Origin: Loripinus fragilis
Taxonomy: Eukaryota > Mollusca > Bivalvia > Lucinida > Lucinidae
NCBI GenBank assembly: GCA_964019695.1
Contig: CAXHUL010000511.1
Coordinates: 1-64,000, forward strand
Reading direction: 5' to 3'
Length of the DNA: 64,000 bases
Numbering within the stretch: the stretch's first letter is position 1; every line of letters begins with the position of its first letter. A program made the translations under genes and the position numbers. A model generated the notes under the pieces. It had not been told where the DNA came from and did no database searches. It saw only the letters and a program-made list of their open reading frames with translations. Positions 1 through 64,000 of the stretch are shown here, in pieces.

Positions 1-21
1 CCCTGTTTCTATCTGCGAGGA

Positions 22-268
22 GAGGGTGGAGGGGGGGGGGTACTATAATATTTTCATTCATACGTAGGCTCGCACCATTTTGGGGTTCAAAATTTTGAAT
101 TTCAATACCTTTGAGGGTTTTCAGAAAAATGAAAATTTTTTGGGGTATGAAGATTTTGTGGATATCTTTTGGGGTCATCACAAAATACCAAAAAGTTAAC
201 CCCAAAAATGGTCCGGGCCTACGTATGTTTGAAAATATCAGAATACCCCCCCCCCCCTTTCTCACCCA
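22..268. repeat. Internal part of a CAGAGCTC-family MITE
   Basis: The two ends are inverted copies of each other: a G-run, then GTACT, then a TACGTAGGC core on the left, mirrored by GCCTACGTA, GAATAC and a C-run on the right. The interior is T/G-rich with repeated TTTTGGGGT. The same sequence lies inside the complete copy at 36692-37227 and in the fragment at 35718-36085. No coding capacity is visible. Confidence 0.6.
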
Positions 269-573
269 GGTGCGAGTATGCTTGGAATTCGTGAACAATA
301 TCAGCGGACGTCATATTTTGTGTTTGGGGTCACTACACAGATAGCAAAGATACGTTGGGCCCACGTTGGTAGTTGGTGGAAATGTGGGCGTCGCCGCATA
401 CCAACCTTGTACCAACATCGAACCGACGCAACAATGTCGACCATTCTCTCATTATTAAACACCACTATATTATTACAAAATCCTCTGTGCCTGTATTCTG
501 AATAATGTGTTTGGTGTTAAAAGAAGTTTATGTTTCCGGAGCACATGACATTGGGCCAGCATTGCGAAGGAGA

Positions 574-766
574 TTTGTTTGATTTGATTCTTACGTCCCA
601 TCAACAATCTTTCAGTTATGTAGGGACGGGTCTTCCTGGGTTGAACCGGTACTAAGCTATGATTAATGTGTCTTGCTCAAGGACACAACGCAGTGACGCC
701 TGCGAGGCTCGAACCCGCGGCCCCTCTGTCTCATGTTCATTAAATAAGCCAGGTTACGAGGAAAAC
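574..766 (-). repeat. tRNA-derived SINE, minus-strand copy
   Basis: On the minus strand this shows a B-box-like GGGTTCGAGCCTC, then the conserved body CCTTGAGCAAGACAC and the tail GGGACGTAAGAATCAAATC. The same body occurs at 17607-17806, 48597-48751 and 58318-58446. The A-box half is diverged. It abuts a GCGGATCC-family repeat at 771. Confidence 0.7.
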
Positions 767-770
767 TATC

Positions 771-950
771 CATGCGCGGATCCAGAGGGGGCCGGGGCTC
801 CGGGCCCAGCAAAATCACAAAGCTATAGGATTTATTTAGCAATACTCGTCTGGATCCACTTGAAAATCTCAAAGGCAAGCCAGAATTCAATGTTGGGCCA
901 TTAATTCGGCCGCTAGCGAAACGCCATTGAAATTGGCCGATGATGATACA
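771..950 (-). repeat. Short GCGGATCC-family repeat (variant with GCGAAACGCC palindrome)
   Basis: It starts with CATGCGCGGATCCAG and ends in a small palindrome around GCGAAACGCCATTG. Related copies in the other orientation lie at 42413-42582 and 62236-62415. It looks like a non-autonomous DNA transposon; I infer this from the conserved ends, since no transposase is present. Confidence 0.55.
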
Positions 951-1062
951 CCTTGAAAGGTATTTGGATTCTCACCATAAAAAAGTTGTTAAAGATAAAT
1001 TGGACTCCCTCTAACAACACTTCCTGGGTCCGTGCATGCCTGTGTCGGGGATTTCCGATCGG

Positions 1063-1215
1063 ATGGGGGTTACTCTGATATTTCGTAGCCTATGTGGACT
1101 GGGGCCTTTTTTAAGGAGGGGGTCTAACTTTTAATTTTAATAATTTTAGGGGGTTCAGATTGAATAAATATTTTATGGGATCTATGATAAAATTGTGGAT
1201 ATTTTAGGGGAGGGG
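1063..1215. repeat. Diverged fragment of the CAGAGCTC-family MITE interior
   Basis: It shares the order 'ttactctgatatt', 'cgtagcctatg', 'gggttcag' and 'attgtggatatttt' with the copies at 22-268 and 36692-37227. It is heavily diverged, so the boundaries are approximate. Confidence 0.4.
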
Positions 1216-1307
1216 CGGGATGGTCATCATTCACAGTTAGGGAGCGTGGCGAAAAAGGAACGCATGTGCGCGACCCCCGTAATATGACTTTAAAGCATGT
1301 ATAATAT

Positions 1308-1562
1308 CATGCGCGGATCCAGGAATTTTTGACAGGGGGGTCCAGATTGAGACGTTTTTTAGTCCTCAGCTTATTTTACAGAGGGGGGGGGGGGGGGGGG
1401 GGGGGGCAATGGTTTTATTGCAGAGAAAACAATACTTTCCCAAGGATCCAGAGGGGGTCCAACATTTTCAGGGGAGGTCCATCCAAGGGAGGATCCAAAT
1501 GCTAATTGCTATCACAATAACTTGTGATTTTTAGGAAGGGGGGGGGGGGGCTCCAGGGATCC
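1308..1562 (+). repeat. GCGGATCC-family MITE with long poly-G
   Basis: It begins with CATGCGCGGATCCAGGAA and carries the family interior (AGTCCTCAGCTTATTTTACAG, a long G-run near 1382-1406, a GGATCCAGAGGGGGTCC box). It ends near CCAGGGATCC without the usual GCGCATG terminus, so the right end is truncated. Fuller copies are at 18665-18971 and 42583-42923. Confidence 0.65.
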
Positions 1563-1946
1563 ATAGGTTTTAGTTACGCGGTGTGCATTCTTCTAAGATC
1601 ATTTTAAAGCTGTTTAAAAAAGAAAAAAGGGGGTCACTTAAAACCTGGAAACACATCCTACCAGTAACAAAATCCACTTTAAGGCCAATTTCCTCGGGTG
1701 TGGTACTTTCAGGGGTGGCACTCTCTTTAAACAATTGTGTTTTGCGTTGTGTTTTGCGTGTCTTTGTTGGTGTTTTTGAGAAGTTAATTCTCTTCTGTGG
1801 TCTAGAGAGGAGAGGAGCGCATCATTCTTTTAGTATTAGCACGTATCACTATCCTTGCATTTCGTTGGCACCCCTCATAAAAAAGTCTACATCTTTGATC
1901 GAGGTTCTGTAATTTCGAGTAACAGTTTCTAACTTTCTACACATAA

Positions 1947-2176
1947 GGCCTAAATGAAATATATGTGTGGTTCCTGTTTCATGCCAAGAAAATACCGGGT
2001 AGGTAGGCAGGGAAATTATTAAATTTTGTTATAACATTTAACAAAGAAAATAGTGACAGAAATTGAAAAAGTGCCCATTTTTTCTCCAGAGACCATTTTA
2101 TTGTTTAGGGTATATAGGGTTAAAAAAAATTAGGGTAGGTAGGCAACAGGAACCACACATATATTTCATTTAAGCC
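1947..2176. mobile_element. Harbinger-like MITE (230 bp, TAA target duplication)
   Basis: It has inverted ends of about 33 bp, GGCCTAAATGAAATATATG on the left and its complement (one change) on the right. TAA flanks it at 1944-1946 and 2177-2179. A second copy at 33174-33406 has the same ends and a TGA/TGA flank. A 3-bp TNA target duplication is the habit of PIF/Harbinger transposons. There is no ORF, so it is non-autonomous. Confidence 0.8.
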
Positions 2177-2387
2177 TAACGCCACTCTCTACATTAATGC
2201 CCCCATATTTGGCGAGCAATGCTTTGGCGTTGATGTCTGATCTTTTTGTGGATTCGATCCTTCGGACCTCTTGTGCGCTCTTTCCACAGACCATGCAGAC
2301 ACGTTCTGCAGGGTGCAGATTTTTGTTTTACGGGAGTTCTATACATTTCTATCCCATGCTGTAGCCACGATGATCCACGGATGTATT

Positions 2388-2490
2388 AGTTTGTCTTCCT
2401 GGTGTCTCTTGATGGTTGTGTGTCTCTTCCTTGCAGTGCCATGGGGTTGTCTGCTGTTTGTGATTGTGGTATTTCCTGATCATGCTCACA
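2388..2490. repeat. Repeat fragment shared with 19606-19706
   Basis: Both stretches carry 'gtctgctgtttgtgattg'-like sequence followed by 'tgtggtatttcctg' and 'catgctcacat'-like sequence. This is a fragment of an interspersed repeat of unknown class. The stretches 2180-2387 and 2491-2700 hold nothing I recognise. Confidence 0.4.
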
Positions 2491-2699
2491 TACTATTTTT
2501 AGGTAGTGAATACCCTTTAAACCTTCTTTACATGAACCACAAGACTGGTGACCTTGAAACATGGTTTGCATCATTGGATAGTAAGTGAGTATGAGCTGGC
2601 CCACCCAGTCCACTTTCTGTGCCTTTTATATAGTAAAAAATTTAATTGAATTTGGGTCACACTGGATTCATATAATACCTGGCCTATTTATGAACTTTT

Positions 2700-2855
2700 T
2701 CAACACCGACGCTCTTTCTGGAGCACGCGCAGGTTCTCTACTTGAAAAAATACCATGTGCGGAAGAAAAAAAATCAGGTGTGTGGGATTCGATCTCTAGA
2801 CCATTACCTCGTTAAGCTAAAGCGCTACCACTTGCGCTATTTGGACAAGTATTGT
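2700..2855 (-). repeat. tRNA-derived SINE (second family), minus strand
   Basis: On the minus strand 2778-2850 reads like a tRNA: an A-box GCGCAAGTGGTAGCGC and a B-box GAGATCGAATCCC, spaced as in a tRNA gene. The body downstream contains 'gctccagaaagagcgtc'. A partial copy of the same body lies at 3028-3100 (GCTCTTTCTGGAGCATGCGC). It has no proper tRNA fold through the anticodon, so it is a SINE head rather than a functional tRNA gene. Confidence 0.55.
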
Positions 2856-3149
2856 CATTCGATTACATCAAAATCTAAGTACATTGAAAAAATTATTAAA
2901 ATCGAAATTACCAATAACAGCAATATTTGAAAGGCTTTGTATCGAAAAGAAAGTGCGGCAAATCTTCTCAGTTTTCAGTACATGTTCATTTCTCATTTTG
3001 ATGTGCGAAATTGACCCAGGATGTAAACAGATGCTCTTTCTGGAGCATGCGCAGTCGGATGAGTGGGATTCTCTACTGGTAAAAAATTACTAGTTACCAA
3101 ACGTAATATGCGTAGCGGAAGTGGAGCTTTATCAACGTGGGGAACCAAT

Positions 3150-3245
3150 CTAATCAAAACCTGATTTTGATGTTAGTCTGGTACCCGGCGTCTCTTTGTG
3201 TACGAAAAGTAGACGTCTGGCACAACCGTAAAATGGCCGCCTACA
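3150..3245 (+). repeat. Short repeat shared with 38645-38757
   Basis: It carries 'agtctggtaccc', then a GTCTGGCACAA-like box and 'aaaatggccgcct'. The same elements occur in the same order on the minus strand at 38645-38757. The class is unknown. Confidence 0.4.
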
Positions 3246-3261
3246 CAGATCGAAAACAAAA

Positions 3262-3358
3262 TGAGATCAGAATGAGATCGATGCTACCTGCCAGATTTGC
3301 CATCAAGCCGAAGAGACCCTTGAACACTTCATCTTGGACTGTACAGTACTGGAACCAG
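3262..3358 (+). pseudogene. Non-LTR retrotransposon ORF2 C-terminus, left part
   Basis: Read in frame from 3262 this encodes a Cys/His motif (C-x2-C, H, then a distal H and C; 'TCQICHQAEETLEHFILDC') typical of the zinc-binding region after the reverse transcriptase of LINE-type elements. A stop lies just upstream in this frame, so only the tail is left. The frame breaks at the ccag target site (3355-3358) and resumes across the LTR element at 15672. The LINE copy was therefore in place before the LTR element inserted. Confidence 0.7.
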
Positions 3359-3571
3359 TGATGGAAGTCTACTTACCTATATCTTTAGGCTGTAGAGCGC
3401 ACCAAAGAACGTCTGTATTGTCTGAAGGTCAGGTAGCAAGAGGCTGCAATTCCCGCAATTAGATGTCACGTGGTCTCGTAGGCGTTGCGTAGGCGTTACT
3501 CCGCCCTTCCGGGATGAGATCACCCAAACTCCCCAGCACTATGATCAGGAAGCCTGTTGACGGGTCCAACA
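3359..3571 (-). repeat. 3' LTR
   Basis: It is a 213-bp direct repeat of 15459-15671, with no difference found in a base-by-base reading. On the minus strand it starts TGTTGGACCCG and ends CTTCCATCA. No AATAAA is visible inside, so the polyadenylation signal is unclear. Confidence 0.97.
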
Positions 3572-3583
3572 CTCTCCCCCTTC
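3572..3583 (-). promoter_or_regulatory. Polypurine tract
   Basis: On the minus strand the bases directly before the 3' LTR are AAGGGGGAGAG. This is the usual position and composition of the primer for plus-strand DNA synthesis. Confidence 0.85.
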
Positions 3584-4987
3584 CATAAAAAGAGCTAATA
3601 TGCAGATAACAATTTGAAATGAATAATATATGTAGTGAAAGATAGGGACTATAAATATAAATGCTGTTCAGTTCTTAAATTTAAAGTTATATACTTGAAC
3701 GTATTGACATAAAGGAATGGATGACTTACTGTATTGAGAAACTTAGTTTATAATTATTAGTACCAAAATATTGTATGACCTTGACCTCACATTACCAAGA
3801 CAGACAATGCAACAGACAGTGCAACAGGGACCAAACATACCGGACAGATAATATATACAAAAATTGAATGCTCTGAAGAATCAATCGGATTCTTTAACTT
3901 ATTTTTGCTTATAGATATTACAATATATATTTACGATCTGCTTAGCAGATAAGCTATACTTTAGCTACATCAAGTGCAATGGCTCTTAATATTAAAACAG
4001 ATTATTAGTGTTAAGATATTATATGTTAATGCTATATAGGAATTACTTCACCACTAAACTCAACCAACTCAGAATAAAAGATTATATGCATACAAATATA
4101 AACATAGCCACCACATGTAGTCCACCACCTGAACATGGGCAATACAAAAATGGTATATTATATGGAAGCATATACAGTGTTTCACTAGGTTACGGTCCTA
4201 TATACATAAGGTATATATTCATATATATGCTAAGATTTTAAATGTATGAAACAAGTTGACTGTGTTAATAAGACACATTGATAGCATAAAGTTGTGACCC
4301 AGCAAAGCACTGATATGGAATAGTAAGACCTGGAGACTCAAGATCCTTAATGTGAGAACAAAGTTATACTAAAAAACTAAGGAACTAAGGAGTGACTACT
4401 GTAAAATGGAAAAGAAGAGGATTAAAGGAATTTTAGTATAGGAACCACTACAATGCACATACTTTACAGATAGGATCATAGTTATCAGTCCCATGCAATA
4501 TGTTACCAAATAACTTGACCAGAATTACTCATTACAAATATTAAGTTGTAGTACATGCATATTATAGTAATTCCTAAAGAAATAGCAAATAAGTAGCTAC
4601 CACACCACAAGCAACCACAAAGTTGTGATAATGTGTGCACTTACGGTAAAGGTATTTCTGGCCTGTAAAAGAAGAGATTAAAAGTATTATAATGCCTTCA
4701 ATGTTTACTGTCGTGAGTTGGCTCCCTGTACCGTTAGTTTAACAGGTGACAGGGCCCAGGGCGACGACGGTAAACATTGAGCTTAGTATACCATGCGAAT
4801 TATATGTATAAATATTGATATAAATACAAAATAAACAGATTCAACCCAGGAGTGACAACTACAAAGAGCTAATCACCCAAAGACTAACTGTATTAATTCA
4901 AAATCTAAAAGTATTCCCTCAAATTATAATAAGCCCACGGAGCAAGAATGGCCGTAACGATGCATGACATGGCTTATATTGTGGGGT
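3584..4987 (-). other. Non-coding 3' tail of the LTR element, with a hairpin
   Basis: There is no ORF of note. A hairpin spans about 4700-4779, with AATGTTTACTGTCG paired to CGACGGTAAACATT and an inner CCCTGT/ACAGGG. Relics of the 25-bp motif found between pol and the TatD gene lie at about 3588-3604 (AAAGAGCTAATATG) and 4855-4874 (ACTACAAAGAGCTAATC). The rest is AT-rich. Confidence 0.6.
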
Positions 4988-6385
4988 TTACCAGGGCAAG
5001 TTATACAACCTGGCTACATTTTTATTGCATGCCCCCACCAGCACAGTTTTAGTAATATCCAAGATCTGCGCTGCCCCCTCAGCAACCTCATTGACATTCC
5101 AAGGTTTGTCAGCTAAATAAGGGGAATCTGTCTCTAATAGTAGTCGCTTGCGATTGTCAAAAGCCTTAATAGCGGAGACCGTCTCAGGATGCTTCAACGA
5201 AGCAGGCGAAATGCTAAAATAGCAATTTGGAAGCATGGAAGACCATCGTCTGTATTCCACCTCCCTTCCAATGAAACAATGGCGATGAATTGGATGGTTC
5301 TGCATTTCCAATTCCAGGAGTAAAGAAAGTACCTCCTGTGCCGCCACTCCAGAGCCCTTAACCTTGTCCCGGACATGTATGACCAAGACCTTACCCGTGG
5401 ACTTAGCCAGATTGAAACTCAGTCGCAGAAATCGGCGCTGTCCCCGGATACTCTGTGCGCGACAGATCGTCTTATCATGGTATTTATGCTTGCACACAGT
5501 AGTAAAGTCCAGGCCGACCTCGCCAATGCCCACGGCTGATGGATACTGATCCACAAGTTTTTTCAAACTGCAAATATCAACCTGAGGGTCGGTAATCATA
5601 TGAGGGTGGATGCCAAGAGTTATCCTTAGCCCAGGATCCGCAATCACATGATCACCAAGATATTTCCAACTACCTTGAAAGACATAATTTGCAATGGCAA
5701 AGGGAATAGTGATGGGAAAAGAGCTTGAGTCCTCCAGATCCGACAGTGTCTGGTTAGGACGACGGGAGAGCTTATCCAAATGAAAATGAGCATCAATGAT
5801 ACCCCTTTTCATAATTGGATAGCCAGCGGTCGGATTGGAAAATCCGGAGGTCAGGTACCTGGCGAAAGTCTGCAATTGAGATACCGCCCCTGGGCTTATA
5901 TGGGTAATTAGTTTAGCCATAAAACCCGGATGACTAAGGGCGATAACCCTGGTAGGTGGAATGGCCAAATAACCACCGAGTACCAGTGGTTCCAATCCGG
6001 CTCTCCTATCGTATTCACTGAGAAAGAAATATTCCTCCTCAGAGAAGCTGAGAGGACCAGGAAGGAGCTCCCTAACCAGGGCAGAACCCAGCATCTCAAT
6101 GGGGGAACCCAGACCCAACTCCTGGCTCATAAACAGGAAAAACCCATTCATAAGCAGGAACCAGGCCTGCAAAAAGTATTCCCCAGCTATCCACTGGTGT
6201 CTACCATGCAGGACACTGCGCTCCTTCACAGTCCCCGCAGACATGTGGCAGCTGACACATGCAGTGGCTGGGCTCAGATACCAAGGTAAATGAGCCCGAA
6301 GGACATGTCGATATACATGTGTGGTGACAGCTTCACAGGTTTGACAAGAATCATTAAACCGTGCCTTCTTTGATCTGGGTGGCAT
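4988..6385 (-). CDS. TatD-family metal-dependent nuclease with N-terminal zinc-finger-like region (third ORF of the LTR element)
   Basis: This is an intact 465-aa ORF ending in TAA. Residues about 195-465 form a TatD/amidohydrolase-fold domain with every metal ligand expected: H200-x-H202 in IDAHFHLD, E289 in GIGEVGLD, H337 in VIHVRD, H369 in HRHCFIG and D420 in ETDSPYL. By family knowledge TatD proteins are Mg-dependent DNA exonucleases/endonucleases, so an active nuclease is predicted. Residues 1-194 are not TatD: they contain C14-x2-C17...H27/H32 and a second C43-x2-C46, possibly binding zinc, then a hydrophobic stretch near 71-86. There is no signal peptide. I chose the MPPRS start because its ATG lies one base after a strong splice acceptor; the frame is open 15 codons further upstream. 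The gene sits after integrase, where env lies in retroviruses, on the same strand. An intact frame beside a broken pol suggests selection until recently. Its role in the element's life cycle is unknown. Confidence 0.88.
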   Translation of the reverse strand: MPPRSKKARFNDSCQTCEAVTTHVYRHVLRAHLPWYLSPATACVSCHMSAGTVKERSVLHGRHQWIAGEYFLQAWFLLMNGFFLFMSQELGLGSPIEMLGSALVRELLPGPLSFSEEEYFFLSEYDRRAGLEPLVLGGYLAIPPTRVIALSHPGFMAKLITHISPGAVSQLQTFARYLTSGFSNPTAGYPIMKRGIIDAHFHLDKLSRRPNQTLSDLEDSSSFPITIPFAIANYVFQGSWKYLGDHVIADPGLRITLGIHPHMITDPQVDICSLKKLVDQYPSAVGIGEVGLDFTTVCKHKYHDKTICRAQSIRGQRRFLRLSFNLAKSTGKVLVIHVRDKVKGSGVAAQEVLSLLLELEMQNHPIHRHCFIGREVEYRRWSSMLPNCYFSISPASLKHPETVSAIKAFDNRKRLLLETDSPYLADKPWNVNEVAEGAAQILDITKTVLVGACNKNVARLYNLPW

Positions 6386-6410
6386 CCTACAAAAAATGAA
6401 AAAGGTTATC
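6386..6410 (-). promoter_or_regulatory. Predicted splice acceptor before the TatD ORF
   Basis: On the minus strand TAACCTTTTTCATTTTTTG is followed by TAG, then G, then the ATG. This is a branch-point-like TAAC, a pyrimidine tract and an AG placed so that the exon would begin G-ATG. It pairs logically with the donor in the 5' LTR at 15471-15478. No transcript evidence is available here. Confidence 0.6.
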
Positions 6411-6678
6411 CAAATAGTTGCCTCCCCCAAAGCAATAATGCCTACAACTCATGTATACCCACAATGTCAGTCTATGTACACCAATAAAATGCCTAAGCAT
6501 ATGTATACATCCTAATGCACTGCCAGCATCAGTCGAGTTTTCTCCAATTATGTAATAAAAACTACAATAAATGGAAAAGATGCAAGGTGTGCTAGGGTGC
6601 AGAGCATGACCCCATATACACTAATAGGTCACATCACCAGAAAACCTCCCAATGAATATTCTACACCCAGTCAAGCCT

Positions 6679-7893
6679 CTACAACCGCAAAGGGCTAAAA
6701 GAAAACCTGACAATTGGTATGGCTAAACAGAAGGATGAACGCATGACCCAAAGTGTACAGACAGGCCATATGCAAAATTGCAAGTAATTTTTTATTTATA
6801 AACAGCACATATCTAGTTCCATCAACTACTAGGCTGCATGGAACCAGAAATCTGCTGCAAGAATATATTAAAAATCATCAACACAAAACTGTACTGATGA
6901 GTCGCAATATTTCCAATCCACGACTCCTCAGCAATGGCACTTCAGATTCTGTCACAATAACTTAAATCCTGCCATTCAGATATTTGGCAGAAGAGATTAG
7001 AAACAAATTCAGCTACATGAGGACCCCAATGCCAGGATCATGCCAGCCATACAACTACAAAAGGGCTAATATGGACAAGCACCACAACTGACATCAAGCA
7101 TCCACACTGGAAGAGTGTCTGAATATAGCATTCAATTGTATGTCACAGTGTGATTATATTACTGATTGCGATTCTCAGACTAAATTTTGAAAGAATTACA
7201 TGTCCCATCTTGGAATAGTCATTTAGGCTATTATGTACCATCACAAAACTAGACATGTTAGCAGTGTTATGCCATCACCCAAATAAATGGTCATACAATC
7301 TCAAAGGACTAATATAGACTACTCGGGGTAACGTCATAACGGTGTAATTGACGTCAGACCGACAAGGATTGACTTGTAAGTAGTAAATTCCCTCAGTCAA
7401 TATTGAGGTCACGACGCCATCTCAAAGGTCTTACAATCTCAAAGGACTAATAAAACCATTCAAGACAACCGCCACAACCAAACTACTGACATGTATATTA
7501 CACTGACAAGTCCAGACACGGCAGATAGTTTCGCCTGTACATCATATGAACCCATACTAGAAAATCTAAGCACGGTTGCTTGCGTCACTTATAAATCCGA
7601 CGTCAAAATATTTGCCTCAGCGTCGCAATCTACAATGGGCATACAACCTCAAAGGGCTAATATACGTCACTGCCAAATACGCCGCTGAAATGATACTTTA
7701 ACAGTAGCCATACAACCGAGAGGCCAATATGACACTGTCAAGTTGCAATTTTATCTGGTATTAGGCCCAATAAGGATCATACAACCTCAAAGGGCTAATA
7801 TGACTTCCCAACAGGCCAAACATCAGATTTAAGTGCCTGAGATTTCGGACAACCAAATTGATAGGAACATACAACCACAAAGGGCTAATATGA
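6679..7893 (-). promoter_or_regulatory. Array of eight 25-bp motifs between pol and the TatD gene
   Basis: On the plus strand the consensus is CATACAACCTCAAAGGGCTA followed by ATATG. Copies start at about 6679, 7048, 7292, 7432, 7640, 7709, 7778 and 7868, all in the same orientation. The last four are spaced 69, 69 and 90 bp, and 7432-7640 and 7292-7432 are 208 and 140 bp, close to multiples of 69-70. The sequence between motifs is not shared. This looks like a set of binding sites for a repeat-spaced DNA- or RNA-binding factor. No ORF covers the 1.5-kb stretch from 6386 to 7917. Confidence 0.75.
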
Positions 7894-7917
7894 AACCCAC
7901 CAAGCCAGATGTCCAAA

Positions 7918-10338
7918 TCAGTCTCTGAAACGTGCGGGTAGCTGAATTTTCCTTCCGGTTCGGGTGGTTTGAGTGATCCCTAATGGCTGAGTCACTATAA
8001 CGCCATCAGAGAGCGAATTGGAGCCGCCAATGGGATTTGATTGTTGGCTCTCAATGTCACCTGCAGAGTCACTATCAGGTACAGAAATAGACTCATCCCC
8101 AAACATATACGGCAAAGTCAAGTCAGGATCATCTCCCAGCATGTATGGTAGGGTCTGATCAGGATCAAACAGTTCATCACCCTGGGAGTCATCCTGAACA
8201 AGCTCATCAGGCTCCATGTCATGATCCTCCTCCTCAACTATGGGAACAGAGGTCTGAGTATCGAGAATCTCGTGTCTCTTTCTCCGCAACCATAGAGGAA
8301 AATAAGCGTCATGACATGGTTTCAACCGATCATGGTGGACTGAATGTACCCTAAGCCTCCCTTCGATAGTATAGACTGGGGGACGGGCCCCTACAATAAG
8401 GAATGGACCTGTCCATGGAGGTCTCAATTTGCGGCTCACGCCAATTTCATTTGAGGAATCCACTAAATAGACTACATCTCCAAGTTTGTATGACCTTTCA
8501 AATAACCTAAGGTCATAGTCTCTCTTCTGGCGCAGTTGAGCTTCGCCAATCCTCTCTCTGGCCAGTTTATGAATATCTGAGAGATTACTTAACAGATTTG
8601 CGACCCATGTTGGTGGGTCCCGAGGAGTTGACCTAGTTAGGCCGAGGATTAAATCGATCGGCTGACAGACCTCTCTCCCCAGCATCATCATGTTTGCTGA
8701 AAAACCAGTGGATTTATTTTTCATAGAGTGAAGGGCCATTGATATAAGGGGTAGATGCTCGTCCCAGTCCTTTTTACCTCGGGAGACATATGACCTAATC
8801 ATCTGCAGAATGACTCTGTTGAAAACTTCAACCTGACCATTGCCCGAAGCGTGATAAGGGGTAGTCCTGGTTTTGGTGATTTCCAGAACCTTACAGAAAG
8901 CTTGGAATAAGTCACTTTCAAAGTTTCTACCTTGGTCAGTGTGCACTTCAAACGGACAGCCGAAAGTCACTATAAAATGCCTTAAAAATGCCCTCGCTGT
9001 TAATTCTGCATTTTGGGCTGGCAAAGCTGCAAGCTCAACCCATTTGGTAAACTGATCAACCATAACCAGTATGTATGCTGAGCCTGACTTACTTCTTGGA
9101 TTTATCGGACCCACGATATCCAAGTGTACTCTTTCCATTGGACATCCTGAGTGATAAAGTCCTAGAGCACCCCTAGGTTTCCTATTTCCCTTTTTGTTTT
9201 TGTTGCAGGTTGAACACTGCTTCACATATATGTCACTATCCCTGGACATACCGTACCAATAAAACCTCTGCTTAAGTTTATCTAATGTTTTATCTTGGCC
9301 TAAATGTCCAGAACCTTTTGAATCATGACAGTAGTACAAGACTCTAGGTCTGAGTTCTGCAGGGACGACTAAACAGTCAGAGCGATAATCACAGTTTGAC
9401 CAGGAATAGTACAAAATGCCTTGTTGCAATTTCAGTTGGTCCCTTGTTAGCCAAAGGGATCTTGTTTCAGGGCCAGTGAGTTGCAACTCTCGTGTGGTTG
9501 GCTCGTAAGAGTGCTCTAGCCAATTCATGACTAAACCAATGTTTGGGTCCTGAGTTTGAGCTTCCCTGAGCTCCAAACGTGAGAGACCCTCCATCCAATT
9601 GGAAATCGTCTGGGCACTGGACGAATCAGTATCCTGAGCCTCAACTTCAATGCTACGGACAGCCAAAGGTACAATATCATCAACATCATCGTTGAACCGA
9701 GCCCACTGCCTATGTGCCCGCCGACAATAATTGCAACCTCCACAGGGAAGGTCACTAACATTCTGACCAGCTGTATAACAGTCACATTCAACAAAAGGAT
9801 CTTTGAGACGACTTAGAGCATCTGCATTGATGTGTTCCGCGCCTTTTCTATGGATGATTTTGAAATCATATTGTGACAGCTCCTCAAGGAAGCGTGCCAA
9901 CTGACCCTCCAAGTGTTTAAAACGGGTAAGCCAAACTAATGAGTTATGATCAGTCCTGATGTAGAAGAAACGTCCTAGCAAAAAGTGTCTGAACTGACGA
10001 CAGAATTTCATTATTGCCAAAAGTTCTTTCCGAGTTGTACAGTAGTTCCTATGTTGCTTAAGTAAGACATGGCTGGCAAAGCAGATGGGCTTAATTTCAC
10101 TATTTTGAACCTGAGAAAGGGCTGCACCAATCTGAGTTCCACTAGCATCTGTGTCAAGAATGAACAATCCATCTGGAGATGGGTGTGAAAGCATGGGGGC
10201 TGAAATGGCTAATTGTTTCAAAGTTTCAAAACAAGCCTGGTGTCTACTGGTCCAAATAAACAAGTCTGCATGAACTAGTGCATATAGGTCAGCTGAGACC
10301 TTAGCAAAGTCCTTAATATGATTCCTGTGATAGTTCAT
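7918..10338 (-). CDS. pol: Pol C-terminal part: RT tail, RNase H and integrase
   Basis: This is 806 codons open from just after the RT frameshift. In order: the end of the RT connection (near residues 1-60); RNase H with DTDASG and a later RTDHNS; a Cys-rich insert (CDCYTAG...CGGCNYC); the integrase HHCC zinc domain (H in YYCHDSKG, GHLG, C-x2-C in CSTCNK); the D,D-35-E core (D in HLDIVG, D in HTDQG, E in GQVEVFNR); and a GPF/Y-like module (WTGPFLIVG). An acidic C-terminal tail repeats DxTLPYMxGD twice. By family it removes RNA from hybrids and joins the cDNA to the chromosome. The domains look complete, but in this copy the frame is cut off from RT by a one-base loss at about 10336-10343, so it would not be translated as part of Gag-Pol. 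Confidence 0.9.
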   Translation of the reverse strand: MNYHRNHIKDFAKVSADLYALVHADLFIWTSRHQACFETLKQLAISAPMLSHPSPDGLFILDTDASGTQIGAALSQVQNSEIKPICFASHVLLKQHRNYCTTRKELLAIMKFCRQFRHFLLGRFFYIRTDHNSLVWLTRFKHLEGQLARFLEELSQYDFKIIHRKGAEHINADALSRLKDPFVECDCYTAGQNVSDLPCGGCNYCRRAHRQWARFNDDVDDIVPLAVRSIEVEAQDTDSSSAQTISNWMEGLSRLELREAQTQDPNIGLVMNWLEHSYEPTTRELQLTGPETRSLWLTRDQLKLQQGILYYSWSNCDYRSDCLVVPAELRPRVLYYCHDSKGSGHLGQDKTLDKLKQRFYWYGMSRDSDIYVKQCSTCNKNKKGNRKPRGALGLYHSGCPMERVHLDIVGPINPRSKSGSAYILVMVDQFTKWVELAALPAQNAELTARAFLRHFIVTFGCPFEVHTDQGRNFESDLFQAFCKVLEITKTRTTPYHASGNGQVEVFNRVILQMIRSYVSRGKKDWDEHLPLISMALHSMKNKSTGFSANMMMLGREVCQPIDLILGLTRSTPRDPPTWVANLLSNLSDIHKLARERIGEAQLRQKRDYDLRLFERSYKLGDVVYLVDSSNEIGVSRKLRPPWTGPFLIVGARPPVYTIEGRLRVHSVHHDRLKPCHDAYFPLWLRRKRHEILDTQTSVPIVEEEDHDMEPDELVQDDSQGDELFDPDQTLPYMLGDDPDLTLPYMFGDESISVPDSDSAGDIESQQSNPIGGSNSLSDGVIVTQPLGITQTTRTGRKIQLPARFRD

Positions 10339-10989
10339 GAACCCAGAAAAGAAAGCAATTCTTTAGCATTGGATGGAGTAGGCCATTGTTCGACGGCCTG
10401 CAATTTATCTGGAGAAATGGATACGCCACTTCCGCTTACCAATTTCCCGAGAAATTCAACTTCCTCCTTAAAGAAGCTACACTTCCTGGGCTTAAGTTTC
10501 AAATTATGCTCACGGAAGCGAACAAAAACCTTTCTCAAAGAAGACAGAGTATTGTCAAAATCAGTCCCGAGAACAATGACATCGTCTAGATATACAATGA
10601 CCTCCTCCCACTGTAAACCACGCAATACCATCTGCATGGCCCTTTGAAAGGTAGCTGGGGCCGTACAAAGACCCATAGGGAGACGAGACCACTGAAAGCT
10701 GCCAAACCTAGTGCTGAAAGATGTCTTATGCTTAGAGTTACTATTCAGAGGTATTTGAAAGTAGCCGGCACATAAGTCGAGAACACAGAACATTTTCTGA
10801 CCGTACAGAGAATCCAGACAATCCTCAATCAAAGGAAGACTATAATTGTCTTTGTAGGTCTTCGCATTCAGAGCTCTATAATCTATACAGTACCTGAGCT
10901 CACCGGTTTTCTTCCTTACCAGCACAGGAGCAGCTGACCATTCTGATACTGAAGGCTCGATAACACCCTGCTTCAAGAGCTGCTCAATG
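10335..10989 (-). pseudogene. pol: Pol reverse transcriptase segment, frameshifted and MITE-interrupted
   Basis: The Ty3/Gypsy RT core is complete: the KQGVIEPS start, SAAPVLVRKKTGELR, IDYRALN, LCAGYFQIPL, FQWSRLPMGLCTAP and the catalytic YLDD in VIVYLDDVIV, ending at ELLSFLG. Upstream, the reading frame is separated from protease by the MITE at 10990-11156. Downstream it meets a stop at once, because one base is missing in a short T-run; the RNase H frame continues one base over. Both lesions are simple and the residues around them are well conserved, so the damage is recent (or, for the single base, possibly a sequencing error). Confidence 0.9.
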
Positions 10990-11156
10990 CAGGGGTTTCA
11001 TTAACTTTTTTGGCAACCAGGCATCAAGGCAAAGTAGGCGGGTGATTTGACAGTATTTGCCTATAAACTCTATACACATTTATCAAAAGTAGCAGGGGAA
11101 ACATGCCTGACTAGAAGGGGAAAATCCCCGCCTCCCTCTTCTTAATGAAACCCCTG
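10990..11156. mobile_element. 167-bp MITE inserted in pol
   Basis: It has perfect 15-bp inverted ends, CAGGGGTTTCATTAA and its complement, and is flanked by a 6-bp duplication TCAATG (10984-10989 and 11157-11162). Protein similarity is continuous when the insert and one TCAATG are ignored, so the boundaries are certain. CAGGG ends suggest a hAT-like element, but hAT normally duplicates 8 bp, so the superfamily is open. The added 173 nt is not a multiple of three and also brings in a stop. Confidence 0.9.
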
Positions 11157-12205
11157 TCAATGTATTCTTGCTCTTGTTTTTGAAATTGGAGTGGAGTCCG
11201 CCTAAATTTTTCAGCTATTGGAATTTCATCGTGAGTTTTGATAGAATGTTCCACTCCAGATAAACAACCCAAATCAAAGTCATCTTTTGAAAAAATGTCA
11301 GAAAATTCTAAAATTAAATTTTGAAATTTGGATTTTTGAGTTTCTGTTAAGCCTGAAGTATTTTCTGACAACATTTGCTGTAAATGTGCAGGAATGCTAC
11401 AACCCTCAGCACCATTCTGCTCACCGGGCCCCCGAGCATGTGAGGATACTTTAGAAATGCGGGCTTGCTCAGGAACCGGCACTTGGACAGCAGGTTCTGC
11501 ATGTCCAATGACCTTGCCCTTTTTCAAGGTCACAAAGAACTCTGAATCATTAACTATTTTCAAGGTGACAAACTTACCATTACCGTACACCCGAGACGAC
11601 AGTGTGTGCTTTGTTGGACAACCCTCAACAATGAAGGTGTCCTCGAAAGGCTTATCTAACTCAGCTTTGACAAAAGAGACAGAGCCAGGTTGGAGCACTG
11701 TACGCCGGACTACGGTGACTTTGGAAAATGTATGATCTGCAGCTTCAGAGACATTAACAGGGATAATATCTGGTCCTATTGTCAATTTGTTGTTCCCCAA
11801 ATCAAGAACACTGGCTGTTGCCCGTAAAAAGTCAAGACCAAGAAGGCAAGCATCCTTTACAGGAGCAAAGCAAACCGTATGCAGGAATGTTTGAGTCCCA
11901 ACAGTGATTGGCACATTGTAAACTATCCGGCCATGAACCGGATCAGCACCAATCCCTGTTAAAACGCAAACTGGGCCTATCTGGTCTGGATCAGTTATAG
12001 GTTGGAGATAATCATCCCTTATCAATGTAACCATAGCCGCAGTATCTAAAATGGCATCTGTTGGTATACCATTTATCAAAGTGCTAATAGTGGCATTCAA
12101 ATTGCGGTGACTCGGCAAGGACACTTCAAGTATATCACAATGGCGGCCCAAATCAGGGCGGACTAGGCATGGGTCGCGGGAACACCCAGTCCGTCCAAGT
12201 TTAAA
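11111..12205 (-). pseudogene. pol: Pol N-terminal part: retropepsin-like protease, truncated by the MITE
   Basis: The frame is open from the TTTAAAC slippery site at the end of gag, in -1 relative to gag, and runs to a stop inside the MITE at 11111. The active-site loop reads AILDTAAMVTLI: the usual D-[ST]-G-A is D-T-A-A here, a Gly to Ala change. The second conserved block CLLGLDFL matches the family's hydrophobic-LLG motif. After protease comes a spacer leading to HSIKTHDEIPIAEKF, the usual entry to RT, and then the MITE. Protease would cut the Gag and Gag-Pol precursors. There is no in-frame ATG near the start, which fits expression by frameshifting. Confidence 0.85.
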
Positions 12206-14688
12206 TCTTGAGCGACTGGCTGATCCGTTGACAAAGACCTAACTGCTACAGGACTTTGGGGCCTGTTCGGTGCAGATTGTGTGAAGGAAGGGCCTTGAAA
12301 AGTGGGCCTAGGTGAAGGGTATGAAGAGTCATGATTGCTGGGCCTAGGTGCAGTTTGTTGAGCTGGTGGTCCAGGAGACTGTCCATAAGGCCGTTTCCCA
12401 TCTTGGTATTGGGAATCGGAGTAATACCCCCGATTATTTGAAGGGTATGCTGGGGGTCCAGGCATAGGGGGTCGATAGTAGGCAACCTGATTACCAGGTC
12501 CCCTATCATCGCCACCCCTGCCAGGACTCCTATTTGGTGAATAGCCTCTCCTGTACCCACCAGGCTGTCCGGATGGAGACCGGTATTGCGGCCTATATCG
12601 CTCATAAGACTGGCGATATGGTGAGCCATCTCTGTAGCCAGCAGGAGACCGTTGTCTGGGCCAATTATTATAACCCTGTGGTCCCGCTGGATACCGGGAA
12701 GGCGACCTAGAAGGTGATCTGTATGAAGGAATGGCCCTATGGAAAGTTTCCACAAGGTCATCGACTTTCTTTTCAATGGAAGCCACGCGAGTTTCCTCCT
12801 GGAACATGAAAGCACGTTCCTGGAAGGACACCTTGGTGGCCCCCACCGCCTTCTTATTCGCAATGACGGTCTTCACCCGTCTGCAAGCTTCCTGGATTGA
12901 TTTCGGGGCTTCATTCATTACCAGCGTGGCTGCATCTTTAAATTTGCAGCCACGAAGGAAAGCCTCCGTAGCCAGCTGCTGCAGGGTGGCGATCTGTGCA
13001 TCACCGTAACCATCAATGGTTACGGTGAGAACACGCTGGAGGAAGTCCTCCAGAGATTCCTCCTCACTTTGTTTAATTACATGTAATCGCTGTCTGGCAG
13101 CAACTGGCTCGTCCCTCAGATCAAACCGGAGGGCGAGCTCATTCTTCAACGAAGAATAGTCTCGCCCCTCGGCCCTATTTGCGTACTCAAGCGCCTTGTC
13201 AGTCAGGCAGTCAAAGAGCCTGTCCAGTTTCTTATTGTCGGACCAGCCTCTCCGTAAAGCTACCCTGTCAAACTTCGTTATAAAGCCTCGCCAGGATAGT
13301 TTGGTGGGGTCACCTGAAAAGAATTGCAGTTTTTGAGGAGCCGGCGATCGACTCCTTGACCGACTCCCATAACTGGACTGCCTATCTGACTGTCTACTCC
13401 GCGATCTCCCTCTCTGATCTGTACTGAAAGTATAACTATTGTCTTGTTGTTGCTGTGTTTGCTGATTTTGTTGTTGTTGTGTTTGTTGCTGTTGTAATTG
13501 CTGTTGTGGTGTTTGTTGATATGTTTGTTGATGTGTCTGTTGTCGTGATGTTTGTTGTTGTTGTGATGTTTGTTGTTGTTGTGTTTGTTGCTGTTGTGGT
13601 TTTTGCGGATATGGTTGTTGTTGTGATATTTGTTGTTGTTGTGCTTGTAGATATGTTTGTTGTTGTTGTTGTTGTGGTGTCTGTTGCTGTAGTGCTGGTG
13701 GTTGGTATATATGTTGCGTTTGTTTTTGACCATATTGTTGATATGGTTGTTGTGTTTGTTGTTTTGGTGGATATATACCAGAATCTGGTATCACAGCAGA
13801 GATTGCTTCTATTTGTGTTTCTTGTGAGGTCTTTGGTTTGACCTCTATAGGTGATGGAGGTTCATGCCATGTTAATGTCTTTGGCTTGACGTCTAATACT
13901 GAAGGTGTGTGCAAAATTGTTGGAAGTTGTTGAGCAACAGAAGTTTGCCAAACTGCCTGATGCTGTTGAACAGAGGGTAACATGACCTCTGCCGAAAATG
14001 GCTGAGCCGTGTGTAGTGGTTGTGAAATTGATGGTGTTGTGATCATATGTGATGAAGTATGTGTTAGTGACTCTGATGTGATGTTCTTTTGGTGGCTGAT
14101 AGGTAGTGGTGTTGTTATTGGTGGTATGGAAACTGGCTTCAATATTTTCGACACGTCTTCCACAAATTTGTCGTGATCAAAGAGGTGCTTTTGCATATCT
14201 TTGTTTTGTGTCTCAATCTTATGCATGCTATTTGCAAGTGTGTCCGTGTCTTGCTGCATGCCTGTAACTGTGTTGTGTAATTGACCCATTCGGTCTGATA
14301 AGGTTTGACCCAGATACATCATTTGGGCCGATAGCGATTCCATGTTCGCTGTCAGCATGTTCAAAGAATGTTCTAATGTCTGTGTTGTGTCTTTTCCCAA
14401 AGGTGACTGTGATGTGAATTTTTCTGCGTTTGTTTTTGCATTTGGAGAAATGTCTGTGAAGTGGCCAGTGGCATGGAAATCTAAAGATAGATCACCTTGA
14501 TCTATAGAAGACTGCCACTGGTCTTCCGTCAGACGGATCTCGGCAAGATCCGCCACTGTAATTTCTGGTCTCTGACCCGCAATTACTGCATCACGCAGTG
14601 CCACAATCTTCGCTGAAGATGCCGCACCAATCTGATGGAACATCTCCAACTCTTTCTGTGTACATGTGTATACATTTAAAGATGACAT
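12163..14688 (-). CDS. gag: Gag
   Basis: This 841-aa ORF starts at MSSLNVYTC. The frame is open 34 codons further, but that part reads like leader sequence, and this ATG has an A at -3. The first 300 residues are helical and coiled-coil-like. A glutamine-rich tract follows (roughly residues 300-440, encoded by CAA/CAG), then an RS stretch (RGRSRSRQSDR) and the capsid-like domain (FFSGDPTKLSWRGFITKF, then a block with LALRFDLRDEP and EESLEDFLQRV). The C-terminus is rich in R, S, P, G and Y and has no CCHC zinc knuckle; RS/RGG-type sequence may do the RNA binding. The antisense of the Q-tract gives V-rich artefact ORFs. Gag should form the particle that packages the element RNA. Confidence 0.88.
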   Translation of the reverse strand: MSSLNVYTCTQKELEMFHQIGAASSAKIVALRDAVIAGQRPEITVADLAEIRLTEDQWQSSIDQGDLSLDFHATGHFTDISPNAKTNAEKFTSQSPLGKDTTQTLEHSLNMLTANMESLSAQMMYLGQTLSDRMGQLHNTVTGMQQDTDTLANSMHKIETQNKDMQKHLFDHDKFVEDVSKILKPVSIPPITTPLPISHQKNITSESLTHTSSHMITTPSISQPLHTAQPFSAEVMLPSVQQHQAVWQTSVAQQLPTILHTPSVLDVKPKTLTWHEPPSPIEVKPKTSQETQIEAISAVIPDSGIYPPKQQTQQPYQQYGQKQTQHIYQPPALQQQTPQQQQQQTYLQAQQQQISQQQPYPQKPQQQQTQQQQTSQQQQTSRQQTHQQTYQQTPQQQLQQQQTQQQQNQQTQQQQDNSYTFSTDQRGRSRSRQSDRQSSYGSRSRSRSPAPQKLQFFSGDPTKLSWRGFITKFDRVALRRGWSDNKKLDRLFDCLTDKALEYANRAEGRDYSSLKNELALRFDLRDEPVAARQRLHVIKQSEEESLEDFLQRVLTVTIDGYGDAQIATLQQLATEAFLRGCKFKDAATLVMNEAPKSIQEACRRVKTVIANKKAVGATKVSFQERAFMFQEETRVASIEKKVDDLVETFHRAIPSYRSPSRSPSRYPAGPQGYNNWPRQRSPAGYRDGSPYRQSYERYRPQYRSPSGQPGGYRRGYSPNRSPGRGGDDRGPGNQVAYYRPPMPGPPAYPSNNRGYYSDSQYQDGKRPYGQSPGPPAQQTAPRPSNHDSSYPSPRPTFQGPSFTQSAPNRPQSPVAVRSLSTDQPVAQDLNLDGLGVPATHA
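12199..12205 (-). promoter_or_regulatory. -1 ribosomal frameshift slippery site (TTTAAAC)
   Basis: On the minus strand gag reads GAT TTA AAC TTG, which places T-TTA-AAC in the correct phase 11 codons before the gag stop. Slipping by -1 opens the protease frame, which is free of stops from here. TTTAAAC is a canonical X-XXY-YYZ heptamer. A G/C-rich stretch follows, but I did not fold it. Confidence 0.8.
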
Positions 14689-14795
14689 GATGATGAATCG
14701 ATGAGATTTTGGACCAAATGAAATGAACAAACTACAAAGCAAGAATTTTAAAACAATAAAAAAAAAAATGTTGCAAATAAATATTTGCAAATAAC

Positions 14796-14970
14796 CTCGG
14801 CAAATAGATATCTCGGCTATTCAACGAGAAACAAGCTCGGCAAATAGATATCTCGGCTATTCGACGAGAAACAAGCTCGGCAAATGTATATCTCGGCTGT
14901 ATTTGACGAGAAAGAAATTTCACAAATAACTCGGCAAAAGTGACGAGCAAACTCGGCGATATGACGAGCT
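14796..14970 (-). repeat. 40-bp tandem repeats in the gag leader
   Basis: Two near-identical 40-bp units start at CTCGG (14796 and 14836), then a third unit (14876) and degenerate partial units follow to about 14970. Each contains CTCGGCAAATAGATATCTCG and a CGACGAG end. They lie about 110-280 nt upstream of the gag ATG, in the RNA leader, where packaging or translation signals would be expected. Confidence 0.8.
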
Positions 14971-15438
14971 AAAAAAAACTGTATATATATGACAAATACG
15001 GTAAAGACACCTTAAAACTGATGGGTAAGCCACAAACTGTTATTTATGACATATACGGTCCACTATACGCATAAAATAACTATAAATGCTTACTTGTTTT
15101 TGTTTATTTCTCAAACCGGAAACATGCCAAATGTTTTGACTGGTTTTAGAAAAAGTTCCGGTTCGATGAAACCGAAATGTCCAGAAATGGTCCGAAATGA
15201 CCCGAAATTGAAAATACGATTTTTTCTAAATAATTTATTCAGAAAACACGCGTGATAGATGTGAATTTATTGTAAATAATATTAGAGTGACCGAGATTTA
15301 ATTACTGCTGGAGAATTTAGAATTTCACGAAATTACAAAGTCTTTTTGCTAAAAATTTAAGGTCCCTGAAAAGCGAAAATGAAAGTAAAAGTTCTAAGAA
15401 ATGAAAATGCTCTTACATTATTTTGCTCCCGCTCCTAT

Positions 15439-15456
15439 TCTTCATCCACGTCGCCA
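15439..15456 (-). promoter_or_regulatory. Primer binding site, probably tRNA-Ser
   Basis: Two bases after the 5' LTR the minus strand reads TGGCGACGTGGATGAAG. From memory the 3' end of animal tRNA-Ser(GCU) gives a complement TGGCGACGAGGATG, which matches at 13 of 14 positions. The spacing and the TGG start are as expected for a PBS. Confidence 0.75.
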
Positions 15457-15458
15457 TT

Positions 15459-15671
15459 TGATGGAAGTCTACTTACCTATATCTTTAGGCTGTAGAGCGC
15501 ACCAAAGAACGTCTGTATTGTCTGAAGGTCAGGTAGCAAGAGGCTGCAATTCCCGCAATTAGATGTCACGTGGTCTCGTAGGCGTTGCGTAGGCGTTACT
15601 CCGCCCTTCCGGGATGAGATCACCCAAACTCCCCAGCACTATGATCAGGAAGCCTGTTGACGGGTCCAACA
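15459..15671 (-). repeat. 5' LTR (with promoter by position)
   Basis: It is identical by eye to 3359-3571. Transcription of the element should start here and run toward lower coordinates. I see no clear TATA box. The last part carries a consensus splice donor (15471-15478). The ccag duplication follows at 15672-15675. Confidence 0.95.
15471..15478 (-). promoter_or_regulatory. Predicted splice donor in the 5' LTR
   Basis: On the minus strand the LTR reads ATAG then GTAAGTAG, an ideal AG|GTAAGT donor, 13 nt before the LTR end. Splicing from it to the acceptor at 6387 would remove gag and pol and put the TatD ATG first in the RNA. An alternative acceptor, CTTTTCAG at about 15365, could instead remove a short leader intron. 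Confidence 0.6.
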
Positions 15672-15956
15672 CCAGTAAGACGACCTGCGCTGGATGCTAT
15701 ACTCCGTATTGCCTATGAGCTGTTGGACCGCCCGCTGGAGCGTGAACAGTTACTTCAACTGATATTGGACAGTAGCTTCTTCTTCAGTAGTTCTGATGCC
15801 ACCGTCTGTCAAACCTCATATAGAGACCTTGATATGCAAACCAGACGTCTCTGTTACAGTCTCCACACCGAACGATACAGTAGGCTCTCCCTTATTCCCA
15901 AAAGAAATAGAAAGAAATGCAACCGGGTAGATGTACCGAGGCACACACCAGCATGA
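15672..15956 (+). pseudogene. Non-LTR retrotransposon ORF2 C-terminus, right part
   Basis: The frame continues that of 3262-3358 after removal of the LTR element and one ccag. It runs about 95 codons (RRPALDAILRIAYELLDR ... VDVPRHTPA) to a TGA. This is the last part of a LINE-type protein. The sequence beyond 15956 may be its 3' UTR, but I see no tail. Confidence 0.65.
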
Positions 15957-16069
15957 GACATTAATTCATTGGGCATTTTTCAAAGTAAACACAGGGTGAC
16001 GGGCATTTGAAGTATTGACTTAAGAAGACCACTTCGAAAGAAGGTGTCCCTTGACTGGGAGAATTTATA

Positions 16070-16091
16070 CACTACTACTACTACTACTACT
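16070..16091. repeat. (TAC)n microsatellite
   Basis: About seven TAC/ACT units in a row. Confidence 0.9.
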
Positions 16092-16129
16092 AATGGCTGC
16101 TCGCTGTACAAAGCATACGGAGCTCTGAC

Positions 16130-16460
16130 AAAACCCGTGATTGCGATTGACAGAGGCCCGGCAAAATGTAGGCATTCAGCTGATATTTCACCCAACTCAT
16201 TCTGATTTAGAAAATATTCATCTGGATATTTGCCGTGAGTAGATTTATTCTAAATTTCTGAGAGAAAACTTGGTTTATACCCGTTGTCAAGCAAGCCTGT
16301 AGGCTGTGGAAAAGCCAAATTCGAGTTCAGATAAAATCCGTCATAGCGATTGACAGTGACCCGGCTAATCCGAGCCTTCTCTGATGTTTAAGTGGCTTTT
16401 CCATATTTTGATATTTGCCACTAAAATCAGAGTCACTCCTATAAAGAAAATCCAGAATTT
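16130..16460. repeat. Two degenerate units of a ~185-bp satellite
   Basis: It shares 'cccggcaaaatgtaggcatt'-like sequence, 'gatatttca.ccaactcat', 'gatttagaaaat' and 'ttctgagagaaaacttgg' with the array at 31295-31990. No coding potential. Confidence 0.6.
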
Positions 16461-16611
16461 TGTTTACCTATCAAAAGTTGGGTAGTTTTACCAAAAATGT
16501 TGAAAGATGAACGATGTATTCATTAGATAACTGCTTAAAATGATAAAACTAATATGAAATAGGTGCGACCTAACTGCAACCAACCAATGGTTAATAGCAT
16601 TTGGCTTTAAT

Positions 16612-16690
16612 GATTCACCTGCTGGGAAAGGGCTGACCTCTTGGCTCTCGTTTGTGGTGTATCACTGTCCCACTGGATTCCTGATCTTTG
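16612..16690 (+). repeat. Repeat fragment shared with 58636-58757
   Basis: Both contain 'cacctgctg', 'ggctgacctcttggctc' and 'cttgatctttgc'-like sequence in the same order. The class is unknown. The rest of 16461-17220 holds nothing I recognise. Confidence 0.4.
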
Positions 16691-17224
16691 CACCCTTACT
16701 TACTTTGTGTAAGTGTACGACAAAATCCCCTGGACACTCCTGCTCATTTTAGTACAGGGAGACATAATAAAGATAAAAAAATGGTCATTTATTGAATATC
16801 TTAAAAAAAGACGCGTTTGGGATCGCATCACTCAGAGAAATTGGAATTCTTAAAACAGATACAAAGGAAAAAGCCAATATATGCTATAGGCAGTTTTAAT
16901 CAGTCTTCACAGGCGAAGGCGACTCTGACCCTTAGTCCGTTCTCCCCCATGGGGAACATAACAGTTGACCCGAAAGGGGTCGCCAAGCTGTTGGACGAAC
17001 TACATGTTTTGTTTTTTTTCTTCAAAATTCCAGGTGTAATGATCAAAATTTGATCGTGTCAGTAATAGGCCTATACGAAAGAAAGAAATTCTGAGACCCC
17101 CATGTTTTTGAAATGCTGCAAGCTCAAGATTTATTGGTGTTATTTGTACATTTTTGTGATACAGGCTGTCATTTGATTAAAAGGAGGTCCATGCAGGGAA
17201 TCAATGCATGAATAGTCAGTCTCC

Positions 17225-17366
17225 CATACGCGGATCCAGGATTATTTTTTTTTTTTTTTTGGGGGGGGGGGGGGCTGCCTGAAAACAACCCTGACATTTT
17301 TTTAGTACTCAACTTTAATATTTTACATTTTACAGTTATAGAGAGGAGGTCCCGGATCCGTGCATG
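17225..17366 (+). repeat. Short GCGGATCC-family MITE
   Basis: It begins CATACGCGGATCCAGG and ends GGATCCGTGCATG, with an internal T-run, G-run and 'actcaactttaatatttt'. It is a deleted copy of the form at 42583-42923. Confidence 0.7.
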
Positions 17367-17451
17367 CCCCCATAGTTCCGAGAGGCTGATTCTAGGGGGT
17401 GGGTTACTCATATATTTTTTATACATATGAATAGTCCCATAGCCCTCTTTG

Positions 17452-17560
17452 CAAAAAGTGGGAGTGCCGCCATACTAAAGAATTTAGCCTCCTTCAAAAA
17501 TGAGAGTCTCAGCACCAAAATTAGGGGTTCAGGACTGCCAATAAGCAGTTAGTGAGAGCT
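17452..17560 (-). repeat. End fragment of the CAGAGCTC-family MITE
   Basis: It matches, in reverse, the left end of 36692-37227: 'cctcctt', 'gcaccaaaa', 'ggttcaggactgc' and the terminus TAGTGAGAGCTC. Confidence 0.6.
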
Positions 17561-17606
17561 CGGACGATGCTATGTTCTTGCACTTCTTCGTTAGTTCGCA
17601 GCTCAT

Positions 17607-17806
17607 GGGAGCGCATGTAGTGGGTCAGTGGTAGAGTGTTTGAACCGAGACTACAGGCCGCCGCAGGATCGAACCTCACCGGCGTCACTGTGTTATGTCC
17701 TTGAGCAAGAACATTAATCCTAGCTTAGTACTGGTTCAACCTAGGAAGATCCGTCCGTAGATAACTGAAAGAGTGTTGATGGGACTTAAAGAATCAAACC
17801 AAACAA
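17607..17806 (+). repeat. Full-length tRNA-derived SINE with 14-bp target duplication
   Basis: The A-box is GGGTCAGTGGTAGAGTG and the B-box AGGATCGAACCTC, followed by the body CCTTGAGCAAGAAC and tail GGGACTTAAAGAATCAAACC. AGTTCGCAGCTCAT flanks it at 17593-17606 and 17807-17820. It is moved by LINE machinery in trans. This is the reference copy for 574-766, 48597-48751 and 58318-58446. Confidence 0.88.
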
Positions 17807-17892
17807 AGTTCGCAGCTCATCCTCTTTAACTTTAACTTTTGTATAATAATATAATATTAATGAATTTTTACTTTCTGGTTTAAAAATATTAC

Positions 17893-18205
17893 GAACTTGG
17901 GATAGTCCATTGTATGGAAAAAAGGGTGTCAGGTAAACTTTTCTAAAATATTGTATTTTTGTACCTGGAGCTCTTTTTTACCATAGCAAACAGTGTAGAC
18001 CCTGGTGAAATGCAGCATGGTGTTGCTTTTCAATTTTGAATCTGGTCTTCTCTGTTTGTAAAAGTACTCCCGTTTAGCGGTTACAAAAGAGTTATGCTTA
18101 CCATGCACATTTCGTATCTCTGGTGGACACATATTAGCCCCTGTTCTTAAATATATTTTGGCATCTGCAGTTTCGTCATATGATTTTCCAGGGTGTCCGG
18201 ACAAG
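17893..18205 (+). repeat. Interspersed repeat (GGGATAGTCCATTG family)
   Basis: Shared boxes are 'cttgggatagtccattgta', 'gtgtcaggt', 'aaacagt.tagac' and 'tgaaat.cagcat'. Copies lie at 33060-33500 (split by a MITE) and, reversed, at 36110-36370. The type is unknown. The stretch 18206-18664 holds nothing recognisable. Confidence 0.5.
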
Positions 18206-18664
18206 TATTTCTAGGAAAGTTTATACATAATGCTTTGTTATTTTCCAGAGTGGATGTGAGTGTTCATTAATAACCGTGTATAATAATAGAAAATATATGG
18301 GCCTCGATGCGACAAACAAGGACTTATTAAGATTCAAATCAGCCTGCTCAGCTACGGTGACTAGCTGGAAAATTAAAATTTAGCTTGAAGCAAATTCAGA
18401 TATGATGCTTTCCAAAAGGCGAATAACAAAGGCTCAGATCGGCCCGCGCCGGTCAGCGCCTTTGCTGTTCGCACCCTCGGCCCCAAAGACAAGTTTTCTT
18501 GCATTGAGGACCTTATGTTAACACCATTACATGGCATGTTTTTTGTTTAGATGGCCTCTAAATCCAGAGATCGAAGAATAAGTTTTTGGGCACGCAAAAC
18601 AAGTATACGTCTATGAACGCACATCGGCTGATGGCTGGTGATCTTTGGTAGAATGCATAGTCTC

Positions 18665-18971
18665 CATGCGCGGATCTAGGAATTTTTGTCAGGGTGTGGG
18701 GGGGGGGGTAGTCTGACGGCCAGAAAACAGCCTGGACAACGTTTTTTTTTGTTTTCTTTTAGTCCTCAACTTATTTTACAGAGGGGGTCCAATGGTTTTA
18801 TTACAGAGAAAACTATACTTTTCAAAGGATCGAGGGGGTCCAACTTTTCTAGGGGGGGGGGGAGGGGTCCAGGGTCCAAGTGTTAATTTCTATAGAAACC
18901 CATTTAACTTGTGATTTTCCGGGGGGGGGGGGGGTCCGGACCCCCTATCACCCCCTCTGGATCCGCACATG
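18665..18971 (+). repeat. Complete GCGGATCC-family MITE
   Basis: The ends CATGCGCGGATCTAG and CTGGATCCGCACATG are inverted. The interior holds 'tagtcctcaacttattttac', 'cagagggggtcca' and several G-runs. It is non-autonomous; no target duplication is clear. The following 18972-19605 has no gene; a C-run of about 24 bases lies at 19378-19401. Confidence 0.75.
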
Positions 18972-19605
18972 ATCTCATCGCCAGATAACTCTACCTCACT
19001 ACATGTGTAAACTACCCGGTAGGATAAAGTCGGGTAAATTCGGACACTATTTGCAAATAGTGCTAATCCAGATGAGACGGCTCCTTATGAGCCGTCACAT
19101 CAGGAGTTTCACTATTTGCTTAGGTAATTTATTTTCATTCCAGTATTCGAAATATGAAACAAACAAGGTTGCTGTCCGAAATTAGCCGTCTGTCCGAATA
19201 TACCCGACTTTACTCTATACTTTTTACCTCCATGGATATGCCATAATGGTATAGGACCTACTACTGTGTCCAATACTTTTGTTACTGTCAGGGATATTGG
19301 ATATTCAGAAAAAAATATGGGGATATTTGCCAGTTCCTGAGGGATGCTTGCCTGTTTACTTCAAGGAATATTGTTACCCCCCCCCCCCCCCCCCCCCCCC
19401 CTCTTAACAAGCCTCTACAATACATGGGTATTTTGTGAGCGCAACTCCTCATACAGTCATTCAGTTGTTGTTGATTCACAGTTTAATCAATGTTCCTCCA
19501 ATTTGTTTATTCTCCGTCTTTGATTCTTGCTTTGTTATGTATACCTCTGTGCCCTCTCTAGTTTTGCAAACATCTTGACGAGGAAGATGGAGATGGCTGC
19601 TTTAT

Positions 19606-19706
19606 TTAGTTGTCCTACCGATGTCTAAGCTTTGGTCTGTGGCTCTTTCTAACATTACTGTGGGTTGGTCTGCATTTGAAGATTGTGGTATTTCCTGCTC
19701 ATACTG
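19606..19706 (+). repeat. Repeat fragment shared with 2388-2490
   Basis: It has 'ttggtctg', 'gattgtggtatttcctgctc' and 'catactgcat'. See the other copy. It directly precedes a GCGGATCC MITE. Confidence 0.4.
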
Positions 19707-19990
19707 CATGCACGGACCCAGGAAATATCGTCGGGGGAGAGTGTGTGTGTGTGGGGGGGGGGTCCAGGCCCTTCCGCCACAAGTTTTTTCAGTCATCAAC
19801 TTAATTTACGGTTCTTTTTAAAGAAAACTATTATTTTCCAAGACTCCAGAGAGGGTCCAACATTTTCCGGGGGATGGGGTCAAACTTGACTCCGGGGGGG
19901 GGGGGGGGGTCAAAGTATAAGAATCTAAATAACTTGTGATTTTCCTGGGGGTTGGTTCGGACCCCCTTTCCCCCTCTGGATCCTCGCATG
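19707..19990 (+). repeat. GCGGATCC-family MITE, diverged copy
   Basis: It starts CATGCACGGACCCAGG and ends CTGGATCCTCGCATG. The interior matches 18665-18971. It includes (GT)n and G-runs. 19991-20552 holds nothing recognisable. Confidence 0.7.
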
Positions 19991-20550
19991 AAAACTCACT
20001 CTTCAGATGTTTTGCTCATGGTTTGAAGATGTGCATGTCATGTGCTTTGGACATTATCGTCAAATTATTTTCTCTGTAACTTTTTTATGATCTTGTGATC
20101 CGATTACATGTTGATATTTGCATTTTAGATACGACTTTGATGCTCCCCGAATCTGGTCCCGAGTCTGGGGCGTTGGCAACTGTTGGGGAGTTTGTCCTTT
20201 GTGTTACAATGACGTGACGTCATTTACATTTTAAATGACGCAATGGATTGCAAAAACAACAACAATGAATTGACAGCAAGTGGAAGTTAAGGAAATCGAT
20301 TCCACATGTTTTATCGGATGTTTTATCAAACGAATATAAAAGAGTTTGTGACGGAAAGGGTATTGTCGCAAAAAAAAGACTGCAGTATTGATGTGACTTA
20401 TTTCATGTGTAATGATCCGTCGAAATGGAAATGAAAAGTTTGTCGGAGCGGTTTCCGTTTGGAAAAAAATCGCAACAGATCTTCTAGAATAAGGTTTGTT
20501 TTATTTCTAACAAGTGGCGATGGAAGCATTGCTCTGAATGTTAGCAAGAT

Positions 20551-20552
<2 letters not shown>

Positions 20553-20590
<38 letters not shown>

Positions 20591-22042
20591 TGGTAGGTGT
20601 CTCTTCATGGAAGAAGGGTCATTATGCCTCAAATGTGCCGCTACCCAGGTCACGAACACACATGGATAAAGGCCAAAAACAAAGTGACCTTCTCATTATA
20701 TTTTTCATCAGGAAAAGGGCTTGTCACATATGTACACCATTGTGCCCTTTATTCCGTAAAAGCAGATATTCAGCGTATTATGGTTGTAGTAAAAACTACT
20801 TTGTTTCGTTTTTGTTGTATATAGATTTAGTGTTTTGCTTTTTTGCCCCAGAAAAACAATATTCTGGAACAGTACTTTTGTTTTAAGTTTTAAAAGGTGG
20901 TAGGTGTCTCTTCATGGAAGAAGGGTCATTATGCCTCAAATGTGCCGCTACCCAGGTCACGAACACACATGGATAAAAGCCAAAAACAGAGTGACCTTCT
21001 CATTATATTTATCATCAGGAAAAGGGCTTGTCACATATGGTACACCATTGTGCCCTTTATTCCGTAAAAGCAGATATTCAGCATATTATGGTTGTAGTAA
21101 AAATACTTTGTTTCGTTTTTGCTGTATATAGATTTAGTGTTTTGCTTTTTCGCCCCAGAAAAACAATATTCTGGAACAGTATAACGTTTTCGGACCCAGG
21201 GGTCCTTCTTCAGTACCTTAGCAAAAAAATCAAAACACTGTTGTGTGATTTGCTAAAATCTATTTGTATTTTGTGTCTTATTTGACCGATTCGTCGCACA
21301 GGGCGCAAATAATCGTCGTGCGAAACGCTAATAAACGTCGCATGAAATGCCGTCGCATGAAATGCGCATTGTCATCGCACAAGGCGCTGATTGTCCTATG
21401 AGTTTGACAGTTTGTTACTGTGCTTTCAAACTCTGTTTTATAGAGTCTGTTGGGTTGGTTACCAAGCTGTGTAGACTCTTATAGAGTTTTAAGAGGTGGC
21501 AGGTGTCTCTTCATGGAAGAGCTATGTGTAGACTTTGCTGTTTATTATAGAGTCTGGTGGGTTGTGTACCACGCTATGTGTAGACTCTGCTGTTTATTAT
21601 AGAGTCTGGTGGGTTGTTTACCACGCTATGTGTAGACTCTGCTGTTTATTATAGAGTCAGGTGGGTTGTTTACCACGCTATGTGTAGACTCTGTTCACTA
21701 AGAGTTTGACCGGTTGTTTACGGTGCTTTTTTTTAAAACTCTAGTGTGGGTAATTTTACCCAGAATACATACAAACCTAGGCCACAAAGCAAATTATTCT
21801 TAATTTGCTAAAATACTTACTTTGAGGTATAGAGATGCGTCGTTTTATGTAAAGGACAATTCCAAAAGACATAATAACATGTGCAGACATCTTCTCAGTC
21901 TGCCAGCGAGTTAGTAAGTGAAGAATTTCTCGCCTGGCGCCAGATTTGATAAGAGAAGCAGCCTAACTGTGCGTGATAATCACTAATTTCTTCTGCATGT
22001 GGTCATATCAAGTATCAAACGGTTTTTGGCGGATCCAGGTTC
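20553..22042 (+). repeat. Complex repeat block, copy 1
   Basis: After a T-run there are two 290-bp units starting AGGTGGTAGGTGTCTCTTC, then 'ataacgttttcggacccagg', a CGTCGCA-rich stretch, four to five ~62-bp repeats (TAGAGTCTGGTGGGTTGTTT...), and a 300-bp end finishing GGCGGATCCAGGTTC. Copies 2 and 3 are at 23993-26880 and 26886-30752. Repeated short ORFs in the 290-bp unit show no protein-like constraint. Confidence 0.85.
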
Positions 22043-23992
22043 TAAGTACATCCTTTGAAGTCGTGTACAGTTGTTTTACTAATTTGACCCACGCTGCATA
22101 CCATAGTTCCCAACTTTGTCGTTTTCTTTGTAAGGATGGCATTGAAAAATATTTTAATTTAACGTGTGTCTATGGGGTTGGATCGTCTCTAATGCAGACG
22201 AATCAGTTAGCGCTCTTTTTTCTTTAAAACACACGCTATATATACGTTTTTGCTTAGTTATAGTCAACGTTTTCCCTATGTTTAAGGCTTGTTAAGCACC
22301 AAAAGAGGGCGTTTCAGTGTTAAGCCATTAAATGGTTTGGTTTTGGGGGTTCGTATCCCGCCACATTCAGTTAGAAAAAGGTTAAAACTTGTTATTTTCT
22401 GTAGAAACGACGTTGTTTTAAGCGACTGGTTGAAAGAACATGACTTTTTAAGTTGTAATTTACAGATTTATTCAGTCAATATGAAGTCATAGTTGCTTTT
22501 CATATAATTCAGCTAATATATGAGACATAAACTAGTTTCATTTCGCTTTCTTCAGTCAGAAAGAAAGTCTATCAACGTGTATTCAGAGCATATGCTGTTT
22601 TGAGTATATTTGAAACTGCTACATGGCGATGTCATGCTCGTAAAAAATCGACAGAGGCCTTTGATTAAGTAATATCGTTTGGAACAAAATGTTTATCTTC
22701 GTTTTATACGTAATAAACTTTCTATTTTAGCCCAGGGATGTTCGTTATCTTCGTAATAGCAACGAAATAGGTCTTATGAAAACGCTAGAAAGTATTCTTT
22801 TTCACATGATTTCGTTGGTTTAAAAATAATTATAAACAGTTTTTGTTTGAGGTTTTTGCTTTATTTATTCTCTTTCAATGTTGATTTAAATATATCGCAC
22901 TGTATATGGATATAGGTTTTGTTTGTTTCTCATGTGTTTTTGTTGTCCCAAAACAATATACATCGTCTAAGCTGTCTGCCTGAATTTACCTTTCTGTATT
23001 GTTTAGGTAGCACTCGAGACATAAACTAGTTTTTGTTTGCTTTTTGACCAGGACTCTATAGTTATCAGAGTGTATTACGTGTTTATGCTGTTTAGAGTAT
23101 ATTTGCAGTTGCTGGCGAGGTGATTCTCGTCAAGATTCGGTAGTAATCGCTAATCAGGGTATACCCTAATGGGAGTGAGACATTCTTTGTCTTATAATTA
23201 TGCGATAAACTTGTTGGCAATCTCGTAGGATAATCACCTGCTGTGAGCAAATATCTGGTTACGCTTCGCTTGGAGTGATCGTGACGAGGCGCTATAATGT
23301 GCTCGTTGATTTATTAAAATGAGTTAATTATTGCTTTTTGATTAGTCACTCATATCCTCCAAGTTTAGGTTTTGTTTTTACCGTTTTATCTTCGTAACAC
23401 AATTGATATAGTATCTAAAGTTCTAGTTGCCTGATCACATTATTAATTATCTACATTTTTATCGTTACTTTGTAAAGTTACATGTTGTTATAAATGGCAG
23501 TTGCTGCTGTGTTTACACGCATAACATCAGGTATGTATCTCTTAAAAACACCATCGTTATTGTTCTTTCTGTACCGCCTGCTTTTGCAGGTCCACTATTT
23601 GATTGGAGTTTGACTTTTTCTAACCATACTGAAAAAAGTATCGCCATGCCTTATTTTGACAAATTTAGGGCGTTTTAGTAGGATATATAAGTTTGGAGCT
23701 GATTCAAGTTTATTTCATTATCGAGCAAAATGATGTTTAGGATTATTTCATTTTTAAAACATGAACAGCGTAAGATAATAGAGGGATGCTTGTTTATTAC
23801 AAATGCATTTTTGTTCCACATAGATGGTATAAATTGGTAATAATATGATGCTCCATACCAATGGTTTGAGAACCCAAATCAGCATAACGAACACCTTCAA
23901 CCCCCCTCCCAGGGCTTTCACAAAAAGATTCAGCCCCTTCTAGGGTTAAGCAGTCCCTACGGTGGGGGTAAGACTGGGCCCCAGAATCTATA
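22043..23992. other. No recognised feature
   Basis: This is AT-rich sequence between two copies of the complex block. It has only short ORFs without recognisable similarity. It may be unique host DNA or part of a larger unit duplicated with the block. Confidence 0.4.
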
Positions 23993-26880
23993 GTTTTAAA
24001 AGGTGGTAGGTGTCTCTTCATGGAAGAAGGGTCATTATGCCTCAAATGTGCCGCTACCCAGGTCACGAACACACATGGATAAAGGCCAAAAACAGAGTGA
24101 CCTTCTCATTATATTTATCATCAGGAAAAGGGCTTGTCACATATGGTACACCATTGTGCCCTTTATTCCGTAAAAGCAGATATTCAGCATATTATGGTTG
24201 TAGTAAAAATACTTTGTTTCGTTTTTGCTGTATATAGATTTAGTGTTTTGCTTTTTCGCCCCAGAAAAACAATATTCTGGAAGTTTTAAAAGGTGGTAGG
24301 TGTCTCTTCATGGAAGAAGGGTCATTATGCCTCAAATGTGCCGCTACCCAGGTCACGAACACACATGGATAAAGGCCAAAAACAGAGTGACCTTCTCATT
24401 ATATTTTTCATCAGGAAAAGGGCTTGTCACATATGGTACACCATTGTGCCCTTTATTCCGTAAAAGCAGATATTCAGCATATTAAGGTTGTAGTAAAAAT
24501 ACTTTGTTTCGTTTTTGTTGTATATAGATTTAGTGTTTTGCTTTTTCGCCCCAGAAAAACAATATTCTGGAACAGTATAACGTTTTCGGACCCAGGGGTC
24601 CTTCTTCAGTACCTTAGCAAAAAATCAAAACACTGTTGTGTGATTTGCTAAAATCTATTTGTATTTTGTGTCTTATTTGACCGATTTTCGTTGCACAGGG
24701 CGCAAATAATCGTCGTGCGAAACGCTAATAAACGTCGCATGAAATGTGCATTGTCATCGCACAAGGCGTGGATTGTCCTATGAGTTTGATAGTTTGTTAC
24801 TGTGCTCTCAAACTCTGTTTTATAGAGTCTGTTGGGTTGGTTACCAAGCTGTGTAGACTCTTATAGAGTTTTAAGCGGTGGCAGGTGTCTCTTCATGGAA
24901 GAGCTATGTGTAGACTTTGCTGTTTATTATACACCTAAGGAATCTTCTAACGCATACACTTTTGTTTTGGCATTTTCTTGAAAACCTGAATTTTGAATTT
25001 TTGAATATTTTGGAATACATTAGAACAATGTTTTCCGGTAATACATGATTATTTTCAGAGACATCTGACTCAGAACTTTTAAAATATAGAAGTTTGAGTT
25101 GAAAACTTCAAAAAACGAAAGTCGCAAATTTACCATTTTTCAAACAAATTAATACGGAAAACAGAGAGCAATTTGTGACTGAATTCCATTTTTATGAGAT
25201 ATGATTCTGAATTATTTTCAAACGTAAGTCAGTTTGTATTCTATTATTCGCAAAATAAAAAAAAATCTTCAAATTTCTATCTTCTTTATCTATGAAATTA
25301 TACAGACAATACGCAGATAATTTCTGACAATCGCATATGTGCTCGATTGGGTATCAATCAGTGTAGCAGGATGGCCATGGTAAAACATTTATCCTGCTAA
25401 GCTTACAGCAGAGCCGTGTCGATGGTGCTTACAAAGGGGATTGTAAATTTGAACTAAGCAAATCACATGAAAAAGTAAGTGAGTATAAATAGGAAACGCC
25501 ACAATCACACACTGTAGACCAACCAACAGCACCGTGAGGAAGAGACACAGAACACTACCTGTCAAATGACATTAAAAGGCAATTAAAGTAAAGCAACCAG
25601 CTATCTTTCTTTCCCAGCGAGATGATCGCAAACTTAAAACTAAGTAGTGCACAACAAAACAAGGACTAACCATAAACCCCCACAAAACAATGAAGGCAAC
25701 AATAAACACCGAATCAACAATAACAGAACAACAGCCTTAGAATACTCAGCCGAAGTCACTGGGGGCTTAAGTTAATTTTACTGCCAAATATTCACCCTAG
25801 ATTCTGCTGTTTTCAAACAAGAAAAAATGTTAAGTTCGCGTGGTGGTTTCCTTACTTGTCCAATGTATCACCACGGGGAAACAATCAAATATATAAACAT
25901 ACTGCCAGGACACAAAGAAAATTGTTCTCAAGTCACTGACAGTAAGAGTTAAAGAAAAAACAACAACAAATGAGCCACAGTGGACCCAGCTAAAGATAAA
26001 CATCAGGCGCTGACCCATCGATGGAAGTGTTATGCCATAGTCGTCATGCAGTCTGAAGTCTGACCAATCGTGAATATATGCATTTCTTATTCTGAATCAC
26101 TTTTTGTTTGTATTGTTCAGCATAACAAATGAAATTAAAATAACCTCACTGAAACACAGACTTGAGCCTAAATTTTATTTTTTGTGACTTTTGATTTCGA
26201 CTTTTTCAAATTAAATCAGCTGTATTTTCCATAATATCCAAGGTATTGTTCTGAAAATTTCACAAATGATGAGAATTATATTTAATTATTGTTTAACAAC
26301 AGAATATTGAAATTGTTAAACATAATTAAGATTTTGTAGTTAATTGTTTACTGTATGCGTTAGAAGATTCCTTAAGTATAGAGTCTGGTGGGTTGTGTAC
26401 CACGCTATGTGTAGACTCTGCTGTTTATTATAGAGTCTGGTGGGTTGTTTACCACGCTATGTGTAGACTCTGCTGTTTATTATAGAGTCAGGTGGGTTGT
26501 TTACCGCGCTATGTGTAGACTCTGTTCACTAAGAGTTTGACCGGTTGTTTACGGTGCTTTTTTTTAAAACTCTAGTGTGGGTAATTTTACCCAGAATACA
26601 TACAAACCTAGGCCACAAAGCAAATTATTTTTGATTTGCTGAAATACTTACTTTGAGGTACAGGGATGCGTCGTTTTATGTAAAGGACAATTCCAAAAGA
26701 CATAACAACACGTGCAGACATCTTCTCAGTCTGCCAGCGAGTTAGTAAATGAAGAATTTCTCGCCTAGCGCCAGATTTGATAAGAGAAGCAGCCCAACTG
26801 TGCGTGATAATCACTAATTTCTTCTGCATGTGGTCATATCAAGTATCAAACGGTTTTTGGCGGATCCAGGATCCAGGTTC
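23993..26880 (+). repeat. Complex repeat block, copy 2 (left arm of the large inverted repeat)
   Basis: It has two 290-bp units (23993-24281 and 24282-24577), then the same parts as copy 1, interrupted by the TA-flanked element at 24932-26378. Its part up to 26680 is the inverted partner of 26886-30636, with very few differences in the stretches I compared. Confidence 0.85.
24932..26378. mobile_element. 1.45-kb TA-flanked TIR element inserted in block copy 2
   Basis: The ends CACCTAAGGAATCTTCTAAC and, reversed, TACTTAAGGAATCTTCTAAC match for more than 20 bp, with TA on each side (24930-24931, 26379-26380). Copies 1 and 3 of the block lack it, so the empty site is known exactly. TA duplication suggests a Tc1/mariner-type element. 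No transposase ORF is present. Confidence 0.8.
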
Positions 26881-27387
26881 CAATACATAAAACGACGCAT
26901 CTCTGTACCTCAAAGTAAGTATTTTAGCAAATCAAAAATAATTTGCTTTGTGGCCTAGGTTTGTATGTATTCTGGGTAAAATTACCCACACTAGAGTTTT
27001 AAAAAAAAGCACCGTAAACAACCGGTCAAACTCTTAGTGAACAGAGTCTACACATAGCGTGGTAAACAACCCACCTGACTCTATAATAAACAGCAGAGTC
27101 TACACATAGCGTGGTAAACAACCCACCAGACTCTATAATAAACAGCAGAGTCTACACATAGCGTGGTACACAACCCACCAGACTCTATAATAAACAGCAA
27201 AGTCTACACATAGCTCTTCCATGAAGAGACACCTGCCACCGCTTAAAACTCTATAAGAGTCTACACAGCTTGGTAACCAACCCAACAGACTCTATAAAAC
27301 AGAGTTTGAGAGCACAGTAACAAACTATCAAACTCATAGGACAATCCACGCCTTGTGCGATGACAATGCACATTTCATGCGACGTTT

Positions 27388-30192
27388 CCCCTGCGAAATG
27401 GTCTAGAACTGTTCTAGAATGTTCTAAAATTATTCTAGAATTTTCTAGAACTATGTTCTAGGACTGTTCTAGATATGTTCTAGAATGTTTATGGGACAGA
27501 TGTAGAACGTTAAATGGGACAATTTTTTGTTCTACAATTGTTCTAGCCGAGGTCAAAAAATTTGTTCTAGAAAAGTTCCAGAAAATTCTAAAAGTTTTTC
27601 CTAGAACAGTTCTAGAACAAATCAATTTTGTTCTAGAACAGTTCCAGAACAAATCTTTAGAACGTTTATGGAACAATTGTAGAACACCCCTCATAAAATG
27701 TCCCATTTAACGTTCTATAAATGTTTCGGAATAGTTCTAGAACATCTGTAGAATGGTTCCAGAACTAATCCAGAAATGTTCTTATGGTTTGTTCTAGAAC
27801 TGTTCTAGAATTAACCTTGGTTTGTTCTAGAACAAGTCCAGAACAAATCTTTAGAATGTTTATGGAACAGTTGTAGAACACCCCTCATAAATTGTCCCAT
27901 TTAACGTTCTATAATTGTCTCTGAATAGTTCTAGAACATCAGTAGAATGGTTCATGAACTATTCCAGAAATGTTCTAATGGTTTGTTCCAGAACTGTTCT
28001 AGAACTAACCTTGGTTTGTTCTAGAACTGATCTAGAACAAACCTTTAGAATTTTTGGTACAATTGTAGAACACCCCTAGAAAAGTTCCATTTAACGTTCT
28101 ACAAATGTCTCTGAATCATTCTAGAACATTTTTAGAATGGTTCCAGAACAATTCCAGAAACGTTCTAAAGGTTTGTTCTAGAACTGTTCTAGAATAAACA
28201 TTGGCTTTTTCTAGAACTGATCCAGAACAAACCTTTAGAAATTTTCTGGAAAGACTGTAGAACACCTCTTCAAAAATGTCATATAAAGCATTCTATTAAT
28301 GCCCCTGAATTATTTTAGAGCATTTTAGAATAGTTTAAGAACAATTTCAGGAATGTTCTAGTGGTTTGATCTGCAACTGTTCTAAAAAATCTGAACTTTT
28401 CTAAAACAGTTGTAGAAACCTCCCCAAAAATGTCCCATATAGGGTTTGGAAATAAGATTCCATCGAATGCTACCTTTATAGATCTGGAAAACTGTTGACA
28501 TTGGTTTAAAACTCCAATAAGTAATCCCCAAATGCAGGCGACACAATAAATAAATAAACATCAACTGGAGGAGAATTATTATAGGGCCCTAAGTTGGCCT
28601 AAATGTTGTTAGTTATTGCCACCCTGTTACCAAACCCATTTCAAAACATTGTCATGCATTTGACCTTGGAAAAACAGCAACTACAGCAACAATTAACATT
28701 AATACTTAAGAAATTGTGTCTCAAGCCTACTCACTGTCCCAGACTATAATACTATCAAATTTGCCATCTAGAAACTGCCACAAGTGCTTTTTGGGGAGCC
28801 TTCATAATCCCTCCAATTCTGGCAGCCATGTTTTTCCCAACATCAATCTGGTTAAATTTATGATAATGACATGCTTGTTCTAGAACTGTTCTAAAAATGT
28901 TCTAGAACATTTTTAAACTTTTGTAGAACTTGCTGGTTCAGTAAATTTCAGTAAAATATTTCTCCCGAATTATCAGTGAATTGAAAAATAAATAACATTC
29001 ATTGCAAAACTGTAACATTGTAGTTTTTGGAAAACTTATTGGATGTTAACTGCTCAACCTCTGTTTATAGTAATTAAGCCATGATCATCTTCTCATTGTG
29101 GTAACATGCCACCCTGTATTACCCCACCCATTTCAAAACATTGTCTTGCATTTGCTAAAAAAACTTACAACAACAACCCCACCATTAATCAACATTAAAA
29201 ACCTTAGAGAAACTGTTTCTCAGGTCTACTCACTGTCTCAGTCAATACCACTATCACGTCTGCCATCTAGAAACTCCCAAACAAATGTTTTTGAAGAGCC
29301 TCCACATTTTCCCTCCAATTCTGGCAGCCATGTTTTTCCCATCATCCATCTGGTTATGACATGTTTCCTCTTTAAATGTTCTAAAAATGTTCTAGAACTT
29401 TTTAGAACATTTTTAGAACTTGCTGGTTCTATAAAAGTACTAAATAAGTTCTAGAACTTAATTTGAATTTTCTTTTACTTATTTTGCCCTTTTTTTCTTT
29501 CTTTCTCTATATACTGCTAGACCCTCGCTTGCGAGTATTATCGGCAAGTGTACTTTGTGCACTCCAGGTTGCAGGATGAAAGTCTACAAGTAATTAACCA
29601 TATCTAAATAACCGTAGGGTTCTTTAACCTGCACAGGGGTGACCTTCCCTGCAAGGGGGACATCCAGTTAACGTCCCCTCCAAAGGACCAGGCCTCCAGA
29701 TAAGAGTGCGTATTAGAAAATTATTTTCTTTATTTTTCATTGCCCAACCACTGAGCTAACTGATGCTTTCTGCTCTTGAGAAGTTTCAAAAATGTTCTAG
29801 AAATTATTAGTATATTTGTAGAATTAACTAGTTCTAAAAAGTAAGACAAATGTTCTAGAACTTAATTTGAATCATTTTTTAGAAGTTTCTGTCAACTTAT
29901 TTTGTTCTTGAAAAGTTCTAAAAATGTTCTAGAATATAATTAGAACATTTGTAGAACTTACTGGTTCTTGATTTGTTCTAAAAATGTTCTAGAATATTTC
30001 AAGAACACTTATAGAATGGAAATCAGTTCTAGAATGTGTTTGATTTGTTCTATAACAATGTTCTAGAACAGTTGTAGAACAAGAGTTCTAGAACGAACAT
30101 ATTTACCTGTTTAGAACAGTTCTAGAACAGTTCTAAATGTTCTGGAACAGTTCTAGAACACCTCCAATTTGTAGAACAAAATTTCGCAGGGG
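27388..30192. mobile_element. 2.8-kb TIR element packed with TTCTAGAA palindromes
   Basis: The ends CCCCTGCGAAAT and ATTTCGCAGGGG are perfect 12-bp inverted repeats. Block copies 1 and 2 show the uninterrupted site (ACGTTTATTAGC-like), with TT apparently duplicated. Inside, about thirty TTCTAGAA octamers by hand count, plus many one-base variants, fill about 27400-28420 and 28880-30190. From 27670 to 28430 they are organised in units of roughly 150-200 bp, each with 'gtagaacacccct' and 'tgtcccattt'. There is no transposase. A SINE sits inside at about 29485-29790. Confidence 0.8.
29485..29790 (-). repeat. SINE-like insertion inside the TTCTAGAA element
   Basis: On the minus strand it starts near GTTAGCTCAGTGGTTGGGC, an excellent tRNA A-box, and its body holds 'gtgcaggttaaagaaccc'. 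It ends in an A/G-rich tail (GAAAGAAAGAAAAAAAGGG). It breaks the surrounding TTCTAGAAC pattern. I could not define a target duplication or a clear B-box. Confidence 0.6.
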
Positions 30193-30631
30193 TTATTAGC
30201 GTTTCGCACGACGATTATTTGCGCCCTGTGCGACGAAAATCGGTCAAATAAGACACAAAATACAAATAGATTTTAGCAAATCACACAACAGTGTTTTGAT
30301 TTTTTGCTAAGGTACTGAAGAAGGACCCCTGGGTCCGAAAACGTTATACTGTTCCAGAATATTGTTTTTCTGGGGCGAAAAAGCAAAACACTAAATCTAT
30401 ATACAACAAAAACGAAACAAAGTATTTTTACTACAACCTTAATATGCTGAATATCTGCTTTTACGGAATAAAGGGCACAATGGTGTACCATATGTGACAA
30501 GCCCTTTTCCTGATGAAAAATATAATGAGAAGGTCACTCTGTTTTTGGCCTTTATCCATGTGTGTTCGTGACCTGGGTAGCGGCACATTTGAGGCATAAT
30601 GACCCTTCTTCCATGAAGAGACACCTACCAC

Positions 30632-30677
<46 letters not shown>

Positions 30678-30888
30678 TGTTCCAGAATATTGTTTTTCTG
30701 GGGCGAAAAAGCAAAACACTAAATCTATATACAACAAAAACGAAACAAAGTAGTAACAGTGCGGAAATACACCAGAAACAACCTCCAGGCTCCAGTAGCC
30801 GGAAGTTGCTTTGACGGTCGAAAAATTATGGCCTAGTATGTAGAAGTGGGTGGGGTATGTCACTGAAAAAAGCATGTCTATTCGTAAA

Positions 30889-30945
30889 AGCAACCAACTC
30901 TCGTGTTGGCAGCCTTTGGCTGCCAACACTCGATGGTTGGTTGCT
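30889..30945. other. Long hairpin
   Basis: GCAACCAACTCTCGTGTTGG and the following CAGCC pair with their complement after a TTT loop, giving a stem of about 25 bp with few mismatches and a perfect 11-bp core (TGTTGGCAGCC). The rest of 30753-31294 is AT-rich with nothing recognised. Confidence 0.7.
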
Positions 30946-31294
30946 AATAAATTTACAACTGAAAAATAAAAGTGATTTCACTTTTTAAGTGGTTAATGGG
31001 AAATGATGGGTAATATATAGAACTTAATCACCAACTATATGTGTACAGAGGGTAAGCTAAAATAGGTGTGGATAATTTCCATCTTTGTAAGATTTAAATG
31101 AATAATATCTTTTTATTTTAGAGATAAATCATAACTCTACCCTATTTTAACGTTTTATGTCACCGATCTTTCACTCAATTACCATATTATTCATTGAAAG
31201 TGCCCAGCCATCGCTGGCTGGGAGAATTCTGGATTTTCGATAGCTAAGTTGCTCTGACGATAGTGGCAAATATCAAAATAAAGAAAAGCCACTA

Positions 31295-31824
31295 AAACGT
31301 CAGAGAAAACTCGGGCTATGACCCGGCAAAATGTAGGTATTAAGCCGATATTTCAACCAACTCATACAGATTTAGAAAACATCTATCTTGATATTTTGTC
31401 GTGAGTATTTATTCTATTTTTTGCGAGAATACTTGGTTACTCGCTGTCGAAAAAGTTGTTGTAGAAAGGTAATTGAATGTCAGACAAAATCACCATTAGA
31501 AGCTTACAGCAGCCCGGCATTCTACCGGCACTAAGCTTATATTCCAACCAACTGATACAGAATGTGAAAATATACATCTTGATATTTTTCCATGTATGAT
31601 CGTGTATATTATTCCAAATTTCTGAGAGAAAATTTGGCTAAAAACAAACAAAGAACAACAACAAACCTAGACAACATGTAGATGGGCAATTTGGGGTCAG
31701 AGAAAATTCCAATAATGCACTAACAGGAACCTGGCATTTTATCGGCACTAAGCTGGTAGTTCAACCAAATGATACATTTTTTAAATAAATGACGTGAATA
31801 TTTAATCTAAATTTATGAGCAAAC

Positions 31825-31862
<38 letters not shown>

Positions 31863-31990
31863 CTGGCAAAATTCCCCTATTAGCCAGCCTTTAACCCCAC
31901 TAAGCCATTAGTTCACTATAGATTGATTTTGAAAATAACCACCTTGATAAAATATTGTGAATAATTTAAATTTCTGAGAGAAAACTTAGT
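31295..31990. repeat. Degenerate ~185-bp satellite, four units
   Basis: The units repeat 'gtcagagaaaa', 'cccggcattctaccggcact'-like sequence, 'ttcaaccaact.atacag', 'atcttgatatttt' and 'ttctgagagaaaacttgg'. A G-run of 34 interrupts at 31827-31860. Related units lie at 16130-16460. Confidence 0.7.
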
Positions 31991-32294
31991 CAGGACTGGG
32001 CTTCAATAAAAATATCCACAATATCCTATCAATAGACATTACTAAACCTAGCTACAATGAGTCGGTTGGCACCGATGATACCCCTGCTTAGAGCAGATAA
32101 TACGGTTTAGACCGGGGGACTAGGTGCCTTGTAATTAAAACTGAATAGTTGCTGTATGCAGGGCTATGGAAATAACATGCCTGACTTGTCCGACCTGGTC
32201 CCATTTCAAAAATTTTCTATTTACTTGTCCGTGGACAAGTACAAATGTATTAAGTTAATACAATTCTGTATTTCATATTTTGATTAATTATTAC

Positions 32295-32470
32295 AAGCTC
32301 ACATCTTGCATTGAAAACAGTGTGGATCCTGATCAGCTGGCCACTTCAGAAGCCAGCTGATCTGGATCTACACTGTTTACAAGAGAAGCCAGCTGATCAG
32401 GATCCATACTGTTTGCAAGAGTTGATATATATCTGGTTTCATACTGTTTTTGAAAGAATAAATTGTTTAA
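32295..32470. repeat. CTGATCTGGATCCACACTG-type repeat
   Basis: Three units alternate 'cagctgatc.ggatc' with 'acactgttt'. It is the same repeat style as 59450-59960 and 61985-62215. 31991-32294 and 32471-33059 hold nothing else recognised. Confidence 0.55.
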
Positions 32471-33059
32471 GCACAGTACGGTATAAGCTGATTTGTTCTT
32501 TCAGACAAGTAAAATTTTCTATGGACAACTACATTTTGGCTATTTACTTGTCCTTGGACAAGTAGAAAATTTTACTATTTCCACACCCCTGCTGTATGTA
32601 TCTATTTGTGAAATAAGTAGTCTAAACCAATAATCATATCAAATTTTCTGAAAATTGACAGAGTTCAGAAGTTGAGAAGCTGCTTCTTGCCTAGGTAATA
32701 CTACTTAGGCCAACCTTTAAAATATTTTTGTTTCCCCTTACCCAACCCTGTTTTACCAGTATGGGTCGGTTGGTCGGAAACTTATTTTTTTTAACTAAAT
32801 ATCTCAAATTGGATACCCACCAAACTTAATTGTATACAGTAAAACCTGTCTTAAGAGGCCACTCAAAAAAAGACATCGAATAATGCAGGTCAAAAGTTTT
32901 GCAAAATGCTCCCAAGGAGCATTCTGCAATACTTTCGACCTACATTTAGCCCATTTGTCTTAACGACCCCTGCGTATATCTTTTGAGTGGCCGTTTTAGA
33001 CAACATATTAAGCCTACTTAAAAAGCTTTAATCCTTTGTATACTGATGTATTCTTACAA

Positions 33060-33500
33060 TAAGCTTGGGATAGTCCATTGTAAATACATGTATCTAGGGG
33101 TGTCAGGTTATAATTTTAAAAAATGTATTATTTTGTCTGAGGATCTGCTTTACCTTTACAAACAGTCTACTGAGGCCTAAATGAAATATATGTGTGGTTC
33201 CTGTTGCATACCAACAAAATTTAGGGTAGGTAGGTAGGGAAATTATTAAATTTTGATATGACATTTAACAAGGAAAATAGTGACAAAAACTGAATAAGTG
33301 CCCATTTTAGGTATTTTTTCTCCTAATACCATTTTCATGTTTAGGGTAGGGTTAAAAATTAGAGTAGGTAGGCCAACAGGAACCACACATACATTTCATT
33401 TAAGCCTGACTCTGATGAAATTCAGCATTTCATCTGGGTCTCCACTGTTTGCAAAAGTACTATTTTTTGCTTCCCAAATACAAAGGGATAATATTTACAA
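33060..33500 (+). repeat. GGGATAGTCCATTG-family repeat, split by a MITE
   Basis: It matches 17893-18205 on both sides of the MITE at 33174-33406. The MITE is therefore younger than this copy. Confidence 0.5.
33174..33406. mobile_element. Harbinger-like MITE, second copy
   Basis: It has the same 33-bp ends as 1947-2176 and is flanked by TGA at 33171-33173 and 33407-33409. It is 233 bp with no ORF. Confidence 0.8.
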
Positions 33501-35717
33501 AAATACCCAGTTGAAAATTAAACATTTCATTAAAAAATTTGATATTCAAATTAACATTTGCAATGCTCACAGAATGAAAAGGGAATGGGTAACATACTTA
33601 TCTGTTCAAAAAATAGTTAAGGTACTACAGCAGCATTCATTGGTTATTTCATGATTCCTATTTGCTTATTATATATAAATAGCTTCTTTTGCTGCTCTGT
33701 TCCTCTGTGACATACCACCATTAAGAGGTTTCACCAAATGAGGAGATAATGACAAGTGCTTTGGTAACCATTTTACTTTAAAGCAGTTTTCATCTTAGAT
33801 ATTATGCTGTCATAAAGAATTCTAGAGCATTATAGTTAAACTTCAACTTTATGGAAGATTTAGGCATTAACTGATGGTTATAGTTTCAGTCTCATGTGCT
33901 GGAAAAAATGCTTTATATGTACTTATTTCCTTCATTTGGGCTGTCAATATAAAATACAAATTATGGGATACCCCTCTACTTCCACCCTGACATTCTGAAG
34001 AATTAAAATGTAACTATAAAAGTTTAGCAATAAATATATATATATAGGTAAATCTCTGTGTTCATAATTTAACTGGAAAAATTCTAAGTTTTTGTAAAAT
34101 TACCATTTTAAAAAGGCAGAAAGTTGGTCGTGTGACCAAGCAAATATGGCGGAAAGTGATAAGTTTAAAAAGTATTTTGATCATTTTTACTATTCTAATA
34201 TACCAAAACATTTTCATTGTGTTTCGGTAAAGGTTTTAGAATTAAAAAAAGGGTTAATTAGAATGTAAAGTGATTAATTAATTTTGTGGTTGTCATGTCA
34301 ATCCTGAAATAACATTATCACAGTTAACTCGTTCCTTAATGCCAGTGTTGTCTGGTGATCCTTATTTGCAAACAGTGAGGACCCAGATTGGCATTGACAA
34401 AATATCAGGCCAGATCTTAATTCAAACTGTTTGACTCTCTGATTGAGTCCTTGAGGTTTTTTTTAGAAAATGCAAAGAGTGAGTCTAAAACTAGAATTGG
34501 GCTCTTGTTAAGATAAAATCAGCCATCTATCCTACGAACCTTTGTCCTGCTGAATCTAGATACAGTATATCCTGTTTTGAAAACAGTGTGGTAACTGGTC
34601 AGGATCCTCTATTTCCATTAGGAACTGGTTTTGTCAAAATTTAGCTGTATGCACAGATGATTTTATTTTCAGCAGTACAATGGTTAACATTTTAATTTTG
34701 ATATTTTGTGTGTGAAATTGTTTTCATTTTGTGTATATGTACATGTAATACATTCTATTACATTCTAGGATTCCCAAACCCTCTAAAATGCAAATTTTAG
34801 GGTTAGTTGACCTCTCTAAATCAAAATTAAGATTTTGTTTTAATTCAAACCTATTTGACTTGAATTATCCTTCTACACATATTGATATGCATTCATGAAG
34901 CACAAAAGGTGTCACAGTTTGAAAATTCCTGATTTTGACCAAACTTGCATACAATGTAGGAACATTGTTGCAGGGATAATGCTGGGATGGGCCAGAACCA
35001 TTTTTTGACATGTTACAGTTAATTATAAATATTTTTTTTTTATTTTTGGTGGGCCCCATATGATAAGCTATTCAAAAATATCACTTGTTTTGCTGTAAGG
35101 TGCATATAATGGACTCTTCACTCTTCAGCCCATTAAATTTTCTAAAGGGCTCATTAAACCATTAAATTTGAATGGGAAACGGGCCCATCTTTATATGGGC
35201 CAGTAGTATCCCTGTTGTTGGTATGGAGGAGGGGTGATTAGATTTTGATGGCTTGACTTAATTTTGTAATTATTTTTTATTAATTTAATAGTTTAAACAT
35301 TAGAATATGAGTTTTTGGTGCTCAAAAGAGCCATTTCATTGAGTCAGTTCTTTTGAGTACTCACAGTATATATTTGAATGAGAAATAAGAAAAAAATCAT
35401 AACACACTCTAATCTGGAGGCCTGTTATAGGCCCAATGCCAATCTTTTGGAGTTTCAAAATAAATTTTAGTCGGTTTAAGAAAAAATTGAGAAATTACCT
35501 TAACACAAATTATATGAACGGTTATAAGTTTCTGTCGTTTCAATTCATTTGGCATCCCGACATGACCATAGCAGTTGACTGGGAGGTTAAGCATCAAACC
35601 AAATAAAAAAAAAATCAATTATTTTGATATAAAAATTAAACAGTGAATTGATGCCAGACTATAACATGATTTTTTTTCAAAGAAATACTGGTCTTTATAC
35701 AAAGTGGAGGCTAGACT
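33501..35717. other. No recognised feature
   Basis: AT-rich sequence with short ORFs only. No repeats longer than simple AT runs stood out. Confidence 0.4.
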
Positions 35718-35871
35718 TTAATATTTTCATGTATACTTAGGCTGGGACCATTTTTGGGGTTCAGACATTTGAATTTCAGTATTTTTTGGGGTTTTCAGAA
35801 AAGAATATTTTTTGGGGTAAGATGAAATTGTGGACATTTTTTTGGGGTCAGCACAACTGTTTTTTTTTGTT

Positions 35872-35903
<32 letters not shown>

Positions 35904-36085
35904 AGGAAGGGGGTCATTTATATTATATATATACTTTTTAGGGCTTTTTCTTAAGGTCAAGGTTCAGAATTGGAATATTTTTGGGGGGTGCTATATGTTA
36001 AATATTTTTTGGGTATGCCTGATATATTTTTGGGGGTAAACAGTAGATGATGGGTCCAAGCCTACATTAAAAAAAGAAATTAGAG
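35718..36085. repeat. CAGAGCTC-family MITE interior, second fragment
   Basis: It has the TTTTGGGG-rich interior with 'tacttaggctggga' at the left and 'gggtccaagccta' at the right as inverted partners. It includes a T-run and G-run at 35860-35905. The proline- or glycine-rich ORFs here are artefacts of these runs. Confidence 0.55.
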
Positions 36086-36109
36086 TACACTTCCTTAACC
36101 CCTGGGTAG

Positions 36110-36370
36110 AGTTTGAGTCAAAAATCATCTTTTAAGATGTCACTAAGGTTCCTTGATATATCAAGTGAAGGGGCATAAACCCTTTGTATTCTTGTGGATT
36201 TCCCCACACAGATTGATGCAACAAATATGGGATAATCCATGTTATATTTTAAGGGTTCACAGGTTGGAATTACCAAGAAATGATGTATTTCTATCTCTAG
36301 TATTTTTTTGTTAGCCACAAAATAGTAATGCAGCATTTCATCTGGGTCCACTGTGTTTATGGATTTCTAG
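36110..36370 (-). repeat. GGGATAGTCCATTG-family repeat, reversed copy
   Basis: It shares 'atgggataatccatg', 'aatgcagcatttcatctggg' and 'ccactgtgttt' with the copies at 17893 and 33060. 36371-36691 holds nothing recognised. Confidence 0.45.
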
Positions 36371-36691
36371 TTTACAAAAAAAAACCTAATGAGGTATCCT
36401 TTTTTGTTCATTTTAAGCATAAAAATGCTGATATTTTGATTATGACATCTGAATAAAATAAAGGAAGCCACTTTTTTAATTCAAGTCTGAAAAAAGACAC
36501 CTGAGGGGCATTTGAAACAGATTAGGGAGGGCCTGAGAAACTATTAACTTTTTGGGGGGCCTTATATGTCTTGAAATTTTAATAATGCATGCTGGTGATC
36601 ACTCAGTTACCATATATTTATCAAATATCTACAATGCTATTTCTCTTTTATCCTTAAATTTGCTATCTTCTTTTGGGGTTTAAAATCTTTT

Positions 36692-37227
36692 ACAGAGCTC
36701 TCACTATCTGCTGATATAGCAGTCCTGAACTCCTATTTTTTGGTGCTGGATCCCTATTTTTTTAAGGAGGCTATATTTTTTTGTATGGTGGAACCCCTGG
36801 GGGGTACTCTGATATTATCACACATACGTAGGCTCAGGCTATTTTTTCGGGTTCAAAATTCTGAATTTCAATATTTTTGGGGTTTTCAGAAAGATAAATA
36901 TTTTTTTGGATATTATAAAGATTTTGTAGATATTTTTGGGGGGGGTCATCACAAAATTGGGCTAGTTTTAGGGTAATTTCTATACATTTTAAGGTCTTTT
37001 TTAAAGTCAAAGGTTAAGAATTGGGATATTTTTTGGGGCTGCTAAAATTTCAAATACTTTTTTGGGGTGCTTGATATTCCTGATATTTTTTGGGGGTGAA
37101 CTGTAGACCCTGGGTCCGAGACTACGTATGCGAAAAAAATAAGAGTACCCCCTTGGGGTGGAACTACCACTTTTTGGCAAAGAGAGCTCTGGAACTCCTG
37201 TTTACAAAATCCTAGTGAGAGCTCTGT
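36692..37227. mobile_element. Complete CAGAGCTC-family MITE (about 536 bp)
   Basis: The inverted ends are CAGAGCTCTCACTA and TAGTGAGAGCTCTG. A second inverted pair, GGGGTACTCTgatatt against its reversed copy near 37140, lies inside. CAGAG termini resemble hAT transposons. I could not confirm an 8-bp target duplication. There is no transposase. Confidence 0.65.
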
Positions 37228-37417
37228 TTTATTTTCATAAATAAACCTTGTCTTGGAAATAATGGCTATTCCTCAGTTACTGGTCTCTATGATTATTTAA
37301 AATCTTTAAATTCATCACTATTTGAGAAAATTTCACCCCCAATGAAATAAGCTTATCAGTGTGAGTGAGCAAATAGGAGATTTGTAATACAAGATCTTGT
37401 ATGTGGTAGTGAACTAT

Positions 37418-37560
37418 CTTTTCCCTGGACTGCCCAATTTTAATGCCAGACAGCAAATAAGCTACAAGGGAATGAAACATCATAGGCTGATATTTCATTC
37501 CCTTGGAGCTTATTTTCTGTCTGGCATTAATATGGGCAGTGCTGGGAATGTAAGATCATG
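37418..37560. repeat. Inverted repeat, ~60-bp arms
   Basis: TCCCTGGACTGCCCAATTTT through AAGGGAATGAAA pairs with TTTCATTCCCTTGGAGCTTA through GGGCAGTGCTGGGAA, loop about 15 bp. Weaker pairing continues outward. It is probably a short foldback MITE. 37561-38033 has nothing else recognised. Confidence 0.65.
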
Positions 37561-38033
37561 TAATACATATGAAGTTGCTATCCTGACATGTGAGAGGGAG
37601 ACGGGGTAAACAAATGTGCATAAAATTGAGATTTTCTATTTCATCAGATTTAACATTTGTTTTGGGTGCCCAAAAGAACTGAACCACTGAGATGATTCTT
37701 TTTAGTATCTGAAACATAAGTCTTGGTTGATATGTAATTTATCCTTGAGGCATGTTGTGGGGCTCTAAATTCTAAAGGGTGATGCCACCATCTGTTGGCA
37801 CTCTGAAGGACATCTTCCATGCATGATTAGCTTGACGAAGGCATAATTCCAGCTCGAGTGTGGGCTACAGGTTCTGAGACAGATCAACAAATAGTTTTGA
37901 CTTTGGTCAAAACTGGCAAAATTCAAAATTTAACATAAAATGTAGACATTTAGTTAGCAGCCACTGGGTCTGAGGGCATTTTCTCCAATTGCTGGGGCCC
38001 AGACCAAAATTTAGGGCAATAGGATACATTGGT

Positions 38034-38339
38034 GGGTCCAGAGGTGGGATAGTGGCTCCGGAGCTCCCTGAAAAAATCACATATTTTATTGGTTTCTTTA
38101 GAAATGTATAGCATTTGGACCTCCACCCCCGGAAAATGTTGGACCCTCCCCCCCCCCCCCCCCCCCCCCCTCTGAAACCTTGGAAAATGATAGTTTTCTT
38201 TGAAAAACCATTGGATACCCTCTGTAAAACTTTAAATAAGTTGAGGAGTAAAAGAAAAGAAAAAAATGTTGTCAGAGCTGTTTTCTAGCAGTCGGGAAAG
38301 GACCCCCCCCCCTGGCAAAAATCCCTGGATCTGCGAATG
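38034..38339 (-). repeat. GCGGATCC-family MITE, minus strand
   Basis: It reads in reverse as the family: GGTCCAGAGG at the left, a long C-run at 38151-38170, 'ttgaggagtaaaagaaaag', a second C-run, and CCTGGATCTGCGAATG at the right. 38340-38644 has nothing recognised. Confidence 0.65.
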
Positions 38340-38644
38340 GGATACTGGGCCCCTGTTTAGTCTTTGTTCCTGTGATCAGATATGCCATTTTGGTAATGCC
38401 AGGTAGCTGCGGCCACCACCGTATCCATCACGTGAACGATAATTCTAGATTCTATCGATTCATTATTGATCTCGGTAAGGCAAAAATTGCCACGAATTCT
38501 CATTAAAATAAAACTTCCTGGCTGAATTCGCTTTATTTTAGAATTTAAAAAATAAATACATTTTGCAGATTGATTTTGTGAAATTTCAACTTTTTGCCGG
38601 CTTTACGAGCAAAGATATTAACAATAACATGTAGCGAATCGAGG

Positions 38645-38757
38645 GGTTGTTACGCAGGCGGCCATTTTTAAACAACACAGTGTGTAGTCCCATTGCACGC
38701 TTGTGCCTGACTCTAAAGACAGAGTCGGAGAGGCAGGGTACCAGACTAATTTTGATG
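38645..38757 (-). repeat. Short repeat shared with 3150-3245
   Basis: It has the same order of boxes as 3150-3245 on the opposite strand. A (G)CGGCCGGCCACGGCCG cluster follows at 38783-38803. 38804-39285 has nothing recognised apart from C/A runs at 39221-39244. Confidence 0.4.
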
Positions 38758-39285
38758 TATGTTTCGACTGATGTTTATAGAAGCGGCCGGCCACGGCCGA
38801 CCGCAATTAACATTCTGTCCCCACCCCCACCCACTGGGCCAAAATTCAGATTTTCGCCACTTGCCTATTACACTGTGTCGGAAACTATTTCGCGTGACCG
38901 ATGAGATGGCACATGACTGTTTCTGAACTAGCGTGAATATCCCATTTATTTCATGAATGCTGTGCACATCCCTTCGAGACTTCACGAGAACGTTTATTTC
39001 CCCGCCACACTCAAAGTGATTAAATTTTATGTTCCAGCTAAATCACTTCCATTTAACCCACCTAAGCCGAATAGAATGTACCACTCTTATCATTTGGACC
39101 AGTCTATTTCCGTTTTAGGTTGAGTATTTTCATTATAATTCAAAATTTAATATACCATAATCATGATTAGTAAACAAACAGTTAAATGGCATCTGATCTG
39201 GGTCTGCACTGTTTGTCGCACCCCCCCCCCCCCAAAAAAAAAAAGAACATTAGGCCTACATGCAAGTGTGCCAAATATCAATTAC

Positions 39286-39845
39286 TGATGAATGGTTGTA
39301 GGTATAAACTAGAATGTGTCCATGGGGCACGGACGCCCCCGCTGATGCAAAGTTCGTATATTCTCACAAAGCCAAAGATAATTTTTGATGAACAAAGGGC
39401 AATAACTCTTAGGGGATCGGTGCGATATTCATCATTATCTAAATTGAAAAAGACATTATGGACCAAGTTTTATAAAGTTGTGATGGAGGTAGACTTATAG
39501 ACGGAACACCATCAAAGAACATTCATGAAAAAAGGCCAAGAACTCCCGAATACCATTATCGAAATTGAAAAATACACTATGCTACTAAACAATGTAATCA
39601 AGTAATAAAAAATACTGGACTTATAGACGGGACACCATCAAAAATGGTGAATTTTCATAATCAAATGGCAAAAACTCCTGAAGACACTGGTGTGATACGG
39701 ACCATTATCGAACTTGAAGAAGACAATATTTTACTAAACAATATGACCAAGTTCCATAAAGTTCTGATCAAAACTATTCGACTTAGAGAGCGGGCGTTGG
39801 GGTGACGCACTGGCAGACGTACGTACAGACAGACGGACAGGTGTA
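39286..39845 (+). repeat. Degenerate tandem repeat ending in an ACGGACAG tract
   Basis: Units of about 120-130 bp share 'aaaactcc.gaa.ac', 'attatcgaa.ttgaa.aa.ac.at' and 'gacttatagacgggacacc'. It ends in 'cagacgtacgtacagacaga', a typical tail of mollusc repeats of this sort. Confidence 0.55.
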
Positions 39846-40093
39846 ACACTAAATGCCCCAGTGTGCATAAAAATAGTTTTTTTTTACAAAAGCCGAGTTT
39901 TAGTTCTTAATTTGCTGGCCAGCAACCCTGTCTATAAATTATTACTGAAGAGGCTGCTGCAGTGCATTAATCAGCCCCAGCTGTGCGTGATAATTGTTGA
40001 TAAGCCTTGGGGAAAAAGTTGGTTTCTTAGCTTCTAAGCTTGTGCACATCATATTTTAGACAGGAACTCGTTTAATTTTAGACCTCAAAATCG

Positions 40094-40158
<65 letters not shown>

Positions 40159-40180
40159 CGTGCGTATGTGTGTGTGTGCG
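40094..40180. repeat. (TG)n microsatellite
   Basis: About 35 TG units, then TGCG/TATG variants. Confidence 0.95.
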
Positions 40181-40554
40181 TTAATATAAATATAAACTAG
40201 AACACATTCGATATCGCACCATCGCAAATTCCCACGCTCTCGAAGAAATCTAATGGTAATTGACCCTTTGACCCCATCCTAGACTGGCATCAGTCCACTA
40301 AATATATATAATTACATTTATAGATATATTAAACCATGAAAATAATCATCTTCTAAAAATTTTATCCTCTCTGATAGTCAAATTTACTGATGTCCAAGCC
40401 AAGAACTTCTACTTCCAAGTAAAGTTTATAAATTGCTATCTTAGAGAGATTATCAGTTTTACTAAAAAAAATGACATTAGAGACTGGGGCCAGTCTAACC
40501 CCATCCCAAGGTCACCAGTTTGATCGTAGATTAAAATTGTTCAGTATATCCTGT

Positions 40555-41330
40555 TCATCCCCTTTAATTTGATATTCCACATGACCATGTCCAGAAAAAT
40601 ATTTTTTTGACCCCTCCCCAAGGCCCCAGGTGGCGGGGACCCAAAAAAGTGTGCCGGTGCATGTGCCATTCGTGTGAGTACTTCACACACCAAATCTGGT
40701 TGGATTTCATAAAAAAAAATGGCCCCAACCCCCACGGTACCCCCAAGTCCCACCCCTGGGTATGACCCAGGCGGCCGAATGAAAATCCCGTCTGATATGT
40801 TATATATCTTTCATTTGTGACTTTGGTTTAAAAATCTTCGAAATTGACTTTGTAATTCAGATTTATTGATATTTGACCTTTTGGCCCCTCCCAAAGGCAC
40901 CATGGGGGGGCATAAAAAATGGCGCCGGTGCATGTGCCATTCATGTAAGTAACTCACACACCAAATCTGGTTGAATTTCGGAAATCAAAAAATGACCCCC
41001 CCCCCACGGTACCCCCAAGTCCCACCCCTGGGGCATGACCCAGGCGGCCAAATGAAAATCCCGTCTGATAGGCTTTATATTTTTCGTGTGTGAGAAGACA
41101 CACAAAGTTTGGTTAACAATCTTTGAAATTTACTATGTAATTGAAATTTAATGATATCAAATGATATTTGACCCCTCCCTAAGGCCCCAGGGGGTGGGGC
41201 AAAAAAATGTGCCGTTGCGCGCTCCATTCATGGGAGCAACTCACACACTAAATTTAGTTGGATTTCGTCCAATGGTTTAGGAGGAGATAGCGTGACGGAC
41301 GGACAGACGGACGGACGGACGGAGGCGATT
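40555..41330. repeat. Tandem repeat, three units of ~280 bp
   Basis: Units begin near TTGACCCCTCCCCAAGGCCC (40608, 40881, 41169) and share 'gccggtgcatgtgccatt', 'ctcacacaccaaatctggtt' and 'aagtcccacccctgg'. It ends with a (GACG)n tract at 41292-41325. Confidence 0.8.
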
Positions 41331-42412
41331 GAAATATCCTCGACGCTTTTTTTAAAAAAAAAACAAAAACGTGGGGACAACTTCTGGCGCGGCAGCTGCC
41401 TGAAATTATTGAGAATCAAAACTCAGATAAAGGCGGTCTATATAACAGAAACTTGAAAACCAAAGAACTGAATGACGAGACGCCGCTGTTCGCACACAGG
41501 TATATACAGTAAGAAAGTAGATATACACTCAGACTGTACCCTGATACATGTTGTTGCGGCGAGCTTATCGGTATAGTACGGCCGTTTGGCTTCCAGTGAC
41601 TGAAGATCCAGATCACATTGTACAAATGCACCGTCTGGTATAAATCCCCTTAAACTCCACACCACTTTTCCTCATTGCTACAAAAGGGGAAGCTAAATTA
41701 TCAGCATGCATTTTGCATGGTGGCTAGATGACGAAAACTAAAACAAACAAAAATGTCTTCAATATTCAATTTCGAAACGTTCTAAAATTTCGAGACGAAC
41801 ACCTAAAATTACCACCGAAAATACTTTTTAAAGCATTTTAAAAAGCAAACACTGCCCTTTTTTTAAATAGAGGATTTCTAAAATTACGAACACAAGTTAT
41901 TTTCGGCGGAAAGTAGATGTCCGTTTATCTGTTTGTCCTCGGACCCAGTGTTATTTTGGGTCCGAGTTTGTCCCATCTGTTTTCGTACATATATGCGCAT
42001 GAGTGGTTTTGTCATAAGTAGGCGACATCTTGAAGGTTTCATTCTACTCAGATGGGTAAACTGGCAAGTGGCATTCTTTTTTGCAATGCCGAGCGCGCGA
42101 CGTTGTACTTTTTGGTCTGAACATAAGTCTGCTTATTGTGCGATACAGACAAGCATGATAAAGCAAGAGCGCATTAAACGCACGGATTTTCGTACATGTA
42201 CAAAGGTCAAACATGTATTGGTATCAGCTGTTTACCGTGCCTGTTTTGTCGGAATCAAGTTCTTCAGCAATGGTCAACTCCTTTGTCCGCCATAAAACAG
42301 ATGTGACATGCCTCGGGCAAAGCCAGACAGTTTTGTCAGAGGGGTCCAAACTCTGACAGATTTTTTTTAGTTGCTGAGGGGAGAGAGAATCCAAATACCA
42401 CTAAAAGCGGGC
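41331..42412. other. No gene recognised; one perfect short hairpin
   Basis: CTCGGACCCA pairs with TGGGTCCGAG at about 41938-41966. Otherwise it is mixed sequence without an ORF I can place. Confidence 0.45.
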
Positions 42413-42582
42413 CATCATCGGCCAGCCAGCGAAACGCCATTGCGTTTCCCTGGCGGGTCGATGATGGCCCAACATTGAATGCTGGCTCTGTATAGCTTTG
42501 TGATTTTTCAGGGGGATCCAGACCAGTATTGCATAGATCCCTATATTTTTGTGATTTTTCAAGGGAGGGGGGTCCGACTCCC
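42413..42582 (+). repeat. GCGGATCC-family variant with GCGAAACGCC palindrome
   Basis: It has GCCAGCGAAACGCCATTG and its inverted partner GCGTTTCCCTGGCG, then 'gatggcccaacattgaatg' and 'tgtgatttttcagggggatc'. Related to 771-950 and 62236-62415. Confidence 0.6.
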
Positions 42583-42923
42583 CATGCGCGGATACCGGAA
42601 TTTTTGCCAGGGGGGTGGGGTCCAGGCCCGACTGTCAGAAAACCGCTCTGAAGTTTTCTTTTCATTTTTTTAAATCCTCAACTTTAATATTTTACAGTTT
42701 TACAGAGGGTGTCCACTGGTTATTTCAAAGAAGACTATACTTTTCCAAGGTTTCAGAGGGAGTCCAACATTTTCCAGGGGGGGGGGGGTCCAACGGGGTC
42801 CAAATGCTAATTTCTATAGAAACCCATATAATTTGTCATTTTCGAGGGGGGGGGGGGAGTCCGGACCCCTATTCCCCCTCTTGACCCACTCATGCTCCCT
42901 GTCCCCCTCTGGATCCGCGCATG
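42583..42923 (+). repeat. Complete GCGGATCC-family MITE
   Basis: Inverted ends CATGCGCGGATACCGG and CTGGATCCGCGCATG, 341 bp. It is the best-preserved copy in the window. 42924-43574 holds nothing recognised. Confidence 0.75.
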
Positions 42924-43571
42924 AATAACCGCGAGAAAACGCCCTTCTAATGAAGGACTTGGGTAATACACTGTCTAATCAGATCTTTTTGGCCGTCATA
43001 ATTAAACATTCGAAATTCATCCGTATAACCACAGTGATACTCAACTGGGTCTTGATATGCTTGTTAATTTGCTAAGTAAGTTTGCCTTTTCACAAAAGGA
43101 CCTTTTCCCGTGTTGGAGTTTGAGTCGTGAGACATATGCATAAATTCTATATTTGAGCCATCATCTACTCCCCAACTTTACGTATGTCACCCAAGTATAG
43201 TGAATGATGTATTTTAAAAGAATTCACGTTTGCGCAGGCTCGTTTGAGTTTTTTTATAAGTAAATGATGTGCGTCGACAGTTTCTCCCAGAAAGATTAAT
43301 TTCAATTCTGAACGAAAACTCGAGCAGTGTCAACATGGATGAAACGACGCATTGCATCTAAAAGAAAAAATAGATGTGTGGTACTTGTCTGAAATTTTCC
43401 TTTTCCATTGTGAAATACTAAGATGCCCAGCGTATCGTGCGCATCGGAGGCAAAATCGCACATGCTCTTACTAGATTAACTCTTGGTATGACTGTTGGCC
43501 CCTGGTCAGGTTCAGCAAAACACCCTACGATATTCTGGATCCAAATTATTTGCAAACTTTGAGAGCAGGTC

Positions 43572-43574
<3 letters not shown>

Positions 43575-43621
<47 letters not shown>

Positions 43622-43907
43622 CTTGCACGCGATGATCTTTTGCCCCTGCATTGGCTTGGTTTCTTTGAATATGGAATAATACAATACAATGTTTGGGTCA
43701 GTCCATCGATCTTGTTACAAATGTTTCCGATGAGAACCCATTTTGCACGCTCTTTGAGATGTCGGCTTTTGTGCGACAAAGTCGGACATTCGACAGTATT
43801 AACGCAATTTTCAGCTTTGCATGCTTCCTATCGCATGCCCAAATGTTTCTTTCCTCAATTGTTTTGAGTCTGATCTTGATCCGACCCGTTTGCAAATGTA
43901 AATAGTT

Positions 43908-43943
<36 letters not shown>

Positions 43944-44022
43944 AACTTCCCTTTCGGGAAAAATCAATTTACCCAATGCATCTGCTGATCGACCGGTGTA
44001 GAGAGAGAGAGAGAGAGAGAGG
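43575..44022. repeat. Three (GA)n microsatellites
   Basis: Runs lie at about 43575-43618, 43909-43942 and 44000-44022. The serine/leucine-rich and arginine/glutamate-rich short ORFs over them are artefacts. 44023-44446 holds nothing recognised. Confidence 0.9.
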
Positions 44023-44446
44023 GTGGTGTTCTTTTTGAAATTTTGTCAATGACTGTTTTTCCCTCCAAGTTAACATCTGTGGGATCAGTTGCAAAAAATT
44101 GTATGATTGTACGAGCGGTATTACAATATTAATGGAACTTCGAAGTCGGCAACTGCGCATAGCGAGCACATGAGTTTTGGTTTGCTGAAGAGACGATTCA
44201 TCGGTAGTCCGAGACGAGTGGATATAGAAGACACTGCTTATCGAATAGTTAAATTGGTGAATTTTACGACTTGTTAGTAAATTGAGTTACAAAACATGCA
44301 CGTGCCTGGCTCTCCACTTGGCGAATACCGCACGCGCTGGAAATTTACTTACTCAGTCCACAAGGAGTGTTGGTTATACATGTATTTAACCTGCATATTT
44401 ACTACTACTACTTCCTCGAAAGAAAAAAACTGGCTTTGAGCAACTA

Positions 44447-44931
44447 CACGGGTGGTAAACCTAGGAACTACCACGAAATTGTGTTAACGTAATTTTGTTC
44501 CCAAGCCACATCCGGGACACGTCGTGGTAGTTTCCAGGCCGAAAATTGGATAAAGAAAGGTTGGTGTCACTTTTATTTTTGTTTTATTTTACAACTTAGA
44601 ACAAACAATGGTGAAATCCGACAATGTGGTTCCGTGTAAGTATGTCTCAGCGTCCCCTCTAGCCGAAAATTTTGTTTGAAAAGTTATTTTCTTTCTTTTG
44701 GTACGTGTTTCCCCACTGAGCATCGGACCAACTTTCCCCAAAGTTCGAAGGATTTTAGCCCATATCTGTCAAGTTGAATGGAATTTGATATCATTTGACG
44801 ATGGAAATGATAAAAAGACCCTGAATAAACATTCCTGCACAGAAAAAAAATCTGAGCATGTCCCGGATGTGGCTTGGGAACAAAATTACGTTAACACAAT
44901 TTCGTGGTAGTTCCTAGATTTACCACCCGTG
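44447..44931. mobile_element. 485-bp MITE with ~73-bp inverted ends
   Basis: CACGGGTGGTAAACCTAGG and the following ~54 bp are repeated in reverse at 44860-44931 with about one mismatch. AACTA flanks both ends (44442-44446, 44932-44936). There is no transposase. The superfamily is undetermined. Confidence 0.8.
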
Positions 44932-45700
44932 AACTACTACTGCCAACACGGAACCTGCTGATATTTCTTCCTCGAACCCAGTCGGGTCCGAGTTTCTTCC
45001 AAACGATTTAGCGGCGGTTTTAAAAAAATTAAAGAAAAGAGAAATCACCAGACAGCCGCAGAATTATATCGCCATGTTTTCAACACGTTACTATCACCTT
45101 CTGACATGCATATATGCCGTTTTGGCTCATGATAAAGACCACATTCTAAAACTTCGAACACTAGCACTTTTTCTGAAACGCAATTAACAGCGGGGAAAAA
45201 AATTATTTTTAGTATTCGAATTTTTTGAACATTTACCGTTACGGCGTTTTGTCTTTTAAAAGCAAATGCAAAAATACAAAAGACCAGACTATGTGTTTAA
45301 GAACAGTGAAACCAAGTGGGGTTTGGAAGGGGGGGGGGGGTCAGACTGGTTTTGCATAGGACTGTTTTTGTGAAGGCTACTTTATTTTTTCATTGTATTT
45401 TCTAACAGAGTTGTTATTGAACGTGCTGCGTTTTTTTAAATAATAATAGAATAAAGTTGAGATCATTATCAGACCTCCAACTGTTTCCTCAACCTGGTCG
45501 ATGCCTGTTGTAAAATATATTAGCATAATGGTTTCGCCACCTCCACAGGGCGTCTCTGCTCAAAGAAACCGACAGAGAAGCTTCAGATGATTTGCAGTTA
45601 CGAAAACTACCGAGTTTTTTTTACCGAGAAATAATGACCAATCAAATGTCTCAGGCATCAAAATTTGAAGTCTGTGCTAAGTTCTGTGCGGTGATTTATA

Positions 45701-45749
45701 ACGAGCGCAGCGAAGCCACCTGCGAAGCAGGTGGCGGAGCGAAGCTCGT
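45701..45749. other. Strong short hairpin
   Basis: ACGAGC and GCTCGT enclose an inner GCCACCTGC-GAA-GCAGGTGGC stem. A related 'tctgtgct.a.ttctgtgcgg' context recurs at 57460-57490. The remainder of 44932-46128 has nothing else recognised. Confidence 0.6.
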
Positions 45750-46401
45750 ACTATAGATAACGCGCGAGTAAGTGGTATACTATGCAAAAAATTTGAGTGT
45801 CCACCGTAACTGGTTTTCCAAGTTTGAGCGCTATTCTTTGTTGCTTAGTAAAAACCTGGAACCAAACGAATGACAGCTCCAGAGTTTCGTACTCAGAAAC
45901 GGCACATGATTGGATTAATAAAATGAATATTTAATATTCCTTACTCTTGTGTTTTTATTCTAAATAAAAAACAAACACAAACACTGTCATGGCGTCTTTA
46001 TCGAGTTTTCGTCCTTCGCGGTCCTTTTCCTATCATATAGCCCAATAATATCGGTCAAATGCAACTTAGAAAAGGAGAAAATCAGACAAAAACCTACTTT
46101 TTACGCACTGTTGGGGGCGATAAATTGCCGGTGACCCTAAAATGCGTAAAGGACTCCTTTTCGCGTAAAGGACTCCTTTTCGCGAAAATGACTTTTATTT
46201 TTGCGAAAAGGACTTTTATTATGGCTAAAACTATTTATTAGGGTTATGTTTGATATTTAATATTATAAAACTGAAGCTAAACGATATTAATCTATCAATA
46301 TATGCAGTAGAAATCGTTTTTGAAACGACATTTCTCGGAAATGGTAGATATAGTGACTTGCAAAAAGGAGTTTCATTATTAAGAAAAGGACTTTGTATCT
46401 G

Positions 46402-46403
46402 AT

Positions 46404-46438
<35 letters not shown>
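46402..46438. repeat. (ATTT)n microsatellite
   Basis: About nine TTTA units in the left arm. The mirror position in the right arm (49444-49465) has (ATTA)n. Confidence 0.9.
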
Positions 46439-46439
<1 letters not shown>

Positions 46440-47209
46440 GTATTTATTTACTTGATTTGAATAATAGTAAGTAAGCAGATATCTAGTGTTCAAAAAATAA
46501 TATAATCCGAAAAAGCACCTGTGTATGATACATTATATTGCCTTGCGAAAAGGACTGTCGATACCGTCTGAGACTATGTTTGAATATCCACGTCCGTTTG
46601 CAGGCTATTATTTTTAAAGAATACAGTAGAAATTAGTATTGTCTGAATAAATCAAACCCCCAGATGTCGAATATTGAGTATTTGAGAGAATTGCACCATA
46701 AAAAATAACTTGAAAAGGAATCAATTTCGCGTAAAGGAGTTTTATTCTTACTAAAAAGAACTCGTTTTTCGGTTTTGCGTAAAGGACTTGATCTTCATAT
46801 ATTACGTTCACGCAAAGAGCCTGGACTTTGGATGATTTATAATGCCTGGTAATAAATTACTTCTTATATTTATAGATGACCTTTATAGGTTAGCTTTTTG
46901 CGAAAATGAAGCATAACTTGAGCACATCGAGATATTGATAAGTTTGGCATAGTAGAGCAACAAAGACTCTGACGAACCTGCTCAACGGCGCAGGCCCAGA
47001 AGATGGGTGATTTTGATTTTATACGCGCCTTTTTGAGGTTAAATAATCATTACAGAAAGAAAATATATCACTATTTCGGAAAACTTTAAATTACCAAAAA
47101 GCAACTGTGCGTCGATAATGCATGATTACTGTTATGATGTCTTTTTTAAATTAGGGTTTAGATATAGGTTAATATAGTAAAAGACAAATAAAATAGGCCA
47201 AGTTTAATT

Positions 47210-47523
47210 ACACGAATCTTCAATCGCCATGCATACAGCGTCAGAGGTATGTTGTATCCACGACAATTTAAAGTCGTTTTAAGTCTTTAACCCCCTGCAA
47301 TATAACCATTCTGAGTGTTACCACCAATCACAATTAAAACGGACCAGAAGATGCAAGAAGCTAAACGAATTTTCAATCACCATGCATACAGTGTCAGAGC
47401 TACGCTGTATCCACGACAATTCAAAGTCGTTTTAAGACTCGTACTCTCTGCAACATAATCCAGTCTGAGTGTTATCAGCAATCACAATTTAACCGGACCA
47501 GAAGATACAAGAAGCTAAACGAA
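47210..47523. repeat. Tandem duplication (~158 bp) in the MULE-like element
   Basis: Two units share 'ccatgcatacag.gtcagag', 'gtatccacgacaatt.aaag', 'gtcgttttaag' and 'gcaagaagctaaacgaa'-like ends. Confidence 0.75.
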
Positions 47524-48596
47524 TATTTATGGACGAGACAGTTTAAATCAATAGAGCTCACATACATGCGAGCAGCGAATAATAAGTCGATCCTGTATAA
47601 ATGCGCATTCTCGCAAGAGCGTTCACTGCTGGCGGCATGTACATGCATTTGAAGAAAATATTTTATGCGTCTGTGCAATCTTTTTGTGGTTAATTTCAAT
47701 TTTATCATATCGCACGCGTGTCCCCAATCAAAGTCCATCTGTTCAAAATCAATCAGAATAAACGGATTATCACATTCTTTGACACATTGACAACAAACAT
47801 GGCCAATTAACATATTAACCTAACCAGGTATATAAGGGATGGAAAGAGCTGCTTATTTGGTTGTTGACTACTATTTTGTCGTCTGTTGCTGTGCTTGTGT
47901 CAAACATGAGTTATCTAGATCAGACCCGACATTTTATCTGGGCTCTAACGTATTATAAATGCTATCAGCAGACGACATTACAACAGGCCTTTTGTTAAGA
48001 GAGCGTATCGAAAAATGATTTTCTTATTTCTCAACCAAAACTTATATTGTGGGTACTCAAATGAGACGTTTCTTTTGAGCACCCAAAATATAACATTTAT
48101 CCTCTCGAGCAGCGAAGGCTCATATGAGTCAGTGCATGGGCACATTCTCGTGTAGAACCCTCGCTGCTTTAAAACGGGATAGGAATGGGCTTCCTTTCAA
48201 CATGTAACAAAATACAAATATCTTTCACCATATTTGAAACATGAAGTATTTTCCTGCGAGCGCAAAAGGCGAGAATCCATGCTAGGGGGGTCCGGGGGCA
48301 TGCCCCCCCCCCTGATTTTTTGGAAAAAAATGGTGCATTCTAGGGCACATTTTAGCCTTCAAAACTTTGCTATTTTTAGGTTAAATTAAAAAAAAATGTT
48401 GTCTCTGCATACAAGTCGGAATAAAAGAAAGAAAACGAACCTTAAATGTAATTTAATGGTTTTAAAAGCGGTCCTGACTCCACCAAGGGTCGTACTTATA
48501 CCGTTCTTGCTTCAAATAAAAAAAAAATTGGCGCATTTTATTTGTCTTTTGCTATATTTACCCTTATCTAATCCCTAAATTTTACAAAGACATCAT

Positions 48597-48751
48597 CAGA
48601 CCGAGGGGCTGTGGGTTCGAGCCTCACTAACGTCACTGCGTTGTGTCCTTGAGCAAGAATATCAATCCTAGCTCAGTACTGGTTCAGCATAGGAAGACCT
48701 GTCCCTTTATACCTGAAAGATTGTTGGTGGGACGTAAAGAATCGAATCAAA
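48597..48751 (+). repeat. 5'-truncated SINE inside the MULE-like element
   Basis: It has the B-box GGGTTCGAGCCTC and body CCTTGAGCAAGAATATC, with tail GGGACGTAAAGAATCGAATC. CAAAGACATCAT flanks it at 48585-48596 and 48752-48763. The A-box half is missing. It is younger than the arm it sits in. Confidence 0.85.
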
Positions 48752-49982
48752 CAAAGACATCATAATAGTAATCATGCATGATTATTGACGCACAGTTGCA
48801 TTTCGGTAATTTAAAGCTTTCCGAAATAGTGATATATTTTGTTTCTGTAATTAGTATTTAACCTCAATTTCCTCAAACTGAGGCACGAACTCCGATCTTC
48901 TGGGCCTGCGCCGTTGAGCAGGTTCGTCAGAGTCTTTGGTGCTCTACTATGCCAAAGGTATCAATATCTCGATGTGCTTATGCTTCATTTTCGCAAATGC
49001 TAACCTATTAAGATCATTTATAAATATAACTCAGCGAAGTAATTTATTACCAGGCATTATAAATCGTTCAAAGTCCAGACTCTTTTCGTGAACGTAAAAT
49101 ATGAAGATCAAGTCCTTTACGCACCCAAAAAGAGGTCCTTTTCGTAAGAATAAAACTCCTTTACGCGGAATTGAGTCCTTTTCAAATTCATCTTTTTATG
49201 GTGCAATTGTCTCAAAAACGCACTATTCGACATCTGGAGGTTTGATTAATTTAGACAATACTAATTTCTACTGTATTCCTTGAAAATAATAGCATGCAAA
49301 CGGACATGGATATTCAAACTAATTAGTCTCAGATGGTATCGACAGTCCTTTTCGCAAGGCTATATAATGTTTCGTACACAGGTGCTTTTTTTGGGTTATA
49401 TTTTTGAACACTAGATATCTGTTTGCTTACTTTTATTCAAATTAATTAATTAATTAATTAATTAAATAAGAAAAAAAAATAGATTAGATACAAAGTCCTT
49501 TTCTTAATAATGAAACTCCTTTTCGTAAGTCATATTTCTGCCATTTCCGTGAAATATCGTTTCAAAAACGATTTCTACTGCATAGCCCGTATATATTGAT
49601 AAATTAATATCGTTTAGCTTCAGTTTTATAACATAAAAGATCAAACATAATCCTAATAAATAGTTTTAGCCTTTATAAAAGTCCTTTTCGCAAAAATAAA
49701 ACTCCTTTTCGCGAAAAGGAGTCCTTTACGCGAAAAGGAGTCCTTTACGCATTTTAGGGTCACCCATAAATTGCACCGATGAATTGCAGTTGAAGTTATA
49801 ATTTACCAGATAATTGTACGAGTTACTGGCCTTAAATTTGTTGAACGCGGTAAAGAAAACAGGACTTTATTCTGCAATCTCTTATTTATATTTATGCCCT
49901 ATGATGCTTCAAAGTCCGTGAATTTATTTCATGGCTTCATCTAGCTGAGGCTCAATGTGTGAAAGGGCTATATGGCCCTACT

Positions 49983-50186
49983 GTAGTGGTAATGGGTACC
50001 ACAGGTATATAAGACACACATACAGCCTCGCTGTATGAGCTAGCTTTTACAGCGACGCGTAGTGTGTCAGGCAAATGTTGCGAAGTTAAGCAACGCAGAG
50101 CTCGGTTAGTAGCTGGATGGGTGACCCAGGCATTGGAGCAGGGGCGACTGGGTAGTTGCGCTCATGCTGGGTACCATCAGTACTAC
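49983..50186 (+). repeat. 5S rRNA-like 204-bp unit, copy 1
   Basis: CGAAGTTAAGCAACG, CTCGGTTAGTAG and GGATGGGTGACCC in order match the internal control region of 5S rRNA (A-box, intermediate, C-box). A TATATAAG lies about 75 bp upstream. The 5' and 3' parts do not match 5S, so it is not a normal rRNA gene. The unit's ends, GTAGTGGTAATGGGTACC and GGTACCATCAGTACTAC, are inverted. It may be a 5S-derived SINE or a mobile cassette. Confidence 0.7.
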
Positions 50187-50259
50187 AATGGTGTCGGAAG
50201 TGTTTGACGAGCTCATGCAGGGACAACTCTGACTCCTAAAGAAAAAAGGAGGGAGTGGT

Positions 50260-50463
50260 GTAGTGGTAATGGGTACCACAGGTATATAAGACACACATAC
50301 AGCCTCGCTGTATGAGCTAGCTTTTACAGCGACGCGTAGTGTGTCAGGCAAATGTTGCGAAGTTAAGCAACGCAGAGCTCGGTTAGTAGCTGGATGGGTG
50401 ACCCAGGCATTGGAGCAGGGGCGACTGGGTAGTTGCGCTCATGCTGGGTACCATCAGTACTAC
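50260..50463 (+). repeat. 5S rRNA-like 204-bp unit, copy 2
   Basis: Identical to 49983-50186 by eye, and 73 bp downstream of it. See copy 1. Confidence 0.7.
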
Positions 50464-52262
50464 ACTACGAGTACGACAGTAGTCTTTGAAATTTTGCGAT
50501 ATTTAGTTTTACCAGGTTTACAAGACTAAGTTTTGTCTTCTATGAAAAATCAATTTTGGAAATACGTGGTGGTCCCGGTGCATGGAGACCTCAGTTGTAT
50601 ATAGATAGTTACAACTACCGTAAGCAAGTGGATAATACTTTGGTTCAAGTTGACTGAATAACGTTAGTGATCACAGACTTCAAGAAGGTGTTGTTATCTT
50701 GGCCGAGTTAATCTGTAGCCCTGTTGTATTCACGAAGTGAGAATACTTCCAATGGCGAGTTATATTTATTCTTTTTTAAAACAAATAAATAATCTGCAAG
50801 TATCCTGACACAAGGGAATTAGATAAACAAATGGGGGAAATCCCATGGACAGGCCCCGGGTCAGTGAATTTGTAAAAATCCCATCCCACAGTCCAGGAAT
50901 AAGACAGCACCTCAAAACCATTCCAATTTCTTGTTCTCTGGACTGGTGCGAACTAGTGCAGTGTAGGTTATGTAATTCGTGGTATGGTCTGTCAAAAAAC
51001 AACAACAGTTTTTCACCTAAATAATTTCGAACAATAACCTTTACTGCCTTGCACATTTTAACGATACCTCCAGTTAGTTTAGTGTCTTTCAAGGCTGCAA
51101 CTTGTCAATACAAATTGAGCTCTTTTTCCTTTGAAAACTGAATAGCCCGTTTTTTTGAAAGGTGACCCAAATTGGGTAATTATCGCCAATTGATCAGACC
51201 TCTGCGATAGTTACATGTAATAAGTTTTCGGACAAAGTCATGCCATTAAAAAAACAGCAATAAAGCAAGTTATACAGCTCATAATATAATTTTTTCCAAT
51301 TTAATTCATGCATCTAGCTACTGAATTCATCAGAAACAATATTTATATAGTCCAAATATAGATATTTTCATTTTAAACGGATGTGACAAGTATACTTTGC
51401 AATCCGAACATGAAGTTTTCGTCATATGGACACCCACACACGGGTATACGGCAATCCTAGCTACGCTGTCCGATAACTCACATCTATAACTGGGTTCTTT
51501 CAGTTCCCTAATGAGTCTGACACACAAAATCAAGCAATCAATGAATAAATGGCATTTGTCAATGCATACGGGGCTAGGGAATATGTGGAAACATAGCTTA
51601 GAAAACTAATCTCTTAAAGAATAAGAAGAAATATATTACGTAAATGAAAAATAGTAAATTCAAAGGATTGAATGTTTTCTACCGGATATATTTAGTTTTT
51701 CAGCAATTTTAGCATGCTCTATCGGCCACCACGGTGATGCTTCTAATGGTGGGAAAGATTGACCCGTACCTATCCACAGTGATTGTGACCCTGAGCTTTA
51801 TTAGGTGCTGGGAGTCAATGATTGATTGAAATTGTTCGATAGCACCATGGTCTGATAATACCCTGATCGATGTTAAAGGAGTTTATGGGGAAAATGGCTA
51901 ATTTGTAGGGATGGGTATCCCCAATGAAATCGTATAGCGATATATCGCCAACAGAATCACCGTATCGCGATACATATCACGATACATATCATGGAAGTAT
52001 TGATCAGCTTAATTAAGTGTTAGAAGGTGAGGTCAGTTCTTCTGTGTTTTCAACTATTACAAACAAGTATGAAGAGCTCTGACAATTATTTTAACTTAAT
52101 TTCAGAGTTGTTTCGGGCATTTTTTTATGCTTTTTTGTCATCTGCTGATGTTTTTATAATCAACACCTTTGAAAAATTCTTGCAGGAATACCAGCAATTT
52201 AAAACAGTTTGGATCCAGATTAGCCCCTGTGTTTTGGCGAACCAGAGAGTTTGCAAAGAGTA
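50464..52262. other. No recognised feature
   Basis: Mixed AT-rich sequence with short ORFs only. A small 'cgatacatatcacgatacat' repetition lies near 51965-51995. Confidence 0.4.
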
Positions 52263-53116
52263 GGACAAATAAAAAAAAATATGTGTGGTTCAGGTTACAC
52301 CTTGAAAAAAATTAGGGTAGGTAGGTAGGTAGGCAACTTTTTTTTTTTAAACTTTTTTTTCTTGGAGTGTATAGATCTGTTTGAAATGTATTTAATAACT
52401 CAAAGGTGCTATAAAAGAGTCCCTCTATTTCAAATACTTAAAGGGGACGGCAACCCTGATGTATACTATATTTTATATGAAAGATCTTAATAAACCATGA
52501 ATGTTGATACCAGTTTCGTCTAAATCGGTTGAAAAATGTGGAAGTTATGGGCGTTTGAATATTTGCAAATGGACTGTAATGGAAGCGGCCATATTGTAGG
52601 CTTAGTGACGTCACTCAGCCTTATTAAATATGCGTAATCAAAATAAAAGACAAACCAATGGATTATTTGCATTAATCTTTAATGAAACATTTTCTGTGTG
52701 TATAAAGCTACATATCTGCTGAAACACAGATGATGTGATAGTAGTGGTAACTAAAAATTAAGCAGTTGAAAAAATTCTGAAAACTAATTAGATATTCAAA
52801 ATGGCGGCTAAATGTTGGCCATATTGAATTTTTTAAATGTCAATTACTTGCCCATTTTTCAACCGATTTTGATGATACTTGTATCAAAATCCATGGTTCA
52901 TAGAGCTATTTCTGATAAAACATACTTATCATTAGGATTGCTGTCCCCTTTAAGAATGAATGCATAGAAATTTAGTTTTTCATTCATGAGCATTTTGATA
53001 CATTTTTTCTGATATTTTTTTCAACTTCAAAATTTGGAGAAAAAAAGTTTAGGGTAGGGGGTAAAAAATTAGGGACGGTCGGGTAACCTGAACCACACCT
53101 ATTATTTTATTTGGCC
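52263..53116. mobile_element. Harbinger-like MITE relative, enlarged by a nested MITE
   Basis: The ends GGACAAATAAAAAAAAATA and, reversed, GGCCAAATAAAATAATAGG lead into the shared 'tgtgtggttcaggttac'. It is a diverged member of the 1947-2176 family. Without the 508-bp insert it would be about 340 bp. Confidence 0.65.
52442..52949. mobile_element. 508-bp MITE with TTAA target duplication
   Basis: The inverted ends are AGGGGACGGCAACCCTGATG and, reversed, AGGGGACAGCAATCCTAATG. TTAA lies at 52438-52441 and 52950-52953. TTAA duplication is typical of piggyBac and Kolobok transposons; the AGGGG ends fit Kolobok better. No ORF. Confidence 0.75.
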
Positions 53117-54825
53117 TTATCAGCAGACAGAATCGGTAGGCAAAAACCTAAAATATTTTTTGCTAAAGAAAGTTATCGTAGATTATTATAAACTTGTTGC
53201 ATGCTGGGAATGTGTTTCATTAATTTTTTTCTGTCTGCTGACTTTTTCGCTCACCTGAGCCGAAGGCTCAATGTGAGTTATTGTGATCAGTCTTCGTCCA
53301 GTCTGTCGTCCGTAAATTTTTTCTTGAAACAACATTTCCTCCTGAACCACTGGTCCAAATTTCATATAACTTTACATGAATGTTCCCCATGATGCCCTGT
53401 TTCAAAATTGCATAATTGTTTCCACTCCACTGAACAGGAGGGCCGCCAGAGCTCCAGATAAGAAATCTTTTAAACAACATCTCCTGAACCACTGGCCCAA
53501 ATTCAAAATAAATTCACAGAATCGTTCCTCATAATGACCTCTACCAAAATTGCATAAATGGTTCCGGTCTGCAGAACAAAAGGGCAGCCAGAGCTCCAGA
53601 TAAGAAATCTCTTTAAACGATATCTCCTGAACAACTGGTTCAAAATTATGTCACAGAATTGTTCCTCATAGTGCCCTCTACCAAAATTGCTTAAATGGTT
53701 CCGCTGTGCTGAATAAAAGGGCTGCCAGAGCTCCAGTTAAGTAACACTTTAAACGACATCTTCTCTTGAACCACTGGTCCAAATTCAAAATTATTTCACA
53801 GAATTGTTCCTCTTGATGCCTTCTACCAAAATTGCACAAATGGTTCTGCTCTGCTGAACAAAAGGGCCACAAGAGCTCCAGATAAGAAATATTTTTAAAA
53901 GCCATTTCCTTGAACCACTGGTCAAATTCAAAATAATTTCACAGATTTGTTCCTCATAATCCCTCTAGGAAAATTGCACAAATGGTTCTGTTCGCTGAAC
54001 ACAAGGGTGGCCAGAGCTCCAGATAAGAAATATCTTAAAAGGACATCTCCTGAACCACTGGTCCAAATTCAAAATTATTTCACAGAATTGTTCTTCATAA
54101 TATCCTCTGCCAAAATTGCTTCCGCTGCGCTGAATAATAGGGCCACCAGAGCTCCAGATAAGAAATATCTTCTAAAGGCGTCTCTGTCCTCTTTAACCAC
54201 TGGTCAAAACTCAAAAAAATTCATAGGATTCTTCCTCAAAATACCCTCTACTTAAATTGCACAAATGGTTCTGCTTTGCTGAACAAAAGGGCGGCCAGAG
54301 CTCCAGATAGAAATATTTTTAAATAACATCTCCCGAACCACTGGTCCATATTCAAAATTATATCACAAAATTGTTCCTCATTATGCCCTCTACCAAAATT
54401 GTCGAAATGGTTCTGAGCCGCTGAACAAAAGGGCCTCCAGATAAGAAATATCTTTAAAAGACATCTTCTCTTGAACCACTGGTCAAAATTCAAAATTATT
54501 TCACAGAATTGTTAATCATAATACTCTCTTCAGAAATTGCACAAATGCTTCCCCTCCGCTCAATAAAAGGGCCACCAGAGCTCCAGATAAGAAACAAAAC
54601 ATCTTTAAACAACATCTCCTCCTGAACCATTGGTCCAAATTTCTTATAACTTCACATGAATGTTCCCCATGATGCCCTCTTTCAAAATTGCATAAATGGT
54701 TCTGCTCCACTGAATAGGAGGGCCGACAGAGCTCCAGATAAGACATCTTTTTAAGGGCATCCCCTGAACCACTGGCCCAAATTCAAAATAAATTCACAGA
54801 TGTTCCTTATAATGCCGTCTACTAA

Positions 54826-55143
54826 AAGGACCTCTGACGGTGGTAATGGGAATCACAGTGTATGGCTGCCTATTATTTTGATAAAAATTAAAGTCTATCA
54901 AATGCTTCCATATTCATATATAAGCTCGCTGTTGGTCTCTATTTTATGATTTTGCATTTAATTTCCTATTTCCATGAATGTACTGCTTTATTTTGGGGCT
55001 AAAATGGTCACTTTTTGCATTATACATATAGGAAATAGAACCCCCCCCCCCCCCCCCCCCATTTAATTTCCTATTTCCATGAATGTACTGCTTTATTTTG
55101 GGGCTAAAATGGTCACTTTTTGCATTATACATATAGGAAATAG

Positions 55144-55178
<35 letters not shown>

Positions 55179-56010
55179 AGTCCCAACTAATCCTTTTGCA
55201 GATAAGTGTGTTCTCATATTTTACATAACATATGTGAAAAGCTAGTTGGGACTCGGGGGGGAATGATATCCCACAGCTCAAAATGTACCGTCTGGGCGAG
55301 CCCAAACATTAGCTTTTGGATTTTTGGTGTGCTCTCTTAAAAATCTTTTTTTCCAGTATAATGAAATAATTGGTACAAATAATTTTCCTTTTCATAACCC
55401 CTTAGTCATGAAATATTACAACGTTTTACGCATATTGTTCTTCAGATAATGGAAATTGCCCTTTTACTAAATTGAGTTGGTAGATTATTTTGCACATATA
55501 CTGTATCTATCCAATACACATGAACTACATGGCCCTTGACTAGGTGTACTTTATGCATGGATGAATGGTTATAGTACATTGCTGCATAATGATGCACCAG
55601 GTATATACATTGTCACAAAGGTTGAATATGGACTACAGTTGCACCTCAAAATATTTCCTAACAAATCAGATAGAAAAAAACAGCAAAAATAATCATTAAA
55701 ATACTCATGATTTAGGACTTTAAAATACTTTCATTGTGATTTGTAATCGAGTATTGATGATATAAAGCCCTTACACGTGAAAATAATTGATTTCTAAATA
55801 TTTTAGTGAATTCAAATTTTGTAACCCTTACCCCCTTTGGTAGCGTCTCCTGTGTTATCGTAGGGGTCTGCCTGTGTAATTATAACCTTAATTTGTTCCT
55901 AACATCAAGCGTCCTTTTCAAAAGAATACCAATGATATCTTGTGCATAGGGAAGTTTTGGGAAGCATCTGAAAAATAGGCAGATACCCTATCAAAGTGTC
56001 AGAGGTCCTT
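54826..56010. mobile_element. 1.2-kb TIR element inserted in the tandem array
   Basis: AAGGACCTCTGAC and GTCAGAGGTCCTT are perfect 13-bp inverted ends. Array sequence resumes directly on both sides. No transposase ORF. It contains the duplication at 54956-55165. Confidence 0.7.
54956..55262. repeat. ~104-bp direct duplication with C-runs and a 15-bp inverted pair
   Basis: ATTTAATTTCCTATTTCCAT through 'aggaaatagaa' occurs twice, each ended by a long C-run (55040-55060 and 55146-55177). CGAGTCCCAACTA and TAGTTGGGACTCG flank a 60-bp loop at 55178-55257. The run lengths may be assembly-dependent. Confidence 0.75.
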
Positions 56011-56895
56011 GCACAAATGGTTCCACTTCACTGAACAAAACAACAACCAGAGCTCCATATAAGAAATAACTTTAAACAACATCTTTTCCTGAACCACTGG
56101 TCCAAATTCAAAATAATTTCACAGAATTGTTCCTCATAACACCGCCTACCAAAATTGCACAAATGGTTTCACTCAGCTGAACAAAAGGGCTGCCAGAGCT
56201 CTAAATAAGAAATATCTTTGAATGGCATTTCCTCCTTAACCACTGGTCTAAATTAAAAATAATTTCACAGAATTGTTTCTCATAATACCCTGTACTATAA
56301 TCACATAAATGGTTCCGCTCCACTGAACAAAAGGGCTACCAGAGTTCTAGATAAGAAATATCTTTAAACAACATTTCCTCCTGAACGACTGTTCGAAATT
56401 CGAATTAATTTCACAGAATTATTCATCATGAAGCATTCAGCCAAAATTGAACAAATCGTTCCACTCCGCCGAACAAAGGTGTCACCAGAGCTCTGGATAT
56501 GAAATTTCTTTAAACGACATCTCCTCCTGATCCACTGGTCTAATTTTCAAATGATTTCACAAAATTGTCCCTCATGATGCTATCTACTAAAATTGCACAA
56601 ATGGTTCTGCTCTACTGAAGAAAGGGGCCATCACAGCTCTAGATAAGAAATGTCTTTAAACAACATTTCCTCTTGAACCTCTGTTCCAAATTCAACATTG
56701 TTTCACAGAAATGTTCCGCATGGTGCCTTCTACCAAAATTGATCAGAATGTTTAGCTCAGCTGAACAACATGCCCACCAGAGCTAAAAATAGAAATGTCT
56801 TTAAATGACATCTCTTTAGTCACAGGCAAATACTATAACATTATATGTGCCAGGACTCATGTGAGCAATCCAGGGCCCTAGGACCCTCTTGTTTT

Positions 56896-58317
56896 ATTAA
56901 ACTAAGCACTAAGGTGAATTGGAGAAATGGGATTTATGGTTTGAGATTAAATAACCCAACTCTGGGGTATAAATTTAACGATTTGGTCTTGTTTTAATAC
57001 TGGCTCCAGAATATTTTCTAACAAAGAAATTTGGTAAAAAGAATCAGTGGGTATAAATTCAACGAATTGGCCTTGTTTTAATACTGTCTCAAGAAAATTT
57101 TCAAAGAAATTTGGAAACAAAGACTATCATGGCAGGTTTTAGACATTTTGTAACTACTAAGATTCCCAATTTATTACCTAGGGTCTAAAGACAGTTGATC
57201 ACTTAAACAACTGACCTCAGCCACATCAGGGGATTTAGACAAGATTTCAACATTTAGACATTTCCCTAATTGTCCTAGTCCCTTAGGTAATACCCCCCCC
57301 CCCCCCCCCCATCTGTGAGAAAACGCTGATAGGTGCATTACTGTTGCACTAAAAAGCACAACTAAATTATACAAACATTACTAGAATCACTTTTTCAAAA
57401 CATGAAAGAAGCTATAAACGCTAGCTCGTTCGATAGGTATAACCTATTTATTTCATATTATATCTGTGCTAAATTCTGTGCGGTGAATTATATATATATT
57501 TGACAATGGATTCGAAGAGGACAATTAAAACTGACGATACATCGAAGAAGATCGTATGTATGATTGATCTTATTTTCTTGTTATTTTAAACAAAATTTGG
57601 TGTTGTGTCAATTTAGTAAATAGCCACTGCCTTTAATGAAACCCCGGGGTTGCAGCCCCAATCCTATGTTCAGGACCGTTTAAAGTGTGGGCTTAAGGTG
57701 CCGTGCAATACATCGATCAACATCGTCCCTATACAGGCGCAGTGTGAGCATTTTTTGCGCCAAAGTAGGCGCAAAAAATGATATTTTGCAAAACCTATTT
57801 ACATATTTTCTTTTGATTAACTTCGTTAGCGTTTGTCCGTGAATACGAAAAACTAAATGCACAGATCAGCCTGCTCTTAATTTCTTACGCAAACTTTTTG
57901 GTCAGCGACTTTAATTGCTTTTTAAAGTGGAAATATGTCATGTTTAATCTATGCAATGGCACATTTAGGATCGAGGGCAGTGGTGGTCTCCGTAAACCAC
58001 TTCAGCTCGGATGTGACTGTCAACTGCTTAAAGCATTTGTCTGTAGGGTGTTATGCTGCTTTAAGGGGTACACCTTAAAGTCACCGGCGGATCATACAGC
58101 TCGTAGTCCGAGGAAACCTAAATACATTTACTGCAAACTTTCGCATATATCGGTAATTTCGCATATAAACCTGGTGTGAGGTTACTCGGGGGTAATTTTG
58201 GTACGGGTGTGCGAGCCAATTAATTTGAAACCAACCTCAATCATTTACCTGGCCTTTGAAAAAAACCCAGCCCATTCTTATACTTGATTTCTTAGAAAGT
58301 TGACATATTCTACGTTT
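56896..58317. other. No recognised feature
   Basis: Two related 60-bp stretches near 56940-57110 share 'ggtataaatt.aacga.ttgg.cttgttttaatac'. There is a C-run at 57293-57310. No gene is apparent. Confidence 0.4.
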
Positions 58318-58446
58318 TTTTTTGGTCCTTGAGCAAGACACATTTATCCTAGCTAAGTACTAGTCCGACCCAGGAAGACCCGTCCCTGTTTAACTGAAAG
58401 ATTGTTGATGGGACGTAAAGAATCTTTTTCAAATCAAACAAACAAA
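58318..58446 (+). repeat. 5'-truncated SINE
   Basis: It has body CCTTGAGCAAGACACATTTA and tail GGGACGTAAAGAATC followed by A/C-rich sequence. It lacks the tRNA-like head. Confidence 0.75.
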
Positions 58447-58635
58447 ACCATTGTCGTGAGAAACCCTGCTTTATGTAAATGTGAAAACAAAGGCTTGATG
58501 GGAATCTGAGCGAAAAATATGTGCATATTACATGGGTGTCAGAAAATTTTGAGATAAAAAATTTCCCAAAAAAAGAAAATGTGTTTAACGAGAGTTTTGT
58601 GTTTGTCATACTTTCTTGTCTTTTCATTGCAGCCT

Positions 58636-58757
58636 TGTGGTCACCTGCTGAGAAATGGCTGACCTCTTGGCTCGCTTGTATGTGTTTTGCCACTTTCACA
58701 TGTGATGTCCTGGGTCAGGTGTGGTACTTGATTGTTTCGATTCTTGATCTTTGCCTT
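58636..58757 (+). repeat. Repeat fragment shared with 16612-16690
   Basis: See the partner. The 133-aa ORF across it runs into a C-run at 58790-58822 and gives a poly-proline artefact. Confidence 0.4.
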
Positions 58758-58786
58758 CTAGACCATGAGCTGCTTATAGACCCCTT

Positions 58787-58824
<38 letters not shown>

Positions 58825-58842
58825 GGAATTTCGTACGCTATG

Positions 58843-59105
58843 ATTTTCTAAAAGGCACTGTCTCCGGGTCCGGTACCGGACTTCTAGACTACGGGGCTAC
58901 GGGTCCGGTACCGGACCCCTAGACACTGATTCTAGGGGTCCGGTACCAGACCCCGAGCCACGCCTATGAGGACTGTCTCGGGGTCCGGTAGTTTGTGAAA
59001 CAACTACTGACAAGTCTAGGGATACGGGTCCGTACCTGCACGTATATGTAGTAACAGTTATTTTACCAACAAAAACTCATTAGTCCGCCATCTTTGATCG
59101 TCAAT
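58843..59105 (+). repeat. Left arm of a 4.5-kb inverted repeat, rich in GGTCCGGTACCGGACC
   Basis: 'ggcactgtctc' and several full or partial copies of the 16-bp palindrome GGTCCGGTACCGGACC are followed by 'gtttgtgaaacaact', 'gtagtaacagttattttacc' and 'ccgccatctttgatc'. All recur reversed at 63091-63346. 59106-59449 holds nothing recognised. Confidence 0.8.
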
Positions 59106-59449
59106 GGGAAACCAATCTGTATTTACTGTCATGCGTCACACTATTCAAACAGTTAAGCTTAACTCACCTGTAACAAATCAATTATCTTCTCATCTTCAAT
59201 TAAAGGAACCAATTAAACTATTTGTTGGCAGCTGATTAGTGAGCTGAGTGAGCAGTGTCAAATAAGCTTACATAGTCTGTAGTGTAGATTCATTATTCAA
59301 CTATAGATATCAAAGAGACTCACTACTGGGACAACGGCAGTGGATCTTGCTGTTATCTTTTGATATTCGGACATAGCTTTATAAGAAGACTCTGAGTCCT
59401 TTTTTTTTGTCTTTTTTTAAACAACTGATATGGTCCAAAAAGGAAATGA

Positions 59450-59960
59450 CTATTAGCATAAATACAAACAGTGTTGAACAAGATCAGACTGCTCATACGA
59501 TAACAGTCTGATCTGGATCCACACTGTTTGCTAGAGAGACGTTACAAATGGATATCATAAGGCTGAAGACTCGATCGCGGAATTGCATCTAGAATAATGA
59601 CAAACAGTGATGAACAAGATCAGACTGCTCCTATGATAACAGTCTGATCTCGGTCCACTCTATTTGCTACAGAGACGTTACAAATGGATCTGCATAGGTT
59701 GAACGACTCAATCGCGGAAATGCATCTAAAATTTACGTCTGCTGGAGTTATCTGCTACATATAAATGCTTACGCCAACGGCTAATTTCGCCGTGGACCCT
59801 GATCAGACTGTTCCTAGGAGAGCAGTCAGATTTGGGTCCAAACTGTTTGCTACAAAGACGCCTTACGAACAGACACACATTGCGAATCCGGTTCAGGCTA
59901 CTCCTAGGATAGCAGTTTGATACGAGTCCACACTATTTGCTACAAAGACGGCTTATGGGT
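59450..59960 (+). repeat. Tandem array with CAGTCTGATCTGGATCCACA units
   Basis: About four units of 120-135 bp, each with 'gatcagactg', 'cagtctgatct', 'tccacactgtttgct' and 'agacgttacaaatgga'. Related units lie at 32295-32470 and 61985-62215. Confidence 0.75.
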
Positions 59961-59999
59961 CGTTATGTCAGGGAAATGCAACTTATCAGTGCCGGACCT

Positions 60000-60697
60000 A
60001 ATGGGGGGGCCTTGGGGGCACGTGCCCCCCGAAGAGGCTGTGAGTGCCCTAAAAAAAACTTTTTTCACGCATTATATGATATTGCGCGAATATACGGTAA
60101 TGCATATTTATATGACATAACAGCTCCGCTGAAAGAAAATGTGGCCGTGGGGGCACAGACAAGGCTGTGAGTGTGACCCGGGCTGGTAAATGATGGGATT
60201 TTAAATCTCCTGTAGTCTGGTCGCGGAGAATAAAACACTTTTGTGCCCCCTCCCAGTCCCAAGCAAAAAAACTCGGAAATTTGGGGTGTGTGTTGGGGGG
60301 GGGGGGGGGGGGCACTTATCCCCAGTCCCATGGCTGTGGGGCTGGAGTGTGAGCCCCCCCCCCCCCCCCCCCCCCCCCCATCTTCCATTCCCTTGATGCT
60401 TCCATTGCATATCTCATGTAGTATAGTAGTCGCAAGGCTAACAAGTAATAGCTGTGCCCCCCTTCCTCCTTCGACCAGACTCAGAGAAGTTAAGAGAGCC
60501 CCAGTCCGTAGGCTGCTGCCGCGCTGGGCGTATGTTATTGGGTTGGGAATGAAAAAGTACAAAGTATGCCCGGTTTTTTCTTAGGTGTGGACTTTGTTTT
60601 CTAGCATTTTTTTTTCAAATTTAAAGCCCCCCACCCCCTCACAAGGGCTCTGCTGTTTTTCTGAACATTGGACTGACTCAGACTTGCATTGCAACTG

Positions 60698-60731
<34 letters not shown>

Positions 60732-60735
60732 CACA
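60000..60735. repeat. Low-complexity G/C-run tract
   Basis: G-runs and C-runs lie at 60294-60312, 60354-60379 and 60703-60732, with CCCCC/GGGGG-flanked 'ggcacgtgcc' and 'ctgtgagtg' repeats. Overlapping glycine- or proline-rich ORFs are artefacts. Confidence 0.7.
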
Positions 60736-60930
60736 TGGGAACCCAGTGATTTTGTTACCTGCGCATCCTGATTTTTGCTTGCGGCCCTCTCGTCGCAAGC
60801 ATTTCTGTCGGAATAGTGATACCCTCTACCTGGTTTGTCTATTTATATAAACAAACTGTTAGCATAACGGTCGTGGTTATGGGAACAAAACAGTTCAGTG
60901 ACAAGACAACTCACTGACAGCAAGTTAAGA

Positions 60931-61407
60931 CAGGGTTCGTACAGAAATGGGAAAACAGAAGTCCAGGACTTTTACAGGACTATTCCAGGATTTTACCATT
61001 TTTCAAGGACTCAATTTCTTCCCAATTTTGTATAACACAACGTTTTAAAGTGCACTTTTTTCAGTCAGAAGCGGCGAAATGAATAGGCGCACTCGATTTC
61101 TTTGATTCTGACACCGGTGATAAAAACCGGGACTACCGCACAAATTGAATAGAATAGAATAGAATACGAGTTGCACCTCGCTCTTTGACGTGTATCTAGC
61201 GATTTTCATTCAGTTTTTTTTGCGATTTTCACACATTTTTTTAGCGCATCCCATAAATCTGAAAGGACTAGTTGTATTTTAATATTTTTCAAAGACTAAT
61301 TCATATTTTCAAGGATGATTTTACAAAATTCCAGGACAATTCCAGGACAAAAGGCACTTTTTTTTCCAGGACCAAGGCCAATTTTTTCCAGGTCTGTGCG
61401 AGCCCTG
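60931..61407. mobile_element. 477-bp MITE with CAGGG ends
   Basis: CAGGGTTCGTACAGAAATGG and, reversed, CAGGGCTCGCACAGACCTGG form the ends. TAAGA flanks both sides (60926-60930, 61408-61412). The interior repeats 'ccaggac' motifs. CAGGG termini are hAT-like, although hAT usually duplicates 8 bp. Confidence 0.7.
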
Positions 61408-61419
61408 TAAGAGCATGTC

Positions 61420-61745
61420 TCATATTATATGCCATATTAACCCCCAAATTCAATTTGTGGATATATGGTGTGGTCATGGAATGTCGCTCACTGTTTTCAT
61501 CCACTGTGACCTTGATCTCAGGACCCACAGCAGATCGCCTATTTTATTTATGGTAGCATTCCATATTTGGTATGTAGATACATCTTGGACCCTTGAGAGT
61601 CACCAAATGTTTCCAGGTCACTGTTACCTTGACCTCTGGTTTCTGTTCTAGCAAGGTCAAGCTTAGAGCTTATCTGTATATAATTTGAGGTAGGAATCCT
61701 AAATTTGGTGTGAGGATATATTTTGGGATCATGGCGTGTCGCATA
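61420..61745 (+). repeat. Degenerate ~140-bp tandem repeat
   Basis: Units share 'tttggtatg.ggatata', 'cttgg..cat.g.gtc.c' and 'tgaccttgacctc'-type boxes. Confidence 0.55.
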
Positions 61746-61984
61746 CACTTCTGGGTCAAAAAAAATGGGCTTCAAAATGGCTTGAAATGCAGTCTCAGAG
61801 ACATAGATTTAAAAAAAAAATGAGCGGTTCCACCCCCTCTCATACTCTCCCCCCGCTCACGGCTTGCGCCGCTCGCTTCAAGCATTCGGCTTCAAGTGCC
61901 CCCCCCCCTGTACAAAAACCCCTATGGGTCCAGCCCTGCTTATGCTTACGTCAATGGCCAATATCCCTGTACAGACAAACATTT

Positions 61985-62215
61985 GGGACCAGGATCAGAC
62001 TGCTCCTATGAGATCTGGGTCAATATTGATTGCTTCAAAGACGTCTTTCAATAACGAACTGGTAGACGACATATGGGTGGTTATGCAAGGAAAATGCAAC
62101 TTATGCTTACGTCAATGGCTAATTTCTCCGTACAGACAAATATTGTGGATCTGGATCAGACTGCTCTTATGAGAGCAGTTTAATCCGGGTCCACACTGTT
62201 TGCTACAAAGACTGG
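61985..62215 (+). repeat. Two GATCAGACTGCTCCTATGAG units
   Basis: The same family as 59450-59960: 'ggatcagactgctc.tatgag', 'gggtcca.actgtttgct'. Confidence 0.65.
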
Positions 62216-62235
62216 ACTGGAATAATCTAGCAGAA

Positions 62236-62415
62236 CATAAATGGCGTTTCGCTGGCGTGCTAATGATGGCCCAACATCAATGGCTTAGTAGCTTTTTAAT
62301 TTTCCAGGGGATCCTGATCAGTATTGCTAAGAAAACTATATTTCTTATGATTTTTCAGGGGGAGGGGGCTCCGGAAGCCCTGCCCCCCTCCCCCCCTCTG
62401 GATCATCGCATCATG
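62236..62415 (+). repeat. GCGGATCC-family variant, third copy
   Basis: It has 'atggcgtttcgctggcg', 'gatggcccaacatcaatgg', 'ttttccaggggatc' and ends CTGGATCATCGCATC. Confidence 0.6.
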
Positions 62416-62499
62416 AATACGCCCAACTGATGTTAGATCCCTATCATAAATTTTTGAGCACCACATTTCGTAGAGCTCAATAGTCATATATAGCAATTT

Positions 62500-62800
62500 T
62501 GTTGTGAATAACGTCCTGTGCCAGCATGCTATTACCGAGCCACCATCGGCCCATGCGTTTGGCTGGTGTTCGACAGTGGTCTGATTTTGTGTGCTTATTT
62601 GGTCTTAAGTTTTTGGGTGCTCTAAAGAACCGTCTCACCGCTGAGAATAACTTCTTGTGCTAGCATGTTATATCAGGCCAAAATCGGCCCACGTTTAAAG
62701 CTATTTTATTTTGAATAACTTAGGACCACCATCGGCCCATGCGTTTCACTGGTGGTTGTGGTGGATGGACGGGCGGACAGACAGACAGACAGTTATGTGA
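62500..62800 (+). repeat. CCATCGGCCCATGCGTTT repeat with GACAGACA tail
   Basis: It has three partial units with 'cc.ccatcggcccatgcgttt' and 'tgtgctagcatg.tat', ending in (CAGA)n at 62775-62792. 62801-63090 holds nothing recognised. Confidence 0.5.
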
Positions 62801-63090
62801 CCATTTAGTCGGTATAAAAGCAATTAAACAATGCACCTGCAATCACCATTTGCTTACTTCAATGAAAGTGCAAATTGGTATTTACCTTTAATGGTTAATA
62901 ATCAAGCAGACAGATAACAAAAATAAATTAATAAGCACAAATAAAAGGACATCAAACCCTGCGCCAATTCACTGATGCGATAGTTCCCCCTGACATTAAT
63001 TACCTTTATTCATGACCTTATTGAAAAAATAAGGATAAGAAAAATAAAAATAATACGAATAAAGTAAGACAAATTATATCTAGTTATGTT

Positions 63091-63346
63091 GATGATCAAA
63101 GATGGCGGACGAAGCAAAGTGAAACTTCAACACGAGTTTTTGTTGGTAAAATAACAGTTACTACATGTACGTGCAGGTACAGACACGCACCCCCGTATCC
63201 CTAGACGTGCCGAGTAGTTGTTTCACAAACTACCGGACCCCGAGACAGTCCTCATAGGCGTGGCTCGGTGTCCGGTACTGGACCCGTAGCCCCGTAGTCT
63301 AGGGGTCCGGTACCGGACCCCGAGACAGTGCCTTTCTAAAACTACA
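63091..63346 (-). repeat. Right arm of the 4.5-kb inverted repeat
   Basis: The reverse of 58843-59105, with the same order of boxes and the GGTCCGGTACCGGACC palindrome. Arms differ at several positions. Confidence 0.8.
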
Positions 63347-63745
63347 CTATATATAAAGCAAAATGACACATGTTAGTCCTCTGGCAGTTGGGGCGTTACT
63401 TTGTTACAGCCTTGTTAACTACGTTACCCTATAACAGCTTCCAATCGCTTGAGCAAATACAAACCTATACCTAAATCTTATTCATTAACATGCCAATGAC
63501 CTTATATTCACTAAATTAAACGCAGCAAATAGCTGGTATGCATCAATACAACTTAAGTCCATTATATTGCAGATATATTTGTTACTTACTTTCAAATATA
63601 CTACTATTTAGTGTTGTGCTTCCACTAGGACATGAACTGCCAAAATATATCTGAGGGGGAGTTTTATACACTATAATTTTCTAAAACCACATAACATAAG
63701 TCAAAAAATAATGCATGTTAACTCTTTATGGGTTGGGGCGTTAAC
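63330..63745 (+). repeat. Two ~330-bp units continuing toward the window end
   Basis: 'tttctaaaac.ac.ta' plus 'atgttag.cctctggcagttg' and 'ggttggggcgtta' occur near 63330-63400 and again near 63680-63740. 63746-64000 holds nothing else recognised. Confidence 0.5.
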
Positions 63746-64000
63746 TTGCAAAAGACTTTTTAAGAACATATTTAATACGTTACCCAAAATAATAGGAAAT
63801 CCTATAGTATATATATCAAGCTGTTTCTTATTCTTACACATCAATATTATCTTGTAATTGAAATTAAATGACTAGTTGTATAAGTTTAACACATTTAGGC
63901 ACCTACTATTTCTGTTACATACGTTACATTTCATTAAATACATTATTTTAGTGCAATATTAGCATCATATGAGGTTAAACTATGTATTCAAAAAATTATC

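What the first reader, a model, noticed from the sequence alone, without database searches (positions are those of the whole stretch)
4988..6385. A TatD-type nuclease gene carried by an LTR retrotransposon in the env position
The ORF is intact, lies between the LTRs on the element's coding strand, and keeps all TatD metal ligands (H200, H202, E289, H337, H369, D420). LTR elements normally encode gag and pol, sometimes env; I know of no described role for a TatD nuclease in this position. It is fused to a ~194-residue N-terminal region with C-x2-C/H pairs that may target it to nucleic acid. It could trim cDNA ends, degrade competing DNA, or act on host DNA at integration.
Basis: partly seen in the sequence, partly recalled or inferred. 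Interest (0 to 1): 0.92.

Follow-up and report, generated by a model that had tools for sequence, protein, structure and literature searches.

The report
Retrotransposon carrying a TatD nuclease gene
A family of virus-like jumping genes in what is probably a shellfish genome carries, besides its usual copying genes, a conserved gene for a DNA/RNA-cutting enzyme (TatD) that natural selection maintains; I found no earlier report of such an accessory gene.

Summary
In detail: an intact 465-aa ORF (4988-6385, minus strand) lies between two identical 213-bp LTRs, downstream of integrase on the element's coding strand, with a TatD nuclease domain (Pfam E 3.5e-35), the named metal ligands and a conserved N-terminal Cys/His module. 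It is not a one-off capture. Among the best-scored integrase loci of the same genome, 47 of 50 at >=60% identity have a TatD directly downstream on the same strand (median 1.5 kb), against 0 of 4 more distant ones; the 12 LTR pairs found at >=80% identity (two with one partial LTR) all enclose one. The gene is under purifying selection (omega 0.30-0.38; integrase 0.14-0.17) and its distances track those of integrase. Annotated Mytilus and Acanthaster proteins join integrase domains and TatD in the same order. A splice donor near the LTR end and an acceptor just before the start codon recur in families whose TatDs are 45-58% identical to this one, so I infer env-like expression. Function is inferred: probably a TATDN2-like nuclease acting on the element's nucleic-acid intermediates. 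Enzymatic ORF3s have precedents (DEDDy exonuclease, AlkB); a TatD one I did not find described.

The parts
15459..15671 (-). 5' LTR, 213 bp, TG...CA
   Evidence: identical to the 3' LTR
3359..3571 (-). 3' LTR, 213 bp
15672..15675 (-). target-site duplication CTGG, 5' side (3' side at 3355-3358)
12163..14820 (-). gag-like ORF (stop to stop), Gln-rich; called gag by position, no gag model matched in Pfam
11111..12238 (-). aspartic protease ORF
   Evidence: Pfam gag-asp_proteas E 9e-5, below the curated cut-off
10335..10997 (-). reverse transcriptase ORF, YLDD motif
   Evidence: RVT_1 E 3e-30
7918..10362 (-). RNase H and integrase (H2C2, rve) ORF
6680..7888 (-). array of 6 close copies (a seventh with an extra base) of TATTAGYCCTTTGAGRTTGTA between pol and TatD
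15477..15477 (-). predicted splice donor TAG^GTAAGT in the 5' LTR, 18 nt before the LTR end (last exon base given)
   Evidence: the only AGGTRAGT in the element strand apart from its copy in the 3' LTR
6387..6387 (-). predicted splice acceptor TTTTTCATTTTTTGTAG^GATG (last intron base given); intron would be 9,090 nt
4988..6385 (-). TatD ORF, 465 aa; residues 1-194 Cys/His module plus helices, 195-465 TatD barrel
3572..3584 (-). polypurine tract GGAAGGGGGAGAG just before the 3' LTR (by eye)

Best explanation
A lineage of Ty3-type LTR retrotransposons carries a third gene in the env position, coding for an N-terminal Cys/His module fused to a TatD-type metal-dependent nuclease. Shown: the gene is a regular part of the lineage in this genome, lies beside integrase, follows it in divergence and is under purifying selection. 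Strongly suggested: it is made from a spliced subgenomic mRNA (donor at the end of the LTR, acceptor just before the TatD start), as retroviral env and accessory genes are. Inferred: the protein binds nucleic acid through the N-terminal module and uses its TatD barrel, in the manner reported for TATDN2, as an RNA/ssDNA 3' exonuclease and endonuclease on the element's own intermediates (RNA in RNA:DNA hybrids, flaps, R-loops), helping cDNA maturation or integration.
For: Linkage: 47 of 50 pol loci at >=60% identity have a TatD 1.0-4.3 kb downstream on the same strand (both searches score only the best candidates), and 17 of 20 fetched TatD loci show integrase upstream. LTRs: 12 of 12 pairs at >=80% identity enclose a TatD, 11 in the same orientation; in two pairs one LTR is a partial match. 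Selection: TatD omega 0.30-0.38 over 10 copies (30 of 62 changes nonsynonymous, p 3e-6 to 1e-4), integrase 0.14-0.17 (one stop variant left out of each). Co-evolution: TatD and integrase distances correlate at r 0.84-0.93 in four subsets of 8 to 11 elements. Splicing signals: polypyrimidine-YAG within 0-17 nt of the start codon in 18 of 20 copies, from about four families, and GTAAG donors near the end of three unlike LTRs; no ATG precedes the donor in the window's LTR. Fold: model pLDDT 91, best PDB matches TatD enzymes including human TATDN3. TATDN2 activity: passages of PMC12709183 and PMC10707325.
Against: No activity, transcript or protein was seen; splicing is read from sequence. In the tree the element TatDs do not group with vertebrate TATDN2, so its substrate need not carry over. 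The N-terminal module has no match of its own: no Pfam family, the PDB matches listed are TatD and other barrel or hydrolase enzymes, and a model of that part alone failed (pLDDT 42). TatD diverges roughly 2-4.5 times faster than the integrase core (matrices), which a pure replication enzyme need not do. Some within-family pairs have omega of 0.43-0.59, all with a copy that carries a stop.
Confidence: 0.55

Rival explanations
1. Counter-defence: the TatD protein destroys host small RNAs or other nucleic acids that silence the element, or blunts sensing of its cDNA; it is an accessory gene, not part of the copying machine.
For: TatD diverges faster than the integrase core and has a higher omega (0.30-0.38 against 0.14-0.17); predicted expression from a spliced mRNA; 8 of 8 short family-G elements without a pol match still hold TatD.
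Against: Omega stays well below 1, so no sign of positive selection; no target known; short elements are mixed with long ones in the tree, so retention may be inherited from long sources.
Confidence: 0.25
2. Env-like role despite its origin: the protein works in particle assembly or spread between cells, its nuclease activity being secondary.
For: Position and predicted splicing are env-like.
Against: The model is a compact TatD barrel plus a helical Cys/His module; no env model matched. Signal peptides and transmembrane helices were not tested.
Confidence: 0.05
3. Passenger: a host TatD gene caught once that rides along without use to the element.
For: Some copies carry a stop (4 of 18 copies used).
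Against: Purifying selection in family A and family G, full-length relatives down to about 30% identity, and presence at 47 of 50 scored related pol loci.
Confidence: 0.05
4. RNA-processing role: the nuclease trims or degrades the element's own transcripts, controlling the balance of genomic and spliced RNA or self-limiting copy number.
For: TATDN2 is reported as an RNA nuclease; iterated motif arrays lie upstream of the predicted acceptor in families A and E.
Against: No experiment; a self-limiting gene should be lost by competition (argument made in the Discussion of PMC5408684); families C and G lack the TTAG array.
Confidence: 0.1

Closest known systems
Bdelloid rotifer LTR retrotransposons with ORF3 = DEDDy exonuclease or GDSL esterase (PMC5408684; abstract, section 3.3 and Discussion read)
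   Same: LTR elements with an extra enzymatic ORF in the env position; one type is related to 3'-5' exonucleases
   Different: DEDDy fold, not TatD; rotifers; its authors report no significant departure from neutrality, whereas purifying selection is seen here; no homology shown here
Orchid Ty3/gypsy elements with an AlkB m6A demethylase ORF (PMC9289625; abstract read)
   Same: Extra enzymatic ORF acting on nucleic acid in a Ty3/gypsy element
   Different: Different enzyme and host kingdom; activity shown in vitro there
TATDN2 of vertebrates (PMC12709183 abstract and passages; PMC10707325 passages)
   Same: TatD_DNase domain at the C-terminus with extra N-terminal sequence (P0287); reported RNA 3' exonuclease and endonuclease on R-loops; expressed in germ cells
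   Different: Host gene; forms a separate branch from the element TatDs; vertebrate rows lack the finger motif by the regular expression, which also missed many element rows
Bacterial TatD/YcfH and human TATDN1/TATDN3
   Same: Barrel nuclease of the same family
   Different: 15-24% identity for the TatD entries; the ones listed are 243-363 residues long; not in a transposon

Membership tests
Ty3/gypsy-type LTR retrotransposon | Paired LTRs with TG...CA ends and a 4-6 bp target-site duplication | tested here: met
   (213 bp, identical, CTGG)
Ty3/gypsy-type LTR retrotransposon | gag, then PR-RT-RH-IN order | tested here: met
   gag called by position only, protease below the Pfam cut-off
Ty3/gypsy-type LTR retrotransposon | tRNA primer-binding site after the 5' LTR | tested here: inconclusive
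   TGGCGACGTGGATGAAG two bases after the LTR; no tRNA matched to it
Ty3/gypsy-type LTR retrotransposon | Placement in a tree with named Ty3 clades | not tested
   the tree holds search hits only, no named reference elements
TatD nuclease family (PF01026) | Significant match over the whole domain | tested here: met
   E 3.5e-35, profile positions 1-253 of 253; 47 of 47 rows match
TatD nuclease family (PF01026) | Metal ligands | tested here: met
TatD nuclease family (PF01026) | TIM-barrel fold of TatD | tested here: met
   predicted model only:
TatD nuclease family (PF01026) | Metal-dependent nuclease activity | not testable with these tools
   -
TATDN2 orthologue | Groups with vertebrate TATDN2 | tested here: not met
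   vertebrate rows with Limulus and Plakobranchus form a 9-row branch (96) outside the element rows; 57 rows, quick method
Retroviral env | Signal peptide, transmembrane helix, fusion domain | not tested
   Pfam shows TatD and one sub-threshold match, no env
Bdelloid DEDDy ORF3 | DEDDy exonuclease domain | tested here: not met
   Pfam and predicted fold are TatD

The most novel reading that the evidence does not exclude
A nuclease-armed lineage of Ty3 retrotransposons has kept a zinc-finger-like TatD nuclease as an env/accessory-type gene, expressed from a spliced mRNA, since before the split of today's mollusc families and perhaps of molluscs and echinoderms; the protein works preferentially for the RNA that encodes it, which is why pol-less derivatives still carry it.
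Probability: 0.35. Interest if true: 0.87.

Novelty: new variant of a known kind. Interest (0 to 1): 0.78.

Why it matters
Most LTR retrotransposons are thought to need only gag and pol. A conserved, selected nuclease gene points to a step of the life cycle, or of the fight with the host, that standard elements solve otherwise. It would also mean that some genes annotated as TatD or TATDN2 in molluscs and echinoderms are transposon genes (inferred from a few examples here), and it gives a direct target: one enzyme whose substrate can be measured.

Tried and rejected
Considered and rejected: one-off host capture (47 of 50 scored pol loci carry TatD); recent transfer from bacteria (bacterial rows form their own branch); Troyka elements (abstract only: 3-bp duplications and CG...CG ends, not met here).

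Led nowhere: viral-contig scan (no match); genome-contig scan (the pattern was the generic TatD motif, and the 80 loci kept are bacterial TatDs at 24-33%); Rfam (none); phage records (9 records, the five listed match at 26-28% outside the N-terminal module); a model of the N-terminal part alone (pLDDT 42). The contig-length argument (6 exact coincidences between 120 TatD and 119 pol hits, mean 0.36 for shifted lengths) was made before the genome answered; one of the six (6018 bp) joins records of different sources and is doubtful, and one (8.87 Mb) shows only the same large contig. In the pol tree five of the six pols so linked lie with the window in a 39-row branch and the sixth (P0235) in the other 69-row branch; the label is not clustered (7 changes, shuffles 6.9), since the other rows are unknown for TatD, so one or several gains cannot be told apart.

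Against my reading, told in full: the omega test in five short family-G elements (27 of 67 nonsynonymous) does not show selection inside them, since short and long copies are mixed in the tree. I had fetched 5 of the 8 short copies, the ones without a listed stop, and 5 of the 8 long ones. A random internal deletion could well spare TatD, so retention in 8 of 8 is suggestive only. Eight LTR matches have no listed partner; three of these have no TatD match near. Many rows list stops; in families C and G a TAG lies in the aligned stretch before the start codon, so a listed stop is not always in the gene (compare: L099 and L100 have none). Rows left out: three loci of 20 (L103, L106, L108); the B row, because its integrase piece did not overlap another (one search stopped there), and D_L103 proved to be a family-C copy, so family C counts up to three times; most rows with short matches (108 rows kept, window included).

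Full report
What is there. The window holds an LTR retrotransposon on its minus strand, 3359-15671. Both LTRs are 213 bp, identical, begin TG and end CA, and are flanked by CTGG on both sides, so the insertion is recent. Between them lie a Gln-rich gag-like ORF, an aspartic protease, RT, RNase H-integrase and, after 1.5 kb, the 465-codon ORF of the finding at 4988-6385. Pfam gives TatD_DNase over the full profile (E 3.5e-35). A predicted model (mean pLDDT 91) matches TatD enzymes of the PDB, best Staphylococcus TatD and human TATDN3. In 47 aligned relatives the six named ligands are kept in 46 or 47 rows each. The first 194 residues hold two Cys/His sets and helices; they match no Pfam family, and a model of this part alone failed. 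In this copy protease, RT and RNase H-integrase are in different frames; single open frames of 1382 aa exist at other loci.

Is it a one-off? No. The genome that holds the window (1.99 Gb) has 96 TatD matches (89 of 343 candidates scored), 84 loci after merging. Ten copies are at 98-100%, one at 87%, and others group around 55-59%, 50% and 42-48%, with fragments and more distant matches besides. The LTR finds 42 matches; 12 pairs at 80% or more enclose a TatD, 11 in the same orientation; one (C1) has the interior inverted relative to its LTRs, and in two pairs (C1, C10) one LTR is a match of only 46-55 nt. Two pairs at 72-80% show neither pol nor TatD by tblastn. The integrase search (56 of 5097 candidates scored) gives 54 merged loci: of 50 at 60% identity or more, 47 have a TatD 1.0-4.3 kb downstream on the same strand (median 1.5 kb); the three exceptions are partial matches. 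Of 4 loci below 60%, none has one among the TatD matches, which may miss distant TatDs. Chance would give about 0.0001 per locus. Of 20 TatD loci read directly, 17 show integrase upstream; the others are an element without most of pol (L107) and two without integrase upstream in the stretch read (L106, L108).

Beyond this genome. A search of public proteins gave 134 matches, nine of them at 56-65% over 98-100% of the query besides the near-identical P0001, and several clusters of tens of members, as expected of repeats. A profile search gave 980 (120 listed), ordinary bacterial TatDs included. Two annotated proteins carry integrase domains and TatD in one chain, in the order of the window: a Mytilus coruscus protein (H2C2 then TatD) and an Acanthaster planci protein (H2C2, rve, PHD, TatD); these are gene models. 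Six contig lengths are shared exactly between TatD and pol hits against 0.36 expected (two of the six are weak). In a tree of TatD domains, where I labelled most element rows by likeness and not by seeing pol beside them, those rows stand apart from bacteria and from vertebrate TATDN2; echinoderm and mollusc proteins of 615-892 aa, with a similar Cys/His stretch and 'NSPA-L-HWR', form a neighbouring branch that includes the Acanthaster protein. The window is therefore probably from a bivalve, an inference from the names of relatives; no tool named it.

Selection and co-evolution. Over the 10 copies at 98-100% identity, 30 of 62 changes are nonsynonymous against 71-76% expected: omega 0.30-0.38, p 3e-6 to 1e-4; integrase over the same copies 15 of 48, omega 0.14-0.17. 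Family G gives 45 of 104, omega 0.27 (10 copies). Single pairs within families range from 0.12 to 0.59, the values above 0.3 all involving a copy with a stop. Between families dS is near saturation: omega 0.17-0.30 in five pairs, not computable in two.

Expression. The only AGGTRAGT in the element strand lies 18 nt before the LTR end (once per LTR). A polypyrimidine tract and YAG stand 0-17 nt before the TatD start in 18 of 20 copies, over about four families whose sequences there are otherwise unlike: TTTTTTGTAG-G-ATG, TTCTTTTGTAG-ATG, TTTCTTTGCAG-ATG, TTTTTATTGTAG-17 nt-ATG. LTRs of two other families (L107, L109) also hold GTAAG near their 3' end. In the window no ATG lies in the LTR before the donor, so TatD would start at the first AUG of the spliced mRNA. 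This is inference from sequence; no transcript was examined.

Pol-less derivatives. With the family-G LTR (40 of 153 candidates scored) 16 pairs are found and 16 of 16 enclose a TatD; 8 are 11.4-12.2 kb and each matches a pol locus, 8 are 4.4-6.5 kb and match none in the capped list. L107 is one of the short ones: identical LTRs, an intact 467-aa TatD, a 287-aa ORF, only a trace of the integrase tail. Five short copies chosen because no stop was listed have TatD without indels or stops, but short and long are mixed in the tree, so selection within the short ones is not shown.

How it works. I favour a nuclease acting on the element's own nucleic-acid intermediates, by analogy with TATDN2, reported as an Mg-dependent structure-specific RNA exonuclease and endonuclease of R-loops and needed in medaka germ cells (abstract and passages). 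Counter-defence is the main rival.

What is known. Enzymatic third ORFs in LTR elements are described: DEDDy exonuclease and GDSL esterase in bdelloids (PMC5408684, abstract and two sections) and an AlkB demethylase in orchids (PMC9289625, abstract). None of the papers listed shows, by title, term counts or start of abstract, a TatD in a retrotransposon; I did not open those that mention TatD, several lists are capped at 20 (20 of 1,280; 20 of 5,756), and subscription papers and Repbase were not searchable. So: a new variant of a known kind.

Noticed in passing
window 6680-7888 (-); L104 4008-5025; L099 3494-5040: Family-specific iterated motifs between pol and TatD: TATTAGYCCTTTGAGRTTGTATG in family A (6 matches in each of 10 copies and in the 87% copy), 10 copies of TATTAGTCTATGTATTGTA (one with a change) spaced 74-92 nt in family E (TTAGYCY 10 against shuffle mean 0.29), 5 of TTTCTTGCCAT in one family-C copy; families C and G lack the TTAG motif. 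Possible splicing-control, export or protein-binding array.
   Followed up: partly
G000:C10:61426580-61450777: Two family-A elements tail to tail, their 3' LTRs overlapping by 10 bp: palindromic insertion or assembly artefact.
   Followed up: no
G000:C1:11885519-11896475: Element whose interior is inverted relative to its LTR matches.
   Followed up: no
L107 1727-8096 and seven like it: 4.4-6.5 kb elements without a pol match that keep TatD.
   Followed up: partly
L112, L113: Related LTR pairs with neither pol nor TatD detected: probably non-autonomous elements.
   Followed up: no
window 13417-13773: Repeat coding a long Gln-rich stretch in the gag-like ORF.
   Followed up: no
window 14789-14908: Three tandem 40-nt units at the start of the gag-like ORF.
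   Followed up: no
proteins P0279, P0284, P0285, P0293, P0294, P0298: 755-888 aa proteins (the named ones from echinoderms and molluscs) with TatD at the C-terminus, five of them with a similar finger-plus-TatD module; P0284 also has a zf-CCHC knuckle: possibly a second class of TatD-bearing element.
   Followed up: partly
P0016, P0017, P0045, P0060, P0062: Proteins named as bacterial (Thiodiazotropha, Sedimenticola MAGs) that are probably host retroelement contamination.
   Followed up: no
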